From Desulfonatronovibrio magnus (GTDB lineage: Bacteria > Desulfobacterota > Desulfovibrionia > Desulfovibrionales > Desulfonatronovibrionaceae), in NCBI RefSeq assembly GCF_000934755.1, contig NZ_JYNP01000017.1:1-64000 (forward strand): DNA of 64,000 nt, given 5' to 3'. Positions 1 to 64,000 of the stretch are shown piece after piece (position 1 is the first letter of the stretch; every line of letters starts with the position of its first letter). Made by a program: the position numbers and the translations under genes. The notes below the pieces were generated by a model. That model was not told the origin of the DNA. It ran no database searches and saw only the letters and a program-made list of their open reading frames with translations.

Positions 1-126
1 GGCAAACATGATGTGGATGGAGTGAGGGTAGTGGTTACAGCCATTGGGTGGACGTAAAAAAAGAAAGAGTATTTTTCGTTCAACATGTATTCCGCCCACC
101 TCTGTAACCAGGCAACCAAAGTTTAG

Positions 127-303
127 AAGTGTGTCAAAAAAACCTTTGCCTCTCAGACGTGCATTATCGTTGTTTCCGCGTGTACGCTGGCCAATGCAGA
201 TTCACGGGGAAGAGGCCCACAGAACATGTTCAAGATGGGCAGGACGGTTTGTTACTATACGGATGATCTTCTTGATTGGCTGGAGAAAACCAAAAAAATA
301 TAG
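127..303 (+). pseudogene. Decayed excisionase-like helix-turn-helix (HTH_17/AlpA type) fragment
   Basis: The frame ending at the TAG at 301-303 encodes GRGPQNMFKMGRTVCYYTDD followed by LLDWLEKTKKI. This matches the usual second half of small excisionase/AlpA-like DNA-binding proteins, where a 'GPxxxKxGRxVRY' wing is followed by 'DLxxWLE'. No start codon with a ribosome-binding site precedes it in frame and the first half of the expected HTH is not readable in the same frame, so it is probably a frameshifted or truncated relic of a phage or integrative-element gene. It sits just upstream of other accessory debris. The family call is from pattern memory and is tentative. Confidence 0.35.
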
Positions 304-601
304 GTTATAAATTTTATTGATTGATCAGTCATATTAGTATAAGTAATGATTTATTCTATCAATTAACCTTAACCCTTCAAAAGGGAGTTTTCAAGTGGTG
401 TTCATGTCTTGGGAATGTGGTAACTATTATGGATGGCCCTTGCCACAGATTCTGAACCTTGATGATGGTCTGAAAAGAGAAAAAATATAAGCACAAGCCC
501 GTTCCTGCCTTTGATGGTGGGGATGGGTTTTTTGTTGTAGTTTAAAATAATCATGTGCATGACAAAAAAAACAAATTCGAAAATTTACACCGGGGGTGCT
601 T

Positions 602-1021
602 ATGTTCAAGATTTTACCAATTGTCATGATTTTTACTTTTTTGTTGATGAATTGTGCACTGGCAACTACTAAAACTACTGTTGAGTGGAGAAATGAAGCC
701 ATTGCTTTAGAAGTGAAAGAGGACTGGCAGGGTGTTATTAATCATGCTTTGGATTGGACAAAAGCTGTACCTGATGATGATATGGCTTGGTTCCAGTTAG
801 GGTTTGGCTATATTCAATTAGGTCGCTTTTCTCAGTCAATATTCGCTTACCAAAGAGCCTTAAAGATCAACCCACATCTTGCTGAAGCCTGGCACGGCCT
901 TGGGAGTGCTTATTTAGAAACAGAGCAATATTTACAGGCAAGAGACGCAAACCAAAAAGCCCTGGAAATTATCCCAGAAGATGTTGGTGCCTGGATCAAT
1001 TTGGGGCTTGCTTCTAAGTAA
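602..1021 (+). CDS. Exported TPR-repeat protein, probably truncated at its 3' end
   Basis: The predicted product is about 139 aa. Residues 1-21 form a hydrophobic signal peptide (MFKILPIVMIFTFLLMNCALA), so the protein is exported or, given the Cys in that stretch, possibly anchored. Two or three tetratricopeptide repeats follow (AWFQLGFGYIQLGRFSQSI and AWHGLGSAYLETEQYLQA are typical). I prefer ATG 602 over the GTG at 596 because a G-rich stretch is correctly spaced upstream. The reading frame stops at GLASK inside a copy of a dispersed repeat end (TTCTAAGTAACT supplies the TAA), and a new TPR helix had just begun, so the gene has probably lost its 3' part. A TPR scaffold role is known for the family; the partner is unknown. 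Confidence 0.6.
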   Translation: MFKILPIVMIFTFLLMNCALATTKTTVEWRNEAIALEVKEDWQGVINHALDWTKAVPDDDMAWFQLGFGYIQLGRFSQSIFAYQRALKINPHLAEAWHGLGSAYLETEQYLQARDANQKALEIIPEDVGAWINLGLASK

Positions 1022-1345
1022 CTACAATCTTTTTGCTAATAAAATCAGACGCTTATAATTATCACAATTTTAAGATTTTTACATATGATTGATTATCAAT
1101 TGCCAGAAAAATTCCGTCAAAGATGGGAACTTTGCGCCTGGCACAGGGACTGTCCCTCGCTGTGTAAATTTTGTCATTAAAGCCAATTTCTTCCAGGGAC
1201 CAATGCAGCATCAAACTTTTTAATAGTACCTCGCGGGGACTGTCCCAATTTCCAGAAAAGTGACAGACTCTTAAAGTTACTCACACGTTCGGTCCCGGTC
1301 CGCCCGGGTGAGGAGCTTCTAAGTAACTACAATCTTTTTGCTAAT
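1010..1345 (+). repeat. Family-A dispersed repeat copy flanked by a perfect 31-bp direct repeat
   Basis: Positions 1010-1040 and 1315-1345 are identical over 31 bp. The DNA between (best from about 1085) carries the modules seen again in inverse orientation at 34464-34716: the end AGTTACTCAC...GTGAGGAGCTTCTAAGTAACT, the motif GGGGACTGTCCC, and a second GGGACTGTCCC. Part of the 31-bp repeat is repeat-end sequence and part belongs to the modification gene downstream, so it is either an unusually long target duplication or the trace of a recombination that joined the TPR gene to a restriction-modification locus. Confidence 0.75.
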
Positions 1346-1501
1346 TCTGAAAATGGCCTGGGTAAGCAGAAAACGCTACTTGCAGAACTGCTCAACAAAA
1401 ACCAGCTTTACGTCAATCTTTCTGAAATTGAGGACAAGAACTTTAATGTCAGTGAGGAAGATAACAAGCTGAACAGGCTGTTTTTCCGGGGAGCAGAGTA
1501 A
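1343..1501 (+). pseudogene. C-terminal remnant of a type III DNA methyltransferase (Mod)
   Basis: The frame reads through to ELLNKNQLYVNLSEIEDKNF and then VSEEDNKLNRLFFRGAE before TAA at 1499-1501. The 'LLxKNxLYVxLSEIxDxxFxVSxEDxxLNxxF' ending is what I remember for adenine-specific methyltransferases of type III restriction systems. Only about 50 residues remain; the catalytic DPPY and FxGxG regions are missing, replaced upstream by a dispersed repeat. The stop overlaps the next start as TAATG, the coupling expected of a mod-res operon, which supports the call. Confidence 0.6.
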
Positions 1502-2529
1502 TGCCCGTAAAGTTCTTATATGATGAACTGGATGCTGTATCCAGAATGGGATTTTTGAACAAAGAGATACCTGATTATCTCAAAGATAATCTCAACCCCA
1601 GGTTTGAGCTGCGGCCATATCAGGATGAGGCCTTTGCACGATTTTTTTACTGTCTGAACAGTGATTTTCCAGGTAAGGACTATCCGCTGCATCTTCTATT
1701 CAACATGGCCACTGGAAGCGGCAAGACTCTTATCATGGCCGGATTGATCCTGTACCTGTATGAACGGGGTTACAGGAATTTTCTGTTTTTTGTTAACTCC
1801 ACCAACATTATTGAGAAGACTAAGGAAAATTTTCTCAATCCGAGGTCTTCAAAGTTCTTGTTTAACGAAGATATTCGCTTTGGCACCTCAAGAGTAAACA
1901 TCTCCCAGGCAATCAATTTTGAGGACGTAAATGACAGTGATATTAACATCTGCTTTACTACCACCCAAAAACTGCACTCCGACCTGACCACTGAAAAAGA
2001 AAATTCCATCACATACGAGGACTTCAGGCATAAAAAGATAGTGTTATTATCTGATGAAGCTCATCACATGAATGTCAGCACCACGACAGGAAAAATGCTG
2101 GCTGTGAGCTGGGAAAACACAGTTGAGCGCATCTTCAGACAGAATGAAGACAATATTCTGTTAGAATTTACCGCCACTTTGGATTATACTCAGAGAAATA
2201 TTGTCAACAAATACCGCCATAAGGTTATTTACCGCTATGATTTGCGCCAGTTTCAGGATAGCTATTCTTTTATGTGGGATGCTTACGAAGACACAATATT
2301 TTCTTTGCTTATGTCCGAAGTAAAACAACTTGAAGGACATATCGCCCAGGCGATTTGGTTTCAGACAGGTGATGGTATTGACTGGCTGGTTGAAAACGAG
2401 AACAGCCCTAATGTTTTTTATGATGAAAGCTCAATTGCCAATCATATTATGAACGAATACGTTCTGACTGCTGCTGATGATTGGTCAAATGAACGAATAC
2501 GGAAATATCTTGATGGCTATTGGGAATAG
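1501..2529 (+). pseudogene. Truncated type III restriction helicase (Res) fused to an unrelated tail
   Basis: Residues 1 to about 252 are the N-terminal RecA-like domain of a Res-type DEAD/DEAH helicase: Walker A MATGSGKT near residue 69, DEAH box SDEAHH near 185, and LEFTATLD as motif III. Intact Res subunits are roughly 850-1000 aa with a second helicase domain and a PD-(D/E)xK endonuclease domain; both are absent. After YDLRQFQDSY the sequence changes to a short region (VKQLEGHIAQAIWFQTGDGI, DDWSNERIRKYLDGYWE) that does not look like helicase and is probably the end of another gene joined by deletion. It could make a protein, but not an active restriction enzyme. Confidence 0.65.
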
Positions 2530-2580
2530 CTTAATCCCGCATATTTTACTTTAATCAATTTTTTGGCCTTGGGTATTTAC

Positions 2581-2739
2581 CTACTTCTGATTTTTCTTTT
2601 TGGACTTGATGTATTCTCTCATCTCGAGCAGTGCCTGTTCCGCTTCTTTCTGAAGAGAAGCGACGTAAGAGGCCGTGGCATCCTTTTCCGTCTGTGATAG
2701 GGCAGGTTCCTTTTCTGAGTCATGTTGTTGGGGGGAACT
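2581..2739 (-). pseudogene. Fragment of an unidentified coding region
   Basis: On the minus strand an open frame without a start codon encodes a charged, helix-prone tail (SEKEPALSQTEKDATASYVA and then LQKEAEQALLEMREYIKSKK). The composition is protein-like, not random, but I do not recognise the family. An in-frame stop lies immediately upstream at 2740-2742. It sits in the scar between the truncated Res gene and the toxin cluster and is probably debris. The remainder of 2530-2890 shows no other convincing gene. Confidence 0.3.
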
Positions 2740-2863
2740 TCAGATTCAGATGTTCATGCAGCATCTTTAAAGTTTGAGGAGTTTTATGTTGGGGTTGTGG
2801 CTGGCGGGCGGTGATCTGGAGCTGGCCGGATATGACGGAGAAGTAAAAAAAATGAATCTGGAG

Positions 2864-2877
2864 TTGACATCTGTCAA
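2864..2877. promoter_or_regulatory. Perfect palindrome upstream of the toxin gene, candidate operator
   Basis: TTGACA-TC-TGTCAA is a perfect inverted repeat 15 bp before the toxin start codon. TTGACA also resembles a -35 element, but the matching TATACT (2885-2890) is too close to ATG 2893 to be its -10 unless the mRNA is leaderless. MqsA-type antitoxins are known to autorepress by binding a palindrome at this place, so an operator role is an inference from position and symmetry. Confidence 0.4.
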
Positions 2878-2892
2878 CCATGAGTATACTTT

Positions 2893-3198
2893 ATGGCTCG
2901 AAACAGCGCATATTACAGCTTAGGAAAAGTAAAAAGCCTTGTTAAGTCAGGTAATTGCTCTATTAACTCAAAGGCCAGAGTGACTGCACGTAATGATTTT
3001 GGGTGGGATTTTTCAGACATAACCAATGCCATTTTAAAGCTCCAACACAGTCACTACTACAAGACAGAAAAAAAATATGACGATCCCAGTGTTTTCGTTG
3101 ATTATTACAGGGCAAACAATTTAATGGGAGAAAATGTATACATACATTTTCGAGTAGAAAATGATTGTCTGGTAATTTGCAGCTTTAAGGAGATTTAA
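2893..3198 (+). CDS. mqsR: MqsR-family toxin (mRNA interferase)
   Basis: The 101-aa product aligns by eye with E. coli MqsR (98 aa) over its length: both begin with a helix ending in 'KVKSLV/QVKKLV', continue with an 'A..N.FG.DF..I.NAI..L...HYYK' block, and end in 'VYIHFRVENDCLVICSFKE'. MqsR is a RelE-fold, ribosome-independent endoribonuclease that cleaves mRNA mainly at GC-containing sites and is neutralised by MqsA. The conserved core supports a functional toxin. The gene is 1 bp from the downstream zinc-finger gene, whose ribosome-binding site (AAGGAG) lies in its 3' end, so they are translationally linked. The toxin-first order matches mqsRA. Confidence 0.8.
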   Translation: MARNSAYYSLGKVKSLVKSGNCSINSKARVTARNDFGWDFSDITNAILKLQHSHYYKTEKKYDDPSVFVDYYRANNLMGENVYIHFRVENDCLVICSFKEI

Positions 3199-3199
3199 T

Positions 3200-3760
3200 A
3201 TGAAATGCCATCTTTGTGGGGAAAAATTAATTTCTCAAACAGGAACTCTTCAACTGCCAAGCAAGATACTCTCAGATATAACTTTAAATAATGTTCTTTT
3301 TTTCAAATGTGAGCATTGTGAAGAGGTTGTTTTGCCTAGTGAAACTTGGAAAATAGCTGATAATGAAGAAAAAAAACAGATAGAAGATTGCCTAAAGAAC
3401 CTGCCTGTCAAGGACTTTATTGGTGCATCAAAAGCATCCTCAATTCTTGAGATATCCAGGCAGGCATTGCATAAACATCGCCGGATACGAAGGGGGTTTA
3501 TTTATTCTATTTTGCATGAAGATAAAATACTCTACCATGAAAAATCTGTCAGACTATACAAGCAAAAAGGTGATGGCAGGTTTCCCCTGTCTCCAAGGAA
3601 AAGTTTCTTTAAAAAACCAATAAAATATTTCTCACCCTCAGTCAGTAACAAGATTTCCATCGATTTTTTTAATAGTTATAGTAGCCATGACATTACGAGC
3701 CAATGGGGTATCATTAAAAATAAATCAACTAAGTCGTTAGGGTATACATATGTCCAATAA
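3200..3760 (+). CDS. MqsA-like zinc-finger antitoxin with an atypical DNA-binding half and C-terminal extension
   Basis: Residues 1-40 form a YgiT/MqsA-type zinc finger, CHLCGEK...CEHCEEVV with two CxxC pairs, the toxin-binding domain in MqsA. The following part (GASKASSILEISRQALHKHRR) looks like an HTH that recognises DNA through a 'RQALHKHRR' helix, not the Xre-type HTH of E. coli MqsA. The protein is 186 aa against about 131 aa for E. coli MqsA; the last 60 residues are basic and Ser/Lys-rich without a recognised domain. Start ATG 3200 has a strong AAGGAG. Its last 11 bp overlap the next gene. The antitoxin role is inferred from the zinc finger plus the adjacent toxin. Confidence 0.65.
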   Translation: MKCHLCGEKLISQTGTLQLPSKILSDITLNNVLFFKCEHCEEVVLPSETWKIADNEEKKQIEDCLKNLPVKDFIGASKASSILEISRQALHKHRRIRRGFIYSILHEDKILYHEKSVRLYKQKGDGRFPLSPRKSFFKKPIKYFSPSVSNKISIDFFNSYSSHDITSQWGIIKNKSTKSLGYTYVQ

Positions 3761-4004
3761 AAACGATCAAGATAGCCAGACCATTCAATTACATTTAAAC
3801 AACAACAATAAAACTTTGTGGGTTGATCAACTTACAATAGCAGTTCGTGATGATGGTTTGTGTTTAGCAAGAATGTTTACCCGCCTACCAGAGGGCAATT
3901 TTGAACAATTCCGTTTTGTTACCAGTGAAGATAAACTGAAAGATTTCGTTAAAGCTCTATGCTCAGCTACAAACTACTATCCCAAAAAGCCACCCAAAGA
4001 ATAA
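3750..4004 (+). CDS. Small conserved-looking protein, third member of the toxin-antitoxin operon
   Basis: The 84-aa product starts inside the end of the antitoxin gene (11-bp overlap), so it is translated from the same mRNA. After a polar N-terminus it has a beta-rich core (LWVDQLTIAVRDDGLCLARM, then GNFEQFRFVTSEDKLKDF) and ends in a Lys/Pro-rich tail. No signal peptide or membrane segment is visible. It faintly recalls the small all-beta DUF3467 proteins, but I cannot name it safely. Tripartite toxin-antitoxin-chaperone systems that include MqsRA pairs with a SecB-like chaperone are known; this protein is much shorter than SecB, so a chaperone role is speculation. A strong terminator follows. 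Confidence 0.55.
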   Translation: MSNKNDQDSQTIQLHLNNNNKTLWVDQLTIAVRDDGLCLARMFTRLPEGNFEQFRFVTSEDKLKDFVKALCSATNYYPKKPPKE

Positions 4005-4026
4005 TCAACAAAATAGTATAACCCCC

Positions 4027-4051
4027 AACCCCGCTTCGGCGGGGTTTTTTT
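4027..4051 (+). terminator. Rho-independent terminator of the toxin operon
   Basis: CCCCGC-TTCG-GCGGGG forms a 6-bp GC stem with a stable TTCG tetraloop and is followed directly by seven T. It begins 22 bp after the stop codon of the third gene and closes the three-gene unit. Confidence 0.9.
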
Positions 4052-4316
4052 GTTGGTGAGGGTGGTGCGGTGGTAAGGTTGATAAAGGGGGCATTGATGC
4101 ACTTTGAGGCTTCCCCCTCAGAAAATGAAGCCAAAGAAGACCGTTTAAGGTCCTTCAAAATCATTTTATGACCTTGAGTGTTACCATAACTCTTAGGGCG
4201 TTAATTTGGGCATGGTGTGCGTTTTTCTGGCCACTGTTACCAGAGAACTGGCCAACAGCATAAATGAAACGGCACTCCTGGGGATAGGGTGAGTGAAAGG
4301 CAATTATAAGGTAGGG

Positions 4317-4456
4317 CTTATAAAATGTGTTGCAACAGCACGTTAAAAATTGAATAAAATCAGGCGTTTGTCACTGAATGGCAACTGAATTGGTTTTGAA
4401 CGTAAGTATCTGATTTTAATATATAGTTACAGAATCATTGCAACACCCTTTTATAG
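4317..4456. repeat. About 140-bp element with imperfect terminal and perfect internal inverted repeats
   Basis: The ends CTTATAAAATGTGTTGCAA (4317-4335) and the reverse complement of 4438-4456 (CTATAAAAGGGTGTTGCAA) match at most positions. Inside, TAAAATCAG at 4355-4363 is perfectly complementary to CTGATTTTA at 4410-4418. The element could be a small non-autonomous transposon or encode a folded RNA. No second copy was seen in the window. The rest of 4052-4980 is AT-rich and shows no convincing gene on either strand. Confidence 0.45.
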
Positions 4457-5044
4457 TCATGAAAATTTTATTCCCACGAATCATGAAAATAACCACCAAC
4501 AAAAAGAAAAAGCTCCGGCTGCTCCCGGGGGCAGGGTAAGTGATGAACATTTATGGGGATGAGTTAGGGATAAAGAGGGTTCGCTTAAAAGGAGCAATGC
4601 TCCAAATAACCATGAACCACAAAAAAAAAGATGGGATGATCAACTAAGGGCAGGACAAGAAGGGGTAAAGATTCTATTTTCAGATTTCCTGAAAATTACC
4701 GTCAATCCATTCCATAAAATCAGAAGAAACCCCGGACCACAACCAAACTCCATCCAGGCATGAACAACCAGGATATACCCACCCGCCACACCCTAAGAAC
4801 TAAGGAAAAGCACAAAGAATCTTTTCCCGCTCACCTCCCCGGAAAGAGAGACAAGAGACATCTTCTGTCAATTCTTATCCTTTTCTTGATGGATCACCGG
4901 AACATATCTGTAATGAATTTTTGACAATAAAATAACGTATGAAAATAAAGATGGTTGGACAGGGGCTGGACAAAATTAAAATATGGGGATTATGCAAATA
5001 AAAAAAGGGTTCTTAGAAATCTCTGAAAACCCTTGTAAATTCTA

Positions 5045-5131
5045 TGGTGCCGGAGGAGAGACTCGAACTCTCATGACCGTAAGGCCGCGGGATTTTGAGT
5101 CCCGTGCGTCTACCAATTTCACCACTCCGGC
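5045..5131 (-). tRNA. tRNA-Leu, anticodon CAA (reads UUG)
   Basis: The reverse strand folds as a class II tRNA: acceptor GCCGGAG pairs with CTCCGGC, the anticodon arm is CGGGA-CTCAAAA-TCCCG giving anticodon CAA, a long variable arm follows, and the T arm contains GTTCGAGTC. The 3' CCA (TGG at 5045-5047 on the plus strand) is encoded. Length 87 nt fits tRNA-Leu. Confidence 0.97.
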
Positions 5132-5141
5132 AGAACTTGTT

Positions 5142-5170
5142 CTCATATTACTTTCATATTTATCAGTCAA
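5142..5170 (-). promoter_or_regulatory. Sigma-70-type promoter of tRNA-Leu
   Basis: Reading the minus strand, TTGACT is followed after 17 bp by TATGAG, ending about 10 bp before the mature tRNA 5' end. Spacing is ideal and the -35 matches five of six consensus bases. Confidence 0.55.
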
Positions 5171-5520
5171 GAATTTTATTATCGATAACCACTCAATTTA
5201 TCTGTCAGTGTCTCACAGGGCAGTCAGAAAACAATCCGGAGAGTGACTTTAATGGATAGACCTTTTTTGGAAATTGTGAGAAACCCCGCACTGAAACATT
5301 AAAAAGACTGATACTGCATTGACAATCTCAAAACTTCAAAAGATACTTTGACAATATACTATATTTATAACTACAGAGAAACATACACATTAACCAACAG
5401 GTGAAATCTTTTTTAACTTTTACCCAAAGCTTTTGAGAGGCTTAGACCTTTTAACTGCTAAGCTGCCTTTAGTAACTTTTTAAAAATACCCAAATTATTT
5501 AACTGTTTTGTAGTACTAAG

Positions 5521-5691
5521 GCGGGCTGTGTCCAGAACCCAATTTAAACAAGAATAGTTAAGTTTGGGCGATAACCTTACTTTTCAGGCTGAAGGCTGAA
5601 GGCTGAAGAATAAGGATCTTGGGCATCATTGCTCTTTCAAGATTAAATAAATTTCCTGTTTTTTTCTAAAGGATTGAAACGGTAAGTTACT
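5521..5691. repeat. Family-C repeat, copy 1 (contains GGCTGAA heptads)
   Basis: This about 171-bp segment is the reverse complement, with scattered changes, of 45944-46126. Shared landmarks are the GCGGGCTGTG end, GTTAAGTTTGGGCGATAACCTT, three tandem GGCTGAA units at 5587-5607, a run around GCTCTTTCAAG, and the end GATTGAAACGGTAAG. It contains no open reading frame. The neighbouring 5133-5520 holds only a short fragment of family A (around 5303-5322). Confidence 0.8.
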
Positions 5692-5770
5692 AAGCTTTTT
5701 CCGCGACCTTGCACGGAAAAAGTGACCCCTTCGGGGCAGCTTCAGCTAAACCTATGAATGACGGATTGAG

Positions 5771-5862
5771 CACGGGGACTGGCTCTTCCGGCATTTATTT
5801 TTCTAATTTGTTTCTTGCTCAATAAAAAATAAGTGCCGGGGTGCCTGTCCCCACAAACATGA
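5771..5862. repeat. Family-B hairpin module, copy 1
   Basis: GGGGACTGGCTCT begins and GGTGCCTGTCCCC ends the unit; between them a long stem (CCGGCATTTATTTTT against AAAAATAAGTGCCGG) encloses a variable loop. Copies with the same ends but a different stem sequence lie at 17515-17595 and inside 33620-33791. Confidence 0.75.
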
Positions 5863-5934
5863 AAGCAAGGATTTTTTAACAACAAAAATGTTTGTTTGAA
5901 ATTTCCACTAAGCGCCTAATATTGTGATATTTTT

Positions 5935-6309
5935 ATGGAAAATAAATTTGCTGTAGATGTTGGACTGAATATTTGGATAGATGTTAAAAATGAAACTGTT
6001 TTTTGTCAGGGCCGGGCACTTTTGCTTGAAAGGATCAGAGAGCATGGTTCATTGCGCAAGGCAGCCAAAAGTCTCAAAATGTCCTACAGGGCTGCCTGGG
6101 GCAAGCTCAAACAAACTCAGGAGGTTCTTGGTTGCGAACTGGTTACTCTTAGTTCTTCCAGGCCCAAATGTTATAAGTTGACAGCTGAAGGCGAGAAAAT
6201 TCTAATCCAGTATCTGTCATGGCGACAACTGGTAGAAAATTTAGCAGCATCAGAATCTTCTCAGCTAAAATCCCTTCTTGAGGAACTTATTAAAGCTTCC
6301 CATCAATAG
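5935..6309 (+). CDS. ModE-like winged-helix regulator (DNA-binding domain only), probable tungstate/molybdate regulator
   Basis: The 124-aa product matches the N-terminal half of ModE and stand-alone ModE-like proteins: RIREHGSLRKAAKSLKMSYR is the LysR-type HTH with the signature 'GSL.KAA..L.MSYR.AW', followed by a wing 'GC.LV....' and a C-terminal dimerisation helix. The molybdate-binding TOBE domains of full ModE are absent. It lies directly upstream of tupABC in the same direction and probably controls it. No clear ribosome-binding site precedes ATG 5935; an AATAT-TGTG-ATATT palindrome just before the start may be a self-regulatory site or the message may be leaderless. Confidence 0.8.
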   Translation: MENKFAVDVGLNIWIDVKNETVFCQGRALLLERIREHGSLRKAAKSLKMSYRAAWGKLKQTQEVLGCELVTLSSSRPKCYKLTAEGEKILIQYLSWRQLVENLAASESSQLKSLLEELIKASHQ

Positions 6310-6374
6310 ACTTTCCTTCACAAATTTGTGCTCTATTCTTTTGCATGGAGCATAAATCAACACCATCAGATGTT

Positions 6375-6392
6375 TATGCTAAATTAAGCATA
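6375..6392. promoter_or_regulatory. Palindrome in the tupA leader, candidate operator
   Basis: TATGCTAAATTAAGCATA is an inverted repeat with 6-bp arms and a 6-bp centre, and a partial copy of the arm (TTTATGCTATTGC) recurs about 40 bp downstream. Its position between the ModE-like gene and tupA makes it the best candidate binding site for that regulator. Further down, a perfect ATCTGA-AAGTG-TCAGAT hairpin (about 6479-6495) precedes the tupA ribosome-binding site. Confidence 0.45.
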
Positions 6393-6520
6393 GATTTACA
6401 ACCTTCATGTTTATGCTATTGCTATAAGTATTGTAACGCTCCGGCAACACGCTGCCCGGTTGTGTATGCTTGTTCAGAATCTGAAAGTGTCAGATAACTT
6501 ATAGCCATGGAGGTTTTTTT

Positions 6521-7366
6521 ATGAAAAGAATGATTATTTTGTTAGTTCTCGCTGGTTTTATTTTTGCTGGAATCACTCCCTGTCAAGCTCAGGACAAAGT
6601 CATTACCATGAGCACCACTACAAGCACTGAAGCTTCAGGACTGCTGGATTATCTGCTTCCTGAATTCAAGAAAGATACCGGCATTACTGTCCGGGTTATG
6701 TCCAAAGGAACAGGAGCAGCGCTTCGCGACGGCATGGACGGCAATGCTGATGTTGTTTTTGTGCATGATGTAGTCAGAGAAAATAAGTTTGTTGAAGAAG
6801 GTTATGGAACCAAGCGTTATTATGTCATGTATAACGATTTTATCATTGTTGGTCCTGAAGCTGATCCTGCTGGAATCAGGGATGCTTCAGATGCAGTTGC
6901 GGCCATGATGCGCATAGCTTCTGCCAAAGCACCTTTTGTATCCAGAGGTGATGACAGCGGAACTCATGGCAGAGAAAAACAGCTGTGGCAGAAAACAGGA
7001 CTTGCCCTCACAGATGCAATGTCTCCGGCAGATGGCTCAGGCTGGTATTTTTCCATTGGCCAGGGCATGGGCGCTGCGCTTTTGTTTGCTGAAGAAATGA
7101 ACGGATATGTTCTGGCGGACAGGGGAACCTACCTGCACTACAAGCTTGGCAGGCAGGAAACATATGAACTGGGTATTGCCTATGAAGGCGGAGACATGCT
7201 TCAAAACCCTTATGGTGTGATTCCAGTGAATCCTGAAATGCATCCCCACGTTAAGTATGATCTGGCCAGAACTTTTGCTCAGTGGCTTGTTTCTGAAAGA
7301 GGCCAGGAAGTGATTGGTTCTTATCAGCTTCATGGACAGCCCCTGTTTTTTCCAGATGCCAAATAA
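6521..7366 (+). CDS. tupA: Tungstate ABC transporter, periplasmic binding protein
   Basis: The 281-aa protein has a signal peptide cleaved near ITPCQA/QD and then the TupA opening 'ITMSTTTSTEASGLLDYLLP'. 'SKGTGAALRDG' and the conserved 'SRGDDSGTHGREKQLW' belong to the oxyanion-binding fold of TupA. TupA binds tungstate with very high affinity and delivers it to TupBC; tungsten is used by formate dehydrogenases and aldehyde oxidoreductases in sulfate reducers. GGAGG lies 8 bp before ATG 6521. The gene is 6 bp from tupB. Confidence 0.93.
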   Translation: MKRMIILLVLAGFIFAGITPCQAQDKVITMSTTTSTEASGLLDYLLPEFKKDTGITVRVMSKGTGAALRDGMDGNADVVFVHDVVRENKFVEEGYGTKRYYVMYNDFIIVGPEADPAGIRDASDAVAAMMRIASAKAPFVSRGDDSGTHGREKQLWQKTGLALTDAMSPADGSGWYFSIGQGMGAALLFAEEMNGYVLADRGTYLHYKLGRQETYELGIAYEGGDMLQNPYGVIPVNPEMHPHVKYDLARTFAQWLVSERGQEVIGSYQLHGQPLFFPDAK

Positions 7367-7372
7367 GAGCTC

Positions 7373-8074
7373 ATGGATTTTTTAAGTCAGAGCCTTGTTG
7401 AGGCCTTCAAAATGCTCTGGTCTCTTGACCCTGAGCTGTATTATATTGTTTACATTTCGCTATATGTAAGCTTTTTTTCTACCATTGTGGCCTCGGTGCT
7501 GGGTGTGCCCCTGGGCTTTATCATTGCTGTCAATGAGTTCATGGGCAAAAGAGGGGTTATTACTGTGCTTAATACCCTCCTTGCCCTGCCTACCGTGGTT
7601 ATTGGCCTTTTTGTTTACGCTTTCCTGTCCAGAAGGGGCATGCTGGGTCATCTGGGGCTTCTTTATACCCCGGCCGCTATTATAGTTGGCCAGGTGATCC
7701 TGATACTGCCCTGGGTCACCACCTTTACCCTGTCCGCAGTCAGCCGAATTGATGAACGTTACCGAAGAACTGCCCTGACACTTGGAGCAGCACCTTTGCA
7801 GGCATCACTGGCCATTGCCAGGGAAGCCAGATTCGGGATCCTGGCAGCCATTATTGCTGCCTTCGGCCGGGTAATTGCTGAAATTGGTATAGCCATGATG
7901 CTGGGCGGAAATATCAAGGGGTTTACCCGGACCATGACCACGGCCATGGCCTTAGAGCATAATAAAGGAGAGTTCGTTCTCGCAGTGGCCCTGGGTGTGG
8001 TTCTGCTGTTAGTCAGCCTGATGATGAATATTTTTCTGCAGGTGGTTCAAGGCCGGTACGGAGGGAACCGGTGA
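7373..8074 (+). CDS. tupB: Tungstate ABC transporter, permease
   Basis: The 233-aa integral membrane protein has about five hydrophobic segments and the cytoplasmic coupling loop of ABC importers (RTALTLGAAPLQASLAIARE). 'VIAEIGIAMMLGGNIKGFTR' is characteristic of TupB, WtpB and ModB permeases. It forms the channel that accepts tungstate from TupA. Its stop overlaps the GTG start of tupC by four bases (GTGA), indicating translational coupling. Confidence 0.93.
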   Translation: MDFLSQSLVEAFKMLWSLDPELYYIVYISLYVSFFSTIVASVLGVPLGFIIAVNEFMGKRGVITVLNTLLALPTVVIGLFVYAFLSRRGMLGHLGLLYTPAAIIVGQVILILPWVTTFTLSAVSRIDERYRRTALTLGAAPLQASLAIAREARFGILAAIIAAFGRVIAEIGIAMMLGGNIKGFTRTMTTAMALEHNKGEFVLAVALGVVLLLVSLMMNIFLQVVQGRYGGNR

Positions 8075-9087
8075 CCCTTTACGAGTTAAAAGATTTGAAA
8101 CAGGTTTTTGAGGGCCGCACTGTTCTTGATCTTGAGCACCTTCAGCTTGACCAGGGGGGGAGCTATGCCCTGCTTGGACCTAATGGATGCGGCAAGACAA
8201 CTCTTTTGCATATCCTTGCTTTCTTGAGAGCACCTTTTTCAGGCCGTGTGTTTTTTAAGGGTGAGCAGGTGCTGTGGAGGGAAAAATATCTTTATCCTCT
8301 CAGACGCAAGGTAGTGCTTGTGGATCAGCATCCCATCATGTTCAGCACTACAGTTTTGAAAAATGTTGAATATGGTTTGAAAATGAGGGGAATATCCAAA
8401 GAAAAAAGATACAGGCTGGCTATGGAAAGTATCGAGCGAGTCGGTATGAAGGATTTTGCTCCCAGGCCGGCGCATATGCTTTCCGGGGGCGAAACTCAGA
8501 GAATTGCCATAGCCCGGGCCATGGCCTGCCAGCCTGAAGTCATGCTTTTTGACGAGCCTACAGCAAGCGTGGATGTTGAAAATCAGGCTCTCATTGAAAA
8601 GGTTGTCCGGGATATCCAGAAGGAACTGGGAATATCCATTATATTTTCAACCCATAAGCGGTTAGAAGCAGCCAGGCTCAGCCAGGATAAAATATTTATG
8701 TTTGAAGGAAAGCTGAGCGGCCCAGGGGGCGAGAACCTTCTGTCCGGTCATGTTGTCCAGGATAATGGTCAGCAGGTTTGTGTTCTTAGGGATCAGGTCA
8801 AAGTCAAGGTCAAGGCAGGGATAAGCGGGAAATGCAGAGTTTTTGTCAGACCGGAAAAGGTTCTGATGTACAGCTTATCTCAGGCCAAAGCCCTGTCTGA
8901 CCAGAAACTTTATGCCGCAAGCATCCAGCAGATGACTGCAGAAGGAGAGTATATCAAGGTCCTGCTGGATATGGGATTTCCCCTCAGGACCATTTTGACC
9001 CGGAAGCAGGTTGCAGATAAACAGGTCATGGTGGGTGATGAAGTTATGATTGGTTTTGATGAAGATGCTTTGGAAATCAGTCTTTAA
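8071..9087 (+). CDS. tupC: Tungstate ABC transporter, ATPase
   Basis: The 338-aa protein has Walker A GPNGCGKTT near residue 36, signature LSGGE, Walker B VMLFDEPT and the H-loop STHK in the first 220 residues. The C-terminal 110 residues resemble a TOBE-like accessory domain (FVRPEKVLMYS), as in ModC-type ATPases, which may sense the anion. It powers TupB at the inner face of the membrane. The GTG start is supported by an upstream GAGGG and the overlap with tupB. The following 9088-9242 has no visible gene or clear terminator. Confidence 0.92.
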   Translation: MTLYELKDLKQVFEGRTVLDLEHLQLDQGGSYALLGPNGCGKTTLLHILAFLRAPFSGRVFFKGEQVLWREKYLYPLRRKVVLVDQHPIMFSTTVLKNVEYGLKMRGISKEKRYRLAMESIERVGMKDFAPRPAHMLSGGETQRIAIARAMACQPEVMLFDEPTASVDVENQALIEKVVRDIQKELGISIIFSTHKRLEAARLSQDKIFMFEGKLSGPGGENLLSGHVVQDNGQQVCVLRDQVKVKVKAGISGKCRVFVRPEKVLMYSLSQAKALSDQKLYAASIQQMTAEGEYIKVLLDMGFPLRTILTRKQVADKQVMVGDEVMIGFDEDALEISL

Positions 9088-9242
9088 CTGCTCATAAAAG
9101 GAATTAATGATGACAAAAATAAGATTAAGTTTGGTTTCTGCATTGATGTGAGTAACTTAAAAAATGGCCTTAGCAACAGTATAAAAATTTGGGCGTAAAA
9201 TAGCCTGTTTCGGGTGACCAGTGTACAAATTTCGCTGCAGGT

Positions 9243-9707
9243 TTAATGATGATACGGATGCCCCTGGATGATTGTCCTGGCACGGTATATCTGCTCCATT
9301 AGCACGATTGCCGCAAGTTCATGAGGCATGGTCATGGGCCCAAGGCTTAGTATAAAATCAGCGTGTTGCCTGACCTGGTCCCATAACCCGTATGAGCCTC
9401 CGATAATAAAACAGGGTGTTTTACCTGGAAGTTCATCCCAGGTTTGCATTTTCTGAGCAAACTTGCAGGATGTGAGTTCTTTACCTTTTTCATCAAGAAC
9501 TATGAGTAAATCGTGCGGGGTAACTTTTTTTAACAAAGTCCTTCCTTCTGTTTCAGCTCTAAGCAGAGCATCACCTGATCTGGCATCTTTGATCACAATC
9601 AGGCTGATATCAATATAGTGCCTTGACTTTTTTAGATAATAATCAAAAGCTTCAGCTCTAAAACCTTTTCTGATTTTGCCTGTAAGAATGATCTTTATAC
9701 CCGGCAA
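9243..9707 (-). CDS. rlmH: 23S rRNA (pseudouridine1915-N3)-methyltransferase
   Basis: The 154-aa SPOUT methyltransferase ends in the family hallmark EQIYRARTIIQGHPYHH, and its knot forms at 'FIIGGSYGL' and 'SLGPMTMPHELA', which bind S-adenosylmethionine. RlmH methylates pseudouridine 1915 in helix 69 of assembled 70S ribosomes. Length is normal. Its start overlaps the end of the sucCD gene by 13 bp, so it is expressed from that transcript. Confidence 0.95.
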   Translation of the reverse strand: MPGIKIILTGKIRKGFRAEAFDYYLKKSRHYIDISLIVIKDARSGDALLRAETEGRTLLKKVTPHDLLIVLDEKGKELTSCKFAQKMQTWDELPGKTPCFIIGGSYGLWDQVRQHADFILSLGPMTMPHELAAIVLMEQIYRARTIIQGHPYHH

Positions 9708-11788
9708 ACATCTGCTCCTTTCTTAATGATGGGTGCAATGGAAGCAAGGTCAGGACAAATGGTTATCCCGGAATCGTGCATGGCCTGCAGCTTTGATTTT
9801 ATTCCTCCACCAGCAGGGTCAAGAATTGCTCCGGCATGGCCCAGCCTTTTTCCCGGAGGAGCGGTCTGACCAGCAATAAAGCCGAACACTGGCCTGCCAA
9901 ATCCGCTTTCAAGCAATTTACGGCCCAAGTCTTCTTCAGCTGTACCTCCAATCTCCCCAAGAATAAGCAAAGCCTTGCATTGATCATCATTATACAGATA
10001 TTCACAAATATCATTAAAATCCTGCCCAACAAAAGGGTCACCACCAATACCTACGCACAGACGCTGACCTATGTTTTCCTGGGTCAACCTGTGAACACAC
10101 TCATAAGTAAGAGTGCCGCTTCGGGAAAGAACAGCCACAGAACCAGGAGTAAAAATTGACCCCGGCATAATACCTATTTTAGTCTGTCCGGGAATTATAA
10201 GACCTGGCGTATTTGGCCCAATGAGTCTGGAACCGGATCGTTTTAAAACAGGCAAAATCCTGATCATGTCATGTTGTGGAATACCTTCAGTAATACACAC
10301 TATCCAGGGTATTGAGCATGCTGCGGCTTCCAGTATGGCATCCACAGCAAATCTTGCCGGCACGAAGATTATGGACGCTTCAATATCATGTTCTTTGACC
10401 GCAGAAGATACAGTATTATAGACAGGGATACCCAAAGCATCAGTGCCGCCTTTAAACGGAGTCACTCCAGCGACAATATTGGTGCCATATCCCAGCATTT
10501 CCCGTGTGTGCATCAGGCCTTCTCTCCCTGTAATTCCTTGAACCAGTACTTTAGATTTTTTATGAAGAGGAAAAGTAATCAGCTGATCATGCTGGCAAGA
10601 AGGCATGGAGGATGCATCAACGGGAAACTCAATGCGATTAAATTGCAAATCTTTGACAGGATCAGGGTTTAGTTTTTTTAGTTCTTCCACTGCAAGAGAA
10701 AGTTCATTAACTGCAAAAATATTATCTGCTTTAAGACCGGCAATCAGCTCCATGGCCTCTTCTGCCTTAAACCCTGAGAATCTTACTATAATGGGCTTGG
10801 GTGGTGTCTTCCCCTTTAATGCTCCAGCAAGGGCGCCTGCAACCTTTTCACAGGATAAAATGCCGCCGAAAATGTTGATGAATATGGTAGTGGCCGACTG
10901 ATTATGAAATAGAATATCCAGAGCTTTGCCAATTCTTTCCTGATCAGCACCACCTCCCAGGTCAAGAAAGTTGGCCACAGGAAGATTGGAAAAGTTCAGC
11001 AGGTCCATGGTGGCCATGGCCAGACCTGCTCCATTGACCATTAGCCCCACAAAACCATTGAGATTGTGATAGCTGAGACCGGCCTGCCTGGCGCTGACTT
11101 CTTCCGGGCTATAGTGTTCCGGATTGTAATAGTCATTAAGCTCCTTGTGCAGATCAACAAAATTATCGTCAATTTCAATCTTTCCATCCAGGGCAACTAA
11201 TTCATTATTTGAATTAATGACAAGAGGGTTAATTTCAGCAAGAAGCAAATGATTTTCCTGTACAGCTTTAAACAGGTTTTTAACCAGTTCAATCCACTGT
11301 GCAAGCAGCCCTTTTGCTGGTTTAATATGAAAAAATCCCTGTCTGATGTGGAAATCCTGAAGCCCCAAAAGGGGATCGATTTCCATGATCATGAGGTTGT
11401 CTGGTCCGGATGACTCAATGTCTACACCACCTTCCCGGCCGATGGTCAGAGCATACTTGCCTGTGGAGCGTATCACGGTAAAAGATAAATATATTTCCTG
11501 GTCAATATGGGATGCAGGTTCAATGCGTACAAAAGGAACCGGTTCGTCCTTAATGCTCATTCCCAGAATGTCGCGTGCTGCCATGCTCAGCTCTTCAGAG
11601 GAATGAACGATTTTAATACCACCGGCCTTGCCACGACCACCACTCAATACCTGAGCCTTGACGACAGCAGGCAGACTAAATGATGGAGTATAATCCTCAA
11701 GGGTGTCCTTTTGCACAAGATCTCCTTGTGGAGTGGGAATATTATATTTTGCAAACAATAATTTACTTTGATGTTCATTGAGCTTCAT
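9695..11788 (-). CDS. sucCD: Succinyl-CoA synthetase (ADP-forming), beta and alpha subunits fused in one chain
   Basis: The 697-aa protein is SucC followed by SucD. Residues 1-380 are the beta subunit: an ATP-grasp domain with 'VVKAQVLSGGRGKAGG' and 'AEINPLV', then the 'NFLDLGGGA' and 'FINIFGGI' ligase region. From about residue 405 it is the alpha subunit: CoA-binding Rossmann fold 'VQGITGREG', 'GPNTPG' and the phosphohistidine loop RLGHAGAIL with the active His near 651. It converts succinyl-CoA, ADP and phosphate to succinate, CoA and ATP. Beta-alpha order with a short linker keeps both active sites, so the fusion should work. The start has a GGAATTAAG-like site. lysA lies upstream. Confidence 0.88.
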   Translation of the reverse strand: MKLNEHQSKLLFAKYNIPTPQGDLVQKDTLEDYTPSFSLPAVVKAQVLSGGRGKAGGIKIVHSSEELSMAARDILGMSIKDEPVPFVRIEPASHIDQEIYLSFTVIRSTGKYALTIGREGGVDIESSGPDNLMIMEIDPLLGLQDFHIRQGFFHIKPAKGLLAQWIELVKNLFKAVQENHLLLAEINPLVINSNNELVALDGKIEIDDNFVDLHKELNDYYNPEHYSPEEVSARQAGLSYHNLNGFVGLMVNGAGLAMATMDLLNFSNLPVANFLDLGGGADQERIGKALDILFHNQSATTIFINIFGGILSCEKVAGALAGALKGKTPPKPIIVRFSGFKAEEAMELIAGLKADNIFAVNELSLAVEELKKLNPDPVKDLQFNRIEFPVDASSMPSCQHDQLITFPLHKKSKVLVQGITGREGLMHTREMLGYGTNIVAGVTPFKGGTDALGIPVYNTVSSAVKEHDIEASIIFVPARFAVDAILEAAACSIPWIVCITEGIPQHDMIRILPVLKRSGSRLIGPNTPGLIIPGQTKIGIMPGSIFTPGSVAVLSRSGTLTYECVHRLTQENIGQRLCVGIGGDPFVGQDFNDICEYLYNDDQCKALLILGEIGGTAEEDLGRKLLESGFGRPVFGFIAGQTAPPGKRLGHAGAILDPAGGGIKSKLQAMHDSGITICPDLASIAPIIKKGADVCRV

Positions 11789-11837
11789 TCTTAATTCCTT
11801 TTAGAGCCAAAGTTTACAGTCTTGTGAGTTAAACGTT

Positions 11838-11960
11838 ATAAGCGCTTCATCTAAGTGATCCGGGCAACGAACCTGCGAGTAATTGAAAATGAGTCTTTGT
11901 TAAGGTTGTGTGACATCAACCTTATGAAATAATTGACATAAAAATATAGTTACTTAGAAA
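11838..11960 (-). repeat. Degenerate family-A repeat remnant between lysA and sucCD
   Basis: Around 11851-11881 the sequence resembles the conserved repeat end (GCGCTTCATCTAAG, GATCCGGGCAACGAACCTGC), and TAGTTACTTAGAAAC at 11949-11961 is the other end; its TTCTAAGTAACT supplies the lysA stop codon on the minus strand. The element is decayed compared with the copies at 1 kb and 34 kb. Confidence 0.45.
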
Positions 11961-13201
11961 CACTGTTCTTCCAGATCAACAAGATCAAAATAAACCTCCC
12001 GGCGCCTGGCCAGGGTCACATTGCTTCCGTCCACAAGTACCTCGGCTCCCCTTGGTCTGGAATTATACTGGGATGACATGGTAAAGCCATATGCTCCTGC
12101 TGAAAAAACAGCCAGCAATTCATCCTGGTTTACTTCTCTTATTTCTCTATCCTGGGCAAGGAAATCACCAGTTTCACAAATGGGACCCACAACATCAGCC
12201 TTTTGGAGTGGAGCGTCTTTCTGAGTAACGCAGTCAATTCTGTGGAAGGAACCATAAAGGGAAGGCCTGACCAGGTCATTCATGGCTGCATCCACAATAA
12301 TAAAATTTTTGGATGGTGATTTTTTTGTATAAAGGACTCTGGTTATTAAAATGCCGGCATTCCCTGCAATGACCCGCCCTGGTTCTAATATCAATTTCAG
12401 CTTCATGCCCTGGAGGTTTTCTTTAACTGCTTTTCCAAATGCGCTTGGATGAGGTGGAGATTCTTCATTGTAAGTAATGCCCAGTCCTCCACCCAGATCC
12501 AGATATTTAATCTCAATGCCCATATCCATAAGTTCGGCATGAAAGGATTTAATTCGGTTGAGGGCTTCAATAAATGGTTCAATGGAGGTAAGTTGGGAGC
12601 CAATATGACAGTCTATACCCACAGGGTCGATATTGGGAAGTTTTTGAGCCAGTTTGTATGATTCCATAGCCTGCTCAATATCCAGACCGAATTTGTTTTT
12701 TTTAAGACCTGTAGATATGTAGGGATGTGTCTGGGGATCAACGTCAGGATTAATGCGTAAACTGATGCGGGCAGTGGCTTCCATTTCGACTGCCACCTGG
12801 TTAATTTTTTCCAGTTCCTGTTTGGATTCAACGTTGAACATGAGAATATCTGACAGCAGTGCTTCTCTTATTTCATGCTCTCTTTTACCTACCCCGGAAT
12901 ATACAATTTTGGAAGGATCAACTCCTGCCTTAAGAGTTCTGAACAATTCTCCACCAGAGACAATATCCATTCCTGAACCCATTTCTGAAAGCATTTTGAG
13001 AATGCACAGGTTTGAATTGGCCTTGACAGAATAGCATGTCAGGTGATCGATGCCGTCAAATGCGGAATCAAATGCCTCGTAATGTCTTTTAAATGTTTTA
13101 GATGAATAGATGTACAAGGGTGTGTCATATTTTTTGACCAGGTCCCGCACTTTGACATCTTCAGCAAATAATTCACCTTCTCTAAATTCAAAGTAATGCA
13201 T
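11954..13201 (-). CDS. lysA: Diaminopimelate decarboxylase
   Basis: The 415-aa PLP enzyme of the alanine-racemase-fold type III family decarboxylates meso-diaminopimelate to L-lysine, the last step of lysine synthesis. The PLP lysine is K60 in CYSVKAN; 'CHIGSQ' and 'LILEPGRVIAGNAG' line the substrate site, and 'GPICETGDFLA' carries the C-terminal active-site Cys supplied to the partner subunit. Length is normal. It is downstream of the lipoprotein gene (11-bp gap) and probably in the mutS-led transcript. Its stop codon falls in a repeat-derived sequence, so the original C-terminus may have differed by a few residues. Confidence 0.95.
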   Translation of the reverse strand: MHYFEFREGELFAEDVKVRDLVKKYDTPLYIYSSKTFKRHYEAFDSAFDGIDHLTCYSVKANSNLCILKMLSEMGSGMDIVSGGELFRTLKAGVDPSKIVYSGVGKREHEIREALLSDILMFNVESKQELEKINQVAVEMEATARISLRINPDVDPQTHPYISTGLKKNKFGLDIEQAMESYKLAQKLPNIDPVGIDCHIGSQLTSIEPFIEALNRIKSFHAELMDMGIEIKYLDLGGGLGITYNEESPPHPSAFGKAVKENLQGMKLKLILEPGRVIAGNAGILITRVLYTKKSPSKNFIIVDAAMNDLVRPSLYGSFHRIDCVTQKDAPLQKADVVGPICETGDFLAQDREIREVNQDELLAVFSAGAYGFTMSSQYNSRPRGAEVLVDGSNVTLARRREVYFDLVDLEEQCF

Positions 13202-13212
13202 AGCAACTCCGG

Positions 13213-13713
13213 TTATGGCTTTGGGTATATGATATCTGAAACACTTGAAACAGTGTCCCTGATCATGGGATATATATTGACTGCCCGCAATCTTGCCCGG
13301 TAATACAAATCAGGATTGAGTCCGCACTGACGGATGCTCACCTTCGAACCATCCATAGTCAATCCTTTAGAATCCCTTTGAAATGCAAAAGTATCCGTTA
13401 CAAGAAAAGGGCAGGCCGGGCAAGGTTCGTCCGAACCCTCAATTTCTAACAGGATAAGAGACAGATTTCTGATATTGCCGTCAATCAGTGCTTGAATATT
13501 CAGGCAACCATGGGAAAATTCATGATTTGAAATGGAAATGGTGAACTTTTCAGCCGAGTCATCGGGTTCCGGCCATTCCTTTTTTCCACATCCTGTAACT
13601 GCTGCAAGCAAGCAAAAAGTAAAAAGTATTAATGTAAAACACTTCAGAACTTTGAAACAAAGGCAGCGGGGGATCAAGCTATCTACAAGATACCAGTATG
13701 AGTTGATTTTCAT
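13213..13713 (-). CDS. Small lipoprotein of unknown function next to lysA
   Basis: From ATG 13713 the product is 166 aa (MKINSYWYL...). I chose this start because ATGA overlaps the mutS stop and GGAG lies at the right distance inside the end of mutS; an upstream ATG (13737) has no such signal. A hydrophobic stretch ends in LLAAVTGCGKK, a lipobox-like site with the Cys as lipid anchor. The mature part is beta-rich with a CPACPF pair that could form a disulfide. In related sulfate reducers I remember a similar lipoprotein adjacent to lysA. The function is unknown; location is probably the periplasmic face of a membrane. Confidence 0.65.
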   Translation of the reverse strand: MKINSYWYLVDSLIPRCLCFKVLKCFTLILFTFCLLAAVTGCGKKEWPEPDDSAEKFTISISNHEFSHGCLNIQALIDGNIRNLSLILLEIEGSDEPCPACPFLVTDTFAFQRDSKGLTMDGSKVSIRQCGLNPDLYYRARLRAVNIYPMIRDTVSSVSDIIYPKP

Positions 13714-16358
13714 TTTTTCTCCTGCATGCTCTTCCATTGATGCAAGGTATTCAAAGCCTGCATGGGTGTAAGTGAATTGAGATCAAGTCTGGAAAGCTGT
13801 AAACTCAGATCATGGCTGTTTTCCTGCACCTGATTTTGCAGTGGTTTGGTCAAGGCAGGATCAAGAGGCTTTTTTGTTTCAACGACAATCTTTTTTTTGT
13901 CTCGCTGTCTTTCCAGTGAAGTAAGGACCTCTCTTGCCCGGGAGACAACCCTCGGCGGAACTCCGGCCAGTCTTGCCACTTCAATCCCATAACTTTTGTC
14001 TGCCGGACCTGGAATTAGCTTACGCAAAAAAACAATATCTTCTTTCCATTCTTTGACGGCAATATTGAAGTTGCGCAGACATTGGATTTTTTTTTCCAGA
14101 GAGGTTAGTTCATGATAATGAGTGGCAAACAGAGTTCTAATTCCTCCATACCTGCCAGTTAAATCTTCAACAACTGCCCAGGCCAGTGCCAGACCGTCAA
14201 AAGTACTGGTGCCCCGCCCGATTTCATCCAGAATGATTAAACTTCTTTTGGTGGCCTGGCGAAGAATCCTGGCGGTTTCAGTCATCTCCACCATAAAGGT
14301 GCTCTGTCCCATGGCCAGATTGTCTGAAGCTCCGACTCTGGAGAAGACACGGTCGCATAACCCAATGGAAGCTCTGGCAGCCGGAACAAAAGAGCCCATT
14401 TGAGCCAGAATGCAGATTATGGCTACCTTGCGCAAAACAGTCGACTTACCAGCCATATTGGGGCCGGTAATAAGCAGTACCTTAGAATGATCATCCATGT
14501 TCAAATCATTGGGTACATAGTTGGCCCTGCCTTGAATGGTTTCAATAACAGGGTGTCTTCCTGCCTTGATATAGATTTGTAATTCGCTGTTAAGTTCAGG
14601 CTTAACCCAGTCAAGTCTTCTGGCAGTTTCAGCAAGCCCCTGCCAGAAATCAATGCGAGCCAGGACCGTGGCCATTGATTTGATTCTTTTATTATGACCT
14701 GCTGTAAATTCTCTTACTTCATTGAAAAGGTCATACTCCCTGGCCTTTCTTTTATCTGAAGCACTAAGAAGTATTTCTTCAAGCTCTTTCAGATCGGCAG
14801 TGACATATCTTTCTCCGGACACCAGAGTCTGGCGCCTTTCAAAGTGATCCGGAGCCTTAAGTCCCGAGGCCTTGGAAAGTTCAAAGTAATGACCAAATAC
14901 ACGGTTGTAACCTAATTTGAGTTTGGGCAGATTATGTTGGGACTGTTCTCTGCGCAAGAGTTCCTGCAGCTTTCCCTGTCCATGATCTGTAAGTTCAATA
15001 AGCTCATCTAGTTCGTGGCTGTAGCCTTTTTTAAAAATTCCTCCTTCTGTAATGATGTTTGGAGGGGGATCTTTTATGGCGTTTTGTAAAGTCAGACACA
15101 GATCATGGAGATCATCCCACTGCTGCAAAAGTTTCTGAAGCAGGGCAGGGTGGTGGTCCTTATCTTCCATGAGTATGGATTTGATATGAGGCAGTATCTG
15201 AAGTGATCTGGACAGAAACAAAAGATCTTTGGGAGTGCACCGGTTCAGAGTTACCCGGGTGGACAGTCTTTCAAGATCAAAGGTGTTTTGCAGTTCTTTT
15301 CTTAGACGGGTGCGTGTCTGGTCCCGGGCTAAGAAAAAATCAACCATATTCTGATTGTCACGGATGATATTAAGATCCTTCCAGGGTGCAGTGAGGCACT
15401 TTTCCAGATAACGCCCACCCATGGGTGTAATGGTTCTGTCTAAGGAATGTATCAGCGTGCCCGGACCTTTGTCACCAGAAAGAGTTCTGAGTATTTCTAA
15501 GTTTCTCAGGGTGACATCGTCTAACTGCAAAAATCCGGCAGGATTCAAAGGCTTAAAGGGTGCCATGTGTCCCAGCTCACCTTTATGGGTCTGAATCAGA
15601 TACATAAGTATGGCTCCGCAGATACGGACAAGTTCGGGCTTGTCTGTCAGATCCAGTACATCAAGTGATGCAGCCCCCTGATCTTTGAGGACTAAATCCG
15701 TGGCGGAACGCTGATCAAAGTATGAAGAGGCAGGAACAAAATTAAACCTGTCACGCAGTCGGCCGTGGATGGGAGGAATGCTGAATCCATCCGGTGCTAT
15801 AATCTCTGACGGCTGTATCTTATATATCCATTGCCATATCTGATCCTGCCCGGATAATTCAAGGCCTGTCCATTCTCCAGTGGAAAAATCCGCCCAGCAT
15901 ATTGCGCCATGATTTTTTTTATGATTCCAGTACAGGGCGCTAAGGTAATTATTCTCCTTGGCTGAGAGGGTATGTTCCTCCACGACTGTGCCTGGAGTAA
16001 GAATGCGGGTTACGGCTCTTTTGACAAGTCCTTTGGCCGACCTGGGGTCTTCCACCTGGTCGCAGATGGCCACCTTGTAGCCTTTTTCAAGAAGCTGCCT
16101 CAGATATTCGTCACAGGAATGATGCGGCACTCCGCACATGGGAATTTTATGCTCAGAATTGGGATTTCTCGAAGTCAGCGCAATCTGCAGCTGTCGGGCA
16201 GCAATTTCCGCATCTTCAAAAAAAAGCTCGTAAAAATCTCCCATACGAAAAAAAAGCAGTGTACCAGGATTTTCCTGCTTTATCCGCAAATATTGCTCAA
16301 GCATGGGAGTAAGCTTTATGTTGGATGGTATATTGAATTTCTTCCTGGAAGAGGGCAT
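13710..16358 (-). CDS. mutS: DNA mismatch repair ATPase MutS
   Basis: The protein is 882 aa from ATG 16358 (890 aa from the TTG at 16382; neither has a strong ribosome-binding site). The N-terminal domain has FFRMGDFYELFFEDA, whose Phe and Glu wedge into mismatches. The ATPase domain has Walker A GPNMAGKST near residue 640, 'LDEIGRGTSTFDG' as Walker B and 'ATHYHEL' as switch. MutS recognises base mismatches and small loops and recruits MutL. Length is typical. It lies between lapB and the lipoprotein in one minus-strand run. Confidence 0.96.
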   Translation of the reverse strand: MPSSRKKFNIPSNIKLTPMLEQYLRIKQENPGTLLFFRMGDFYELFFEDAEIAARQLQIALTSRNPNSEHKIPMCGVPHHSCDEYLRQLLEKGYKVAICDQVEDPRSAKGLVKRAVTRILTPGTVVEEHTLSAKENNYLSALYWNHKKNHGAICWADFSTGEWTGLELSGQDQIWQWIYKIQPSEIIAPDGFSIPPIHGRLRDRFNFVPASSYFDQRSATDLVLKDQGAASLDVLDLTDKPELVRICGAILMYLIQTHKGELGHMAPFKPLNPAGFLQLDDVTLRNLEILRTLSGDKGPGTLIHSLDRTITPMGGRYLEKCLTAPWKDLNIIRDNQNMVDFFLARDQTRTRLRKELQNTFDLERLSTRVTLNRCTPKDLLFLSRSLQILPHIKSILMEDKDHHPALLQKLLQQWDDLHDLCLTLQNAIKDPPPNIITEGGIFKKGYSHELDELIELTDHGQGKLQELLRREQSQHNLPKLKLGYNRVFGHYFELSKASGLKAPDHFERRQTLVSGERYVTADLKELEEILLSASDKRKAREYDLFNEVREFTAGHNKRIKSMATVLARIDFWQGLAETARRLDWVKPELNSELQIYIKAGRHPVIETIQGRANYVPNDLNMDDHSKVLLITGPNMAGKSTVLRKVAIICILAQMGSFVPAARASIGLCDRVFSRVGASDNLAMGQSTFMVEMTETARILRQATKRSLIILDEIGRGTSTFDGLALAWAVVEDLTGRYGGIRTLFATHYHELTSLEKKIQCLRNFNIAVKEWKEDIVFLRKLIPGPADKSYGIEVARLAGVPPRVVSRAREVLTSLERQRDKKKIVVETKKPLDPALTKPLQNQVQENSHDLSLQLSRLDLNSLTPMQALNTLHQWKSMQEKK

Positions 16359-16385
16359 TACAGAACCTGGAGCTGTTAACAAAGA

Positions 16386-17495
16386 CTATTCAGTAAGTTG
16401 AGTTCGAAATGATATGGAATGCCAGCTTAAACATCTTGGACACAGAAAAAAGATATGCTCCCTTTTGAGGCCGCATCTGCGGCAGACAAATCTTTTTACC
16501 AGTCTGGCCTTTTGAGTAAAGAAAGTCAGCTGGGTCTTAAAAGACTCCGTCATGATCTGCTCGCTCTGAGATATGTCAAGAATTTCCAGCCTGGCAGGCC
16601 AGAACTGCTGGTCCATCACGAGAGACTTTTCCAACCATTGCTTAGACTGCTCCAACTGACCTGATTCTTTAAGAAAAATCGAACAATAATAGCTGAAAAT
16701 CAGATTCTGTTCCATGCTGCTGAGAATTTCAACAATAACCTTTGCACAATCAGGATTTATGACAAAGGTCCGGTCTTTGTTCTGGCTGTTTTTCCTGATA
16801 AACTGGTAAAGTCCTTCCAGCAAAACAAATCTCAAGTCGGGCTCGACACTGCTTAATGCCTTTTGCAGATTGCTTTTAAATGCCTTCCATCGACCTGAAG
16901 CATAATCCTGACACAAAAGTTCAAGCCAGGCTTCAACACATCCGGGATATATTTTTATGGACTTGTTAATTAGCTTCAGAGACTGGCTTTCATCATTGGC
17001 TGCCAGTGCTGCCTTAACAAGATAATGAGCTTGAGGCAGAGGTTGATCAAGCAGGCCATAATATTTGGCAGCCTTCTGGAAATCATTGGTTTCTGCGTAA
17101 AGTCTGGCCATTTCTTTAAGTATGGCTGGATCTTCACCTGTAATCTGGTAAGCCTGCTCAAAGGCAGAATGAGCACGATCATGAATGCCTGCTCTTTTAA
17201 AATCAATTCCCAGCTCAAACCATGCTCTTGCTTTAAACTGTTTGTTTAGTTGAGGCCTGGCAATCAGATTATTTCTAATCTGGATGGCCCGCTCAAGCTC
17301 ACCCTGAGAACGAAATAAATTGCCGAGGGCAAGATAAATTTCCACAGCATCAGGGTTATTTCTAACAACCCGACTAAGCTCGCTGATAGCTGAAAAAGTA
17401 TCTTGCGAAGGCGGTAGAAATCCTTCATCAGAGTGGACTAAAGAAGACTTGTCATTAGATGAGCCGCGTTTCAGCTTTTTAATCCATTTAAGCAT
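16386..17495 (-). CDS. lapB: LapB-like TPR protein with C-terminal rubredoxin-type zinc ribbon
   Basis: The 369-aa product consists of TPR helices (AIQIRNNLIARPQLN, ARAWFELGIDFKRAGIHDRA and others) and ends in FVCRRCGLK...FLCPRCLSWHS, two CxxC pairs that form the metal-binding ribbon of LapB (YciM). LapB controls the amount of LpxC, and hence lipopolysaccharide synthesis, through FtsH at the inner membrane. E. coli LapB has an N-terminal membrane helix; here the N-terminus is basic and polar, so membrane association would depend on LapA. Order lapA-(RNA)-lapB matches the LapAB pairing, though the two are split by about 380 bp. Confidence 0.8.
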   Translation of the reverse strand: MLKWIKKLKRGSSNDKSSLVHSDEGFLPPSQDTFSAISELSRVVRNNPDAVEIYLALGNLFRSQGELERAIQIRNNLIARPQLNKQFKARAWFELGIDFKRAGIHDRAHSAFEQAYQITGEDPAILKEMARLYAETNDFQKAAKYYGLLDQPLPQAHYLVKAALAANDESQSLKLINKSIKIYPGCVEAWLELLCQDYASGRWKAFKSNLQKALSSVEPDLRFVLLEGLYQFIRKNSQNKDRTFVINPDCAKVIVEILSSMEQNLIFSYYCSIFLKESGQLEQSKQWLEKSLVMDQQFWPARLEILDISQSEQIMTESFKTQLTFFTQKARLVKRFVCRRCGLKREHIFFLCPRCLSWHSISFRTQLTE

Positions 17496-17514
17496 ATGTT
17501 GCTCTGTTAAGAAA

Positions 17515-17595
17515 AAAAGGGGACCGGCTCTCCCGGCATTTATTTTTAAATAGCAATACTTACATCAAAAAATAAATGCTGGGACGCCTGCCCCC
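17515..17595 (-). terminator. Family-B hairpin, copy 2, acting as a terminator-like structure
   Basis: On the minus strand a long stem (AGCATTTATTTTT against AAAAATAAATGCC) is closed by GGGGGCAGGCGTCCC and GGGAGAGCCGGTCCCC and followed by seven T. It has the same conserved ends as the modules at 5771 and within 33620. It lies between the structured RNA and lapB, so it could end the lapA/RNA transcript while lapB is read from elsewhere. Confidence 0.55.
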
Positions 17596-17654
17596 TGCCT
17601 TCCTCAGAAAAAAGGAATGATCAAATAATAAGGTACCTATTCACCATGCTGGGA

Positions 17655-17835
17655 GGACAGCCTGTATCCTGATTAGTTTTCAGCTGCTGCAAACTCCCGG
17701 CATGAGCCAGTAAGTCAAAACCAGTAATTAATTAACGTAGCCGAGAGTCCGTCTTCATATCCTTGATTTTGACTAACAGGCTCAGGACTAGTCAAGCAAA
17801 CAGCAATGGCAAAAACCAATCAGGATGCAGGCTTT
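17655..17835 (-). ncRNA. ssrS: 6S-like regulatory RNA between lapA and lapB
   Basis: The minus strand folds into one long rod of about 175-180 nt with the layout of 6S RNA. A 21-bp closing stem pairs 17812-17832 with 17660-17680 (one mismatch, one G-U). Next comes a short UGCUG/CAGCA helix (17801-17805 with 17684-17688), then a large central bubble whose 5' side carries AGUCCUGAGCC (17778-17788 region), close to the AGUCCCCUGAGCC of E. coli 6S, and whose 3' flank carries UUUGCAGCAGC, comparable to CCUGCGGCGGC. A terminal stem of 10 bp pairs 17764-17773 with 17714-17723. G-U pairs in these stems favour the minus strand. 6S RNA mimics an open promoter and sequesters sigma-70 RNA polymerase in slow growth. 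No protein fits this interval. Confidence 0.68.
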
Positions 17836-17877
17836 ACGCAAAAGTGAAAAACCTGGTGAACAGTTACCAATAAAGAA

Positions 17878-18234
17878 CTAAGGACGTGATTCCTGCTGTT
17901 CAGGAGTTTCAGATGTATAGTTTTCGTCGTCAAGAGGCATATTGCGCAAGGAATTAACCTCTTCTTCCAGATCCTTAATTTGGGCTTTGCCTTTTTTAAG
18001 TTCTGAGGACAAGCGAAGTTTTTCTGCCAGCAGGTAAACCAGAGAAATAAATCCACCAGCCACAAAAGCAAGCAGCACGATCAGGTAATAGGGGATCTCC
18101 CTGCTTTCAAACTCAGCCCCGAAAAGTTCCAGGTGCAATCTGACCGTAGTAGAAAGCAACTCATGATTTTGAACGAAAAAAAGCATGGAAAAGAAAAACA
18201 AAAGAATCAGGGCAATTACTCTCAGATATTTCAT
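17878..18234 (-). CDS. lapA: LapA-domain (DUF1049) inner-membrane protein
   Basis: From ATG 18234 the product is 118 aa; AAGGAG lies 6 bp upstream, so the longer frame from 18264 is rejected. Two transmembrane helices (about residues 3-21 and 48-70) flank a short periplasmic loop with the 'VQNHELLSTTVRLHLELFG' pattern of LapA, and residues 70-98 form a charged coiled coil. LapA binds LapB at the membrane in lipopolysaccharide homeostasis. It follows the HIT gene by 10 bp. Confidence 0.85.
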   Translation of the reverse strand: MKYLRVIALILLFFFSMLFFVQNHELLSTTVRLHLELFGAEFESREIPYYLIVLLAFVAGGFISLVYLLAEKLRLSSELKKGKAQIKDLEEEVNSLRNMPLDDENYTSETPEQQESRP

Positions 18235-18244
18235 GCAAGGCTCC

Positions 18245-18733
18245 TTATAAAATAGAAGTTTCAAAAAAAGGCTTAAGTTTCTGGTAAGTAGAAATTAAAT
18301 GTTCCGGAATTACAGTAGTTTCATTCATAACGGCCATGAACGAATGGTCCCCTACCCAGCGGGGCAAAAGGTGAAAATGCATATGCTCCTTGATTCCTGC
18401 CCCGGCAGCTTCCCCGATATTCAAACCGATATTTATGCCAGCAGGATTAAAGGCAGACTTCAATATGCCGGTACACTTTTTCATCCAGGTCATGATTTCA
18501 CAAGTTTCCTGATCATCAAGTTCAGTCAGACACTGCACATGCCTGTAGGGTGTAACCATGATATGGGCGTTACTATAAGGGAACTTGTTCATAATAACAA
18601 AGCAGAATTCAGCCCTGTGCAATACAAGGCGTTCCTCGTCTTCATCTCTATGCTCAGGCAGACAGAAAACGCATTCATCAGGCTTTGGTCCCAATATGTA
18701 ATCTATTCTCCAGGGGGCCCACAAGGCTTTCAT
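18245..18733 (-). CDS. HIT-family nucleotide hydrolase or phosphorylase
   Basis: The 162-aa protein carries the histidine triad HMHFHLLPRW (His 117, 119, 121), in which the middle His is nucleotidylated, and an N-terminal CxxC (21-24) that with later His residues binds zinc as in the Ap4A-phosphorylase/Fhit-like branch. These enzymes split dinucleoside polyphosphates or nucleotide conjugates; the exact substrate cannot be read from sequence. GGAG precedes ATG 18733. It is the first gene of the HIT-lapA unit. Confidence 0.9.
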   Translation of the reverse strand: MKALWAPWRIDYILGPKPDECVFCLPEHRDEDEERLVLHRAEFCFVIMNKFPYSNAHIMVTPYRHVQCLTELDDQETCEIMTWMKKCTGILKSAFNPAGINIGLNIGEAAGAGIKEHMHFHLLPRWVGDHSFMAVMNETTVIPEHLISTYQKLKPFFETSIL

Positions 18734-18829
18734 GACCTGCTCCTGAAAACAGTGTATACTGAACCTGAAAAAAATACAAATTTTAATTTGAACATTTACG
18801 ACTTCTCTTTTTTAAGCAGGCGTGGGGTA

Positions 18830-19573
18830 TTACAAAATTTGACTTAAAAACTTTTTGGTTCTGTCGTGTTCAGGACTTTGAAAAAAATGTTCAGGAGTGC
18901 CTGTTTCCAAAATTTTACCTTCATCCATGAATACAACCCTATCTGCGACCTGCCTCGCAAAGCCCATTTCGTGTGTTACCACGACCATGGTCATGCCTTC
19001 AAGGGCCAAATTGACCATAACATCAAGGACTTCACCAATCATTTCCGGATCAAGCGCTGAAGTAGGTTCATCAAAGAGCATAATTTTAGGGTTCATGGCC
19101 AGTGCTCTGGCTATGGCTACTCGCTGCTGCTGTCCACCTGACAATTGAGCTGGATATGAAGTTGCCTTTTCACTTATGCCAACTTTGGCCAGCAGATTCA
19201 TGGCAGTCTCTTTGGCTTCAAGGGGAGGAATTTTTTTCAAAGTTATGGGTGCCATAGTGAGGTTTTGTAAAACCGACTTATGCGGAAACAGGTTAAAGTT
19301 TTGAAAAACCATTCCCAATTCCATGCGTACTTTATTGATATTGCATTTTTTATCAGTAATGTCTTCTCCGTCAACGATAATGGTGCCTTTGTCAACAGTC
19401 TCAAGGCGGTTGATAGCCCTTAAAAGAGTACTTTTCCCGGACCCGCTGGGGCCGATTATCACCACTTTTTCCTTTTGCTTTACATTGAGGGAAACATTGC
19501 TCAAGGCTTCAATATTATCAAAATATTTATAGATATTTTGAATATGAATAATATATTCTTCACTTTTTGTCAT
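18830..19573 (-). CDS. Polar amino-acid ABC transporter ATPase
   Basis: The 247-aa ATPase has Walker [10 protein letters not shown] (about residues 41-49), signature LSGGQQQR and Walker [16 protein letters not shown]. The 'RxxxGMVFQxFNLFPH' Q-loop is typical of GlnQ/HisP-type importers for glutamine, arginine, histidine and similar substrates. It overlaps the permease gene by 14 bp, so both subunits are made together. The substrate is not determinable. Confidence 0.92.
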
Positions 19574-20345
19574 AGGGTTTAACCTTGTCCTCCATAATGC
19601 TCACAATTTTTGACAGAAGCAGGGTAATCATCAGATAAATCAGAGCAACCATGGTATAGGTTTCAAAATAGGCAAAGGTTTGAGTGGCAAACTCTCGTCC
19701 ACGCCTGAGAAGATCAGAAACTGCAAGTATTGATACCAGAGATGTATCTTTTAACAAGGCAATAAATTCATTGCCCACGGGAGGAAGAATGGTTCGCATA
19801 GCCTGGGGAATAATGACATAGAACATGGTTTGTGATTTGCTGAATCCAAGAGATCTGGCAGCCTCAGTCTGTCCTTTATCTATGGATTGGATGCCGGCCC
19901 GGAATACTTCTCCCATGTAAGCTCCATAGCATACCGTCATTGCAGTTACAGCTGCTGCAAATGGATGGATCCTGAAAAATGTGCCCAAAGCGTAATAAAT
20001 ATAAAATAGCTGGACCAGCAGAGGAATCCCGCGGACAACTTCTACATATACTGATGCAATGAGGTTTATGAAACGATTTTCAGAAAGCCTGCCAAGTCCT
20101 GTGAAGAGCCCGACAATTAGAGAGCATGCAATTGCCAGAAAAGTAACCTGAAAGGTTATGATAATTCCGTCGGGTACGAACTTGATTATTCTTAAGTAGG
20201 GATCAGGCTTATATATAACAAGTGAAACAATGGCAATGATTGTTCCAATGAGGGTTACCCGCCAGGCATTAAACATGCCCGGATCTTTGGAAGAGGGAAT
20301 GGCAGCACCATCAGTAACTTCTATCTTAACTTTGGTATCATTCAT
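19560..20345 (-). CDS. Polar amino-acid ABC transporter permease
   Basis: The 261-aa protein belongs to the HisM/GlnP family: '[20 protein letters not shown]' opens the transporter domain, '[20 protein letters not shown]' is the family hallmark, and the EAA coupling loop is '[20 protein letters not shown]'. About 30 extra polar N-terminal residues precede a first helix, so it has one helix more than the minimal family member. It works with the ATPase just downstream and, by family logic, with the binding protein at 21790-22527. Confidence 0.92.
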
Positions 20346-20511
20346 GGTAAATGCTTAAACTGCTGGAGAGTCAAAAGTTTTGCGTAATGATTGGGTTTAT
20401 TGCAATTTTGTATGCCATAAAAAATTTCACAGATGCTATGGGTCTAACTACTTGAAATCGTCAAGCTTTTTTCTTTAACTATTGTAATAGAGTAGCACTT
20501 TGCATGCTGTA

Positions 20512-21189
20512 TCAAGCAGACACATCAACGGAGTCGGTAAACATCTCGATATTCAGGCGGGCTCCGACCTCTTTGGCTAATGGATCGATCATGGGGGAGA
20601 CTACTATTAATCTGTCAGCCTTTTGGCCATGGAGCTTCTCGTAAAACCTTGCCTTGCGCTCAAAAGCATACATGGCTGACTTGTCAATGGAAGACTTAAG
20701 CTCGCATATTATCAACATTCCGTTTTTGATGATGATATCCAGTTCAATCTGATCAGGTCGCCCAAACACTTCGCCTGAGGTGTCGTATTCTGTTACATTA
20801 AGTACTTTCACTCCAAAGCTTTTCTCCAGAATTCCTGCCAAAGAGTTACGAAAAGAACGTTCAGACATCATGCCCCAGCGGGCACCGAGTCCGCCCACAG
20901 TTCAGTCTATCTTTGTGGATACGGCCATGACTTCATTATGAAGACGTTTCAGCTCAAGCTGGTTTTCTTCCCATTTTCTATTTTGCTCATCCCATTTTCG
21001 TCTCTGTTCCTCCCGGTCCTGACGCAGTTCACGCAAAAGCATTTCAAAACGCGACTCTGATTCATCCCTGGGAACGAACTCTCCCCGCAAAGCTCTAGCC
21101 ATGGCAGCACAAAATGCGGGGTCCTGCTCAATTAGCAAAGGCATTTGTTCAAGAATTTCGCTTTTTATGGATTCCAGGCTTGTGGTCAT
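20512..21189 (-). pseudogene. DUF3782-like coiled-coil/nuclease-fold protein interrupted by one in-frame TGA
   Basis: Two frames in the same phase are separated only by a TGA at 20902-20904. The first part (21189-20902) ends in a coiled coil (LRQDREEQRRKWDEQNRKWE). The second reads GGLGARWGMMSERSFRNSLA and later 'VFGRPDQIELDIIIKNGMLI' and 'ICELKSS', the D...ExK core of a PD-(D/E)xK fold. In DUF3782 proteins the coiled coil normally runs straight into 'ALGARWG', so a CGA (Arg) to TGA change in KID*TVGGLGARWG explains the break. The full frame would be 225 codons. Function of the family is unknown; a nuclease-like role is only implied by the fold. Confidence 0.7.
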
Positions 21190-21284
21190 AACATCCTTCT
21201 TTCATTTTTTTCAGACCTTTTTTATACAATTGAATTTGTCATAGCCTACGCTATGATTTCTAATCAGTACCAGAAAAAACGTCA

Positions 21285-21725
21285 ATGGAGATTGGGACAG
21301 TCCCCGCGAGGTAGTATAAAAAAGACTGATACTGCATTGGTTCCTGAGAAAAATTTGCTTAAATGAAAATAATTTGCACAGCGAGGGACAGTCCCCCTCA
21401 GGACTGTAAGCCTCCGGGCAGGAAGCTGTGCCAAGTGCAAAGTTCCCATCTTTGACGGAACTTTTTCTCCTCGTTCCCAGGCTCCAGCCTGGGGACGTCT
21501 TGTTCTTGCGGCTCCAGCCGCTTCTTTGAAATGTGGCTTAAGCCACAAAAAAAGAGGTAATAGCCTTAGCACGTTAGGGATTGCCGCGCTCGAAGACTCG
21601 CTCGCAATGACACCTGAGCTGTCAGGGATGTAGTTGCTGAAAACCTGTCACCCACGAGGGAGCCTAAGCGAACGAAGTAATCTGTGTGCTAAAGCCATAA
21701 TTTTCTGAATTTATTGGACATTCGA
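21285..21725 (-). repeat. Family-A composite repeat block
   Basis: In order it contains GGGACAGTCCCCGCGAGG, GCGAGGGACAGTCCC, a GCCTCCGGGCAG unit shared with 31 kb and 33 kb, the CAGGCTCCAGCCTG hairpin, the GGCTCCAGCC hairpin, a GCTCGCAATGACA unit, and the ending GAATTTATTGGACATTCGATTGT that matches 34440-34465. No reading frame is protein-like. The block separates the binding-protein gene from the rest of the ABC operon. Confidence 0.8.
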
Positions 21726-21747
21726 TTGTATTTACTTTGAAGGCATG

Positions 21748-21780
21748 AAAAAGGCCGGAAAACTGTTAAATTTTCCGGCC
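21748..21780 (-). terminator. Rho-independent terminator after the amino-acid-binding protein gene
   Basis: GGCCGGAAAA and TTTTCCGGCC form a perfect 10-bp stem around an 8-nt loop, and on the minus strand it is followed by a T run. It begins 10 bp after the stop of the binding-protein gene. Confidence 0.88.
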
Positions 21781-21789
21781 TCCAAATTT

Positions 21790-22527
21790 TTAAAGCCCAA
21801 ACCACTTTTTCTTGAGTTCGTCTTCAATGCCTTTTTCCTGGACAGCCTTAATTCCTTTATTAATGAGCTCCAAAATTTCATCATTACCTTTGCGTACGGC
21901 AATTCCGTAATATTCAGGTTCATCAGAGTCTATCACGGATACAAGGTGCAACCTCTCTGAAAAACGAGGTTCATTCAAGGCGTACTGGGCAGCTACAGGA
22001 TCGTCACAGACAACACCTTCAATTCTTCCATTATAAAGATCCTGCATGGCAAGACCGATTTCATCATATGATCTGGCAGTAACTCCATCAACTCGCTGAA
22101 TAGCAAAATAACCGGTGGTTCCTATTTGTGCACCAACTGTTTTACCCTGTAAGTCTTCAAGAGTCTGGAAATCACTGTCACGGGAAACAACTAAGCCCTG
22201 CTTGACTTCATAGTAAGGAATGCTGAAGTCCATAGCCTTTTTACGTTCTTCGGTAATACTTACTGAAGAGCAGATAGCGTCATAGTTGCCTGCTGCCAGC
22301 CCGGCAAAAATACCATCCCAGGCAGTATTTCTGAATACCGGATTAAATCCGGCTTCCTGACCAACTGCTGTCATGTAATCAATGGAGTAACCAACCATTT
22401 CCCTGTTTTCATCAATCATTTCCATGGGGGGCCATGTAGCATCCACTGCAAAGACAATATCCCTGGCCATGGCCGGGGAAGCAAGAAACGACATGGCAAG
22501 AAAAAGCAGAACCAACCTTTTAAACAT
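21790..22527 (-). CDS. Periplasmic polar amino-acid-binding protein
   Basis: The 245-aa protein has a signal peptide (MFKRLVLLFLAMSFLASPAMA) and the family 3 solute-binding fold: 'FAVDATWPPMEMIDENREMV' at the ligand site, 'DAICSSVSITEERKKAMDFS' and 'QIGTTGYFAIQR'. It would feed the permease/ATPase pair at 18830-20345. It ends in its own terminator and is separated from them by repeats and the broken DUF3782-like gene, so expression is probably uncoupled. Ligand identity is uncertain. Confidence 0.93.
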   Translation of the reverse strand: MFKRLVLLFLAMSFLASPAMARDIVFAVDATWPPMEMIDENREMVGYSIDYMTAVGQEAGFNPVFRNTAWDGIFAGLAAGNYDAICSSVSITEERKKAMDFSIPYYEVKQGLVVSRDSDFQTLEDLQGKTVGAQIGTTGYFAIQRVDGVTARSYDEIGLAMQDLYNGRIEGVVCDDPVAAQYALNEPRFSERLHLVSVIDSDEPEYYGIAVRKGNDEILELINKGIKAVQEKGIEDELKKKWFGL

Positions 22528-22998
22528 CTTAATGCCTCCTGAAAAAAGTTATTTTGAGTATAAAATGGAAAGAGTGTATTCTATTTTATTGGGAGGCACA
22601 GGTCAAGAAGGTAATGAATGCAGTCGAGGCAATGTTTGATTTCCATTTTGTTGACTGACTCAAAAAACTTCAAATTAGAGAAGCCCTGCATCTACCTTGT
22701 ACGATAATATTTATGGTAATATTTATGATAAAAAAACAAATCTCGTAATAGCTTAGACCTTTGGATGTGGCACGGGGAATAGAGCGCGAAAAACGATAAG
22801 TAATAATTATTGTCTCGGCAAAAAAAGCTGGTAATTTGTCACCACTTTTAATAATTGATTAATTTGCCAATATAAGGCAATGTTTTTTTCTGTTGATGCA
22901 CATTTTTCCAGTTTGGTATCAGAATAGAGCCATTCGCCAAAGCAGGAGACGAGCAAAGTGCTAAACTATATAGTCAACTTGATAAGGGGCTGAGTCTG

Positions 22999-23475
22999 AT
23001 GGAGAAAAAAGTAGAGCAGGTTATCAAAAAGTTTACTGAATCAGTAGTCAATGTTTTGGGTACCATGGCTATGACTGAAGCAAAACCCAGTAAAGCCTAT
23101 GTAAAAAAAGACAATAAGGCTAAGGGAGATATTTCCGGGGTTATAGGTTTTTCCAGTCCTTCAGGGAAAAGCAAGGGGACCATGTCAGTCACTTTTACCC
23201 AGCAGTCAGTATTGGGCATAATTAACAGCATGCTGGGAGAAGAGTTAAAGGAAATAACTGATGAAGTAGCAGATGCAGTTGGAGAGCTGACCAACATGAT
23301 TTGCGGGCAGGCCAGAAAAGGACTTGCAGAGCTGGGCATGACCTATGAGGGGGCCATACCTTCGGTAATTACAGGCCAGAACCATTCCATACGCCATGTT
23401 TCTTCTGCTGCAATTCTGGCTATTCCTTTTGACACCCCTTTTGGCCCTATAATTGTGGAAGTGTGTTTTTCTTAA
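22999..23475 (+). CDS. cheX: CheX-family CheY-P phosphatase-like protein
   Basis: The 158-aa product has the CheX fold: 'GVIGFSSPSGKSKGTMSVTF' in the sheet, then 'EVADAVGELTNMICGQARKG', whose E..GE..N helix is the phosphatase motif in CheX/CheC proteins. It removes phosphate from CheY-like response regulators in chemotaxis. AAGGGG lies upstream of ATG 22999. No other chemotaxis gene is nearby; the two REC-containing hybrid kinases in the window are not obvious partners. The 22528-22998 interval upstream contains only a single repeat end near 22741-22780. Confidence 0.88.
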   Translation: MEKKVEQVIKKFTESVVNVLGTMAMTEAKPSKAYVKKDNKAKGDISGVIGFSSPSGKSKGTMSVTFTQQSVLGIINSMLGEELKEITDEVADAVGELTNMICGQARKGLAELGMTYEGAIPSVITGQNHSIRHVSSAAILAIPFDTPFGPIIVEVCFS

Positions 23476-23559
23476 CTGGCATCCTGCTCATCAGCCGTCA
23501 CCCGGGCAAGCCATTTTCAAAATATGTGAGTATTTTAATAAGGAAGTGATCTTTTAGAG

Positions 23560-23605
23560 CAACACCGAGCCCCTCCTTCTCAGGAAGGGGCGCAGTAAGT
23601 GTTGA
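23560..23605. terminator. Hairpin between convergent genes, possible terminator
   Basis: AACAC...GTGTT flanks a GCCCCT/AGGGGC stem with a small bulge. There is no T run, so termination efficiency is doubtful, but it sits between the convergent cheX and hydrolase genes. Confidence 0.35.
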
Positions 23606-23667
23606 TACCATGCAGTCAATGATTAAACAAGATTGCTATCTTACTGAATCCTGGTGAAATTTTTTCA

Positions 23668-24363
23668 TCACTCCACAACTATCTTTTGACCAGGCTTAAT
23701 AACAATCATCTCAGTTTCAGGAGAGCGCAAGGTCAGTTCCTGCTGAAAAAGGTCCGTGCCCTGCTCCAGAACCGGAAAAGATCCCCAGTGCATGGGAATA
23801 ACTTTTTTGCACTTCAATAAACTGCAAGCAAGTGCAGCCTGTCTCGGATCCATGGTGAACACACCTCCAATGGGCAGGATTGCCACATCAATATCAAAAA
23901 GCTCACCCCACAACCCCATGCTGGAAAATATAGAGGTATCACCGGCATGATAAATAACAGTATTGTTTTCCAGTGTAATAATAAAGCCCACGCACTCACC
24001 CTTTTCTGAAGAATGGTCAGCCTGGATCATGGTGACACTGATGCCCTGGTACTGGATGGTACCGCCGATATTGAAACCAATTCCGTTAACTATCTTGTCC
24101 TGAGGAACGCCAAGTTCCTGGAATTTGGCGGCTACTTCGACTATGGCTCCAATACTGGCTCCAGTCTTCTGACATATTTCCACAGCCTGACCGATGTGGT
24201 CTGCGTGATCATGGGTAATAAGTATTAAATCAGCCTTTTCAATCTGCTGCCATTCAGTCTGGGCTGAAGGATTGCCCTGAAACCAGGGATCAATGATTAT
24301 ATTCAGATTAGGTGTGATAATTTCAAAATTGGCGTGTCCATGCCATAGGATTTGATTAGACAT
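23668..24363 (-). CDS. Metallo-beta-lactamase-fold metal-dependent hydrolase (UPF0173 type)
   Basis: The 231-aa protein opens with 'WHGHANFEI', carries THDHADH (His 51, His 53, Asp 55, His 56) as the first metal site, and has 'HAGDTS' and 'IPMHWGSFP' for the remaining ligands. The family (UlaG-like/UPF0173) hydrolyses phosphoesters or lactones in the cytosol; no substrate can be assigned. No signal peptide is present. It appears to be transcribed alone. Confidence 0.88.
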   Translation of the reverse strand: MSNQILWHGHANFEIITPNLNIIIDPWFQGNPSAQTEWQQIEKADLILITHDHADHIGQAVEICQKTGASIGAIVEVAAKFQELGVPQDKIVNGIGFNIGGTIQYQGISVTMIQADHSSEKGECVGFIITLENNTVIYHAGDTSIFSSMGLWGELFDIDVAILPIGGVFTMDPRQAALACSLLKCKKVIPMHWGSFPVLEQGTDLFQQELTLRSPETEMIVIKPGQKIVVE

Positions 24364-24430
24364 ACTTTAACCTCCTTTTGTTACTGACTTTATAGGTGAA
24401 ATTATACATTGTAATATACTGATAAAAATT

Positions 24431-25000
24431 TTATTTTACCCCGCTCCATCTTTTAAAAATATTATTGTCTATGCCAGCCGCATCAAGAATCCTGCTGACA
24501 ATGTGCTTGATCAGCTGGTCGATACTTTTGGGAGAGTGGTAAAAACCAGGGCAGGGTGGGAGTATAGTCGCTCCAGCGTCGTGGGCTTTAAGCATATTTC
24601 CAAGGTGTATTCTGTTCAGAGGTGTCTCCCGGGGAACAATAACAAGGGGCCGCTTCTCTTTTAAAGTAACATCAGCGGAGCGGTGAATGAGATTGCTGCC
24701 AAGCCCATTGGCTATGGCTCCAAGACTTGCCATGGAGCATGGACAGACAATCATGCCCTGATGAATAAAAGTCCCTCCGGCCATGGGTGCTGCCAGCTCG
24801 TCCTGTGTGTACCTGTGATCTGCCAGTTCCAGAACCTGTTCAAATCCGGGAGATTCAATATCTAACACCTTGTAAGCTGCTTTGGAAACGATCAAATGCA
24901 CTTCCAGGCCTCCAGCCTTGAGCTGTCTAATCAATTCCATAGTGTACGGCATTCCACTGGCTCCGGTCACAGCTAATACAATCTTTTTATTAGAGTTCAA
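24431..25000 (-). CDS. ubiX: Flavin prenyltransferase UbiX
   Basis: The 189-aa protein has the flavin-binding start 'VLAVTGASGMPYTMELIRQL', 'CPCSMASLGAIANGLGSNLI' and 'VPRETPLNRIHLGNMLK', all diagnostic. UbiX attaches a dimethylallyl group to FMN, producing the prenylated cofactor of UbiD decarboxylases. In an anaerobe using futalosine menaquinone synthesis its partner may be an MqnP/UbiD-type or aromatic-acid decarboxylase. It follows the sensor kinase gene by 14 bp and may be in the same transcript. Confidence 0.94.
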   Translation of the reverse strand: MNSNKKIVLAVTGASGMPYTMELIRQLKAGGLEVHLIVSKAAYKVLDIESPGFEQVLELADHRYTQDELAAPMAGGTFIHQGMIVCPCSMASLGAIANGLGSNLIHRSADVTLKEKRPLVIVPRETPLNRIHLGNMLKAHDAGATILPPCPGFYHSPKSIDQLIKHIVSRILDAAGIDNNIFKRWSGVK

Positions 25001-25014
25001 CTTAACATCCTTGT

Positions 25015-28000
25015 TTAAAGGTTAAGTACCCGTAATAATTCGTTTCTAAGCTCTTCTATTCTAAATGGCTTGTGTACGAATCCGGCCAGTCCCTGATTTT
25101 GAAATCTTTGTGTTGCTTCCTGTTCATTGTAACCGCTGCACAATATTACCTTGATGTCCGGACTCAGCTTACGCAAATGCTCAAAAGTTGTCACCCCGTC
25201 CATATTGGGCATCATGAGATCCAGAATGACACATGTTATCTCGTTAATATTGTTTTCAAAAACCTTTAAAGCCTCTTGTCCGTCATCAGCAGTCAATACT
25301 TTGTAGCCAATATCTTCGAGAGCTTCCTTAGTTAAGTCTCTGATCATCTCTTCATCATCCACAACAAGAATTGTAAGTGATTCTTTATTACTTTCTAATT
25401 GCAGGTCTACAAATTCCGCCTGGTTGTCCATGGTGCTTATTTGGTTAGCTACTGGAAAAAGCACTCTAACAGTGGTGCCGGAGTTTTCCCTGCTGCTGAT
25501 AATTATGGCACCTTCATGTCCCTGAATAATGCCCAGAACAGCAGAAAGGCCAAGTCCTCGACCTGTAAATTTGGTAGTAAAAAAGGGATCAAAAAGCTTT
25601 TGCAGGGTAATATTGTCCATGCCATGGCCAGTGTCAACAACTTCAAGCCAGACATAACGTCCCGGAGCAGGGGTATTATCAGCCCTTGTCTGATTTAAAT
25701 ATTGCTTATCACAGTCCATTTCACCAGTTGAAATGGTTAGCCACCCGGATTCCTGGCCCATTGATTCACATGCATTGGTGATAAGATTCATCACTACCTG
25801 CTGAATCTGGCCTGGATCTGCCAGAATGCTGGAAATAGTAGGATCTAAATGCAAGTCGAGTTTTATATTTTTTGAAATGGTGCCCATGAAAAGTTGAGCA
25901 TTTTCGGAAGAAATTCTGTTAAGATCAACATTTTGCAAAACAAATTTTCCCTTGCCTGAGTAAGCAAGCATTTGCTTTGTGAGATCAGCAGCCCGAGTAG
26001 CAGCCATTAAGGCCCGTTGAACCCTTTGAGCAAGGGTTGATTTTTCGGGTATTTCCTTTTGGGCCATTTCAAGGTTACCCATCATAGCAGCCAGCAGATT
26101 GTTGAAGTCATGGGCAATTCCACCGGCCAGAACCCCGAGGCTTTCTAATTTTTGGGAGTGTAAAAGGCGTCTTTCCATACTTAAACGTTCTTTTTCAGCC
26201 TTTTTCAGATCAGTAATATCTCTGCCGACTCCTACAATGGAAACCACTTCATTATTTTCATCAAGTATTGCCTTATCAGCCCAGGCCAGCCAGCGCCATC
26301 CCAGCCTGGTTTTGGCTCTTTGTTCCAGATAGCATTGATATGGCGGCTTGAACAGGGACTCCATTGCTCGGGCAGTATTTTCCTGATCTTTTTCATGAAC
26401 AAGAGGCATGAAGCTGGTGCCAATAAGCTCTTTTTCGGATTTCTCGAAAAGATCACAATAGGACTTGCTCACAAATTCAAAATGGCCTGAGGCATCGACT
26501 TTAACCACCAGATCAGTCTGATTCTCAATTAACAGTCTGTATTTTTCCTCGCTTAGTTGCAGTGCTTCCTCATTTTGCTTGCGCTCAGTTATGTCTTTGA
26601 TAATGCCAACAGTTTCCATATTCTTTGTTCGGAACTCACTTATTTCAAGCCATGAACCCGTGCTTAACTCTTCTTCATGGGGTTTGTGAGGATAGGCATG
26701 CGCCTCAACCTTATCAGCAATCCATTCTTTTTCTCGATTATTGGCAGACAGAAACAGTCCAGAGCGGGCACAAGCACTGATAAAATCTTCAAACGATACT
26801 CCCTGACCGGAGTAGGAACCGAGATCATAAAACAATTCTTTAAAATTTGAGTTATAGAATAAAATTTTGTCTGATTTATCAAACAGCACAAACGCGTCCT
26901 CGATGGCCTCAATGGCCTGAAACAGTCTGGCCTTTGCAAGTTCAGCTCTTCTGTCAAGCTCAACCAGCAGGTCAGATGTACGATCTGCCATATCATTAAA
27001 AGTTACGGCCAGACGTCCCAATTCATCATCTGAAATGACAGGAACTCGTGCAGACAGGTTACCCTGGCTGAACTCTTTCGCTGTTCTGGAAAGTCTGGCA
27101 ACATTGCGAACAATGCTTTTGTAAATTATCAGGGCCACCAGTCCGGAAAACATAATTGAAAAGAACAAAGCGCTGCCCAGGATAATATTTGCTGTTTTTG
27201 CTGTTCTGGAGATAACCTGCCTTGCCATGTCTACTTCTTGGTTGGCCATGGCAATCAAGGATGCGGATATTGGCTCAAGGGACTGTATCTGAACATCGAA
27301 TTCATTAAACTTGCTGAGAATATCTCTGTCAATTTCCAGAACTTTCAAGGCTTGATCCCTGTATTGCTGTAAACTGTTCAGAATCTCCATCTTCATCTCG
27401 GGTGAGATATTCATCAGGTATTTGATGTTGGATTCCAGGCCTGACATGATATTAAAGGAGGCTTGCATGGCTGGTCTTTGTCTGGTGGCAATATAGTCTT
27501 TTTTGAGAGATTCAAACTCAAGGGCCTGAATAACAAGATCAGGCTGATCAATACTTTGCAGCTTCTCAAAAAGTTCATGAAATCTTTTTTCCAATACAAA
27601 CTGGGCTCCTGTGTCCTGCTCCCCCAAAAGAGCCACAAGACTGACAGCCTCATTAAGAGCCAGAGAATATCTCTCTGCAGCAGAGAGATAGAAATCAATG
27701 TATGGTATATTCTGACGCAGTTCACTGCTGACATGAGACTCTTCAATAAGTGTTTGAAGCTTCTGGCTGGTTTTGATGACAGAATTCATTTCATCACGAA
27801 TCTGACTGACATAAATATCATATGCACTGGAAAAACCTATGCGGGGCCAGCGTAAAAAGAAGTCACGTTCCAATTGTCTGGTTTTATGCAGACCTGCCTC
27901 CATCTCCATGGCAGTTTTGCGGATTTCTGTGCTGGCAATGATAGTATTCTCCATTCTTTTCTGCATAATGGCCATGGATAAAAAGCCATTACCAGCAATA

Positions 28001-28101
28001 AGCAGAAGCAGCAAAAGTAGACAGCCCATGGAAATTGCCAGTTTAGTGACGACTTTTAAGTTTTTCCATCTGTGTTTGATTTTAGATATGTAGAGTTTCA
28101 T
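25015..28101 (-). CDS. Membrane hybrid sensor histidine kinase (HAMP-PAS-PAS-HisKA-HATPase-REC)
   Basis: The 1028-aa protein has a transmembrane helix at about 22-44, a helical periplasmic domain of about 260 residues, a second helix near 305-333, HAMP (about 334-387), two PAS domains (about 395-520 and 525-645), HisKA with phospho-acceptor His near 664 in GGIAHDFNNLL, HATPase with N-box NACES and 'GRGLGLSAVLG', and a C-terminal receiver with phospho-Asp near 961 (VILDLMMPNMDG). The periplasmic domain lacks an obvious ligand pocket, but the gene directly upstream encodes a Liv-type binding lipoprotein in the same direction, so that protein may present the signal. No DNA-binding output is encoded nearby. 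Confidence 0.88.
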   Translation of the reverse strand: MKLYISKIKHRWKNLKVVTKLAISMGCLLLLLLLIAGNGFLSMAIMQKRMENTIIASTEIRKTAMEMEAGLHKTRQLERDFFLRWPRIGFSSAYDIYVSQIRDEMNSVIKTSQKLQTLIEESHVSSELRQNIPYIDFYLSAAERYSLALNEAVSLVALLGEQDTGAQFVLEKRFHELFEKLQSIDQPDLVIQALEFESLKKDYIATRQRPAMQASFNIMSGLESNIKYLMNISPEMKMEILNSLQQYRDQALKVLEIDRDILSKFNEFDVQIQSLEPISASLIAMANQEVDMARQVISRTAKTANIILGSALFFSIMFSGLVALIIYKSIVRNVARLSRTAKEFSQGNLSARVPVISDDELGRLAVTFNDMADRTSDLLVELDRRAELAKARLFQAIEAIEDAFVLFDKSDKILFYNSNFKELFYDLGSYSGQGVSFEDFISACARSGLFLSANNREKEWIADKVEAHAYPHKPHEEELSTGSWLEISEFRTKNMETVGIIKDITERKQNEEALQLSEEKYRLLIENQTDLVVKVDASGHFEFVSKSYCDLFEKSEKELIGTSFMPLVHEKDQENTARAMESLFKPPYQCYLEQRAKTRLGWRWLAWADKAILDENNEVVSIVGVGRDITDLKKAEKERLSMERRLLHSQKLESLGVLAGGIAHDFNNLLAAMMGNLEMAQKEIPEKSTLAQRVQRALMAATRAADLTKQMLAYSGKGKFVLQNVDLNRISSENAQLFMGTISKNIKLDLHLDPTISSILADPGQIQQVVMNLITNACESMGQESGWLTISTGEMDCDKQYLNQTRADNTPAPGRYVWLEVVDTGHGMDNITLQKLFDPFFTTKFTGRGLGLSAVLGIIQGHEGAIIISSRENSGTTVRVLFPVANQISTMDNQAEFVDLQLESNKESLTILVVDDEEMIRDLTKEALEDIGYKVLTADDGQEALKVFENNINEITCVILDLMMPNMDGVTTFEHLRKLSPDIKVILCSGYNEQEATQRFQNQGLAGFVHKPFRIEELRNELLRVLNL

Positions 28102-28278
28102 TTCCTAAAAAACTCGCAATTAATCCAGTTAAGGTATCTGCTTGTCGCGTTTACAATTCAACGCGAGTTATTAACCGACCTCGGAACTAAGTCTTTTGCC
28201 GCATGGGTTCTGAAGCTGCTTAAACCTTTTTCATGGCAAAAGTCCCGTGCCATATGCAAAGCAGGAAAAAGAGTAGAT

Positions 28279-29526
28279 TTAAGGAGTTGATTTATATGTA
28301 GAAACTATATTATTTATCAGGCCCTCAAACCCTGCTTCAGGCTCATCAAAGCGAAGCAGATTGTAACCGGCAATTCCGCAATCTCCAAACTCATCACAGT
28401 TGAGTGATCCAGTAACGCCGGTAAAATTTCGGGTTGAGTACAGGGCATCACGCAATTCTTGACGCATAATAATTAGAGAACCATCCCCAAGTTTTTGTGA
28501 AGCATTTTCAATGGCGGATAATAACAATAAGGCTGAATCAAAGCTTTGAGCATGGAAGGTGGCTTTGGGTTTCTGGTTGAACATGGCGGAAAAACTTTCT
28601 GTAAAGTCTTTGTATTCAAGTGTATCAGGAAACTTGGGGCTAACAAAGTATAAACCAGGGGCATTGTCTGAAACAGTGTTGATAAGGGTATAATTAAGCA
28701 TTCCGTCTGCAGTCATGAGAATTAGATGGTCAAGTCCGTCGACTTGGGATTTTTGTTTAACAATATGGTATCCCTCACTGGGAAAAAGAGGCAGAAAAAG
28801 CATTTCAGATCCAGACATGGCAATAGCTTCCAGAAGAGGAACCATGTTTGTATCACCTTTATTTACCTCTGAAGAAAAAACCACTTCCCCTCCCAGATTT
28901 TTGAAAGCACTCTCAAAAGACGACGTCAGACCTGCTGTGTATGGATCTCCATCATTTACAGTGGCTGCTTTAGAAATGCCAAGGTATTGAAAAGAAAAAT
29001 GTGCTGCAGCAACACCCTGATAAATATCACTGGCTACAGTACGGAAAAAACCAGGTTGCCAGTGTTCTCCCTTGCGACCCTCAATTGAAGTTAGAGAAGG
29101 AGCTGTAGCATTGCCTGAAATGAGCACCATACCTGCATTGGATAGAATCTCTGCAGCTGGAACGCTGGAACTTGAACAAGTAGTGCCATGAACTGCTATT
29201 ACTGATGGCTCTGACGTAATCTTCTGTGCGGCAATAAAGCCACCTTCCCGTGAACACCTGCAGTCGAATATACTTATCTCAATGGGATGGCCTTTAATGA
29301 CATGGTTTCTCATGGAAGATGCCAGCTTCATACCTTGTGTGTATTCAAGGCCGGAATTGGCGAGTGGCCCTGTCAGGGCCTGCAGAGTAACAATTTTTAT
29401 GGGATCGTCTGCCTGTAAATGGACACATCCAAGTGGATCTGTGCAATCAAAGTGGGAGGACTTATCTTGCCCGCAGGCGGTGAGGAACAGTATTATGTTG
29501 AAGAGCACTAAGTAAAATTCTTTCAT
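28279..29526 (-). CDS. Liv-type (family 6) substrate-binding lipoprotein
   Basis: The 415-aa product has a signal sequence ending in LFLTACGQ, a lipobox with Cys near residue 18. The mature part is a periplasmic binding domain of the LivJ/AmiC type ('IVTLQALTGPLANSGLEYTQ', 'VHGTTCSSSSVPAAEILSNA', 'MLFLPLFPSEGYHIV'). There are no LivHMGF transporter genes near it; instead the hybrid kinase follows 177 bp downstream, so a sensory role is more likely than transport. The ligand is unknown. Confidence 0.85.
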   Translation of the reverse strand: MKEFYLVLFNIILFLTACGQDKSSHFDCTDPLGCVHLQADDPIKIVTLQALTGPLANSGLEYTQGMKLASSMRNHVIKGHPIEISIFDCRCSREGGFIAAQKITSEPSVIAVHGTTCSSSSVPAAEILSNAGMVLISGNATAPSLTSIEGRKGEHWQPGFFRTVASDIYQGVAAAHFSFQYLGISKAATVNDGDPYTAGLTSSFESAFKNLGGEVVFSSEVNKGDTNMVPLLEAIAMSGSEMLFLPLFPSEGYHIVKQKSQVDGLDHLILMTADGMLNYTLINTVSDNAPGLYFVSPKFPDTLEYKDFTESFSAMFNQKPKATFHAQSFDSALLLLSAIENASQKLGDGSLIIMRQELRDALYSTRNFTGVTGSLNCDEFGDCGIAGYNLLRFDEPEAGFEGLINNIVSTYKSTP

Positions 29527-29559
29527 GATTTAACCCTACCGTTTTTGTATCTGTTTGGC

Positions 29560-30000
29560 GCTTGCAAGTAACTAAAACCAAATTAGTAATAAATTCAAGG
29601 CATTATGGTTTTACCATACAGATTGCTTCGGTTGCTTAGGCTCTCTCGTGGGTGACAGATTTTCAGCAACTATATCCAGGCGATCAGGATCATCCCATAG
29701 TGCACTGGCTTTCTGTGGGTGACAGGTTTTGAGCAACTATATCCCTGACAGCTCAGGTGTCATTGCGAGCGAGTCTTCGAGCGCGGCAATCCTTGTTGCG
29801 AGCGAAGCGAAGCAATCTCGTGCTAAGGTTATTTACCTCTTTTTTGTGGCTCCAGCCACATTTTGAAGAAGCGGCTGGAGCCGCAAGAACTAAACGTCCC
29901 CAGGCTGGAGCCTGGGAACGAGGGGTGTTAGTTACTAACAGGTTCGGTCCTGGTCCGCCCGGGTGAGGAGCTTCGAAGTAACGACAGCTTTGAAGCAACT
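29560..30000 (+). repeat. Family-A composite repeat, full-length copy
   Basis: It begins with GCAAGTAACTAAAACC and AATAAATTCAAGGCATTATG, continues with TACAGATTGCTTCGGTTGC, GCTCAGGTGTCATTGCGAGC, two GGCTCCAGCC hairpins and CAGGCTGGAGCCTG, and ends in GGTTCGGTCCTGGTCCGCCC and GGTGAGGAGCTTCGAAGTAAC. It is inverted relative to 34127-34470. A GTGACAG...TTTTnAGCAACTATAT unit is duplicated inside it. No protein-coding content; the remainder up to 30159 shows nothing further. Confidence 0.8.
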
Positions 30001-30159
30001 TCCAGCATCCTATGCTAGCTTGTGGGCGAAACCAGCTTTAGCCATTATATTTATTTAATCCTACAATTACTTTACTGTAATTGTAAAGCCCATGTAGTTG
30101 ATTGCCAAATATCAGATCACTTGCAGTGCAGGGATGGAACGAGATAAAGATGATCAAGT

Positions 30160-30474
30160 TCAGGTGAACACAAAATTACGCAAGATGGATACTGCAAGCA
30201 AGCCTGAGATAATGGACACTATCAGGTTTCGAGTGAGAATAGCGGCAAGTGCTGCAGCTGCAGCTGCCAGCAGTTCTGAAGGCCCTTTGCCTGCAAGAGT
30301 TGGAATAATAATGGCTACCAGGATGGAAGAAGGCATATGCTGGAGAAAAGCACGTACCCTGGGCGAGGGACTGATTCTGCTGACAATAAACAGGCCACCT
30401 GATCTTGTTATGTATGTAACCAGGGCCATGGCAAAAATAGTTACATATATAAGCAGGGCAGGAAGTTCAGTCAT
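30160..30474 (-). CDS. azlD: AzlD-family branched-chain amino-acid exporter subunit
   Basis: The 104-aa hydrophobic protein has three to four helices and the family pattern 'ALVTYITRSGGLFIVSRISP' followed by 'LQHMPSSILVAIIIP'. AzlCD pairs export branched-chain amino acids and analogues. Its start overlaps the azlC stop by four bases (ATGA). Confidence 0.9.
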   Translation of the reverse strand: MTELPALLIYVTIFAMALVTYITRSGGLFIVSRISPSPRVRAFLQHMPSSILVAIIIPTLAGKGPSELLAAAAAALAAILTRNLIVSIISGLLAVSILRNFVFT

Positions 30475-31208
30475 TTTCTAAAAGCCCCTGCTATTCCACC
30501 GGCTATTCCGCCTATAATAATGTACCACTTCCCCGGGAGGAGCAGAAAAGTAATCCAGGCCGCTGCGCCTGCGGTTAACCAGACTGGGATTTGATGTTTA
30601 CCTTGCCAGAAAAAGGTCAGCAGGGCTATGAATACTGCGGTAAAGGCAAAGTCCAGACCAATTACGGCAGGATCAGCAAGGTGCCTGTCTATCCAGAACG
30701 AAGCACTTGCTCCAAATAGCGTGGAAAGATTCCAGAAAAAATAGATACATAGTCCGGACCCAAGCAAAAACGCGGCATCCTTTTTACCTGAGGCCATTTC
30801 TCTTACTGAAAGAGCCCATGACTCATCTGTCATAAAAAAAAGGCTGAAATATGATTTTCCGGGTCCTGTCCGGACAAGCCAGTCCCTCATGGCTGCTCCC
30901 ATCAAAATATGTCTGAGATTAACGACAAAAGTTGTCAGTATAATGGTTAATACAGGGAGTTGAGGTCCCCATAATTCCAGACTCATGAGTTGAGAAGCTC
31001 CTGCAAAGACCAGCAGACTCATAAGCTGAGCCTGTACCGGAGTCATACCGCTTTGTACTGCAAGAACACCAAAAACAAGGCCGTAAGCAAAAACTCCTAT
31101 TCCCAGAGGCAGGCATTTGATAAAGCCATCCTTTATGCCTTGCGTAGTAAATACAACCTGGCTTTTATATTTCAGGGAGGAAGGGGAAAACTGGGAAGTA
31201 GACTTCAT
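30471..31208 (-). CDS. azlC: AzlC-family branched-chain amino-acid exporter subunit
   Basis: The 245-aa membrane protein has the AzlC opening 'GIKDGFIKCLPLGIGVFAYG' and 'FAGASQLMSLELWG', and 'INLRHILMGAAMRDW'-like 'VVNLRHILMGAAMRDWLVRT'. Six or more hydrophobic segments span the inner membrane. It is the larger partner of AzlD and the pair forms its own operon downstream of a MITE at 31230. Confidence 0.9.
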   Translation of the reverse strand: MKSTSQFSPSSLKYKSQVVFTTQGIKDGFIKCLPLGIGVFAYGLVFGVLAVQSGMTPVQAQLMSLLVFAGASQLMSLELWGPQLPVLTIILTTFVVNLRHILMGAAMRDWLVRTGPGKSYFSLFFMTDESWALSVREMASGKKDAAFLLGSGLCIYFFWNLSTLFGASASFWIDRHLADPAVIGLDFAFTAVFIALLTFFWQGKHQIPVWLTAGAAAWITFLLLPGKWYIIIGGIAGGIAGAFRK

Positions 31209-31229
31209 ATTTTTAAACTTTGTATTTTT

Positions 31230-31346
31230 GTAATAGTTTAGCCCTTTTTTAAGGAAAGCAGGGGACAGGCACTCCGGGCTGTATGCCTCCGGGCAGTAAG
31301 CCTCCGGGCAGTAAGCCGTGCCACATGCAAATGCCTAAACTATTAC
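31230..31346. mobile_element. Family-B MITE, 117-bp copy
   Basis: The ends GTAATAGTTTAG and CTAAACTATTAC are perfect 12-bp inverted repeats (14 bp with one change). The flanks GTATTTTT (31222-31229) and GGATTTTT (31347-31354) match at seven of eight bases, consistent with an 8-bp target duplication. Inside are GCAGGGGACAGGCACTCC and tandem GCCTCCGGGCAGTAA units. No transposase is encoded. Confidence 0.75.
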
Positions 31347-31370
31347 GGATTTTTTAATGTTTGACGGTTT

Positions 31371-31808
31371 TTAAGAAGTCTTCCTGCGTATATTATACAC
31401 AGCTCTGCCCTCAGCTATACTCTGGTCCGGTTTTTCCTCAATAAAGACCCTTGTATGTACGTTGCCCACACGATTTCCCATGAGCCTGACATTTGATTCG
31501 GCAATAAGGTCTGCTTCCGGTGCAGGACGAAGATAGTCCACACGCATGTCAATGGTGGCAATAGCATCGTTGACCCGACACCTGGTCCACAAAGCAGTTC
31601 CACCACAGGTATCAATAAGAGTGGATAATATACCTCCATGCAGTGCAGGTCTTCTTGGATCACCAACAAATTCGGGCTTAAACGGAAGCAAGAGACGGGC
31701 AAAACCGTTTTCAGCTGCCACAACCTTGATGCCTAAGTGTTTATTGAATGGGATTTGCTCTTCCAGGAAGAAAGTTAAACTTTTACTTGAAGAATTGTCT
31801 GTGGTCAT
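31371..31808 (-). CDS. PaaI-type hotdog-fold thioesterase
   Basis: The 145-aa protein has the hotdog pattern 'HLGIKVVAAENGFARLLLPF', 'LHGGILSTLIDTCGGTALWT' with the catalytic-type HGG...D, and 'TIDMRVDYLRPAPEADLIAE'. Such proteins hydrolyse acyl-CoA esters in the cytosol; aromatic substrates are common but unproven here. It is followed, in the same direction, by the MITE and azlCD, and preceded by the EamA transporter. Confidence 0.87.
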   Translation of the reverse strand: MTTDNSSSKSLTFFLEEQIPFNKHLGIKVVAAENGFARLLLPFKPEFVGDPRRPALHGGILSTLIDTCGGTALWTRCRVNDAIATIDMRVDYLRPAPEADLIAESNVRLMGNRVGNVHTRVFIEEKPDQSIAEGRAVYNIRRKTS

Positions 31809-31841
31809 TTTTTCACTCTGTAGATAATGAATATTTTTGAG

Positions 31842-32741
31842 TTAGTATTTTATTTTTGTTTTAAAGGATTGTCTATTGGCAAGGTAAACCCCGCAACTGA
31901 CCATGACAGCACCGGCTAACAGAGAGTAATCAAGTGATTCTTTGAGAATTATAAAGCCAATAAATACAGCAAATAACGGAACAAAATTAATAAACACTGA
32001 AGCACGGGAAGGGCCAATGCTTTTGACAGCTTCATAATACCAGGTAAAGCCTAAAACCGTTCCAAAGTAACCAAGATAAGCAAGGCACCCCCAGACTGCA
32101 AATGGAGCAGTAGTAACATATTGAAACAGTCCTTCATGGACAGCAGGAGGAAAAAGAGCAACTGTTCCAGTTATGCAGGAAAAAGTAACAGCACTGTGAG
32201 GAGACAGTCTTGACATGGAGTACTTGCCCATAATGGAATAGGCAGCCCAACTTAAAACACATCCGGCTATGGCCAGATCACCCGTGCTAATGACCTGATC
32301 CAGAACATGAAAGGGTTGTCCCCGTGTAATGGCCAGAACTGCTCCACTTACAGAAAGAAAAATACCGGCAATTTTCAGGCTTCCTAAGCTTTCCTTAAAC
32401 ATTAAGGCAGAGAGCAGGGCAATGAAAATGGGATTTGTGGCAACTATGACCGCAGCCCTGCCGGCCTCTACAGTCTGAAGACCATAAAAGAAAAAAACAT
32501 TATAAGCGAAAACTCCGGTCATACCGAGAAAAAAAATTTGCAAGAACTGCCCACGATCAAGACCGGGTAACCTTCCTTCTAAGGTTCTGACCAGATAAAC
32601 AAGACAGGCAGAGGCTATGAGAAACCTGAGAAAAGCTGCAGAAAAAGGGGGGACGTGCTGTGAAACCAGTCTGCCTGCAGTAAAGGTTCCTCCCCAGAAC
32701 ATGGTGGCCAAAATTAATTTTATGTAAATCAAAATAAACAA
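31842..32741 (-). CDS. EamA/DMT-family transporter
   Basis: The 299-aa protein contains about ten hydrophobic helices in two EamA halves ('MFWGGTFTAGRLVSQHVPPF' and 'SWAAYSIMGKYSMSRLSPHS'), 'ATNPIFIALLSALMFKE' and 'INFVPLFAVFIGFIILKE' being the two equivalent hallmark loops. DMT transporters move metabolites such as amino acids across the inner membrane; no substrate can be assigned. It lies 33 bp upstream of the thioesterase gene. Confidence 0.88.
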   Translation of the reverse strand: MFILIYIKLILATMFWGGTFTAGRLVSQHVPPFSAAFLRFLIASACLVYLVRTLEGRLPGLDRGQFLQIFFLGMTGVFAYNVFFFYGLQTVEAGRAAVIVATNPIFIALLSALMFKESLGSLKIAGIFLSVSGAVLAITRGQPFHVLDQVISTGDLAIAGCVLSWAAYSIMGKYSMSRLSPHSAVTFSCITGTVALFPPAVHEGLFQYVTTAPFAVWGCLAYLGYFGTVLGFTWYYEAVKSIGPSRASVFINFVPLFAVFIGFIILKESLDYSLLAGAVMVSCGVYLANRQSFKTKIKY

Positions 32742-32915
32742 TTAAAGCATAAAAAAGTTTATGAAAATATCAAAAAGTTTCTCATAAGTTATTGAAAAAA
32801 CTTCTAAAGATCTTTGGTTGATTAACCGATAAGGAAAATATGATCCCCTCAGAAAAAGTTAGCAGTCAGGCTCTTTGCACCGGGCGGGACTGTCAGGTTG
32901 AAAGGAGGTTCTATT

Positions 32916-33194
32916 ATGCTGGTTCAAAATTTTGTGCAAGTCACTTCTAAAAGCCCTGAAGAAATTAAAGCAGGGCTTCAGCCTGGAATCAGGGCATTGA
33001 AAATAGACCCTGACGCCCATGGCAGGGAACGTCCTAAGGATCAAGGCAGGCAGCAGCAAAAACAGGAAAGGGATGAAGAACAGTTTTTTGATGCCCCAGA
33101 CACTGTAAGTACACGCTCCAGTAATCAAGGTACTTACCATGTTTATAATCGTAACGGACAAATGACCCGTTTAAAAGTAAACGGGTCAAGCTAA
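32916..33194 (+). CDS. Small Gln/Glu/Arg-rich protein of unknown function
   Basis: From ATG 32916 the product is 92 aa; AAAGGAGG lies 6 bp upstream and is among the strongest ribosome-binding sites in the window, so I reject the earlier ATG at 32898. The middle is very hydrophilic (GRERPKDQGRQQQKQERDEE) and the end is GTYHVYNRNGQMTRLKVNGS, beta-like. No signal peptide or membrane helix. The last 26 bp of the gene form a perfect hairpin. I do not recognise the family. Confidence 0.6.
   Translation: MLVQNFVQVTSKSPEEIKAGLQPGIRALKIDPDAHGRERPKDQGRQQQKQERDEEQFFDAPDTVSTRSSNQGTYHVYNRNGQMTRLKVNGSS
33163..33188. terminator. Perfect hairpin inside the 3' end of the small gene
   Basis: TGACCCGTTTA and TAAACGGGTCA are 11-bp perfect arms around AAAG. 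There is no T run, and the hairpin ends only a few bases before the stop codon. It lies between two convergent genes and could halt or protect either transcript. Confidence 0.45.
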
Positions 33195-33212
33195 ATCCTG
33201 AGATGCATCCTG

Positions 33213-33539
33213 TTAGAACTTTTTTTTCAACCACTCCTTAATATCTTCAGGAAGTTCATGAGCTCCCTTGGCCCTGCAACAATCCCAGAACTCTTTGGGA
33301 AGTTCCATTTCATGCAAGGTTTCAGAACCATCTTTGGTCATTTTCTGCAGTCGGACTATATATGGCTCACTCCAGGAGTCTACTGAAAAATAGAAAGTTT
33401 CGTCGTCGGAATTCTGGTGTTTCCCCAAGTACCCGGTATTTCCCCACTCCAGATGTAAAGCCACAGCATCGGCCGGACCAATATCCCAATTAATGGGCAG
33501 ATCCTTAAATTTTGTCAATTCTCCCATATCAATCTCCAT
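33213..33539 (-). CDS. DVU0772-like small conserved protein
   Basis: The 108-aa acidic soluble protein reads 'INWDIGPADAVALHLEWGNT', 'YFSVDSWSEPYIVRLQKMTK' and ends 'ELPEDIKEWLKKKF'. From memory this resembles DVU0772 of Desulfovibrio vulgaris, an abundant protein of unknown function restricted to Desulfovibrio relatives. No catalytic motif is visible. If the likeness holds it supports the taxonomic placement. It appears monocistronic. Confidence 0.6.
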   Translation of the reverse strand: MEIDMGELTKFKDLPINWDIGPADAVALHLEWGNTGYLGKHQNSDDETFYFSVDSWSEPYIVRLQKMTKDGSETLHEMELPKEFWDCCRAKGAHELPEDIKEWLKKKF

Positions 33540-33619
33540 TTTTTATCGTTTGCAATGATTAGAGGCCTGAAACATCAGCCTTCGTCCTGAATTTTCTTAT
33601 CACACCAAGTTAACGAATC

Positions 33620-33791
33620 GTAACAGTTTAGCCATTTGCATGTGGCATGGCTTCCTGCCCGGAGGCATACAGCCCGGAGGGGGACTGGCTCTCTCAGCCC
33701 TTGTTTTATTAAGTCTGTGTTTTACATCAACAAAAAACAAGGGCTGGGGTGCCTGCCCCCTGCTTTCCTTAGAAAAGGGCTAAACTATTAC
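33620..33791. mobile_element. Family-B MITE, 172-bp copy with exact 8-bp target duplication
   Basis: Inverted ends GTAACAGTTTAGCC and GGCTAAACTATTAC are flanked on both sides by AACGAATC (33612-33619 and 33792-33799). Inside are GCATGTGGCATGGCTTCCTG, a GCCCGGAGGC unit and the family-B hairpin with stem CAGCCCTTGTTTT/AAAAACAAGGGCTG. No reading frame. This is a non-autonomous element moved by a transposase that makes 8-bp duplications; none is encoded in the window. Confidence 0.88.
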
Positions 33792-34126
33792 AACGAATCC
33801 AATTCCTGTTGGGTTGCGGAAAAAGTTCTTTAAAAATCCCCTTTATACCTCAGTTAGACCCAGGTTGGAGCATCATCTGATTTTTCTGTAACCGGAAAAG
33901 CTGATTCAAAAATAATCGGCAGGCACATTTTCAGAAATTGCAAATAATGATCATCAAGATTATATAGCTCTCATCCCGGACGCAGTTTGAATAAGAGTTT
34001 TTACGTCAACGGTCAATAAATCCCTTTGTAATAGTAACTGGGGTTAACTTACCAAAAACGCGTAATGCTCCCTGACAAACTTGTGTAACAGCAATATTCT
34101 GAAACAGCTTAAATCAAATTATGGTC

Positions 34127-34470
34127 ACTTAGAAGCTCCTCACCCGGGCGACCCGGGACCGAACCTGAGAGTAACTTACACCACTCGTTCCCAGGCTCCA
34201 GCCTAAGGACGTCTTGTTCTTGCGGCTCCAGCCGCTTCTTTGAAATGTGGCTTAAGCCACAAAAAAAGAGGTAAATAACCTTAGCACGAGATTGCTTCGC
34301 TTCGCTCGCAACAAGGATTGCCGCGCTCGAAGACTCGCTCGCAATGACACCTGAACTGTCAGGGATGTGGTTGCTGAAAACCTGTCACCCACGAGGGAGC
34401 CTAAGCGACCGAAGCAATCTGTATGGTAAAAGCATAATAGCTTGAATTTATTACATATTCGATTGTAGTT
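34127..34470 (-). repeat. Family-A composite repeat, inverted relative to 29.6-30.0 kb
   Basis: It starts with CACTTAGAAGCTCCTCACCC and GACCGAACCTGAGAGTAACT, then the CAGGCTCCAGCCT hairpin, GGCTCCAGCCGC, ATTGCTTCGCTTCGCTCGC, GCTCGCAATGACACCTGAAC, CCTGTCACCCACGAGGGAGC and ends GCATAATAGCTTGAATTTAT. The interval 33800-34126 before it shows no gene. Confidence 0.82.
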
Positions 34471-34716
34471 ACTTAGAAGCTCCTCACCTGGGCGGACCAG
34501 GACCGAACGTGTGAGTAACTTTAAGACTCTGTCACTTTTCTGGAAATTGGGACAGTCCCCGCGAGGTGCTACAAACAAGACTGATGCTCCATTGGTTCCT
34601 GGAAGAAATTTGCTTTAATGATAAAAAATACACAGCGAGGGACAGTCCCTGTGCCTGGCGTAAAGCTCTCATCTTTGACGGAATTTTTCAGGCAAATGTC
34701 CATCAATCATAAGCAA
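34464..34716 (-). repeat. Family-A repeat joined directly to the previous copy
   Basis: This copy is the reverse complement of 1085-1335: TAGTTACTTAGAAGCTCCTC, GGACCGAACGTGTGAGTAAC, GGGACAGTCCCCGCGAGG, CAGCGAGGGACAGTCCCTGT and CTTTGACGGAATTTTTC. It shares its AGTTACTTAGAAGC end with the preceding composite copy, forming a tandem array just upstream of mfd. Confidence 0.82.
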
Positions 34717-34792
34717 AAATCGAAAAAAATGAAAATTTTAACCGTTTGATTTTATTATCAAAACTATTCTAGTTACTTGTAAGGAATCACAA

Positions 34793-37700
34793 TTGTTCAT
34801 AACCACAGAACTGAAAAACACTTTGTTTTCCCATATGGGAGATCATAAACAGGTATACTTTTATAAATCAGGTCCGGCAAGTCAGATTTACCTCGCGAGG
34901 TATCTTCTCAGCAAAAATAAAAATGTAGTTCTGCTTGTACCTCCGAGCAAAAATCTTTCTCTATATAACGCCTTATCCGGTATTTTTTCCAACTTCAAGC
35001 GCGACAAGGATAAATTCTGGGAATCGTCCTGGAATATTCTGCCGGATGTTTCCATTAGGAGAAAAGAGGGATGGAACAGTCTCTGGCCAGGACTTTTCAG
35101 CCTTATCAACAACAAGCCTGCCGTGTCTATCATTCCATCCAATTTAATTCTGCATTACTTTCCTCCCAGAAAAGTGGTTGAAAACTCTTATCTTTTATTA
35201 GTTCCGCATGAAGATTTTTCACCGGAACGTATTCTAACCCAGGCAATTGCCTGGGGATATGAACGTCGTGCCAGTGTTTCCCAGAGCAGTGAAATTGTTT
35301 CCAGGGGAGATATTCTTGATATTTTTCCTCCTGGTTACTCTTATCCTGTAAGAATGGAATTTTTCGGAGATCGTATTGAAAGCATCAGAACTTTTGATCC
35401 TCTGACACAGAGATCTCTGATAGAACTGGATGAATGCCTGATCATGCCAGCCGCACCTTGCCTGTTCGATGAAGAACTGAAAACCCAGGCAGAGCAGAAA
35501 CTGTTTCATCTGAAAACCATAAGTGAAGTAAGCCCTGCTGTATATCATCTTCTTCGGGAAAAACTATCTCTGCAGCAGCAGAATTATCCCGTGGGCATGT
35601 ATTATGAGACTCCTTCCACTCTTGCTGATTTCATTGCTGAAGATACATTTTTTCTTCTTACTGACCTCAATGAGATCAGAACAGGGCTTGAGGAAGAAGA
35701 GTGGAAGTTTCGTTGCATAGCAGAAGAAAGAGAGTATCCGCAAAATTATTTTTTTCAGACCCAATCAAGGTCTCGCACCATCTGGCAGAACAAGCCGCAA
35801 CTGATGTTTGAAAAACTGATCATTGGACAGAAGCAGCATGGGCTGGATCTGCCGGAAAAAGACTATCGGGCTTTTTCAGATATCTTCTGGAAACCTGAGC
35901 ATGGAAAGCGTCCATGGCATACTCTGGTAGAAGCCATAAAAGAATGGAGAAGAACTGCTCATCAGGTAATCCTGGCGTTTAATACCCATAAGTCCAGAGA
36001 AAAATTTCTGAACATAATCAGTCAGGACGGACTCAGATTCGAAACCGAGTATGACCCTGATCGCAGAGGTTTGTATGCCCTTGTTGCTCCTCTCGGCAGA
36101 GGGATGAGTCTGGAATGGAACCATATAGTTATTTTGGGTGAAGATGTTATTCAGCCCTTGAAATCAGACCGGGGCAGGGCTGTGCAGGGTAAATTTGCCG
36201 GTTTGTCAGGACTTGACGATATTGCCCAGGGTGATCTTCTGGTTCATAGAGACTATGGACTTGGTCGATTTCATGGTCTGCAAAGAGTAAGCGCCGGCAG
36301 ATCAGCCAATGACTTTCTTATCATTGAGTATGCTAATGATGATAAGCTTTATCTTCCGGTGGACCGCTTTTCACTTGTTCAAAAATATAAAGGTCCTGAA
36401 GGAATTTCTCCAGCACTGGATCGTCTTGGCGGCACCGGATGGTCCAAGACCAAGGCAAGAGTCAGAAAGGCTATTGAAAAGATAGCAAAAGATCTGGTTG
36501 ACATGTACGCTTATCGTAAAGTGGCCAAGGGCTATTCATACGGTCCTGAAGGAGAGCTTTACAGGGAGTTTGAAGCCACATTTGGTTTTGATGAAACACC
36601 GGATCAGGAGCAGGCCATTAAGCAGGTCATGGAAGACATGGAGAAACCCGAACCAATGGATCGCCTGGTTTGCGGCGACGTAGGATTCGGCAAGACTGAA
36701 GTGGCCATGCGGGCCGCTTTTCGAGCTGTTCAGGATGGAAAACAGGTAGCCATCCTCTGCCCGACAACTGTTCTTGCAGAACAACATTACCTTAACTTCC
36801 GCAAGCGCATGGAAGATTTATCCGTCAATGTCAGTATGTTGAGCAGGTTTGTAACCCAGGCCAGACAAAAAAACATTCTGAATGCGGCGCGAAGAGGTGA
36901 GGTGGATATCCTCATTGGAACTCATAGAATACTTTCCAAAGATGTTATCCTGCCCAATATTTCTCTTTTGATTCTTGATGAAGAACAACGATTCGGAGTC
37001 AAACATAAGGAAAAACTCAAAAGATTCAGGCAGAACATTGATGTGCTTGCCCTGACCGCGACTCCCATCCCGAGAACGCTGCAATTGTCCATTTCAGGAA
37101 TCAGAACTTTGAGTTTGATTGAAACTCCGCCTGTGGACCGCAAGCCTGTGGAGAGTTCCATCATTGAAAAAGATCGTGATTTTTTACAGCAGGTCATACA
37201 AAGAGAGTTGGACAGACAAGGCCAGATTTTCTGGGTCTATAATCGAATCAGAGGGTTAGATGAAGTTAGTCGATATGTAAGAGAAATTGCCCCTGAAGCA
37301 AGGGTGGGCATGGCTCACGGTCGAATGCCCGAAAGGTTGCTGGAAGAAACAATGCACCGTTTCTGGCGACATGAACTGGATATTCTGGTTTGCACGGCAA
37401 TTATTGAATCCGGACTTGATTTTCCACGGGCCAATACTCTTATAGTAGATCAGGCCCAGTTATTCGGGTTAGGGCAACTTTATCAACTTAGAGGCAGGGT
37501 CGGCAGGTCAGAAAAACAGGCATATGCCTATTTTATTGTGCCCGAGGATGACAGTCTTAATGATAAAGCCAGGAAAAGAATGCAGATCATTCTTGATCTG
37601 GACTACCTTGGAGCAGGATTTCAGGTTGCCATGGAAGATCTGCGTCTTCGTGGAGCCGGAAATCTTCTTGGTGAAGTCCAATCTGGTCAGATTGGGAAAG

Positions 37701-38227
37701 TGGGTCTTGATTTATTTCTGGACATGCTTCAGGAAGAGGTGGCCAAACAAAAGGGAGACCCTGTCCAGGCAAAAGGTGATTTTGAGACCTCAATTGGATT
37801 TCCTGCTTTTATACCGGAAAAATACATCCCTGACTCTCAAGAAAGGCTGCGTTACTATCGGGTGTTATCCGCCTGTTCGGACCTGGCTGGCATCAGCGAT
37901 GTGCGCCAGGAAATAAAGGACATATATGGTAATCTGCCCCAAGAGCTCGATAGTTTTCTGTCCGTACTTGAGGCTAAACAAATCATAAAAAATTTAAACC
38001 CGGATAAGGTTGAGTTTCAGGAAAACAGGTTTGCAGTTGAATGGTCTGAAAACAATCAGCAGCTAAATCCTGTAAAACTTGTGCAATGGGTGGAAAAACA
38101 CAGTGATACAGCGAGATTGGTTCCGCCCTCTAAATTGGAGTTGCGTTTGTCAAATAATGAATCTATAAACAACAACTTGAAGCAATTGAGAAAAATGGTT
38201 GAATCCATGGTCAACGAGATGTTATGA
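34793..38227 (+). CDS. mfd: Transcription-repair coupling factor
   Basis: The 1144-aa protein has the UvrB-homology region, the CarD-like RNA-polymerase interaction domain ('VHRDYGLGRFHGLQRV'), a RecG-like translocase with Walker A GDVGFGKTE near residue 630, DEEQ box near 729 and 'LTATPIPRTLQLS', and a C-terminal TRCF domain. Mfd removes RNA polymerase stalled at lesions and recruits UvrA. Length is normal. The start is TTG 34793 with AAGGA 8 bp upstream. It opens a plus-strand run with two periplasmic chaperone genes. Confidence 0.96.
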   Translation: MFITTELKNTLFSHMGDHKQVYFYKSGPASQIYLARYLLSKNKNVVLLVPPSKNLSLYNALSGIFSNFKRDKDKFWESSWNILPDVSIRRKEGWNSLWPGLFSLINNKPAVSIIPSNLILHYFPPRKVVENSYLLLVPHEDFSPERILTQAIAWGYERRASVSQSSEIVSRGDILDIFPPGYSYPVRMEFFGDRIESIRTFDPLTQRSLIELDECLIMPAAPCLFDEELKTQAEQKLFHLKTISEVSPAVYHLLREKLSLQQQNYPVGMYYETPSTLADFIAEDTFFLLTDLNEIRTGLEEEEWKFRCIAEEREYPQNYFFQTQSRSRTIWQNKPQLMFEKLIIGQKQHGLDLPEKDYRAFSDIFWKPEHGKRPWHTLVEAIKEWRRTAHQVILAFNTHKSREKFLNIISQDGLRFETEYDPDRRGLYALVAPLGRGMSLEWNHIVILGEDVIQPLKSDRGRAVQGKFAGLSGLDDIAQGDLLVHRDYGLGRFHGLQRVSAGRSANDFLIIEYANDDKLYLPVDRFSLVQKYKGPEGISPALDRLGGTGWSKTKARVRKAIEKIAKDLVDMYAYRKVAKGYSYGPEGELYREFEATFGFDETPDQEQAIKQVMEDMEKPEPMDRLVCGDVGFGKTEVAMRAAFRAVQDGKQVAILCPTTVLAEQHYLNFRKRMEDLSVNVSMLSRFVTQARQKNILNAARRGEVDILIGTHRILSKDVILPNISLLILDEEQRFGVKHKEKLKRFRQNIDVLALTATPIPRTLQLSISGIRTLSLIETPPVDRKPVESSIIEKDRDFLQQVIQRELDRQGQIFWVYNRIRGLDEVSRYVREIAPEARVGMAHGRMPERLLEETMHRFWRHELDILVCTAIIESGLDFPRANTLIVDQAQLFGLGQLYQLRGRVGRSEKQAYAYFIVPEDDSLNDKARKRMQIILDLDYLGAGFQVAMEDLRLRGAGNLLGEVQSGQIGKVGLDLFLDMLQEEVAKQKGDPVQAKGDFETSIGFPAFIPEKYIPDSQERLRYYRVLSACSDLAGISDVRQEIKDIYGNLPQELDSFLSVLEAKQIIKNLNPDKVEFQENRFAVEWSENNQQLNPVKLVQWVEKHSDTARLVPPSKLELRLSNNESINNNLKQLRKMVESMVNEML

Positions 38228-38284
38228 TAATGTGCTCAATTTGTGATAACTTTTAACTCGCAAGATATTTAGAACTTTCAGCCA

Positions 38285-39244
38285 ATGTTCCATCGCCATA
38301 CCCAGCAAATTCCAGGATTTTTGTTCTTGATTCTATTTTTATCACTGTTGCTTCTATGGTCCTGCAGTCAAAATGAATATTCAGAAGATGTGGTGGCCAG
38401 GGTCAACGGCAATCCTGTTTATCTCAAAGATATAGAGGCAGGGTATGACATGTTCTTTTTTGACTGGATGGACCCTCTACCTCCATCTCTGCAGGAAATG
38501 AAAGGTGCTTATGGACAGGTACTTTTGGATAAGATACTGCTTCTTCTTATTGAGGATGAACTCAAAGAGCAGGGCTTAAACGTTGCTGACAGCGAAATTC
38601 AGGAAATAGAAGATCAGATCAGAGAAGACTACCCTGACGATGAGTTCGAAAAAATCCTCATTGAAGAGTACATTGATCTCAACTATTGGCGGACAGGAAT
38701 CAAAAACAAGGTCATGTGGGATAAGTTCGTCACACGGGTTCTATACTCTGATATTGATGTCAGGTTAGAAGAAATAATGTCATATTATCAAGACAATATT
38801 TATAAATTCCACCTGCCGGAAAGGGTCATTTTTATTTATCTTAATGCAGGCAGCCAGGAAGTTCTTGAGCAAGCCATGGAAAAAATTTCCTCTATGGAAA
38901 GCAGCCAGGATTTAATTACTAAGATTCTGAGCATTGAAGGACTTAAAGCCAATCAATATGAGATGAGAGTCGATCAGTTGCCTCTGAACCTTGCAGGCGA
39001 TATAAAGGTTATGGAGCCTGGCTCCTTCAACAGAATAAGACCGGATGACAATCAGGGTTTTTTTGTGCTATACGTTGCAGAATTTCTGGAGGACCAGCTT
39101 TTAAAGCCTTACCAGGTTTACGATCTTATTGAAGAAAAAATTTTGGAAAAAAAGTTGTCCGATAAATTTAAGCAATGGTTGGAACAGGCTGTATTGAAAT
39201 CAAATATTGAAATTAACAGTACACTTTTAAAAGAGATAGGTTGA
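38285..39244 (+). CDS. SurA-like periplasmic chaperone lipoprotein with degenerate PPIase domain
   Basis: The 319-aa product has a signal sequence ending in LLLWSCSQ, a lipobox with Cys near residue 29. The mature start 'VVARVNGNPVYLKDIEAGYD' is the SurA N-terminal chaperone pattern. The region corresponding to parvulin (about 175-275) lacks the usual 'HILV' and 'FA..A...S' signatures, so isomerase activity is unlikely. It lies 40 bp before the surA gene and probably assists outer-membrane protein folding. Confidence 0.8.
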   Translation: MFHRHTQQIPGFLFLILFLSLLLLWSCSQNEYSEDVVARVNGNPVYLKDIEAGYDMFFFDWMDPLPPSLQEMKGAYGQVLLDKILLLLIEDELKEQGLNVADSEIQEIEDQIREDYPDDEFEKILIEEYIDLNYWRTGIKNKVMWDKFVTRVLYSDIDVRLEEIMSYYQDNIYKFHLPERVIFIYLNAGSQEVLEQAMEKISSMESSQDLITKILSIEGLKANQYEMRVDQLPLNLAGDIKVMEPGSFNRIRPDDNQGFFVLYVAEFLEDQLLKPYQVYDLIEEKILEKKLSDKFKQWLEQAVLKSNIEINSTLLKEIG

Positions 39245-39284
39245 AACGGGAGCAGTTCGCGTTTTATAGTTTTTCGGAGTTTTA

Positions 39285-40211
39285 ATGAAAAAGATACTAT
39301 TGTGCACATTGCTGATTATATTCAGCCAGCAATTTGTCTCAGCTTCGCTGGTCAACAGAGTTGTGGCGCTTGTTGATGGCAAATCCATTACTTTGTTTGA
39401 ACTTGATGCCAGGATGAGGCACCTCATAGGCCTGTTTGATGATGTAGATATTTCGCAAATCCCTGAAAGCCAGCTTAGACAGACTCAGCAGCAGGTTCTT
39501 CAGCAGATGATCAACGATCTCCTTCTTAAACAGGAAGCTGAGAAATTCGGAATTGAAGTTACACAAAGGGAAATCAGCAACCATATTGAACAGATCAAGA
39601 TTGAAAATAACTTTACTAAAGAACAGTTTGAGCAGACCCTGCGCCAACAGGGTCTGACCCGCGAAGTTTTTGAAGATCAAATCAAAGACTCGATAATCCG
39701 CCAGCGAGTCCTGAGCATGATGGTGCGAAGAAAAATTGTGGTTACCCAGGATGAAATCAAGGCTTATTATCAAAATAATATAGATCAGTTTGCACAGGAA
39801 AAACAGGTCCATCTCAAAGTGATCCTGGTTCCCACCAAAGGCCACGCGCAACGTGTCCGAGAGGAGATTATGGCTGGCAGAATGGACTTTAACTCTGCTG
39901 CCCAGGAGTTTTCACAGGGTCCCAATGCAGATGAGGGAGGTGACCTGGGTTTTGTCGCCTGGAATCGACTTGCCTCAGACTGGCGCAACGCACTTACAGG
40001 AATGACCCAGGGAGATATCAGTCAAGCTTTTGAAGTCAGAGGAGCAGGCGCTCTTCTTAAGTTAGTGGAAGGTAAATCAGGCGGATCCATTCCCATGGAA
40101 GAGGTCAAAGACGACATTCGTGAAATAATTTTCGACACCAAACTGGATACGAGATATGATGAATATATCCAGGGGTTGAGAAGCAACGCGGTCATAGATA
40201 TCAGGTTATAA
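39285..40211 (+). CDS. surA: Periplasmic peptidyl-prolyl isomerase and chaperone SurA
   Basis: The 308-aa protein has a signal peptide (MKKILLCTLLIIFSQQFVSA), the SurA chaperone domain ('RVVALVDGKSITLFELDARM') and one parvulin domain ('QVHLKVILVP', 'FNSAAQEFSQGPNADEGGDL'), where E. coli SurA has two. It escorts outer-membrane proteins through the periplasm. The pairing with the preceding lipoprotein paralogue suggests a division of labour. Confidence 0.87.
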   Translation: MKKILLCTLLIIFSQQFVSASLVNRVVALVDGKSITLFELDARMRHLIGLFDDVDISQIPESQLRQTQQQVLQQMINDLLLKQEAEKFGIEVTQREISNHIEQIKIENNFTKEQFEQTLRQQGLTREVFEDQIKDSIIRQRVLSMMVRRKIVVTQDEIKAYYQNNIDQFAQEKQVHLKVILVPTKGHAQRVREEIMAGRMDFNSAAQEFSQGPNADEGGDLGFVAWNRLASDWRNALTGMTQGDISQAFEVRGAGALLKLVEGKSGGSIPMEEVKDDIREIIFDTKLDTRYDEYIQGLRSNAVIDIRL

Positions 40212-40343
40212 GCACTCTTCCCGGATTATCGCGAAGAAGAGAAAGCGTAATGCTCCCATGCGCTGAGACTGATAAAAAACATTAATTAATCAGGCAAATG
40301 CCTGTCATTGCATTTTTGCTGAATGGTATGCCTGGGGGTTATT

Positions 40344-41345
40344 ATGGAACTATTGGATATAGGACAGTTACTGAAGGCTGAAAGAGAAAATCAAGGGATC
40401 AGCCTGCAAAAAGCCCACGAAGATACTCGCATAAGCTTAAACTTTCTTGAATCGCTGGAAAATGGAGAAGTGCCTGCATCCCTTCATCCGGTTTACGCAA
40501 AAGGTTTTGTCCAGAACTATGCACGCTATCTCAACTTAGACTGGAAGAAAATCAGCGATGATTTTGCCACAATATGTTCAGCTGAGGATCATTTCAGAAA
40601 AATCAGCGAGGATGACCTGCCAACTTCCCTGAAATCCTCAGACAGTAAGTCTAAACTGTGTGATTACCTCAAGGTACTGGTAATTCTCCTTGCTGTTATT
40701 GTTGTCAGCGGTTTTGGATGGTTTGTATATAATGCTTTCCAATCAGGATATGAACATGCTCAAAATGATCATTTCAGCGATCCAGCACCGCAGGAATCAC
40801 ATTATCAGGAAATAGATCCGTTTATTCCTCCATCCTACCCGCAGGACCAGGCGCCTGACTTCCAGGCTTTTGAAGATGAAACAGATGATGCATTGCAGAT
40901 TGAGACAGGCATTCCAGAATATGAAGCTCAGGATCAGGAAGCTTTGCAGGAAGACTCTACCCGGCAGAGTCAGGATGACACCATATTGGAAGATGAAACT
41001 ACCCTGGAAACGGCCGAACCTGAAGTTCCTCCGGCTCAGGCAGATGCAGACGACCGGGAATTTCAGGCACCTGCCGCACAACAACAAGAACAACTTCAAG
41101 AACAGCCCGAGATAAACCAGCTTGTGATTCAGGCCAGGGAAGACTGCTGGATGATGGCCATGATAGATGGCTCCAGTCGCGAAGTTTACCTGCGCTCCGG
41201 AGAACGGATTTCTATTGAATTTGAAGATCGGGTCCGCCTGACTCTCGGTAATGCAGGTGGAGTAGATTTAGTCATTAATGGTGAACCTTACCCTCTTGAT
41301 GCTGCTTCTGGTGAGGTCAGGACAATAGATATCAGCTCTCCGTGA
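40344..41345 (+). CDS. RodZ-like helix-turn-helix membrane protein
   Basis: From ATG 40344 (GGGGG 8 bp upstream; earlier ATGs lack a site) the product is 333 aa. Residues 1-75 are a HTH_25 domain ('LLKAERENQGISLQKAHEDT', 'PVYAKGFVQNYARYLNLDW'), residues 109-129 one transmembrane helix, 135-255 a Gln/Glu/Asp/Pro-rich linker, and the end is a DUF4115-type beta domain ('CWMMAMIDGSSREVYLRSGE'). This is the RodZ architecture, linking MreB to the cell wall and rod shape. It is 16 bp before recO. Confidence 0.82.
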   Translation: MELLDIGQLLKAERENQGISLQKAHEDTRISLNFLESLENGEVPASLHPVYAKGFVQNYARYLNLDWKKISDDFATICSAEDHFRKISEDDLPTSLKSSDSKSKLCDYLKVLVILLAVIVVSGFGWFVYNAFQSGYEHAQNDHFSDPAPQESHYQEIDPFIPPSYPQDQAPDFQAFEDETDDALQIETGIPEYEAQDQEALQEDSTRQSQDDTILEDETTLETAEPEVPPAQADADDREFQAPAAQQQEQLQEQPEINQLVIQAREDCWMMAMIDGSSREVYLRSGERISIEFEDRVRLTLGNAGGVDLVINGEPYPLDAASGEVRTIDISSP

Positions 41346-41361
41346 TTTTGGCACCTGTCCA

Positions 41362-42075
41362 ATGTACTTTGCTGAAAAAGTATTAATAACCCGTACAGGG
41401 AAATTTAAGGAATATGACCTCTGGGTCCGTTTTCTGACACCTCAAAGGGGGGTGCTGACCGGATTTGCTTTTGGGGGATGCAGGAGCAGACGCAGGTTTT
41501 GTGGATGTCTTGATCCGCTTAATCTTGTCCTTTTTAAAGTCAACTCAAGCCCGGGAAATAAATATCTTACCCTTGAAGAGGGCAGCCTTATCTGTGGGTA
41601 CCCTGAACTGAAGAAGAATCAGGCAAAACTGGGTATGGCAGTTAACAGTCTGCGCTTTGTTCAAAAAATTTGTCTTGAAGGTGATGATTCTGCACAGCTT
41701 TACAATCTTACCATTGACTATCTGCAGACACTTGAAGATATCCCTGAGGCTCCGGTTTTTTTGCCACTGCTTTTCCGAGCCAAGGCCTGCTTCATTCATG
41801 GATTTGGCCCCAGCATTGACTCTTGTCGAGATTGCGGCAAACAACTCATCAATATTGCTGATCCCTTTTTCCTGTACGCTCAGGGAAGGATGGCCTGTCC
41901 GGGCTGTATGAGCAAGGCTTACAGGGGAATAAAGGTACGCAGAGATTCTTTGCTTTTCATGAACAGACTAAGGGAAACCAGACCGTATGAGTGGGCGCAA
42001 TGGTCTCTGTCTAATGATCTGCTTAAGGATTGCTATCAAATTGTAGAGGCACTTGTAGGATTTCATATTGAATAA
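41362..42075 (+). CDS. recO: DNA repair protein RecO
   Basis: The 237-aa protein has the N-terminal OB fold ('EKVLITRTGKFKEYDLWVRF') and a zinc finger C-x2-C...C-x2-C (CRDCGKQ and MACPGCMSK). RecO with RecR loads RecA onto SSB-coated single strands in the RecF pathway. Length is normal and the zinc ligands are intact. Confidence 0.92.
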   Translation: MYFAEKVLITRTGKFKEYDLWVRFLTPQRGVLTGFAFGGCRSRRRFCGCLDPLNLVLFKVNSSPGNKYLTLEEGSLICGYPELKKNQAKLGMAVNSLRFVQKICLEGDDSAQLYNLTIDYLQTLEDIPEAPVFLPLLFRAKACFIHGFGPSIDSCRDCGKQLINIADPFFLYAQGRMACPGCMSKAYRGIKVRRDSLLFMNRLRETRPYEWAQWSLSNDLLKDCYQIVEALVGFHIE

Positions 42076-42194
42076 TCAAAAACTTAAAAAACCCAAAACC
42101 CAAATACTGTAACAGTCCGTCATCCCGGACCATGACCAGGGATAAGGAATGACTGAATTGAAAGTAGCCTCATGGTGGTGAACAGTTACAAACT

Positions 42195-43082
42195 ATGGAG
42201 AAAAAAATGTTGTTTCAGGAAGTAATTCTAAGTCTCCAGAAATACTGGACTGATAAAGGCTGTGTACTTCAACAGCCATATGACCTGGAAGTAGGTGCCG
42301 GAACATTCAATCCAGCAACTTTTTTAAGGGTAATCGGTCCTGAACCCTGGAGGACTGCCTATGTTGAACCCTCAAGAAGACCCACGGACGGAAGATATGG
42401 AGAAAACCCCAATCGTCTGCAACATTATTATCAGTTTCAGGTTATTCTGAAACCTTCACCCGCTGATATTCAGGATCTTTATCTGCAAAGCCTGAGCGTA
42501 TTGGGCATTGATTCTCAAAAGCATGACATTCGCTTTGTTGAAGACGACTGGGAGTCACCAACCTTAGGGGCCTGGGGCCTGGGCTGGGAAGTATGGCTAA
42601 ATGGCATGGAAATCACACAATTTACTTATTTTCAGCAGGTCGGAGGCATTGATCTTGATCCAATAAGTGTTGAAATCACTTACGGCTTAGAAAGAATTTC
42701 CATGTATCTTCAGGAAAAAGAATCAGTTTATGATTTGCTATGGAGCCCTGATGTAACATACGGGCAGGTCCATCATCAGGGAGAAGTGGAGCATTCCAGA
42801 TATAACTTTGAAATGAGCACCCCGCAAATGCTGCTGGACTCTTTTGACAAGTTTGAACAGGAAAGCCTGCAATTATGCAAAGCACAACTGGCATGGCCTG
42901 CCTATGACTATTGTCTCAAATGTTCTCATTTGTTCAATTTGCTTGAAGCAAGAGGAGCCATTTCCATTACCGAGAGAACGGGATACATTGCCAGAGTCAG
43001 GAAACTGGCTTCAAAAGTAGCGGTACTCTATAATGAACAACGAGAAAAAATGGGATACCCCATGCTCCATTCACTGCGCTAA
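42195..43082 (+). CDS. glyQ: Glycyl-tRNA synthetase alpha subunit
   Basis: The 295-aa class II synthetase subunit has '[20 protein letters not shown]', '[20 protein letters not shown]' (motif 2) and '[14 protein letters not shown]' (motif 3), all highly conserved. It activates glycine; the beta subunit binds tRNA. Length matches the family. glyS follows after 35 bp. Confidence 0.97.
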
Positions 43083-43117
43083 AATAATAATTTAAGTTAT
43101 AATCAAGGAACAATAAA

Positions 43118-45205
43118 ATGCCTGAATTTGTTATGGAAATTGGGTTTGAGGAAATGCCTGCTCGCTTTCTTCAACCTCTTACTACTGAACTGAACCAAAT
43201 TTTTCAAAACGCTCTCAGTAAAAAAATGATCAGCTATGAATCAACGAGGGCTTACTCCACTCCAAGAAGACTTTGCATTTATGTATCAGCCATGGCGGAA
43301 CATCAGGACTCAAAGCAGGAGCTGGTCACAGGACCGCCCTGTGCCATAGCGTTTGATGAAAACAATAATTTGACCAAAGCTGGCCAGGGGTTTGCCAGAT
43401 CGCAAAACATTGATGCTGAAAGTTTGTTCAGGCATAAGACTGACAAGGGTGAATACCTGGCAGTCAATAAAACTATTGGTGGACAAAAGACAGCCTCGGT
43501 TCTGCCGGTAATTTGTGTTGAAGCAGTTCAGAGTTTGAACTTTCCTAAAAAAATGCGCTGGTCTGACGCATTTACTTTTGGACGTCCAGTACGCTGGATC
43601 CTGGCTCTTTTGGATGATAAAGTCATTTCTTTTCAAATCTCTGATGTAAAATCTGGAGCATCAACTTACGGGCACAGAGTCCTGGGGCCAGGCCCATGGC
43701 AGGTTTCATCAGCTGCTGATTATTTTTCCATAATCAGTAAGCAGGCTGGAGTAATCCTCGATGTTGAGCAGAGAATGAATATTATCAGGAACAGGTCCAA
43801 GGAACTGGCAGATGAAGTAAGTGGAAACATAGTAGAAAATGATAATCTAATCAGAGAAACAGCCAATTTATCAGAATATCCTAATCCTGTTCTTGGCAAA
43901 TTTGCAGATAAATATCTTGAGCTGCCCAGGGAAGTTTTGCTTACCAGCATGCAAGCTCACCAGAAAAGTTTTGGTCTTGAAGATGCAAACAGCAAATTGC
44001 TGCCATATTTTTTGACTGTTATTAATAATCAGCCACAAGATGTTGACCTGGTTCGCAAAGGCTGGGAAAGAGTGCTTAAGGCAAGGCTGGAAGATGCCAT
44101 GTTTTTCTGGAATGCAGACAGATCTGTCACCATTCAGGATAGACAGAACAAGCTTGACCGGGTGGTATTCCTTGCTCCGCTGGGTTCCATGGGTGACAAG
44201 GTCAGAAGAATGGAAAAGATAGCTGATTATCTATGTCAGGAGCTCGGAATAGATTCAAAAGATAATATCTCCAAGGCTGCCCTTATATGCAAGTCTGATC
44301 TGGTATCAGAAATGGTGGGGGAATTTGCTGATCTTCAGGGTATAATGGGAGGTATTTATGCACGGCTTGAAGGCTATCCTCAAGAGGTATCCAGGGCAAT
44401 TTATGAACATTACCTTCCCACCGGGCCTGAATCAAAGGTTCCTGAAACTCTTGCCGGAGCCATTATATCCATGGCGGATAAATCAGATACCTTATTGGGC
44501 TGCTTCGGTTTGAACATGATTCCCACGGGGGCTGCTGATCCTTATGCGCTTAGACGTCAATCCCTTGGGCTAATCAGAATTATATTAGAATACAGGCTTG
44601 ATTTGAACCTGCAAAGACTTTTTGATTTCTGTTGTAAAACTTATCAAGGCATTGAATGGAAACAGGACCTCCAAAAAGCCCAGGATGATCTTTTACGTTT
44701 TGTAGCTGTCAGACTAAAGGCTTTCTGGCAGGGCAGGGGAGTGAATGGCAAGTTTGTTGATGCTGTGCTGCAGGCTGGAACTGATAACATACTCACAGCA
44801 GAAAAACGACTTGATGCTCTAATCAGGTTCAGCAAGCATGCAGGCTTTGAACCGGCAGTTCTTACATTCAAACGAATTGACAATATAATCCGCAAGCAGG
44901 GCGTGGATACAGGGTTTGATCTTGCAGACAAATTTAAATCAGAACTTGTTCAGGACAAATTTGAATCAGCCCTGGCTGATGAAATAATGCAAATCCAGGC
45001 TGGATGGGATGAGCTGTGGGAACAAAAAGACTTTGATGCCCTGTTTGACCAGCTGCACCAACTGCGTCCTGTAGTGGATGACTTTTTTGATAATGTTATG
45101 GTTATGGCTGAAGACAAAGACTTGCGTGAGAACAGGCTCAACATGCTGAACATTCTTGCCATAAGACTCAGCAGACTGGCTGACTTTTCCGCCCTGCAGG
45201 TATAA
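43118..45205 (+). CDS. glyS: Glycyl-tRNA synthetase beta subunit
   Basis: The 695-aa protein opens with 'FVMEIGFEEMPARFLQPLTT', contains 'MRWSDAFTFGRPVRWILALL' and an HD-like domain around 'DLQGIMGGIYARLEGYPQEV', and ends in an anticodon-binding DALR-type domain ('FFDNVMVMAEDKDLRENRLN'). It completes the alpha2-beta2 enzyme that charges tRNA-Gly. AAGGA precedes ATG 43118. Confidence 0.97.
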   Translation: MPEFVMEIGFEEMPARFLQPLTTELNQIFQNALSKKMISYESTRAYSTPRRLCIYVSAMAEHQDSKQELVTGPPCAIAFDENNNLTKAGQGFARSQNIDAESLFRHKTDKGEYLAVNKTIGGQKTASVLPVICVEAVQSLNFPKKMRWSDAFTFGRPVRWILALLDDKVISFQISDVKSGASTYGHRVLGPGPWQVSSAADYFSIISKQAGVILDVEQRMNIIRNRSKELADEVSGNIVENDNLIRETANLSEYPNPVLGKFADKYLELPREVLLTSMQAHQKSFGLEDANSKLLPYFLTVINNQPQDVDLVRKGWERVLKARLEDAMFFWNADRSVTIQDRQNKLDRVVFLAPLGSMGDKVRRMEKIADYLCQELGIDSKDNISKAALICKSDLVSEMVGEFADLQGIMGGIYARLEGYPQEVSRAIYEHYLPTGPESKVPETLAGAIISMADKSDTLLGCFGLNMIPTGAADPYALRRQSLGLIRIILEYRLDLNLQRLFDFCCKTYQGIEWKQDLQKAQDDLLRFVAVRLKAFWQGRGVNGKFVDAVLQAGTDNILTAEKRLDALIRFSKHAGFEPAVLTFKRIDNIIRKQGVDTGFDLADKFKSELVQDKFESALADEIMQIQAGWDELWEQKDFDALFDQLHQLRPVVDDFFDNVMVMAEDKDLRENRLNMLNILAIRLSRLADFSALQV

Positions 45206-45254
45206 CCTGAAACGGACTTTGTCTGCATTCCATTATGACTTTAGTTATTTTAGC

Positions 45255-45281
45255 TTGACATGAAAATCTATTTGCTATAAC
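45255..45281 (+). promoter_or_regulatory. Possible promoter upstream of rpsT
   Basis: TTGACA and TATAAC are separated by 15 bp, shorter than the ideal 17, in the 277-bp gap before rpsT. The TTTGC just before TATAAC could act as an extended -10. Confidence 0.3.
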
Positions 45282-45482
45282 GGTAAAAGGCTTTAAGGGA
45301 AACAGCAGCAAAAGACATAGTTTTTCAGCACTTGCTGTTTATGGCAGATGCATAATTTTTCATTTTAGCTTAACAATCATACAAGCATTGTGAAATATGC
45401 GAAATGCTGGCTGGACTCTTAGATACTTGGAAATTATTTTTGTAAATATTAATATTGATTAAATAATCAGGAGGTTTTTACC

Positions 45483-45743
45483 TTGGCCAACCATAAGTCC
45501 GCATTAAAAAGACACAGACAGAGCCTCAAAGCAAGAGAACGTAACAAAGCAGTCAAGACACGTGTTAAAAACGCTACCAAAGCTGTCCGGGCAGCCATAG
45601 AACAAAAGGATTCAGAATCTGCCTCAAAAGCTTTACAGCTTGCAGCTTCCTGTATTGATAAAGCAGCCAAAAAGAATGTAATCCACTGGCGTGCTGCTTC
45701 GAGAAAAATTTCCCGTCTGAGCAGGGCAGTTAATAATATTTAA
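45483..45743 (+). CDS. rpsT: 30S ribosomal protein S20
   Basis: The 86-aa basic protein reads ANHKSALKRHRQSLKARERN and ends 'HWRAASRKISRLSRAVNNI', standard for S20, which binds 16S rRNA early in assembly. The start codon is TTG at 45483, with AGGAGG 8 bp upstream; rare starts are common for rpsT, which is autoregulated at translation. Confidence 0.97.
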   Translation: MANHKSALKRHRQSLKARERNKAVKTRVKNATKAVRAAIEQKDSESASKALQLAASCIDKAAKKNVIHWRAASRKISRLSRAVNNI

Positions 45744-45907
45744 TAAAGAACGGATGTTTTATTTCAGCCTGAAAAATAAAAAGCTGATAACATGCAGTGG
45801 GCAAGTACTCCGAACTCACTTGAACAGCAATCGTTTTTTCAATGGCTAATGTTTGAAACAATCTAGTCCCATGCCACATGCAAAAGGACAAATCTATTAT
45901 ATTTAAA

Positions 45908-45937
45908 AGGGCGAACTTCGGGTTCGCTCTTTTTTTG
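45908..45937 (+). terminator. Rho-independent terminator downstream of rpsT
   Basis: GCGAAC-TTCGG-GTTCGC forms a compact stem-loop extended by AGG/TCT and followed by a T run. It lies 165 bp after rpsT, with no gene between. Confidence 0.85.
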
Positions 45938-45943
45938 TTTTTT

Positions 45944-46126
45944 AGTAGCTTACCGTTTCAATCTGTAGAAAAAAATAAGATTTTTTTAACCTTGAAAGAG
46001 CAATGACGCCCAAGATCTTTATTCTTCAGCCTTCAGCCTTCAGCCTTCAGTCTTTAGTCTGAAAAGCAAGGTTATCGCCCAAACTTAACTATTCTTGTTT
46101 AAATTGGGTTGTGGGCACAGCCCGCG
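45944..46126. repeat. Family-C repeat, copy 2
   Basis: Inverse copy of 5521-5691. It starts AGTAGCTTACCGTTTCAATC, contains TTGAAAGAGCAATGACGCCC, TTCAGCC heptads at 46025-46050 (one more than copy 1), GGTTATCGCCCAAACTTAAC and ends GGGCACAGCCCGC. No coding content. Confidence 0.8.
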
Positions 46127-46207
46127 TGAGAATTTTACAATTAACTCAAAGCTATCAACTCTCAAATACCTTTCCTATCCAGCTGGACCAGCTGATTTGT
46201 TGGAAAC

Positions 46208-46369
46208 TCAGCAACCAGGCTCACCGTGATTACCGCAACAGGACTGTAGTTTCCTGATCTTCAAAAAGTTATTGCGCAGATAAAGACCAGCTTTCTCTGA
46301 CAAAGGCATAGGCTTTTTGAGGTTGCTTATAAAATCTTTCAAATCCGGCTTTTCATTTCCAGAGCACAT
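46208..46369 (-). CDS. 53-aa Cys-rich protein ending in CCGNHGEPGC, coupled to mqnA
   Basis: ATG 46369 with TAGGAG 6 bp upstream opens a 53-codon frame: MCSGNEKPDLKDFISNLKKP, then a basic helical middle, then LQSCCGNHGEPGC and TGA. It overlaps the 3' end of mqnA by 17 bp, so the two are translationally coupled. The end 'CCGxxGEPGC' is compact and metal-site-like, with three Cys and one His in ten residues. From memory, similar short proteins with 'CCGHxGEPGC' tails occur in Desulfovibrio- and Geobacter-like genomes, but no function is known to me. A redox or metal role is inference. Confidence 0.65.
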   Translation of the reverse strand: MCSGNEKPDLKDFISNLKKPMPLSEKAGLYLRNNFLKIRKLQSCCGNHGEPGC

Positions 46370-47213
46370 ATTTTCTCCTAATGCGGCCTTCGAGAACTGG
46401 CATCCCTTTGATTAAATTCATTTGTGTCAGATAGTGCCCAAACAGAGTCAACCCAGCCATATGGTCAGGTGTCAGGATAAAATCCATACCCTGCCAGTAA
46501 TTCACTATCATCTGCGGACTAACCCATGGGTCAGGGTAAAGTTGAGCTAAACTCTTAAAGTTGTCGGACAGAGACTGTGCACTGCTCATAAGAGATTCAT
46601 GCAATTTTTCAATTAGCCCGGTTTTGACCTGCAAGGCATGCTGATTGACTATCCATAGAGCAAACACGAAGGGCAGACCTGTAAAATTTTTCCACTCCCT
46701 GGCAAGATCAATAATGTAAAGATCAGGTCTTTGATCAATATATATCTTAAGCGCATGATTGCCAATTTCCAGAAAAGGTAATCTTTCAGACCCGGAAGTG
46801 CCGGGTACGGTTTTTTTCCATTGCGGTTCCGGCAACTTCCAATAAAAGTTCCACAGCACCTTGAGCAAAGCTACAGAAGCTGCTGAAGCGCTGGTTATAA
46901 GTACCGGCCCTCCTTTTTGAATGTGTTTTTCAAGCTGCTCAAATGGAAAAGGCAGACAAAAAAGCACACTTTGTACTTCATTACAGGCACCAATCCCCAG
47001 ATGAGGCAGAACACTGTATTGCTCCGCACGAATCAGGTATTCATAAGAAGAGGACGGGGAAACATCAATACTTCCCCGGGCTAACCCTTCATTAAGCATG
47101 GAAGGATGTCCGGCCTGGAACTCTATGCAGTCGGTCAGGGGATCATCCTGCAAAAGTTGAAAAAGGGGCCAGATATTTAGATAATCTATCCGGCCGACAC
47201 ATAGTTTATCCAT
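46353..47213 (-). CDS. mqnA: Chorismate dehydratase, futalosine menaquinone pathway
   Basis: The 286-aa protein starts 'CVGRIDYLNIWPLFQLLQDD', the MqnA signature, and continues with 'GSIDVSPSSSYEYLI' and 'RLPFLEIGNHALKIY'. MqnA dehydrates chorismate to 3-enolpyruvyl-benzoate, the first step of futalosine-type menaquinone synthesis used by many anaerobes. The periplasmic-binding-like fold lacks a signal peptide, as expected. The Cys-rich small gene follows by overlap. Confidence 0.92.
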   Translation of the reverse strand: MDKLCVGRIDYLNIWPLFQLLQDDPLTDCIEFQAGHPSMLNEGLARGSIDVSPSSSYEYLIRAEQYSVLPHLGIGACNEVQSVLFCLPFPFEQLEKHIQKGGPVLITSASAASVALLKVLWNFYWKLPEPQWKKTVPGTSGSERLPFLEIGNHALKIYIDQRPDLYIIDLAREWKNFTGLPFVFALWIVNQHALQVKTGLIEKLHESLMSSAQSLSDNFKSLAQLYPDPWVSPQMIVNYWQGMDFILTPDHMAGLTLFGHYLTQMNLIKGMPVLEGRIRRKYVLWK

Positions 47214-47285
47214 GGTGAGAATGTATTTTGGTGACCAGGTTCAGGCAAACAAAAAAGCCAGGCCCAAGGCAGCCGGGGAGGGCGC

Positions 47286-47906
47286 TTAAAAAGCAATAAC
47301 TTTATCAGCCATGTTCATACTGCTGATAATGTCCAGCATATTTGTAGTCTGGCCAACCCTTTTTTTCGCAGTGAGAGCAAAAAATTCTAAACAAGTTCCG
47401 CATACAAGTAAAGATGCATTTTCCTGTTCCAGCTTGCGCAGACTCTCTAAGGCAGGGCTGCCTTCTACACTCAGTTTAACCCCTGAATTGACCATAACTA
47501 CCTGCCACAAACTGTCTCCCATTTCCGGCAAGGTGCTCAGAAAACTTAGCATGAGCTTAGATCCAAGCTCATCATCTCCGTTACCGATTTTATCACTTGA
47601 TAGAAAGACAAGTATGCGATTATCATGTTTAGACTGATTCTCAGGTGCTGTTTTCTCAATAAGTGGTTCTGCAGATGAAGATGAACGTGTGGCAGCAATG
47701 ACCCAGTTGCTGTCATCATCTTTTTCAGGTTTATGTAATTCGTATCCCTGATGGGCGAGGAACCTGGATACATTTTCCAAGGCTGGGTCATTATCAACCA
47801 GCACGGTTATTTCAGATGGATTGTCATTCTCAATAGCTTCCTTGCACTTAAGTACTGGCTGGGGGCAAGGCAGACCCTGGCATTGAATTTTTTTTTCTTT
47901 AGACAT
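47286..47906 (-). CDS. yedF: YedF-type protein (TusA domain plus DsrE-like domain), selenium metabolism associated
   Basis: From ATG 47906 (AAGGTGA upstream; the longer frame to 47936 lacks a site) the product is 206 aa. Residues 1-75 are a TusA-like domain with the CPxP motif (GLPCPQPVLKCKEA), the second half a DsrE-like domain ('ILVFLSSDKIGNGDDELGSK', 'LLVCGTCLEFF'). This two-domain protein is annotated as sulfurtransferase-like selenium-metabolism YedF and travels with selenophosphate genes. It suggests that the organism makes selenoproteins, although none is in this window. Confidence 0.88.
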   Translation of the reverse strand: MSKEKKIQCQGLPCPQPVLKCKEAIENDNPSEITVLVDNDPALENVSRFLAHQGYELHKPEKDDDSNWVIAATRSSSSAEPLIEKTAPENQSKHDNRILVFLSSDKIGNGDDELGSKLMLSFLSTLPEMGDSLWQVVMVNSGVKLSVEGSPALESLRKLEQENASLLVCGTCLEFFALTAKKRVGQTTNMLDIISSMNMADKVIAF

Positions 47907-48308
47907 AGAATCACCTTTTGGCGCACCATATAACACTTCAACGAAACTAAAAAAAACTCTGCGTTGTGTACAAATTGGGGGCAGGCATTACTGCCGAAAA
48001 AAGTTTCAGACAGCTTTAGAATTCCGGCAGTATAAGAGCCTGCATCCGGGCCCAGAGTATAGTTGTCGCTGTAGTGACAGGCAGCATCCAGTTTTTTATT
48101 TCAGTTAGCATCAAATTGATGGAAAAAGTTTATATGCACAACTTTTAAATATATGCTCGTTGATATACCTCGGTCAAATAGGTAATATTAATAGATTTTC
48201 AAGATATCCATAGAGAATATCAATACTTTCAGGCATGGGCATAACTTTTTCGTTTGCCTCAATTTCCAGAAAAGGGACCATACACAGCCATGGTAAAATA
48301 ATAAAAAA

Positions 48309-48932
48309 ATGAAACTTAATCTGAACAACAAATACATTTATTCAGGCCTGACTTTGTTCATGAGGTTGTGGTCCTGTTCTCTCAATTATTCAAGAGTCAA
48401 TTATCCCGAGGTTTTGGAGTTGCGCAAACAACATCCGGTGATCTTTGCTATTTTCCATGGGGAGGTATTTCCTCTTTGCTATCTGCACCGAGACGAAGAG
48501 ATAACTGTTCTGGTCAGCAAGAGCAGGGATGGGGAACTTATAGGACAGATTCTTGCCAGGCTGGGATTCAACCTGGCACGCGGGTCAAGCTCAAGGCAGG
48601 GGTTGAGAGCATTGCTTGAAGCATCCAGAATGATGAAAAAACACAAAACTGATGTAGTGTTTACCGTTGATGGCCCAAGAGGCCCAAGACATAAGTCCAA
48701 ACCCGGTATAATATATATGGCATCACGCAGCAGGGCGTTTATTATTCCGGCAAGGGTGGCCATGAGTACAAAAATCGAGTTTCAATCCTGGGATCGTTTC
48801 AGGCTTCCCTGGTTGTGGTCAGGATGCAGGGTGATTTATGGAAAACCATACAGAGTTCCTGCCAGATTAAGCTCTGAGGAGATTAATATCAAAACGCAAG
48901 AACTCGACCATAAACTTAAAGCCCTGCTTTAA
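48309..48932 (+). CDS. DUF374-type lysophospholipid acyltransferase-like protein
   Basis: The 207-aa product has the DUF374 hallmark 'VVFTVDGPRGPRHKSKPGII' and an acceptor block 'IFAIFHGEVFPLCYLHRDEE', where His is the likely catalytic residue of the HX4D-type acyltransferases. Such proteins sit at the inner membrane and are thought to acylate lipid A or phospholipid precursors. The 370-bp interval upstream (47937-48308) contains nothing clear. Confidence 0.82.
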   Translation: MKLNLNNKYIYSGLTLFMRLWSCSLNYSRVNYPEVLELRKQHPVIFAIFHGEVFPLCYLHRDEEITVLVSKSRDGELIGQILARLGFNLARGSSSRQGLRALLEASRMMKKHKTDVVFTVDGPRGPRHKSKPGIIYMASRSRAFIIPARVAMSTKIEFQSWDRFRLPWLWSGCRVIYGKPYRVPARLSSEEINIKTQELDHKLKALL

Positions 48933-48974
48933 GTTTGACTGAGCCAGAATCCGGTCTTTTGACAATCTTGTTTA

Positions 48975-49140
48975 TAGTACCTGGCGGAGAATGTCCCAAT
49001 TCCCCAATATGAGACTATTCTCCAATGTGGAGGCGGCTTCCAGCCGCCTGGTCTTTAACAGCCTGCAGGATGCAGGCTCCACTTTAAAGACTGTTACTCA
49101 CAAGTTCGGTCCCGGTCCCCTCGGATGAGGCGCTTTTACT
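48975..49140 (+). repeat. Family-A repeat with TGGAGGCGGCTTCCAGCC variant module
   Basis: Contains TAGTACCTGGCGGAGAATGT, the hairpin GGCGGCTTCCAGCCGCC, the hairpin GCCTGCAGGATGCAGGC, and the end GTTACTCACAAGTTCGGTCC. A close copy is at 51535-51712. Confidence 0.75.
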
Positions 49141-49151
49141 TCCAAGTCACA

Positions 49152-49385
49152 TCACTGACTGTTTAAATACTCTGCAATGGTTTTACTGTCGTTTGAAGAA
49201 GCAGACATCTTCAGTTCTTTTGATTGTCCACTGCAACGAATCTGTCCTTTATCAAGGCTTACTATCCCCGCGGACAAAACCTTTGTGTATGGAATCTGCT
49301 CTCTCATTTCCAGAAATGATACACGTTCCGGAAATATAATCGGAGTCGCTTCACCGGCAAAATCTTCAAATATTATATACTTCAT
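49152..49385 (-). CDS. Small protein of unknown function downstream of the TPR exoprotein
   Basis: From ATG 49385 (AAGGGAG 5 bp upstream) the product is 77 aa: MKYIIFEDFAGEATPIIFPE, then a segment around 'IPYTKVLSAGIVSLDKGQIR', then a polar tail. It has a small alpha/beta character and no signal peptide. The longer frame from 49517 runs back into the end of the TPR gene and is rejected. I do not recognise the family; 31 bp separates it from the TPR gene, so they probably share a transcript. Confidence 0.6.
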   Translation of the reverse strand: MKYIIFEDFAGEATPIIFPERVSFLEMREQIPYTKVLSAGIVSLDKGQIRCSGQSKELKMSASSNDSKTIAEYLNSQ

Positions 49386-49416
49386 TTTTTCTCCCTTGGT
49401 TTGGTTGTAATTATAA

Positions 49417-51426
49417 TTAAAATAGAAAAGAGCCACTGTCTTTTGAAGATCCCATTCTTGCATCAATGGCATCAAGGCGCTGACGAGCTGCTTCCTGCTG
49501 ACTTTTTCTTCCCGCATTTTTCAAAACATTTTCAAAAAGATTTCTGGCAGTATCCAGCATTCCACGCTGTTCATAAATAAGACCAGCGCGATACATGGCA
49601 GTTACTGCCCAGATATTTTGTTCAGGAAACTGCCAGGAAAGACGCAGGTAGTAGTCAAGAGCTTTTTCCAGATTACCCTGGTGCTGCTCTCCCTCGCCGA
49701 GCCAAAAAAGAACTTCGGCCTGTATCTCAGTAGAAACATTGTTTCTGTCATCCCATATGGCCTCAAGGATGTTTTGAGCTTGAACCCATTTCTGACTTTC
49801 CTGAGCGAGCAGGGCCAGTCTCAGTCTGCGTTGATGAGACAATATGTCCGGATCCTTTTCTAAAATTGTCAGATATGTTTCTAAAGATTCATCTTCACGT
49901 CCCATATCCATTAAAATACCTGCCTTAGCCTCAAGAAGCTCCATCTGCCTTGGACCTTTGGCAAATTCTTCGGAAATACTTTGCAGATATCTCCATGCAA
50001 GATTTTTGTCTGACTCCTTATAAGCATGTTTGGCCAATGCAAGAAAAGAGCTTTGACCAATTTCAGATTGAGGAAAAAGAAAAGCCAGGGTTCTGGCTGC
50101 CTGCATATTTTGACGGTTTATAAAAGCATCTTTGTAAAACAAATAGTTTAGAGCGTAATCAAAAGGATAATGATTGTATAGTTTAGATACCTGATTAATG
50201 TCATGCTCCCAAAAATCAGCCATATTAGCTGGGTCGGGATTGAAACCAGCGCTGTTGAGAACTTCTTTTAAAAAAGGATAGCGAGCATCAGGCAAATTTT
50301 TCATTTCAGACATGTCCTTCCACAGCAGGGCAGCAGCAAGATACAATGTATAGGGAAGGTCGGGTGCATTGGAAAGGGCGTTTCTCCAGGCATTTTGATT
50401 ATCGCTTCCAGGTTCCTTCTGCAGTTCAAAAACAAACTGCAAAGCCTGAAGCCTTCCACGAACCAGGTTAGGAAGAAGGGCGGATGACAATTCCTGTCTT
50501 ACAATATTTAAGGCTTCTGAAGGATCCAACCCTTTAATTCTGCTTACAAACTGATTCCAGGAGTTGTCATTTTGTATTTCAAGGGCGTGATTTACTTTTG
50601 CAAACTCCATAAGATGATCAAGGTAAACATAAGTAAATTCTCTGCTTTTATCACTTCGTAAACTTGCATCCCATCGTTCAAGACTTCCTGATCTCAGAAA
50701 GTTCTGATAGTTCTGAAAAAATGATCGCTTATCTCTATCCGTTATGGAAGACAGCATTGCCTCAGAAAGCGTCCAGTGCTCTATACTCCACAATGCCATG
50801 GCTCTGGCAATATAGATCTGATCAGAAGATGGGGGGGCAGATGTTATGTTCCTGGTCTCAATGGGAATTGAGACAGCCTGCCAGAGCTTATGGTCTGGCC
50901 AGGCAGCACGAGCCAGAAGCACAGCCTGCTCCATGATTGAGTTACGACCTTCAGGAATAGAACTGGGTTCCAGGGTGTGAAAATACCATCTTTTCCAGAC
51001 GTTGGCCCATAAATTGTCAAGTCCAGGTTCATTACGCATGAGTTTTGCACTATCATCAAGCCCCAAAAAACCTGACGCCTCAATCACTGCCAGAATCGTC
51101 AGGTCAAATTCGCCAAGCTTTCTCAGAGCTCTGTGCCTGATCCACTCAAGTTTACCCTGAAGTTCATCCTGTCCATCAACATGAACCTGTTTCAAGATAG
51201 ATAGAGCAGCATCTGGATTTCCCATGGAAACAAGTGCATCTGCATAATCAATCTGTCCAGCAGGCCCGGCTTCACGTTCTCGAATACTCATGGCATAGAC
51301 ATCAATGGCTCCATAATGCCTTAGCCACTCATGATAAGATTCCAGGTTGTCCAAGCTGGACGTATGACCTGGAGCTGGTAAAAAAATGAATAAAAATAGG
51401 ATCAGAAAAGTCAGTGTATTTTTCAT
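49417..51426 (-). CDS. Large periplasmic TPR protein
   Basis: The 669-aa product has a signal peptide (MKNTLTFLILFLFIFLPAPG) and is almost entirely alpha-helical with TPR-like pairs, clearest near the C-terminus ('AEVLFWLGEGEQHQGNLEKA', 'AMYRAGLIYEQRGMLDTARN'). The layout recalls the superhelical part of soluble lytic transglycosylase, but no SLT catalytic domain with its Glu is present. It may be a scaffold for envelope proteins. The function is unknown. Confidence 0.75.
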   Translation of the reverse strand: MKNTLTFLILFLFIFLPAPGHTSSLDNLESYHEWLRHYGAIDVYAMSIREREAGPAGQIDYADALVSMGNPDAALSILKQVHVDGQDELQGKLEWIRHRALRKLGEFDLTILAVIEASGFLGLDDSAKLMRNEPGLDNLWANVWKRWYFHTLEPSSIPEGRNSIMEQAVLLARAAWPDHKLWQAVSIPIETRNITSAPPSSDQIYIARAMALWSIEHWTLSEAMLSSITDRDKRSFFQNYQNFLRSGSLERWDASLRSDKSREFTYVYLDHLMEFAKVNHALEIQNDNSWNQFVSRIKGLDPSEALNIVRQELSSALLPNLVRGRLQALQFVFELQKEPGSDNQNAWRNALSNAPDLPYTLYLAAALLWKDMSEMKNLPDARYPFLKEVLNSAGFNPDPANMADFWEHDINQVSKLYNHYPFDYALNYLFYKDAFINRQNMQAARTLAFLFPQSEIGQSSFLALAKHAYKESDKNLAWRYLQSISEEFAKGPRQMELLEAKAGILMDMGREDESLETYLTILEKDPDILSHQRRLRLALLAQESQKWVQAQNILEAIWDDRNNVSTEIQAEVLFWLGEGEQHQGNLEKALDYYLRLSWQFPEQNIWAVTAMYRAGLIYEQRGMLDTARNLFENVLKNAGRKSQQEAARQRLDAIDARMGSSKDSGSFLF

Positions 51427-51534
51427 ATCTGCCTCTTGAAGCGGTAAAAAATTTTCTTGTCAAAATCATGGACAGGGAAGATACATCCCTGACAGCCCAG
51501 GTGTCATTTCTTCCAGGAACCAAAGGAGTATCCT

Positions 51535-51712
51535 TCTTTTTTATAGCACCTCGCGGGGACTGTCCCAATTTCCAAATATGGGACTGTTCTTCAAGGTGGA
51601 GGCGGCTTCCAGCCGCCTGGAGTTAAATAGCCTGCAGGATGCAGGCTCCACTTTAAAAACAGTTACTCACAAGTTCGGTCCCGGGCCGCCCGGGTGAGGA
51701 GCTTACAACATG
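51535..51712 (+). repeat. Family-A repeat, close copy of 48975-49140
   Basis: Contains ACCTCGCGGGGACTGTCCCA, GGCGGCTTCCAGCCGCC, GCCTGCAGGATGCAGGC and ends GTTACTCACAAGTTCGGTCC and GGTGAGGAGCTTAC. It lies directly upstream of the TPR exoprotein gene, in the 5' region of that transcript. Confidence 0.78.
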
Positions 51713-51849
51713 ATGAATAGTTACGAATGCTGAATAAAATCTTTTGATGAACTGTTCAAGCCCCCTTCTTGGTATCTTGAAAATTTTATTAAAGTTTACA
51801 TAATTTACATTATGGGACAAATAGGTTTCAAAGGCAGGGGGGCAGCAGG

Positions 51850-51889
51850 CACAAAAAAACCGGCTTCTCCTTGCGAAAAAGCCGGTTTT
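51850..51889 (-). terminator. Rho-independent terminator of the transaldolase gene
   Basis: On the minus strand AAACCGGCTT pairs with AAGCCGGTTT around TTTCGCAAGGAG, followed by TTTTTTT. It begins about 22 bp after the stop codon. Confidence 0.88.
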
Positions 51890-51911
51890 AAACCAAGTTT
51901 GGTGTCAGGGA

Positions 51912-52553
51912 TTATTTTCTGGTTGACCAGTCCTTAAGAAAGGCTTCCAGACCAATGTCTGTGAGTGGATGTCTGGAAAGCTTTTCAATTACCTTAAATG
52001 GTATTGTCGCAATGTCCGCACCCATAAGAGCTGACTCCATCACATGTCCGGGATGTCTGATGCTGGCCACAATTATTTCAGTATCAAAAGCATAGTTGTC
52101 ATAAATGCTGATAATGTCAGAGACCACATCCATGCCATTTTGACCAATATCATCCAATCGTCCCACAAACGGACTTACGTAAGCGGCTCCAGCCTTGGCT
52201 GCAAGCAACGCCTGCAAAGGAGAAAAAACCAAAGTCACATTGGTTTCAATGTCCATACCGGACAAGGCCTTGACTGCTTCAATTCCAGGCATGGTCATGG
52301 GAATTTTGACTACAACATTAGGCCCGAATTTAACCAGGTCACGTGCTTCACTGATCATTTCTTTTGTTTCAGTAGCAATCACTTCAAGACTGACTGGTCC
52401 AGGAACAAGTTCGCATATTTCAGCAGCCACTTCCTTCCAGTCTTTTCCTTCTTTGGCCATCAGGCTGGGATTTGTGGTAACTCCGTCAACCATTCCATAT
52501 TGAATGGCCTGCTTGATCTCCTGGATATTGGCTGTATCAATAAAAAATTTCAT
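51912..52553 (-). CDS. Transaldolase of the fructose-6-phosphate-aldolase (FSA/TalC) subfamily
   Basis: The 213-aa protein matches the short transaldolase group: '[20 protein letters not shown]', '[15 protein letters not shown]', Schiff-base Lys 83 in VVKIPMT, and '[20 protein letters not shown]'. These enzymes transfer dihydroxyacetone units or cleave fructose 6-phosphate; most bacterial members of this length act as transaldolase in the non-oxidative pentose-phosphate pathway. The tail '[15 protein letters not shown]' is usual for the group. Confidence 0.93.
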
Positions 52554-52613
52554 TTTACAACTCCCTGTGATTTAAAAGTTGGATAATGGCACCCTCACGC
52601 GCCTGGTATCGAG

Positions 52614-52892
52614 TTACTGATCCTTATCAGTGACATCTTCAGCACCAATTCTCTTAATAAACTTGTCCCGGCAGTCATAGCTGCAAAAACAATGAACCTT
52701 ATCCTGTTCTTTTACCCTTATGTCACTGTTTTTATCAACATAAGTGCCGCAAACAGGATCTTTGACCATGATTCCATTGGCAGCCATTTTTTCCTGCTCT
52801 TTTATGGTCATGTCCTTTTTCTTTTTTTGATCATTGATGAGCAGTTTGTATAAAATAAAACCAACAACAGCGAGAATAATAAATTTGAGCAT
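52614..52892 (-). CDS. Small membrane-anchored YHS/TRASH-like metal-binding protein
   Basis: The 92-aa protein has one N-terminal transmembrane helix (LKFIILAVVGFILYKLLI) and then 'MVKDPVCGTYVDKNSDIRVK' and 'HCFCSYDCRDKFI', the C...C-x3-C arrangement of YHS/TRASH-type domains thought to bind heavy metals. Topology places the Cys domain in the cytosol if the short N-terminus faces out. It lies between transaldolase and folK, all minus strand. Confidence 0.75.
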   Translation of the reverse strand: MLKFIILAVVGFILYKLLINDQKKKKDMTIKEQEKMAANGIMVKDPVCGTYVDKNSDIRVKEQDKVHCFCSYDCRDKFIKRIGAEDVTDKDQ

Positions 52893-53063
52893 GGCAATTT
52901 CCTTGAAGTGTATTTGTTTAGGTCTTTATCACTACAGCGACACCTTGAGCAAATTATCGCGTCGGCCACCGGGGACAGGCATAAAGTCCCCTGGCTTAAT
53001 CTTTTATTTACGGATTATATCATCTTTGCAAGTGGTGCAGGAATAATCCCTGGTTTGAGAAAT

Positions 53064-53564
53064 CTACTCCGGTTGAAAAATGGTATAGTCTTTAACTTTG
53101 TAGCAAATTTTGCCCAGCACCATACTGATATTATCTCCATCGGGAAAAGTAAAATCCGGACAAATTTCACGAAGCGGAACAAGTACAAACGCCCTCTTAC
53201 GCATGGCTGGATGAGGAATAATAAGGTCATTAGTATTGATAATCATATTATCAAACCAGAGAATGTCCAGATCAATTATTCTCGGTCCCTTTTTCTGAAT
53301 ATCCAGCCGTCCCATAACCTTTTCAGTTTGTTTTAACAATTTTAAAAGGTGTTCAGGCGTAGTAAGGTCATCCACCTCCAGCTCAACGACCTGGTTGTAA
53401 AACCACGGCTGTTCTTTGACATCCTGAGGTTCGGTCTTGTAGACTTGAGATACCTTCCCTACCCGCACACCTTTAAATCGAGAAATAGATGCAATTGCAT
53501 TTTCCAGATTCTTGCTGCATAATCCGAGATTGGAGCCAAGGCTTAAAAAAACTTTTTGTGCCAC
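53064..53564 (-). CDS. folK: 6-hydroxymethyl-dihydropterin pyrophosphokinase
   Basis: The 166-aa enzyme has 'VFLSLGSNLGLCSKNLENAI', 'YKTEPQDVKEQPWFYNQVVE' and 'KGPRIIDLDILWFDNMIINT' with the conserved R..DLDIL, followed by 'IPHPAMRKRAFVLVPLREI'. It transfers pyrophosphate to the pterin in folate synthesis. Length is typical. Confidence 0.94.
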   Translation of the reverse strand: MAQKVFLSLGSNLGLCSKNLENAIASISRFKGVRVGKVSQVYKTEPQDVKEQPWFYNQVVELEVDDLTTPEHLLKLLKQTEKVMGRLDIQKKGPRIIDLDILWFDNMIINTNDLIIPHPAMRKRAFVLVPLREICPDFTFPDGDNISMVLGKICYKVKDYTIFQPE

Positions 53565-53639
53565 TGTTCATCTGTATTCTGTTTTAGGAATAAAGAGTAT
53601 CGTTGCCGTATCAAAACTATTTAGCGCTTTATTTTTATC

Positions 53640-53722
53640 AGAGCAAGTTGCAAAGTTTGAGCTGAAGTTGGTCCCGGAGTGCTTGTCCCCTGCTTACCTG
53701 CAAAAGGGCTTAACTATTACCT
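53640..53722. repeat. Family-B element end upstream of xerD
   Basis: TCCCGGAGTGCTTGTCCCCT and GGGCTTAACTATTAC match the right half of the MITE at 31230-31346 (inverse orientation). The other end is not clear, so this is a partial or decayed copy immediately before the xerD start. Confidence 0.55.
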
Positions 53723-53732
53723 CTTTTCTTAT

Positions 53733-54656
53733 ATGGATATCCACACCAAAACCAACTCACTTATTGAGAGCTTTCTGGAGCATATTTTAGTTATCAAAGG
53801 TTTGTCACGAGCAACAGTAAGTTCTTATGCTGAAGATTTGGCCGCGTTTCAAGGTTTTCTTTTAGAAAAGTCTCTTCAACTCAATAAGGTTAGTGAAAAC
53901 TCTATTTTTATTTATCTAATGCACCTGCGCGGCAAAGGACTGCAAAGCAGAAGTCTGGCCAGGCACATGGCTACCCTGCGCGGCTTTTTTTCTTTTTTGA
54001 AAGAATACAATCATTTAGATAATAACCCCACAGGTATTCTCGAAAACCCCAAACTGCCCAAATTGTTGCCAAAAGTTCTAAGCGTTGATGAAGTGGACAG
54101 TATTATCGACCAGCCTGATACTGCCACAAAGCTTGGTGTACGTGACAAGGCAATGCTGGAACTGCTTTACGCTGCAGGCCTGAGAGTTTCAGAAACAGCC
54201 TCTCTAAAGGTATTTCATTTTGATCCCCAGACAGGGATTGTCAGAGTATGGGGTAAAGGAGGAAAAGAACGTCTGGTTCCCTTGCATATGACCTGTATGA
54301 AGTGGTTAGAAAACTATCTGCAGAACTGGCGCTCTCTTTTCACCCCCAAAAAAGACTATATTTTCCTGAACCGTTCTGGAAATGGATTGACCAGACAGGG
54401 CATTTGGAAGATGATCAAAAAGTACGCCACGCAGGCCGGCATTCAAAAGGATGTATCCCCCCACACTTTGAGACACTCTTTTGCAACCCACCTGCTGGAA
54501 GGTGGTGCTGATCTGCGCACTGTGCAAATATTACTGGGACATTCCGATATAACAGCCACTGAAATATACACCCATATCCAGGCAGACAGGCTTAAGCCTG
54601 CACATGAAGCTTTTCATCCCCGATCCAAAACCAAACCTCGAAAAATCATTCCATGA
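53733..54656 (+). CDS. xerD: Tyrosine recombinase XerD-like
   Basis: From ATG 53733 the product is 307 aa. The N-terminal SAM-like core-binding domain ('FLEHILVIKGLSRATVSSYA') precedes the catalytic domain with Arg in AAGLRVSETASL, HTLRHSFATHLLEG, LLGHSDI and the nucleophile in TEIYTH. XerC/XerD resolve chromosome dimers at dif. The longer frame from 53679 begins inside a repeat and is rejected, although no strong ribosome-binding site precedes 53733. Its stop overlaps the next start (ATGA). Confidence 0.9.
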   Translation: MDIHTKTNSLIESFLEHILVIKGLSRATVSSYAEDLAAFQGFLLEKSLQLNKVSENSIFIYLMHLRGKGLQSRSLARHMATLRGFFSFLKEYNHLDNNPTGILENPKLPKLLPKVLSVDEVDSIIDQPDTATKLGVRDKAMLELLYAAGLRVSETASLKVFHFDPQTGIVRVWGKGGKERLVPLHMTCMKWLENYLQNWRSLFTPKKDYIFLNRSGNGLTRQGIWKMIKKYATQAGIQKDVSPHTLRHSFATHLLEGGADLRTVQILLGHSDITATEIYTHIQADRLKPAHEAFHPRSKTKPRKIIP

Positions 54657-57316
54657 AAAAAGAAAAAATCAAGGCTCCAACAGTTATTACCTGTCATGTT
54701 AATGCTGACTTTGATGCGTTGTCTTCCATCATTGCAGCTGGAAAAATTTATCCTGACTCAGTTCTAATATTTCCCGGAAGCCAGGAAAAAAACCTGAAAA
54801 ACTTCTTTATTCAAAGCGCGACATATCTATATAATTTTATGGCATTTAAAGATATTGATCCGGAAAGTGTAAAGCAGTTAATTGTCGTGGATACCAGGCA
54901 AAAGTCAAGGGTCAAACATGTAGCCCCCCTTCTCGACAAAAAAGATATTGAAATTCACCTTTATGATCACCATCCTGATTCTGAGGAAGATATCCATGGC
55001 AAGCTGGAAGTAATTAAACCCTGGGGATCCACAACAGCCATTATCTCGGAAATTCTCATGGAAAAGGAAGTTGAGCTTACTGAAGATGAAGCTACTATTC
55101 TCGGGCTGGGTATTTATGAAGATACCGGGTGCTTCACCTTCAACTCTACGACAACTCATGACTTCAAGGCTGCATCATGGCTTCTTTCTCAAGGCATGGA
55201 CCTGAATATGGTTTCTGACTTGACCAACAGGGATCTTTCAGCCGAGCAGATTTCAATACTTAATGCTCTTCTTGAGTCTGCCACTTCCCATAAAATAAAT
55301 GGAATTGACGTTGTGGTGGCTGAAGTTTCCCTGGACCATTATGTTGGTGACTTCGCCCTTCTGGCTCATAAACTTCTGGATATGGAAAATATCAGGGTTC
55401 TGTTTGCCATTAGCAGAATGCAGGACAGAGTTCATGTAGTGGCCAGAAGCAGGACCACGGATGTCAATGTTGGTAAAATATGTTCTTCCATGGGAGGAGG
55501 CGGGCATTCATTTGCAGCTTCCGCCACTATCAAGCATAAGTCACTGACCCAGGTTAAAGATGAGTTATTCGGTCTGCTTTACTCCCAGGTCAATCCTCAA
55601 ATACTTGTCACTCATCTTATGTCTTCCCCTTCGGTTAGTGTTGAGGAAAATAAAAGCCTCACTCACGCTTCAGAGATCATGACCAGGTTCGGACTTAAGG
55701 CAGTGCCGATTATCAGCAAGAAAGACGGAATCTGTACCGGCATCCTGGAACATCAGACTGCTGACAAGGCTGTTGGACATGGGCTGGGTAAAGTATCCAT
55801 CAAAGAATATATGATTACTGATTTTAAAACTCTGACCAGCAATGATGATATTTATAATGTTATGGAAATCATCATAGGTCAGAGACAACGCCTGATTCCC
55901 ATTGTTGAAGATGATAAACTCACAGGGGTTGTGACCCGGACTGATCTGATAAATAATATCATCAAAGAACCGGCCCGCATTCCAGAAACCCTGCTTCCTG
56001 AAAAAAAGCGAGAAAGAAATATTAAGAAGATTCTACGGGACAGACTTCCTGATAAAATTTACAACCTTTTGGATGAGTGTGGCAGGATTGCCCGGGATAT
56101 GGGTTATGAACTCTTCATTGTGGGCGGTTTTGTCAGAGACATTCTGCTGGACAGGGACAATCTTGATGTTGACCTTGTAGTGGAAGGTGATGGAATTGCA
56201 TATGCCAGAAAACTGGCTACCGAGCTTGGAGGACGGGTACGGGCCCATCATAAGTTTCAAACCGCTGTGGTGATTATGGACGATGAGCAGAAGATTGATG
56301 TTGCTACAGCAAGGCTGGAATACTATGAACACCCTGCTGCCCTGCCCACTGTGGAACTTTCTTCCATAAAGATGGATCTATACCGCCGTGATTTCAGTAT
56401 AAACGCCCTGGCAGCCCACCTTAATCCTGATAACTTCGGCAAACTTGTAGATTTTTTCGGAGGACAACGAGACATAAAGGACAAGGTTATCAGAGTGCTA
56501 CACTCCTTGAGCTTTGTAGAAGATCCCACCAGAATTATAAGAGCCATCAGGTTTGAACAGCGTTTTTCTTTCAGAATTGGGGCCCAGACTGAAAAACTTA
56601 TAAAAAATGCGGTGGACCTCAACATCTTTCATAAGCTCTCTGGAAGCAGAATATTTCATGAACTGAGGATGATTTTCGAGGAAAATAACCCTCTTGGATG
56701 TATTTCCAGAATGGAAAACTTTGGTCTCTTGCGTAACATTCATCCCCTGCTTAAACTTACTCCAGGTATCAATAATATTATGCTGGAAACAGAAAAAGTG
56801 ATCAACTGGTTTCAGCTGCTTTATACCGAAGAAGTATTAAACAAATGGATGCTTTATCTTTTGGGCCTGCTTAACACCATAAACGATACCCAGGTCAAGA
56901 TTATTTTCAACAGGTTTAATCTTTCCCAAAAGCAGGAAAACAGTTTTTTTATTCTCAGAGAGCAGATTAGGGATGCAGTTGCTAAGCTTTACAGATGGCA
57001 CAAGGAAAAAGGCAGGTTAAGTCTCTTAAGTGATATACTTGGACCTCTGCCGATAGAAGGACTTCTTTTTGTGATGGCCAGAACCAAAAGCGAAGAATTG
57101 AAGAAAAAAATATCTTATTACATAACAAAACTAAGAAATATTGAAACCCAACTCTCAGGAAAAGACCTTAAAAACATGGGTATAGAGCCTGGTCCTGTTT
57201 TTGGAAAGATCCTGCATGAGCTTAAGTCGGCGCAAATAGACGGGCTGCCATGTGATAGACAAACACAAATAGACTGGGTGAAAAATCATTATCCTGATGA
57301 ACTGCCCAAAGAATAA
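54653..57316 (+). CDS. DHH phosphoesterase - CBS pair - tRNA nucleotidyltransferase (A-adding type) fusion
   Basis: The 887-aa protein has three parts. Residues 1-310 are a DHH/DHHA1 phosphoesterase (CHVNADFDALSS, VVDTRQ, LYDHHPD, GGGGHSFAASA). Residues 318-440 are two CBS repeats ('SEIMTRFGLKAVPIISKKDG' and 'QRQRLIPIVEDDKLTGVVTR'). From about 483 it is a poly(A)-polymerase/CCA-enzyme head ('FIVGGFVRDILLDRDNLDVD', with DxD) plus the RNA-binding neck. Fusions like this are known as A-adding enzymes in Aquifex and deltaproteobacteria, with the DHH part acting as nanoRNase. The CBS pair suggests adenine-nucleotide control. Which base is added cannot be read with certainty. Confidence 0.88.
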   Translation: MKKEKIKAPTVITCHVNADFDALSSIIAAGKIYPDSVLIFPGSQEKNLKNFFIQSATYLYNFMAFKDIDPESVKQLIVVDTRQKSRVKHVAPLLDKKDIEIHLYDHHPDSEEDIHGKLEVIKPWGSTTAIISEILMEKEVELTEDEATILGLGIYEDTGCFTFNSTTTHDFKAASWLLSQGMDLNMVSDLTNRDLSAEQISILNALLESATSHKINGIDVVVAEVSLDHYVGDFALLAHKLLDMENIRVLFAISRMQDRVHVVARSRTTDVNVGKICSSMGGGGHSFAASATIKHKSLTQVKDELFGLLYSQVNPQILVTHLMSSPSVSVEENKSLTHASEIMTRFGLKAVPIISKKDGICTGILEHQTADKAVGHGLGKVSIKEYMITDFKTLTSNDDIYNVMEIIIGQRQRLIPIVEDDKLTGVVTRTDLINNIIKEPARIPETLLPEKKRERNIKKILRDRLPDKIYNLLDECGRIARDMGYELFIVGGFVRDILLDRDNLDVDLVVEGDGIAYARKLATELGGRVRAHHKFQTAVVIMDDEQKIDVATARLEYYEHPAALPTVELSSIKMDLYRRDFSINALAAHLNPDNFGKLVDFFGGQRDIKDKVIRVLHSLSFVEDPTRIIRAIRFEQRFSFRIGAQTEKLIKNAVDLNIFHKLSGSRIFHELRMIFEENNPLGCISRMENFGLLRNIHPLLKLTPGINNIMLETEKVINWFQLLYTEEVLNKWMLYLLGLLNTINDTQVKIIFNRFNLSQKQENSFFILREQIRDAVAKLYRWHKEKGRLSLLSDILGPLPIEGLLFVMARTKSEELKKKISYYITKLRNIETQLSGKDLKNMGIEPGPVFGKILHELKSAQIDGLPCDRQTQIDWVKNHYPDELPKE

Positions 57317-57328
57317 TAATTCATCATG

Positions 57329-57360
57329 GCCCTCTCACAGAAGTAAAACTTTGTGAGGGC
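57329..57360. terminator. Hairpin between convergent genes, possible bidirectional terminator
   Basis: GCCCTC(TC)ACA pairs with TGTGAGGGC around an AT-rich loop exactly between two convergent stop codons. There is no T run of note, so the assignment is weak. Confidence 0.35.
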
Positions 57361-60300
57361 TTAAGTTGCCCTTAGTTCTATTTCCAATCTTTCACTCAAG
57401 CGCTCAAACTCATACTCAATCCGCTGGCCCAGGTCTCGATACAACTCAATATCGCCATTTTTTCCGGCCTCTTCCAGTTGTTCGCATACATCAGCCAAGG
57501 CCTGGGCTGAGATGGTCATGGCTGATCCCTTAATAGCATGAGCATATTCCTGAACACCAATAGAGCTGCCTTCTGCTATAACCCTTGCCATTTCCACCAT
57601 TCGCTGTCTATTCTGTTCAAGAAAACCTTTAAGAATATTTACTGCCAGTTCTTTGTCACCACCAACCCGATTCATATACATGGACATGTTAAAAACATAG
57701 AGATCAGAGTCAGTTTTTGTAGCATCATCTGGATCTATACTGATTTTTTCTACAGCCTGAGAGCTGATTGCCCTGCCGTTAACTTTCTCTTTCAACACTG
57801 TTTTTTGAGTCTTAGCACTCTGGTTACCGTCCTGAGCCGGCAACCATTTTTCCAGAATTTCAGCCAGTACATCTGGCTCCAGCGGCTTGGTCATATAGTC
57901 ATCCATTCCTGCTTCCATGCACTTTTCACGGTAACCCTGCACTGCATGGGCAGTAAGAGCGATGATGGGAATTCTTGACTGACGAGGTTCTGATTTGCCG
58001 GCAGTATTATCAATATCTTCAGTTTCTGCATTTAATTCCAGTTTGCGAATCTCTTGTGTTGCTGTCAAACCGTCCATCACCGGCATCTGCATGTCCATGA
58101 GGACCAAATCATAGGGAATGGTCTGTATGGCCTGGACTGCTTCGGAGCCATTAGTCACAGCATCAGCGGATAGACCCAGGTTGTTCAGCATGGCCAGTGC
58201 CACCTGCTGGTTGATATGATTATCTTCTGCCAGGAGAACGCGGACATTTAAACGGGAAAAATCTTTCTGGTCCTCAGTATTTTCCCTGACCATCCTTAGA
58301 GCATGTCCCCCTTTTAATTCCTCCATGGCAGGCAGTGCAGATTCCTGAGCATCCTGGTCATATTGCAGCTGAACAGTAAACCAGAATGTAGCTCCTTGCC
58401 CCTCGATACTTTTTACACCTATCTGACCGCCCATCATTTCTGCCAGCTGTCTTGAAATAGCCAGGCCCAATCCAGTACCGCCAAATCTTCGAGTTATGGA
58501 AGCATCCACCTGAGAAAAGCTTTGAAACAGATTGTCCACCTTGTCTGCAGGAATTCCTATGCCGGTATCCTGGACAGTGAAAAGAAGGGTTATGACTGAA
58601 ATACCGGCATGTGGATCTTCTTTAGGCTGGTGCCCTTTTGAATTGAGAAAGTCTTTGGATTCAGGCAGTTCAAAAACATCTGAAACACTGTCTGCAGAGC
58701 TATGTTTATGATCTGCAGCATTGGATGAAGTCAAAATCTCAGGTATTTTTTCAGCCATGCTCACTCGAAGCACCACCTCCCCCTGCTCTGTAAACTTTAT
58801 GGCATTGCCGACCAGATTGGTCAGGATCTGCCTGAGTCGGCCGGAATCCCCCAACAGAAGGTCCGGAACGTCTGGATCTGCAGTGCATATAAACTCCAGG
58901 TCCTTTTCCTCGGCTTTAAAGGCCATCATGGACGCAAAATTATCCAGCATGTCCCTCAGGCTGAAATTCAGATCTTCCAAATCCAGCTTGCCTGACTCAA
59001 TTTTAGAAAAGTCCAGGATATCATTGATCAGAGACAGCAGGGCCCGGCCACTGGAACGGGCTGTTTCTGCATAACGTCGCTGAGTTTCATCGAGCTCTGT
59101 GTTAAGAAGCAGGCCGGTCATTCCAATGACCCCGTTCATGGGAGTTCTAATTTCATGGCTCATATTAGCCAGAAAATCACTTTTTGCCTTATTGGCTATA
59201 TCTGCCTGATTTCTCGCTATTATCAGCTTCTCCTGATCTCTTTTTCTCTCAGTGATGTCCTGCTGTATGCCAAACCATCGACTGTCACCATTATCAAAAA
59301 AAACAGGAGTCGATTCAATAAGGGCAAAGCTTTCCTCACCTTCAACGATGATCCGGCCTTCCCAGGAAAAACGTTTTTGTTCCTGGTAAGCCTCTTGGTT
59401 ATGCAAAAAAAAGTTCTCCAGATCCTGGGGATGTATTGCCTGAAAAGCAACTTGGGCATCAGCCAGCACATCTTCACGGCGAATTTTATTCATGGCACAC
59501 CACCCGTCGCTGACATACTCAAATTTCTGACTTCCATCCGGCCTTATCCAAACTACATATACACCCACCGATACATGTTCTACCAGATCGTTAAAGCGTT
59601 TTAAGCTCTCACTCAATGCCTCTTCAGCACGCTTGCGGTCGGTAATATCGGCCAGTACACCCTCCCAGACAGTTGATCCATCGGAAAGTGTGCGTGGTTT
59701 GGATTCAGCGGTTATCCATTTGACTTCACCATTGACCACAACCCTTGTTTCACCGAAAAATGGTTTCTTTTCCTCAAAGGTTCTTGCATTAAGGGCAATC
59801 CAGTCATCAAAATCATCAGGGTGAACACATGCAAACGCCTTCAGCGGATCAGAGACAGCCTCCTGGCGGGTCAGTCCTGTCAGTTCAAGAAAACGGCTGC
59901 TCATGAATGCAAAGCTGGCCATACCCCCATGGGGAGGCTGCACCATGGTATAGGTGCCCACGGGAATGTTTTCGGTCAGATCATAGGCTGTCTTCTCCAG
60001 TCTTTTCTCCGCGATGCGCAACGCCTCTTCGGCCTGTTTCCGGGCGCTTTGGTCGTACATGTAGCTGCGAATAGCAGTCAGGATACCATTTTCATTGCGA
60101 ATCAACATATTGAAGTCATAAACCCAGATGTAGCGCCCATCTTTAGTCTTTACCCTGTAAGACTGTTCAAATGAGTCACTATTATTTTCAACCTCCATCT
60201 GGATTTTTTTAATGAGCTCTTCCCGATCATCAGGATGGACAATCTTTATAAATGAAAAATCTGAATTAAGCAGCTCTTCCGGGCTGTATCCAAGAATATA

Positions 60301-61752
60301 TTCAACATTGGACGAGACTCTTGTTAAAGGCAGGTTATCGTAAGGTTCAGAACCCCACTCCATGGTGAATACCGGTCCTTCGGCAAAAAGGTTACGTTCC
60401 TTTTCCAGTTCATCCACAGCTTTCTTTTGTTCAGTAATATCTCTGCTGATACCGAAGATGCCGCATACATCTTTTTTATCGTCAAAAATTGGCCATTTAT
60501 TGGTCTGGACATAACCCTTTTCACCATCTGCAGTATAATACGGGTTAACTTTGTTCAGAATGGGGATTCCTTCTTTGAAGACAGGCTTTTCTTCCTCATT
60601 GTATACTTTAGCAGTTTCATGTGGAAATACTTCAAAATCGTGCTTGCCTATCATTTCTTTCCAGTGATTATGGCTGGTAATATCGGCAAGGGTTTGACTG
60701 CAAAAGAGGAATCGACTGTTGATGTCTTTGTAATAAATAAAATCACTTGTTTGTTTGAGAATAATTTCAAGTCCGTGACTCAGGAGGTGACGTTCTGTCC
60801 TGGCTTTGTCCATTCTGTAGAGCATAAAAACTATGAGTGCAGTAAAGGCAAGGATAGTCAGGGCAACAAGCAGGTAGGTCCAGACCAGAGGGGTCAAGAG
60901 AAACGGGTAAGTACTCCAGCCTGCAGAGGGTATCCCGGCAACCTGCCAGCTTCCGTAGGGAAGTTCTATCAACTGGGTTAGAGGATCACTTTCAAAAACC
61001 AGAGAATCTCCCCAAAAAATATCTCCCTCAGGCCCGAGGGCGTTTCTCCCTCTGATGGCCATGCGCAAAGCTTCATGGTCTTCTGTAATCCCTGCCCCCG
61101 AGATAATCGCATCACTATTCATAACCACAGAGGCAAAACCCCAGAATTTGTCCTGAGAAGGGGCTTTTTCTTTGCTGTAGATGGGGATTCGGGCAATAAT
61201 TCCCTCTCCTCCCTGGACAAGTGCAAGAGGACCTGCCAGTACAATTTCATTGATCTTTAGGGCCCGTTCAACTGCTTTCAACTGCTCGGGAACAGTTCTG
61301 TAATCTAACCCGATGGCAGCTTCATTACCTTCAATGGGATACATAAACTGAATGACCATGTCTCTCGCAAGACCGATGTTTCTTAAGTCATCCTCACCTC
61401 TGAACTGCACCTCCATGGCCCGGGCAAAATCATCCTGAGTCAGGTCTGGATTCATGGCCACCAGGGCCCTAACAGCAGATACTTTATGAATATTTGCGTA
61501 CAGCCTCGACTTAAGAGATGCTGTCATGACCTCAAGTTCCTGTTGAACTGTTGCCATTTCCTGCTGTTTTAACCTTTCAGATTCAAAACGAACAAGCAGC
61601 ACTCCAACTACCACAAACATGCATAAAAGAATTGCTAACAAAGCCGTGCCAAGATTAGCAAGGTTTCGTGCAGCCTTGTTGAAGGTCGAAGCTTGATCAT
61701 GGAGAGATTGGCTTTCTTTTAAAAATAAGTCAGCAAATCGTTTAATTTCCAT
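57361..61752 (-). CDS. CHASE-domain multi-PAS hybrid histidine kinase with REC and Hpt
   Basis: The 1463-aa protein has a transmembrane helix near 32-55, an extracytoplasmic CHASE-like domain (about 80-270; 'EAAIGLDYRTVPEQLKAVER', 'VLAGPLALVQGGEGIIARIP'), a second helix near 285-315, four PAS domains (about 325-835, each ending in a 'DITxxK' type hinge), HisKA with phospho-His near 866 (NMSHEIRTPMNG), HATPase ('GGTGLGLAISRQLAEMMGG'), receiver with Asp near 1220 (LVLMDMQMPVMDG) and Hpt with His near 1405 (YAHAIKGSAM). This is a complete phosphorelay in one chain; the final response regulator must be elsewhere. It appears monocistronic. Confidence 0.9.
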   Translation of the reverse strand: MEIKRFADLFLKESQSLHDQASTFNKAARNLANLGTALLAILLCMFVVVGVLLVRFESERLKQQEMATVQQELEVMTASLKSRLYANIHKVSAVRALVAMNPDLTQDDFARAMEVQFRGEDDLRNIGLARDMVIQFMYPIEGNEAAIGLDYRTVPEQLKAVERALKINEIVLAGPLALVQGGEGIIARIPIYSKEKAPSQDKFWGFASVVMNSDAIISGAGITEDHEALRMAIRGRNALGPEGDIFWGDSLVFESDPLTQLIELPYGSWQVAGIPSAGWSTYPFLLTPLVWTYLLVALTILAFTALIVFMLYRMDKARTERHLLSHGLEIILKQTSDFIYYKDINSRFLFCSQTLADITSHNHWKEMIGKHDFEVFPHETAKVYNEEEKPVFKEGIPILNKVNPYYTADGEKGYVQTNKWPIFDDKKDVCGIFGISRDITEQKKAVDELEKERNLFAEGPVFTMEWGSEPYDNLPLTRVSSNVEYILGYSPEELLNSDFSFIKIVHPDDREELIKKIQMEVENNSDSFEQSYRVKTKDGRYIWVYDFNMLIRNENGILTAIRSYMYDQSARKQAEEALRIAEKRLEKTAYDLTENIPVGTYTMVQPPHGGMASFAFMSSRFLELTGLTRQEAVSDPLKAFACVHPDDFDDWIALNARTFEEKKPFFGETRVVVNGEVKWITAESKPRTLSDGSTVWEGVLADITDRKRAEEALSESLKRFNDLVEHVSVGVYVVWIRPDGSQKFEYVSDGWCAMNKIRREDVLADAQVAFQAIHPQDLENFFLHNQEAYQEQKRFSWEGRIIVEGEESFALIESTPVFFDNGDSRWFGIQQDITERKRDQEKLIIARNQADIANKAKSDFLANMSHEIRTPMNGVIGMTGLLLNTELDETQRRYAETARSSGRALLSLINDILDFSKIESGKLDLEDLNFSLRDMLDNFASMMAFKAEEKDLEFICTADPDVPDLLLGDSGRLRQILTNLVGNAIKFTEQGEVVLRVSMAEKIPEILTSSNAADHKHSSADSVSDVFELPESKDFLNSKGHQPKEDPHAGISVITLLFTVQDTGIGIPADKVDNLFQSFSQVDASITRRFGGTGLGLAISRQLAEMMGGQIGVKSIEGQGATFWFTVQLQYDQDAQESALPAMEELKGGHALRMVRENTEDQKDFSRLNVRVLLAEDNHINQQVALAMLNNLGLSADAVTNGSEAVQAIQTIPYDLVLMDMQMPVMDGLTATQEIRKLELNAETEDIDNTAGKSEPRQSRIPIIALTAHAVQGYREKCMEAGMDDYMTKPLEPDVLAEILEKWLPAQDGNQSAKTQKTVLKEKVNGRAISSQAVEKISIDPDDATKTDSDLYVFNMSMYMNRVGGDKELAVNILKGFLEQNRQRMVEMARVIAEGSSIGVQEYAHAIKGSAMTISAQALADVCEQLEEAGKNGDIELYRDLGQRIEYEFERLSERLEIELRAT

Positions 61753-61849
61753 GCCATTATCTCCCCATTTTAAGTGGTTTTCAAACTGAAACGGTTCTTT
61801 ATCCTTTTGGCGATGTCAATCTGCACAATTATTTGTCAACATATTGAGA

Positions 61850-61965
61850 TACGCCTCCTCTTTCTTCCTTTGCGCCCTTTGCGTCTTGAGCTCGCCCGGT
61901 TGAATAGGCCTTCGGTCTACGGCAAAGCCGTATTCAACTGGGTAAATCTTCGAACGGGCGGTTAG
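61850..61965. repeat. Intergenic hairpin with GACGCAAAGGGCGCAAAGG motif
   Basis: CCCGGTTGAATA (61895-61906) and TATTCAACTGGG (61931-61942) pair at 11 of 12 positions around GGCCTTCGG...GGCAAAGCC. Next to it, the minus strand carries GACGCAAAGGGCGCAAAGG, a motif I remember as common in dispersed repeats of deltaproteobacteria. No second copy was seen here. Confidence 0.5.
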
Positions 61966-62005
61966 AATCTCTTTTTTTTGAGTTGCCGGCATAGCCCGCA
62001 TAAGA

Positions 62006-62980
62006 CTATAAATACGGCTGCAAAAGCTTGAACGGCTCCGAGCCTACATTATATATCTTTCTGAGTTCATTTTTTGGAAAATCAGGATCACCTTCCAATT
62101 TCTGGAGCATTTCCAAACTTTCTTCATCTTTTAAAAAATCCTCCTTGGCGTCTTCCAAGAGAAGTTGAATATATTTGGAAACTTCTTTCTTGTGAGAGAT
62201 GACTCCTTCCTTACTGAAGACGTTTTGCAGCCTCTGGTCAGTGATATAGCGAGAGAAACGCTGGTTGAGTGCAGAAACAATCGGGTGTTCGTCACTGGGT
62301 TTTGGAGTTTTAGCTTTTTTGGTCACCTCTTGAAATTTTTCGGTCTTCTTTTTTAACATAAAGGTGTAACCAACCGGCGAGAGAAGTATCTGCCTGTATG
62401 GTTTGATAACTATTCCTTCAAGAACGTTTTCCTCATTATAACCTTCTGGAGTTAACAATGAACTGACGCCTTCAACCGGAACATCAAGGGCGGCTTTCAG
62501 ACCATGAAAAGTGCCCAGGCTGGGTGCTATATAGTGTTCAAGGTTTAAGGAATGCATTATTGCTTCAAACTCTCGGTGAGGCAACAAAAAACCATCCCTG
62601 CGCAGATCAAAGAGTCGAAAATCACGTTTTTTTCCGTAAAAGACACCCTTGTTGACTCCGGGTCCGAACAATTCGCCGTAAACCTGCCAGGACATATTTT
62701 CATCATTGGCTTTTCTAATGAAATGATCCATTAGAAAATTATGATCATCTGCAAGGACTACTTCGCGCAGGCCGAAAAAATCTTCTTCCGGTTCGAGCAC
62801 TCTGTTTCTCGAAGCAAAATACGGAGTACTCCCAGGATCGAAAATAATACTGAAGTTTGTTCCGTGAATTTTCTCCAGAACAATATATTCTTCCTCCTCA
62901 AGGTTTGGATGAAACTCCTTCCAGCGTTCAATGCTCTTAATTTGATAGGTGTTGTCCATACTGGGGTATTTTTTAAACAT
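62006..62980 (-). CDS. T4 Rnl2-like RNA ligase
   Basis: The 324-aa protein resembles T4 RNA ligase 2 (334 aa) from its first residues, MFKKYPSMDN against MFKKYSSLEN. The nucleotidyltransferase motifs are all present in order: motif I EKIHGTN with Lys 37 as the AMP acceptor, motif III 'QVYGELFGPGV' (about 99-109), IIIa FRLFDL (121-126), motif IV EGIVIKP (188-194) and motif V LKKKTEKF (209-216). A helical C-terminal domain of about 100 residues (KPSDEHPIVSALNQRFSRYI onward) corresponds to the Rnl2 substrate-specificity domain. The family seals 3'-OH/5'-phosphate nicks in duplex RNA using ATP. No nuclease, kinase, phage or toxin gene adjoins it. Confidence 0.85.
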   Translation of the reverse strand: MFKKYPSMDNTYQIKSIERWKEFHPNLEEEEYIVLEKIHGTNFSIIFDPGSTPYFASRNRVLEPEEDFFGLREVVLADDHNFLMDHFIRKANDENMSWQVYGELFGPGVNKGVFYGKKRDFRLFDLRRDGFLLPHREFEAIMHSLNLEHYIAPSLGTFHGLKAALDVPVEGVSSLLTPEGYNEENVLEGIVIKPYRQILLSPVGYTFMLKKKTEKFQEVTKKAKTPKPSDEHPIVSALNQRFSRYITDQRLQNVFSKEGVISHKKEVSKYIQLLLEDAKEDFLKDEESLEMLQKLEGDPDFPKNELRKIYNVGSEPFKLLQPYL

Positions 62981-63044
62981 CTCATTACCTCCTGTTCCGA
63001 TACCTTTGCCTGAGAATATAATTTAACATAGAAACGTCTGAATC

Positions 63045-63180
63045 TAACAGGCGCTCCATCCGGGCGGACACGGACCAAACCTGCAAGTGAATATAAGGGG
63101 TGTGTCCCTTTTCTGGAAAAAGGAAAACACCCCGGGAGAAGGCACAAAAAAAGATTGATACAGCATTCTGTCACAAGTTA
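63045..63180 (-). repeat. Degenerate family-A repeat upstream of the RNA ligase
   Basis: GGCGCTCCATCCGGGCGGAC, GGACCAAACCTGCAAGTGA, GTGTCCCTTTTCTGG, CACCCCGGGAGAAGGC and AAAAGATTGATACAGCATTC follow the order of modules in 34464-34716 but with many changes. It fills the gap between gdhA and the RNA ligase gene. Confidence 0.6.
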
Positions 63181-63194
63181 AAGCTTCAAGATAA

Positions 63195-64000
63195 TTAAAC
63201 TACTCCATGATCCAGCATGGTATTAGCAACTCTCACAAATCCGGCCATATTGGCTCCGGCCACCAAATTATCCTGCATGCCATATTCTTCAGCCGCCTCA
63301 ATGCATTGTTTGTGAATGGCCTTCATAATCTGCTGCAACTTTTCGTCTACCTCCTCCCTGCTCCATCTGAGACGCATGGAGTTCTGAGACATTTCCAGGC
63401 CTGAAACCGCCACACCTCCAGCATTGGCAGCCTTGCCCGGTCCAAAAAGGCACCCTGAAGACAATGCCAGCTGAACCGCTCCTGGTTCTGTAGGCATGTT
63501 CGCTCCTTCGCTTATGAGTCTGCATCCATTTTCAAAGAGACTTTTGGCATCAGCCAGGCTGATTTCATTTTGTGTTGCTGAAGGAAAGGCACAGTCACAT
63601 TTAATATGCCAGGGGCGTGCCCCTGGAAAGTACTCAACATTTTTAAATTCATCCGCGTACTCTTTGATACGTCCGTACCTTATTCTCTTAAGTTCCATCA
63701 CATAGTGCAATTTTTCTTCATTAATGCCGTCGGGATCATAAATCGATCCTCCTGAATCAGAAAGAGAGACCACTTTGCCGCCCAGTTCAATGATTTTTTC
63801 TGTGGTATATTGAGCCACATTGCCGGATCCACTGACAGTACATATCTTGCCTTCAATGGTCTGTCCCTTGCTGGCCAGCATTTCCTGAGCAAAGTATACT
63901 GATCCGTAGCCTGTGGCTTCAGGCCGGATTAATGATCCGCCCCAGTTGAGCCCTTTGCCAGTCAGAACCCCGGTAAATTCATTGCGCAACCTCTTATATT
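63195..64000 (-). CDS. gdhA: NADP-type glutamate dehydrogenase, C-terminal part (runs off the window)
   Basis: About 268 residues of the C-terminal domain are visible, continuing past the window edge (the frame reads YKRLRNEFTGVLTGKGLNWG at 64000). 'GGSLIRPEATGYGSVYFAQE' and the Rossmann segment 'ICTVSGSGNVAQYTTEKIIE' are typical of hexameric NADP-dependent GdhA, which makes glutamate from 2-oxoglutarate and ammonia. The N-terminal catalytic Lys domain is outside the window. The C-terminus 'RVANTMLDHGVV' is complete. Confidence 0.95.
   Translation of the reverse strand, partial: YKRLRNEFTGVLTGKGLNWGGSLIRPEATGYGSVYFAQEMLASKGQTIEGKICTVSGSGNVAQYTTEKIIELGGKVVSLSDSGGSIYDPDGINEEKLHYVMELKRIRYGRIKEYADEFKNVEYFPGARPWHIKCDCAFPSATQNEISLADAKSLFENGCRLISEGANMPTEPGAVQLALSSGCLFGPGKAANAGGVAVSGLEMSQNSMRLRWSREEVDEKLQQIMKAIHKQCIEAAEEYGMQDNLVAGANMAGFVRVANTMLDHGVV

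Follow-up and report, generated by a model that had tools for sequence, protein, structure and literature searches.

The window analysed here, a 64,000-nt stretch of Desulfonatronovibrio magnus DNA, carries on its minus strand lapA (17878..18234, 118 aa; Pfam LapA_dom, E 1.3e-7) and, downstream of it, lapB (16386..17495, 369 aa). The lapB product matches TPR families and the NCBIfam model LapB with an E-value of 2.4e-42, yet it stays under that model's cut-off. As the first-pass annotation had stated, the gap between the two genes is free of other genes: no frame of at least 80 aa lies wholly within it. A mechanical frame of 83 aa (17820-18071) overlaps lapA and extends into the gap and over the edge of the element described below. 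At gathering scores, an Rfam search of the whole window returned only a tRNA at 5048-5131. Between the element and lapB, at about 17518-17605, lies a second dispersed hairpin repeat of about 80 bp. This repeat occupies 17 distinct places in the same genome (24 matches), with more copies inside the window at 5774-5852 and 33728-33776, and it is present also in the genomes G003, G006 and G009.

The region 17640-17850 is strongly folded. On the minus strand its folding energy is -80.1 kcal/mol, versus -54.5 (sd 4.2) for shuffled sequences (z -6.1), and none of 200 shuffles did as well; the plus strand reaches -63.6 kcal/mol (z -3.6), which 1 of 200 shuffles equalled. The fold is real and the minus strand is favoured, as had been observed before. 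The long closing stem, the additional helices, the central internal loop and the upper stem proposed earlier are all present on this strand, and the words AGUCCUGAGCC and UUUGCAGCAGC do occur in its sequence. The large bubble of the first-pass annotation, in contrast, has to be redrawn: there is an internal loop, and it is conserved, but the remainder of the supposed bubble is mostly helix. In the structure of our model R2, which was built from 17 copies of the hairpin, the wobble pairs of the window copy favour the minus strand as claimed, with eight G-U against one A-C; a strand-neutral alignment of the two arms gives five against two. The conserved core recognised by R2 spans 17649..17833 on the minus strand (198.9 bits in the window copy). 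On the same strand, a 5' internal-loop motif with the consensus TGTTTGACC, here TGCTTGACT, is found at 17790..17798, opposite a 3' internal-loop motif GGGAGTTTGCA at 17688..17698. Both are nearly invariant in 30 chosen copies.

The interval proposed earlier, 17655-17835, does contain this structure, but the true unit is wider. According to the repeat boundaries in aligned copies from the genus, it is a mobile element of 235 bp on the minus strand, 17633..17867. Its left terminal inverted repeat is GTAACTGTTCACC (13 bp, 17855..17867, minus strand), which is also found on other MITEs and on IS66 elements, and its right one is GTACCTATTCACC (13 bp, 17633..17645, plus strand), assigned from the aligned copies. 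The element thus combines the attributes of a MITE: a length of 235 bp, many copies, terminal inverted repeats and no frame of at least 80 aa wholly inside. The 8-bp flanks, given here for the minus strand, are CTTTATTG on the left (17868..17875) and CTTATTAT on the right (17625..17632). They match at only four of eight positions, which suggests that the window copy is an older insertion. A solo GTAACTGTTCACC end without an obvious partner lies at 42177-42189 of the window, again on the minus strand, and may mark the border of a small related element.

A BLAST search with the gap found copies in the same genome and in all five same-genus relatives; in total, 8 of 61 genomes were matched, some of them through the second repeat. 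With R2, we identified copies in each of the six genus genomes searched, the source genome included. In the latter, we count 31 distinct places for 51 matches, as a near-palindrome is matched on both strands. From chosen loci in the six genomes, rather than from all R2 matches, we collected 71 distinct copies. The pair of ends could be recognised in 59 of the 71 (at most four mismatches per end). Among these 59, the 8-bp target duplication matches at seven or more positions in 35 copies and at all eight in 22. When the right flanks were permuted among copies, a control that does not remove relatedness, the means were 0.4 and 0.05, respectively. An exact match to the core was present in 15 contigs, 14 of them from Desulfonatronovibrio. 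The remaining one is a 3.9-kb contig labelled Trueperaceae, on which a copy scoring 196 bits is located at L134 2799-2981; a binning error is likely in this case.

Insertion of the element into the lapA-lapB gap is specific to this lineage. In all 11 relatives with lapB, the corresponding gap is without an R2 match, and the only match in their loci is a weak one inside lapB (L217, 13.7 bits, E 0.2).

The same ends border four other MITEs in the genome, with lengths of 154, 178, 182 and 317 bp, each flanked by a perfect 8/8 duplication. We scanned 30 IS66 transposase loci (39 matches listed) for these ends. One of the 30, in genome G054, is bounded by GTAACTATTCAGC and GTAACTATTCACC, which delimit an element of 1727 bp with no clear target duplication. 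Its frame codes for an IS66 transposase (PF03050, E 3.5e-44; NF033517, E 1.8e-81). A decayed relative is retained in the D. magnus genome itself (C119:27132-27485); over 117 aa it is 64% identical to the G054 frame. There, GTAACTATTCACC is found 456 bp upstream (452 bp in G054), and the left end GTAACTATTCACCACATTTTTTT is close to that of the MITEs. Through these two elements, the MITE shares its ends with IS66 transposase elements. In a passage of PMC11946415, IS66 elements are described as generating 8-bp repeats and as having ends that begin with GTAAGCG; part of PMC12888890 gives the ends as GTAAGCG... and GTAACCGTCC..., with GTAACCG as another start. Since the ends are common to IS66 elements and accompanied by 8-bp repeats, movement by an IS66-type transposase acting in trans is well supported, though read from the ends. 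We take the ISBst12-like members with a single transposase to be the closest IS66 subgroup.

Our searches of the genus did not reveal an intact partner transposase bounded by these ends. The D. magnus genome has a single IS66 domain match, C48, whose 3.7-kb locus contains none of them, and we rejected an intact autonomous partner in this genome on that ground. Among the IS66-type elements encountered was one of 2622 bp with perfect 16-bp ends, GTAACTTCTCAATAGT, and an 8-bp duplication, CAAAAACA (L107 315-2936, G006:C430).

We next consider the interior of the element. The copies fall into subfamilies of about 221, 227, 229, 235 and 268 bp with strongly different stem sequences. For the analysis of covariation we used 30 of the 71 copies, picked for diversity, and found compensatory double changes in 31 of 44 pairs, so that the helices covary as in a structured RNA family. 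In 29 main copies, double changes affected 9 of 43 pairs, a value reached by none of 500 shuffles, which leave the relatedness of the copies in place. When columns with more than 10 gaps were omitted, the unpaired columns of the internal loops proved to be the most conserved class (mean 0.53 bit; 17 of 39 below 0.25 bit), followed by the paired columns (mean 0.81 bit; 20 of 88 below 0.25 bit) and the apical loop (mean 1.42 bit; 0 of 40). The fixed words are UGUUUGACC opposite GGGAGUUUGCA, UUUCG opposite AAGAAA, and CCGUUAG opposite CUUACGG. Judged from these alignments, the interior of the MITE appears to evolve like a structured RNA: the stems are rewritten with their pairing kept, and the loop motifs are fixed.

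A second model, R3, was used to scan the class under strict filters, with seven candidates scored per genome. It detected the hairpin in 16 of 348 class genomes, representing 4 of 59 genera: six genomes of the own genus, three each of genera g2 and g7, and four of g14 with a single match each. Over 395 genomes of the phylum (strict filters, six candidates scored per genome), R3 returned the own genome only. Six of the 12 copies examined in g2 and g7 have the end pair together with a duplication of 7/8 or 8/8 (g2 4/4, g7 2/8). In g7, two neighbouring copies in L236 share a poor end pair, and four copies have none at all. This locus carries three hairpin copies within 1.3 kb (584-762, 1501-1673 and 1712-1889; G037:C17). 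No end pair was found for the four g14 copies. Two of these, in G040 and G052, occupy the same place downstream of a frame that we called phosphoglycerate-mutase-like by eye, and the flanks of the other two (G060 and G067) differ. The structured interior thus occurs in four genera, and three of these carry it between the same transposon ends.

The hairpin matched no known family. Rfam 15 at E<=10 gave only matches to eukaryotic families, far below the cut-off, for 17480-17900, and the g2, g7 and g14 forms (8 loci searched) hit no Rfam family either; a known Rfam family was therefore rejected as an identity for the hairpin. Among the matches listed in our search of the open-access literature, no title or abstract describes an IS66-ended hairpin MITE family of this kind. 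None of the libraries searched contains this Desulfovibrionales family of hairpin MITEs with IS66-type ends.

Taken together, the sequence at 17633-17867 is very probably a non-autonomous IS66-type MITE whose insertion between lapA and lapB took place in this Desulfonatronovibrio lineage, and whose interior hairpin is under selection. An IS66-family transposase, supplied in trans, would bind the GTAACTRTTCASC ends and move the MITE. Selection would act on the folded molecule, as suggested by the compensatory stem changes and the fixed loops in four genera. We lean towards the view that this molecule acts as RNA. At this site the RNA would be read from the minus strand, as part of any transcript that continues past lapA, and it may protect or process the transcript, or it may bind a protein that favours the spread of the element.

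The preference for RNA is based on the two strands of the hairpin. An RNAalifold consensus fold has -66.3 kcal/mol in the sense direction and -43.5 in the antisense direction. We did not rely on its pair counts for strand bias since G-U pairs are allowed in the folding and A-C pairs are not; after they were replaced by the strand-neutral arm alignment, the bias came out weaker. This alignment comprises 57 of the 71 genus copies and 16 copies from other genera. The 14 omitted rows come from 11 loci with partial or poorly aligned copies; the omission was made by locus and includes one fair copy from L091. We counted 124 distinct G-U versus 88 A-C mismatches (one-sided binomial p 0.008, relatedness not removed). 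The excess is strong in g7 (15/2), g2 (4/0) and the subfamilies 227 (15/5) and 221 (8/3), mild in 235a, to which the window copy belongs (20/14), and in 234b (9/6), and absent or reversed in 229 (4/9), G002 (10/11), 268 (13/12), the other genus copies (22/21) and g14 (4/5). The better fold is that of the sense strand in 47 of the 71 genus copies, in 7 of 8 copies of g7 and in all four of g2, and in one of four of g14. The strand bias therefore favours RNA moderately overall and strongly in g2 and g7, but not in all groups. RNA may thus be preferred to DNA as the selected form of the hairpin, without certainty and as far as sequence comparison can tell. The earlier description of an unannotated, RNA-like structured element on the minus strand holds in so far as the stems covary and the wobble bias exists overall; the structure is, however, the interior of a MITE with dozens of copies and not a single-copy gene.

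It is possible that the hairpin acts as DNA instead: the transposase or a host factor would recognise it in extruded or single-stranded form during transposition, and this need would keep it paired. Covariation is equally compatible with pairing in DNA, the hairpin travels on IS66-type ends in three genera, and several subfamilies have no G-U excess. In addition, the copies show no orientation bias relative to host genes. Of the 31 copies in the D. magnus genome, 27 are placed between predicted frames, and each of the other 4 overlaps a mechanical frame of 91-110 aa; apart from these four, 11 are opposite to both neighbours, 7 have the orientation of both and 9 are mixed, so that no preferred orientation to flanking genes is apparent. 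However, we consider a DNA function unlikely. The G-U excess on one strand, most pronounced in g7, would not be expected from DNA pairing alone, and the g14 copies are without such ends. Moreover, the same-ended MITEs of 154, 178 and 317 bp are not among the R2 matches, and the hairpin is consequently dispensable for some elements with these ends.

Replication could also have produced the covariation with no selection at all. Repair of palindromes by template switching between the arms is known, and the arms of this hairpin are long and near-perfect; the arms of an imperfect palindrome would then be kept complementary, with covariation as a mutational by-product. Template switching should, however, erase mismatched internal loops, yet precisely these are the most conserved columns, and therefore copying between the arms is disfavoured. 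Nor would it explain why G-U mismatches are in excess on one strand. We regard this explanation as quite improbable.

A role as a cis-regulatory leader or attenuator specific to lapB is highly improbable. The hairpin does sit in the lapA-lapB gap in sense orientation, and two terminator-like sites follow it on the minus strand, where 0.3 are expected. These sites belong to the separate second repeat, though, and the same hairpin is found beside other frames in either orientation. We disfavour such a leader for the latter reason and because the gap of all 11 relatives is without the hairpin. Since the terminator-like sites precede lapB, read-through of a transcript from the element into lapB is doubtful. 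Only one promoter-like site was seen in the region, which is within chance.

The 6S RNA (ssrS) proposed by the first-pass annotation can be set aside as virtually impossible: despite the single long hairpin with its central internal loop and an apparent resemblance of short words, RF00013 gives no match in 17480-17900 at E<=10, the true 6S RNA of this genome lies at C16:25125-25308 (96.8 bits, cut-off 46.4), and the element is dispersed over 31 places, while the orthologous gap of all 11 relatives lacks it.

The internal-loop words of the MITE hairpin also resemble a hairpin of other bacteria, TGTYTGAGCG-N-AGCGAGTTT, with TGTYTGAGCGNAGCGAGTTT at its apex. The two have the words UGUYUGA / GAGUUU of the internal loop in common. 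We found the pattern TGTYTGAGCG-N-AGCGAGTTT in six viral contigs, two of which are identical around the motif, and a longer pattern in none of the viral contigs. Of 345 class genomes, one contains the short pattern, at a locus without remarkable folding. Near-matches on plasmids of Ilyobacter, Butyrivibrio, Parabacteroides and Variovorax have E-values at chance level, as do the best plasmid and phage BLAST hits (E 0.06 and 3). Eleven motif loci were folded: strong hairpins form at four (z -4.3 to -14.0) and a weak one at a fifth (-2.2), and the folding of the other six is unremarkable. The four strong loci include one on plasmid pNP243 of Butyrivibrio fibrisolvens, where a hairpin of about 200 nt, near-perfect and with a TGTTTGAGCGAAGCGAGTTT apex, lies between annotated genes (L270, about 1400-1620). 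The hairpins of other phyla differ from that of the MITE in that R3 is blind to the motif loci (none in 9 of 9 tested; its only match, in L263, lies elsewhere, with 11.1 bits and E 0.36) and in that 6 of 11 lack unusual folding. A hairpin word searched for in the literature had no match in the text. We regard the relationship as a lead, not as homology. A mobile structured-RNA family with the core UGUYUGACC facing GGGAGUUU, which would spread on IS66-type ends through Desulfovibrionales, bind a specific protein or act in trans and form a branch of a wider set of long bacterial UGUYUGA/GAGUUU hairpins across phyla, is a rather unlikely extension.

Among known systems, 6S RNA (RF00013) resembles the window element as a long hairpin with a central internal loop, but the element lacks a match to the model, is multicopy and mobile, and coexists with a real 6S RNA elsewhere in the genome. 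A 6S-like reading of a single window may thus turn out to be a mobile repeat. Correia/NEMIS, ERIC, QMITE2 and BOX elements are likewise small, multicopy, intergenic hairpin MITEs. A passage of PMC10969869 states that transcripts of hairpin MITEs are predicted to form stable stem-loops and that RNase III cleaves Correia-bearing transcripts. What may set the present family apart is the covariation of its stems, from one subfamily or genus to another, around loop motifs that stay fixed. Stable hairpins follow from the inverted repeats of MITEs and are easily mistaken for by-products; the present family makes it testable whether non-autonomous elements spread through an RNA or DNA structure that they carry. 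Compared with IS66 elements, the MITE is only 235 bp long and without a transposase, its ends read GTAACTRTTCASC, and its interior has no match to the G054 element past the ends. However, the 8-bp target duplication and the GTAA ends are common to both, and the ends of the MITE equal those of the G054 IS66 element.
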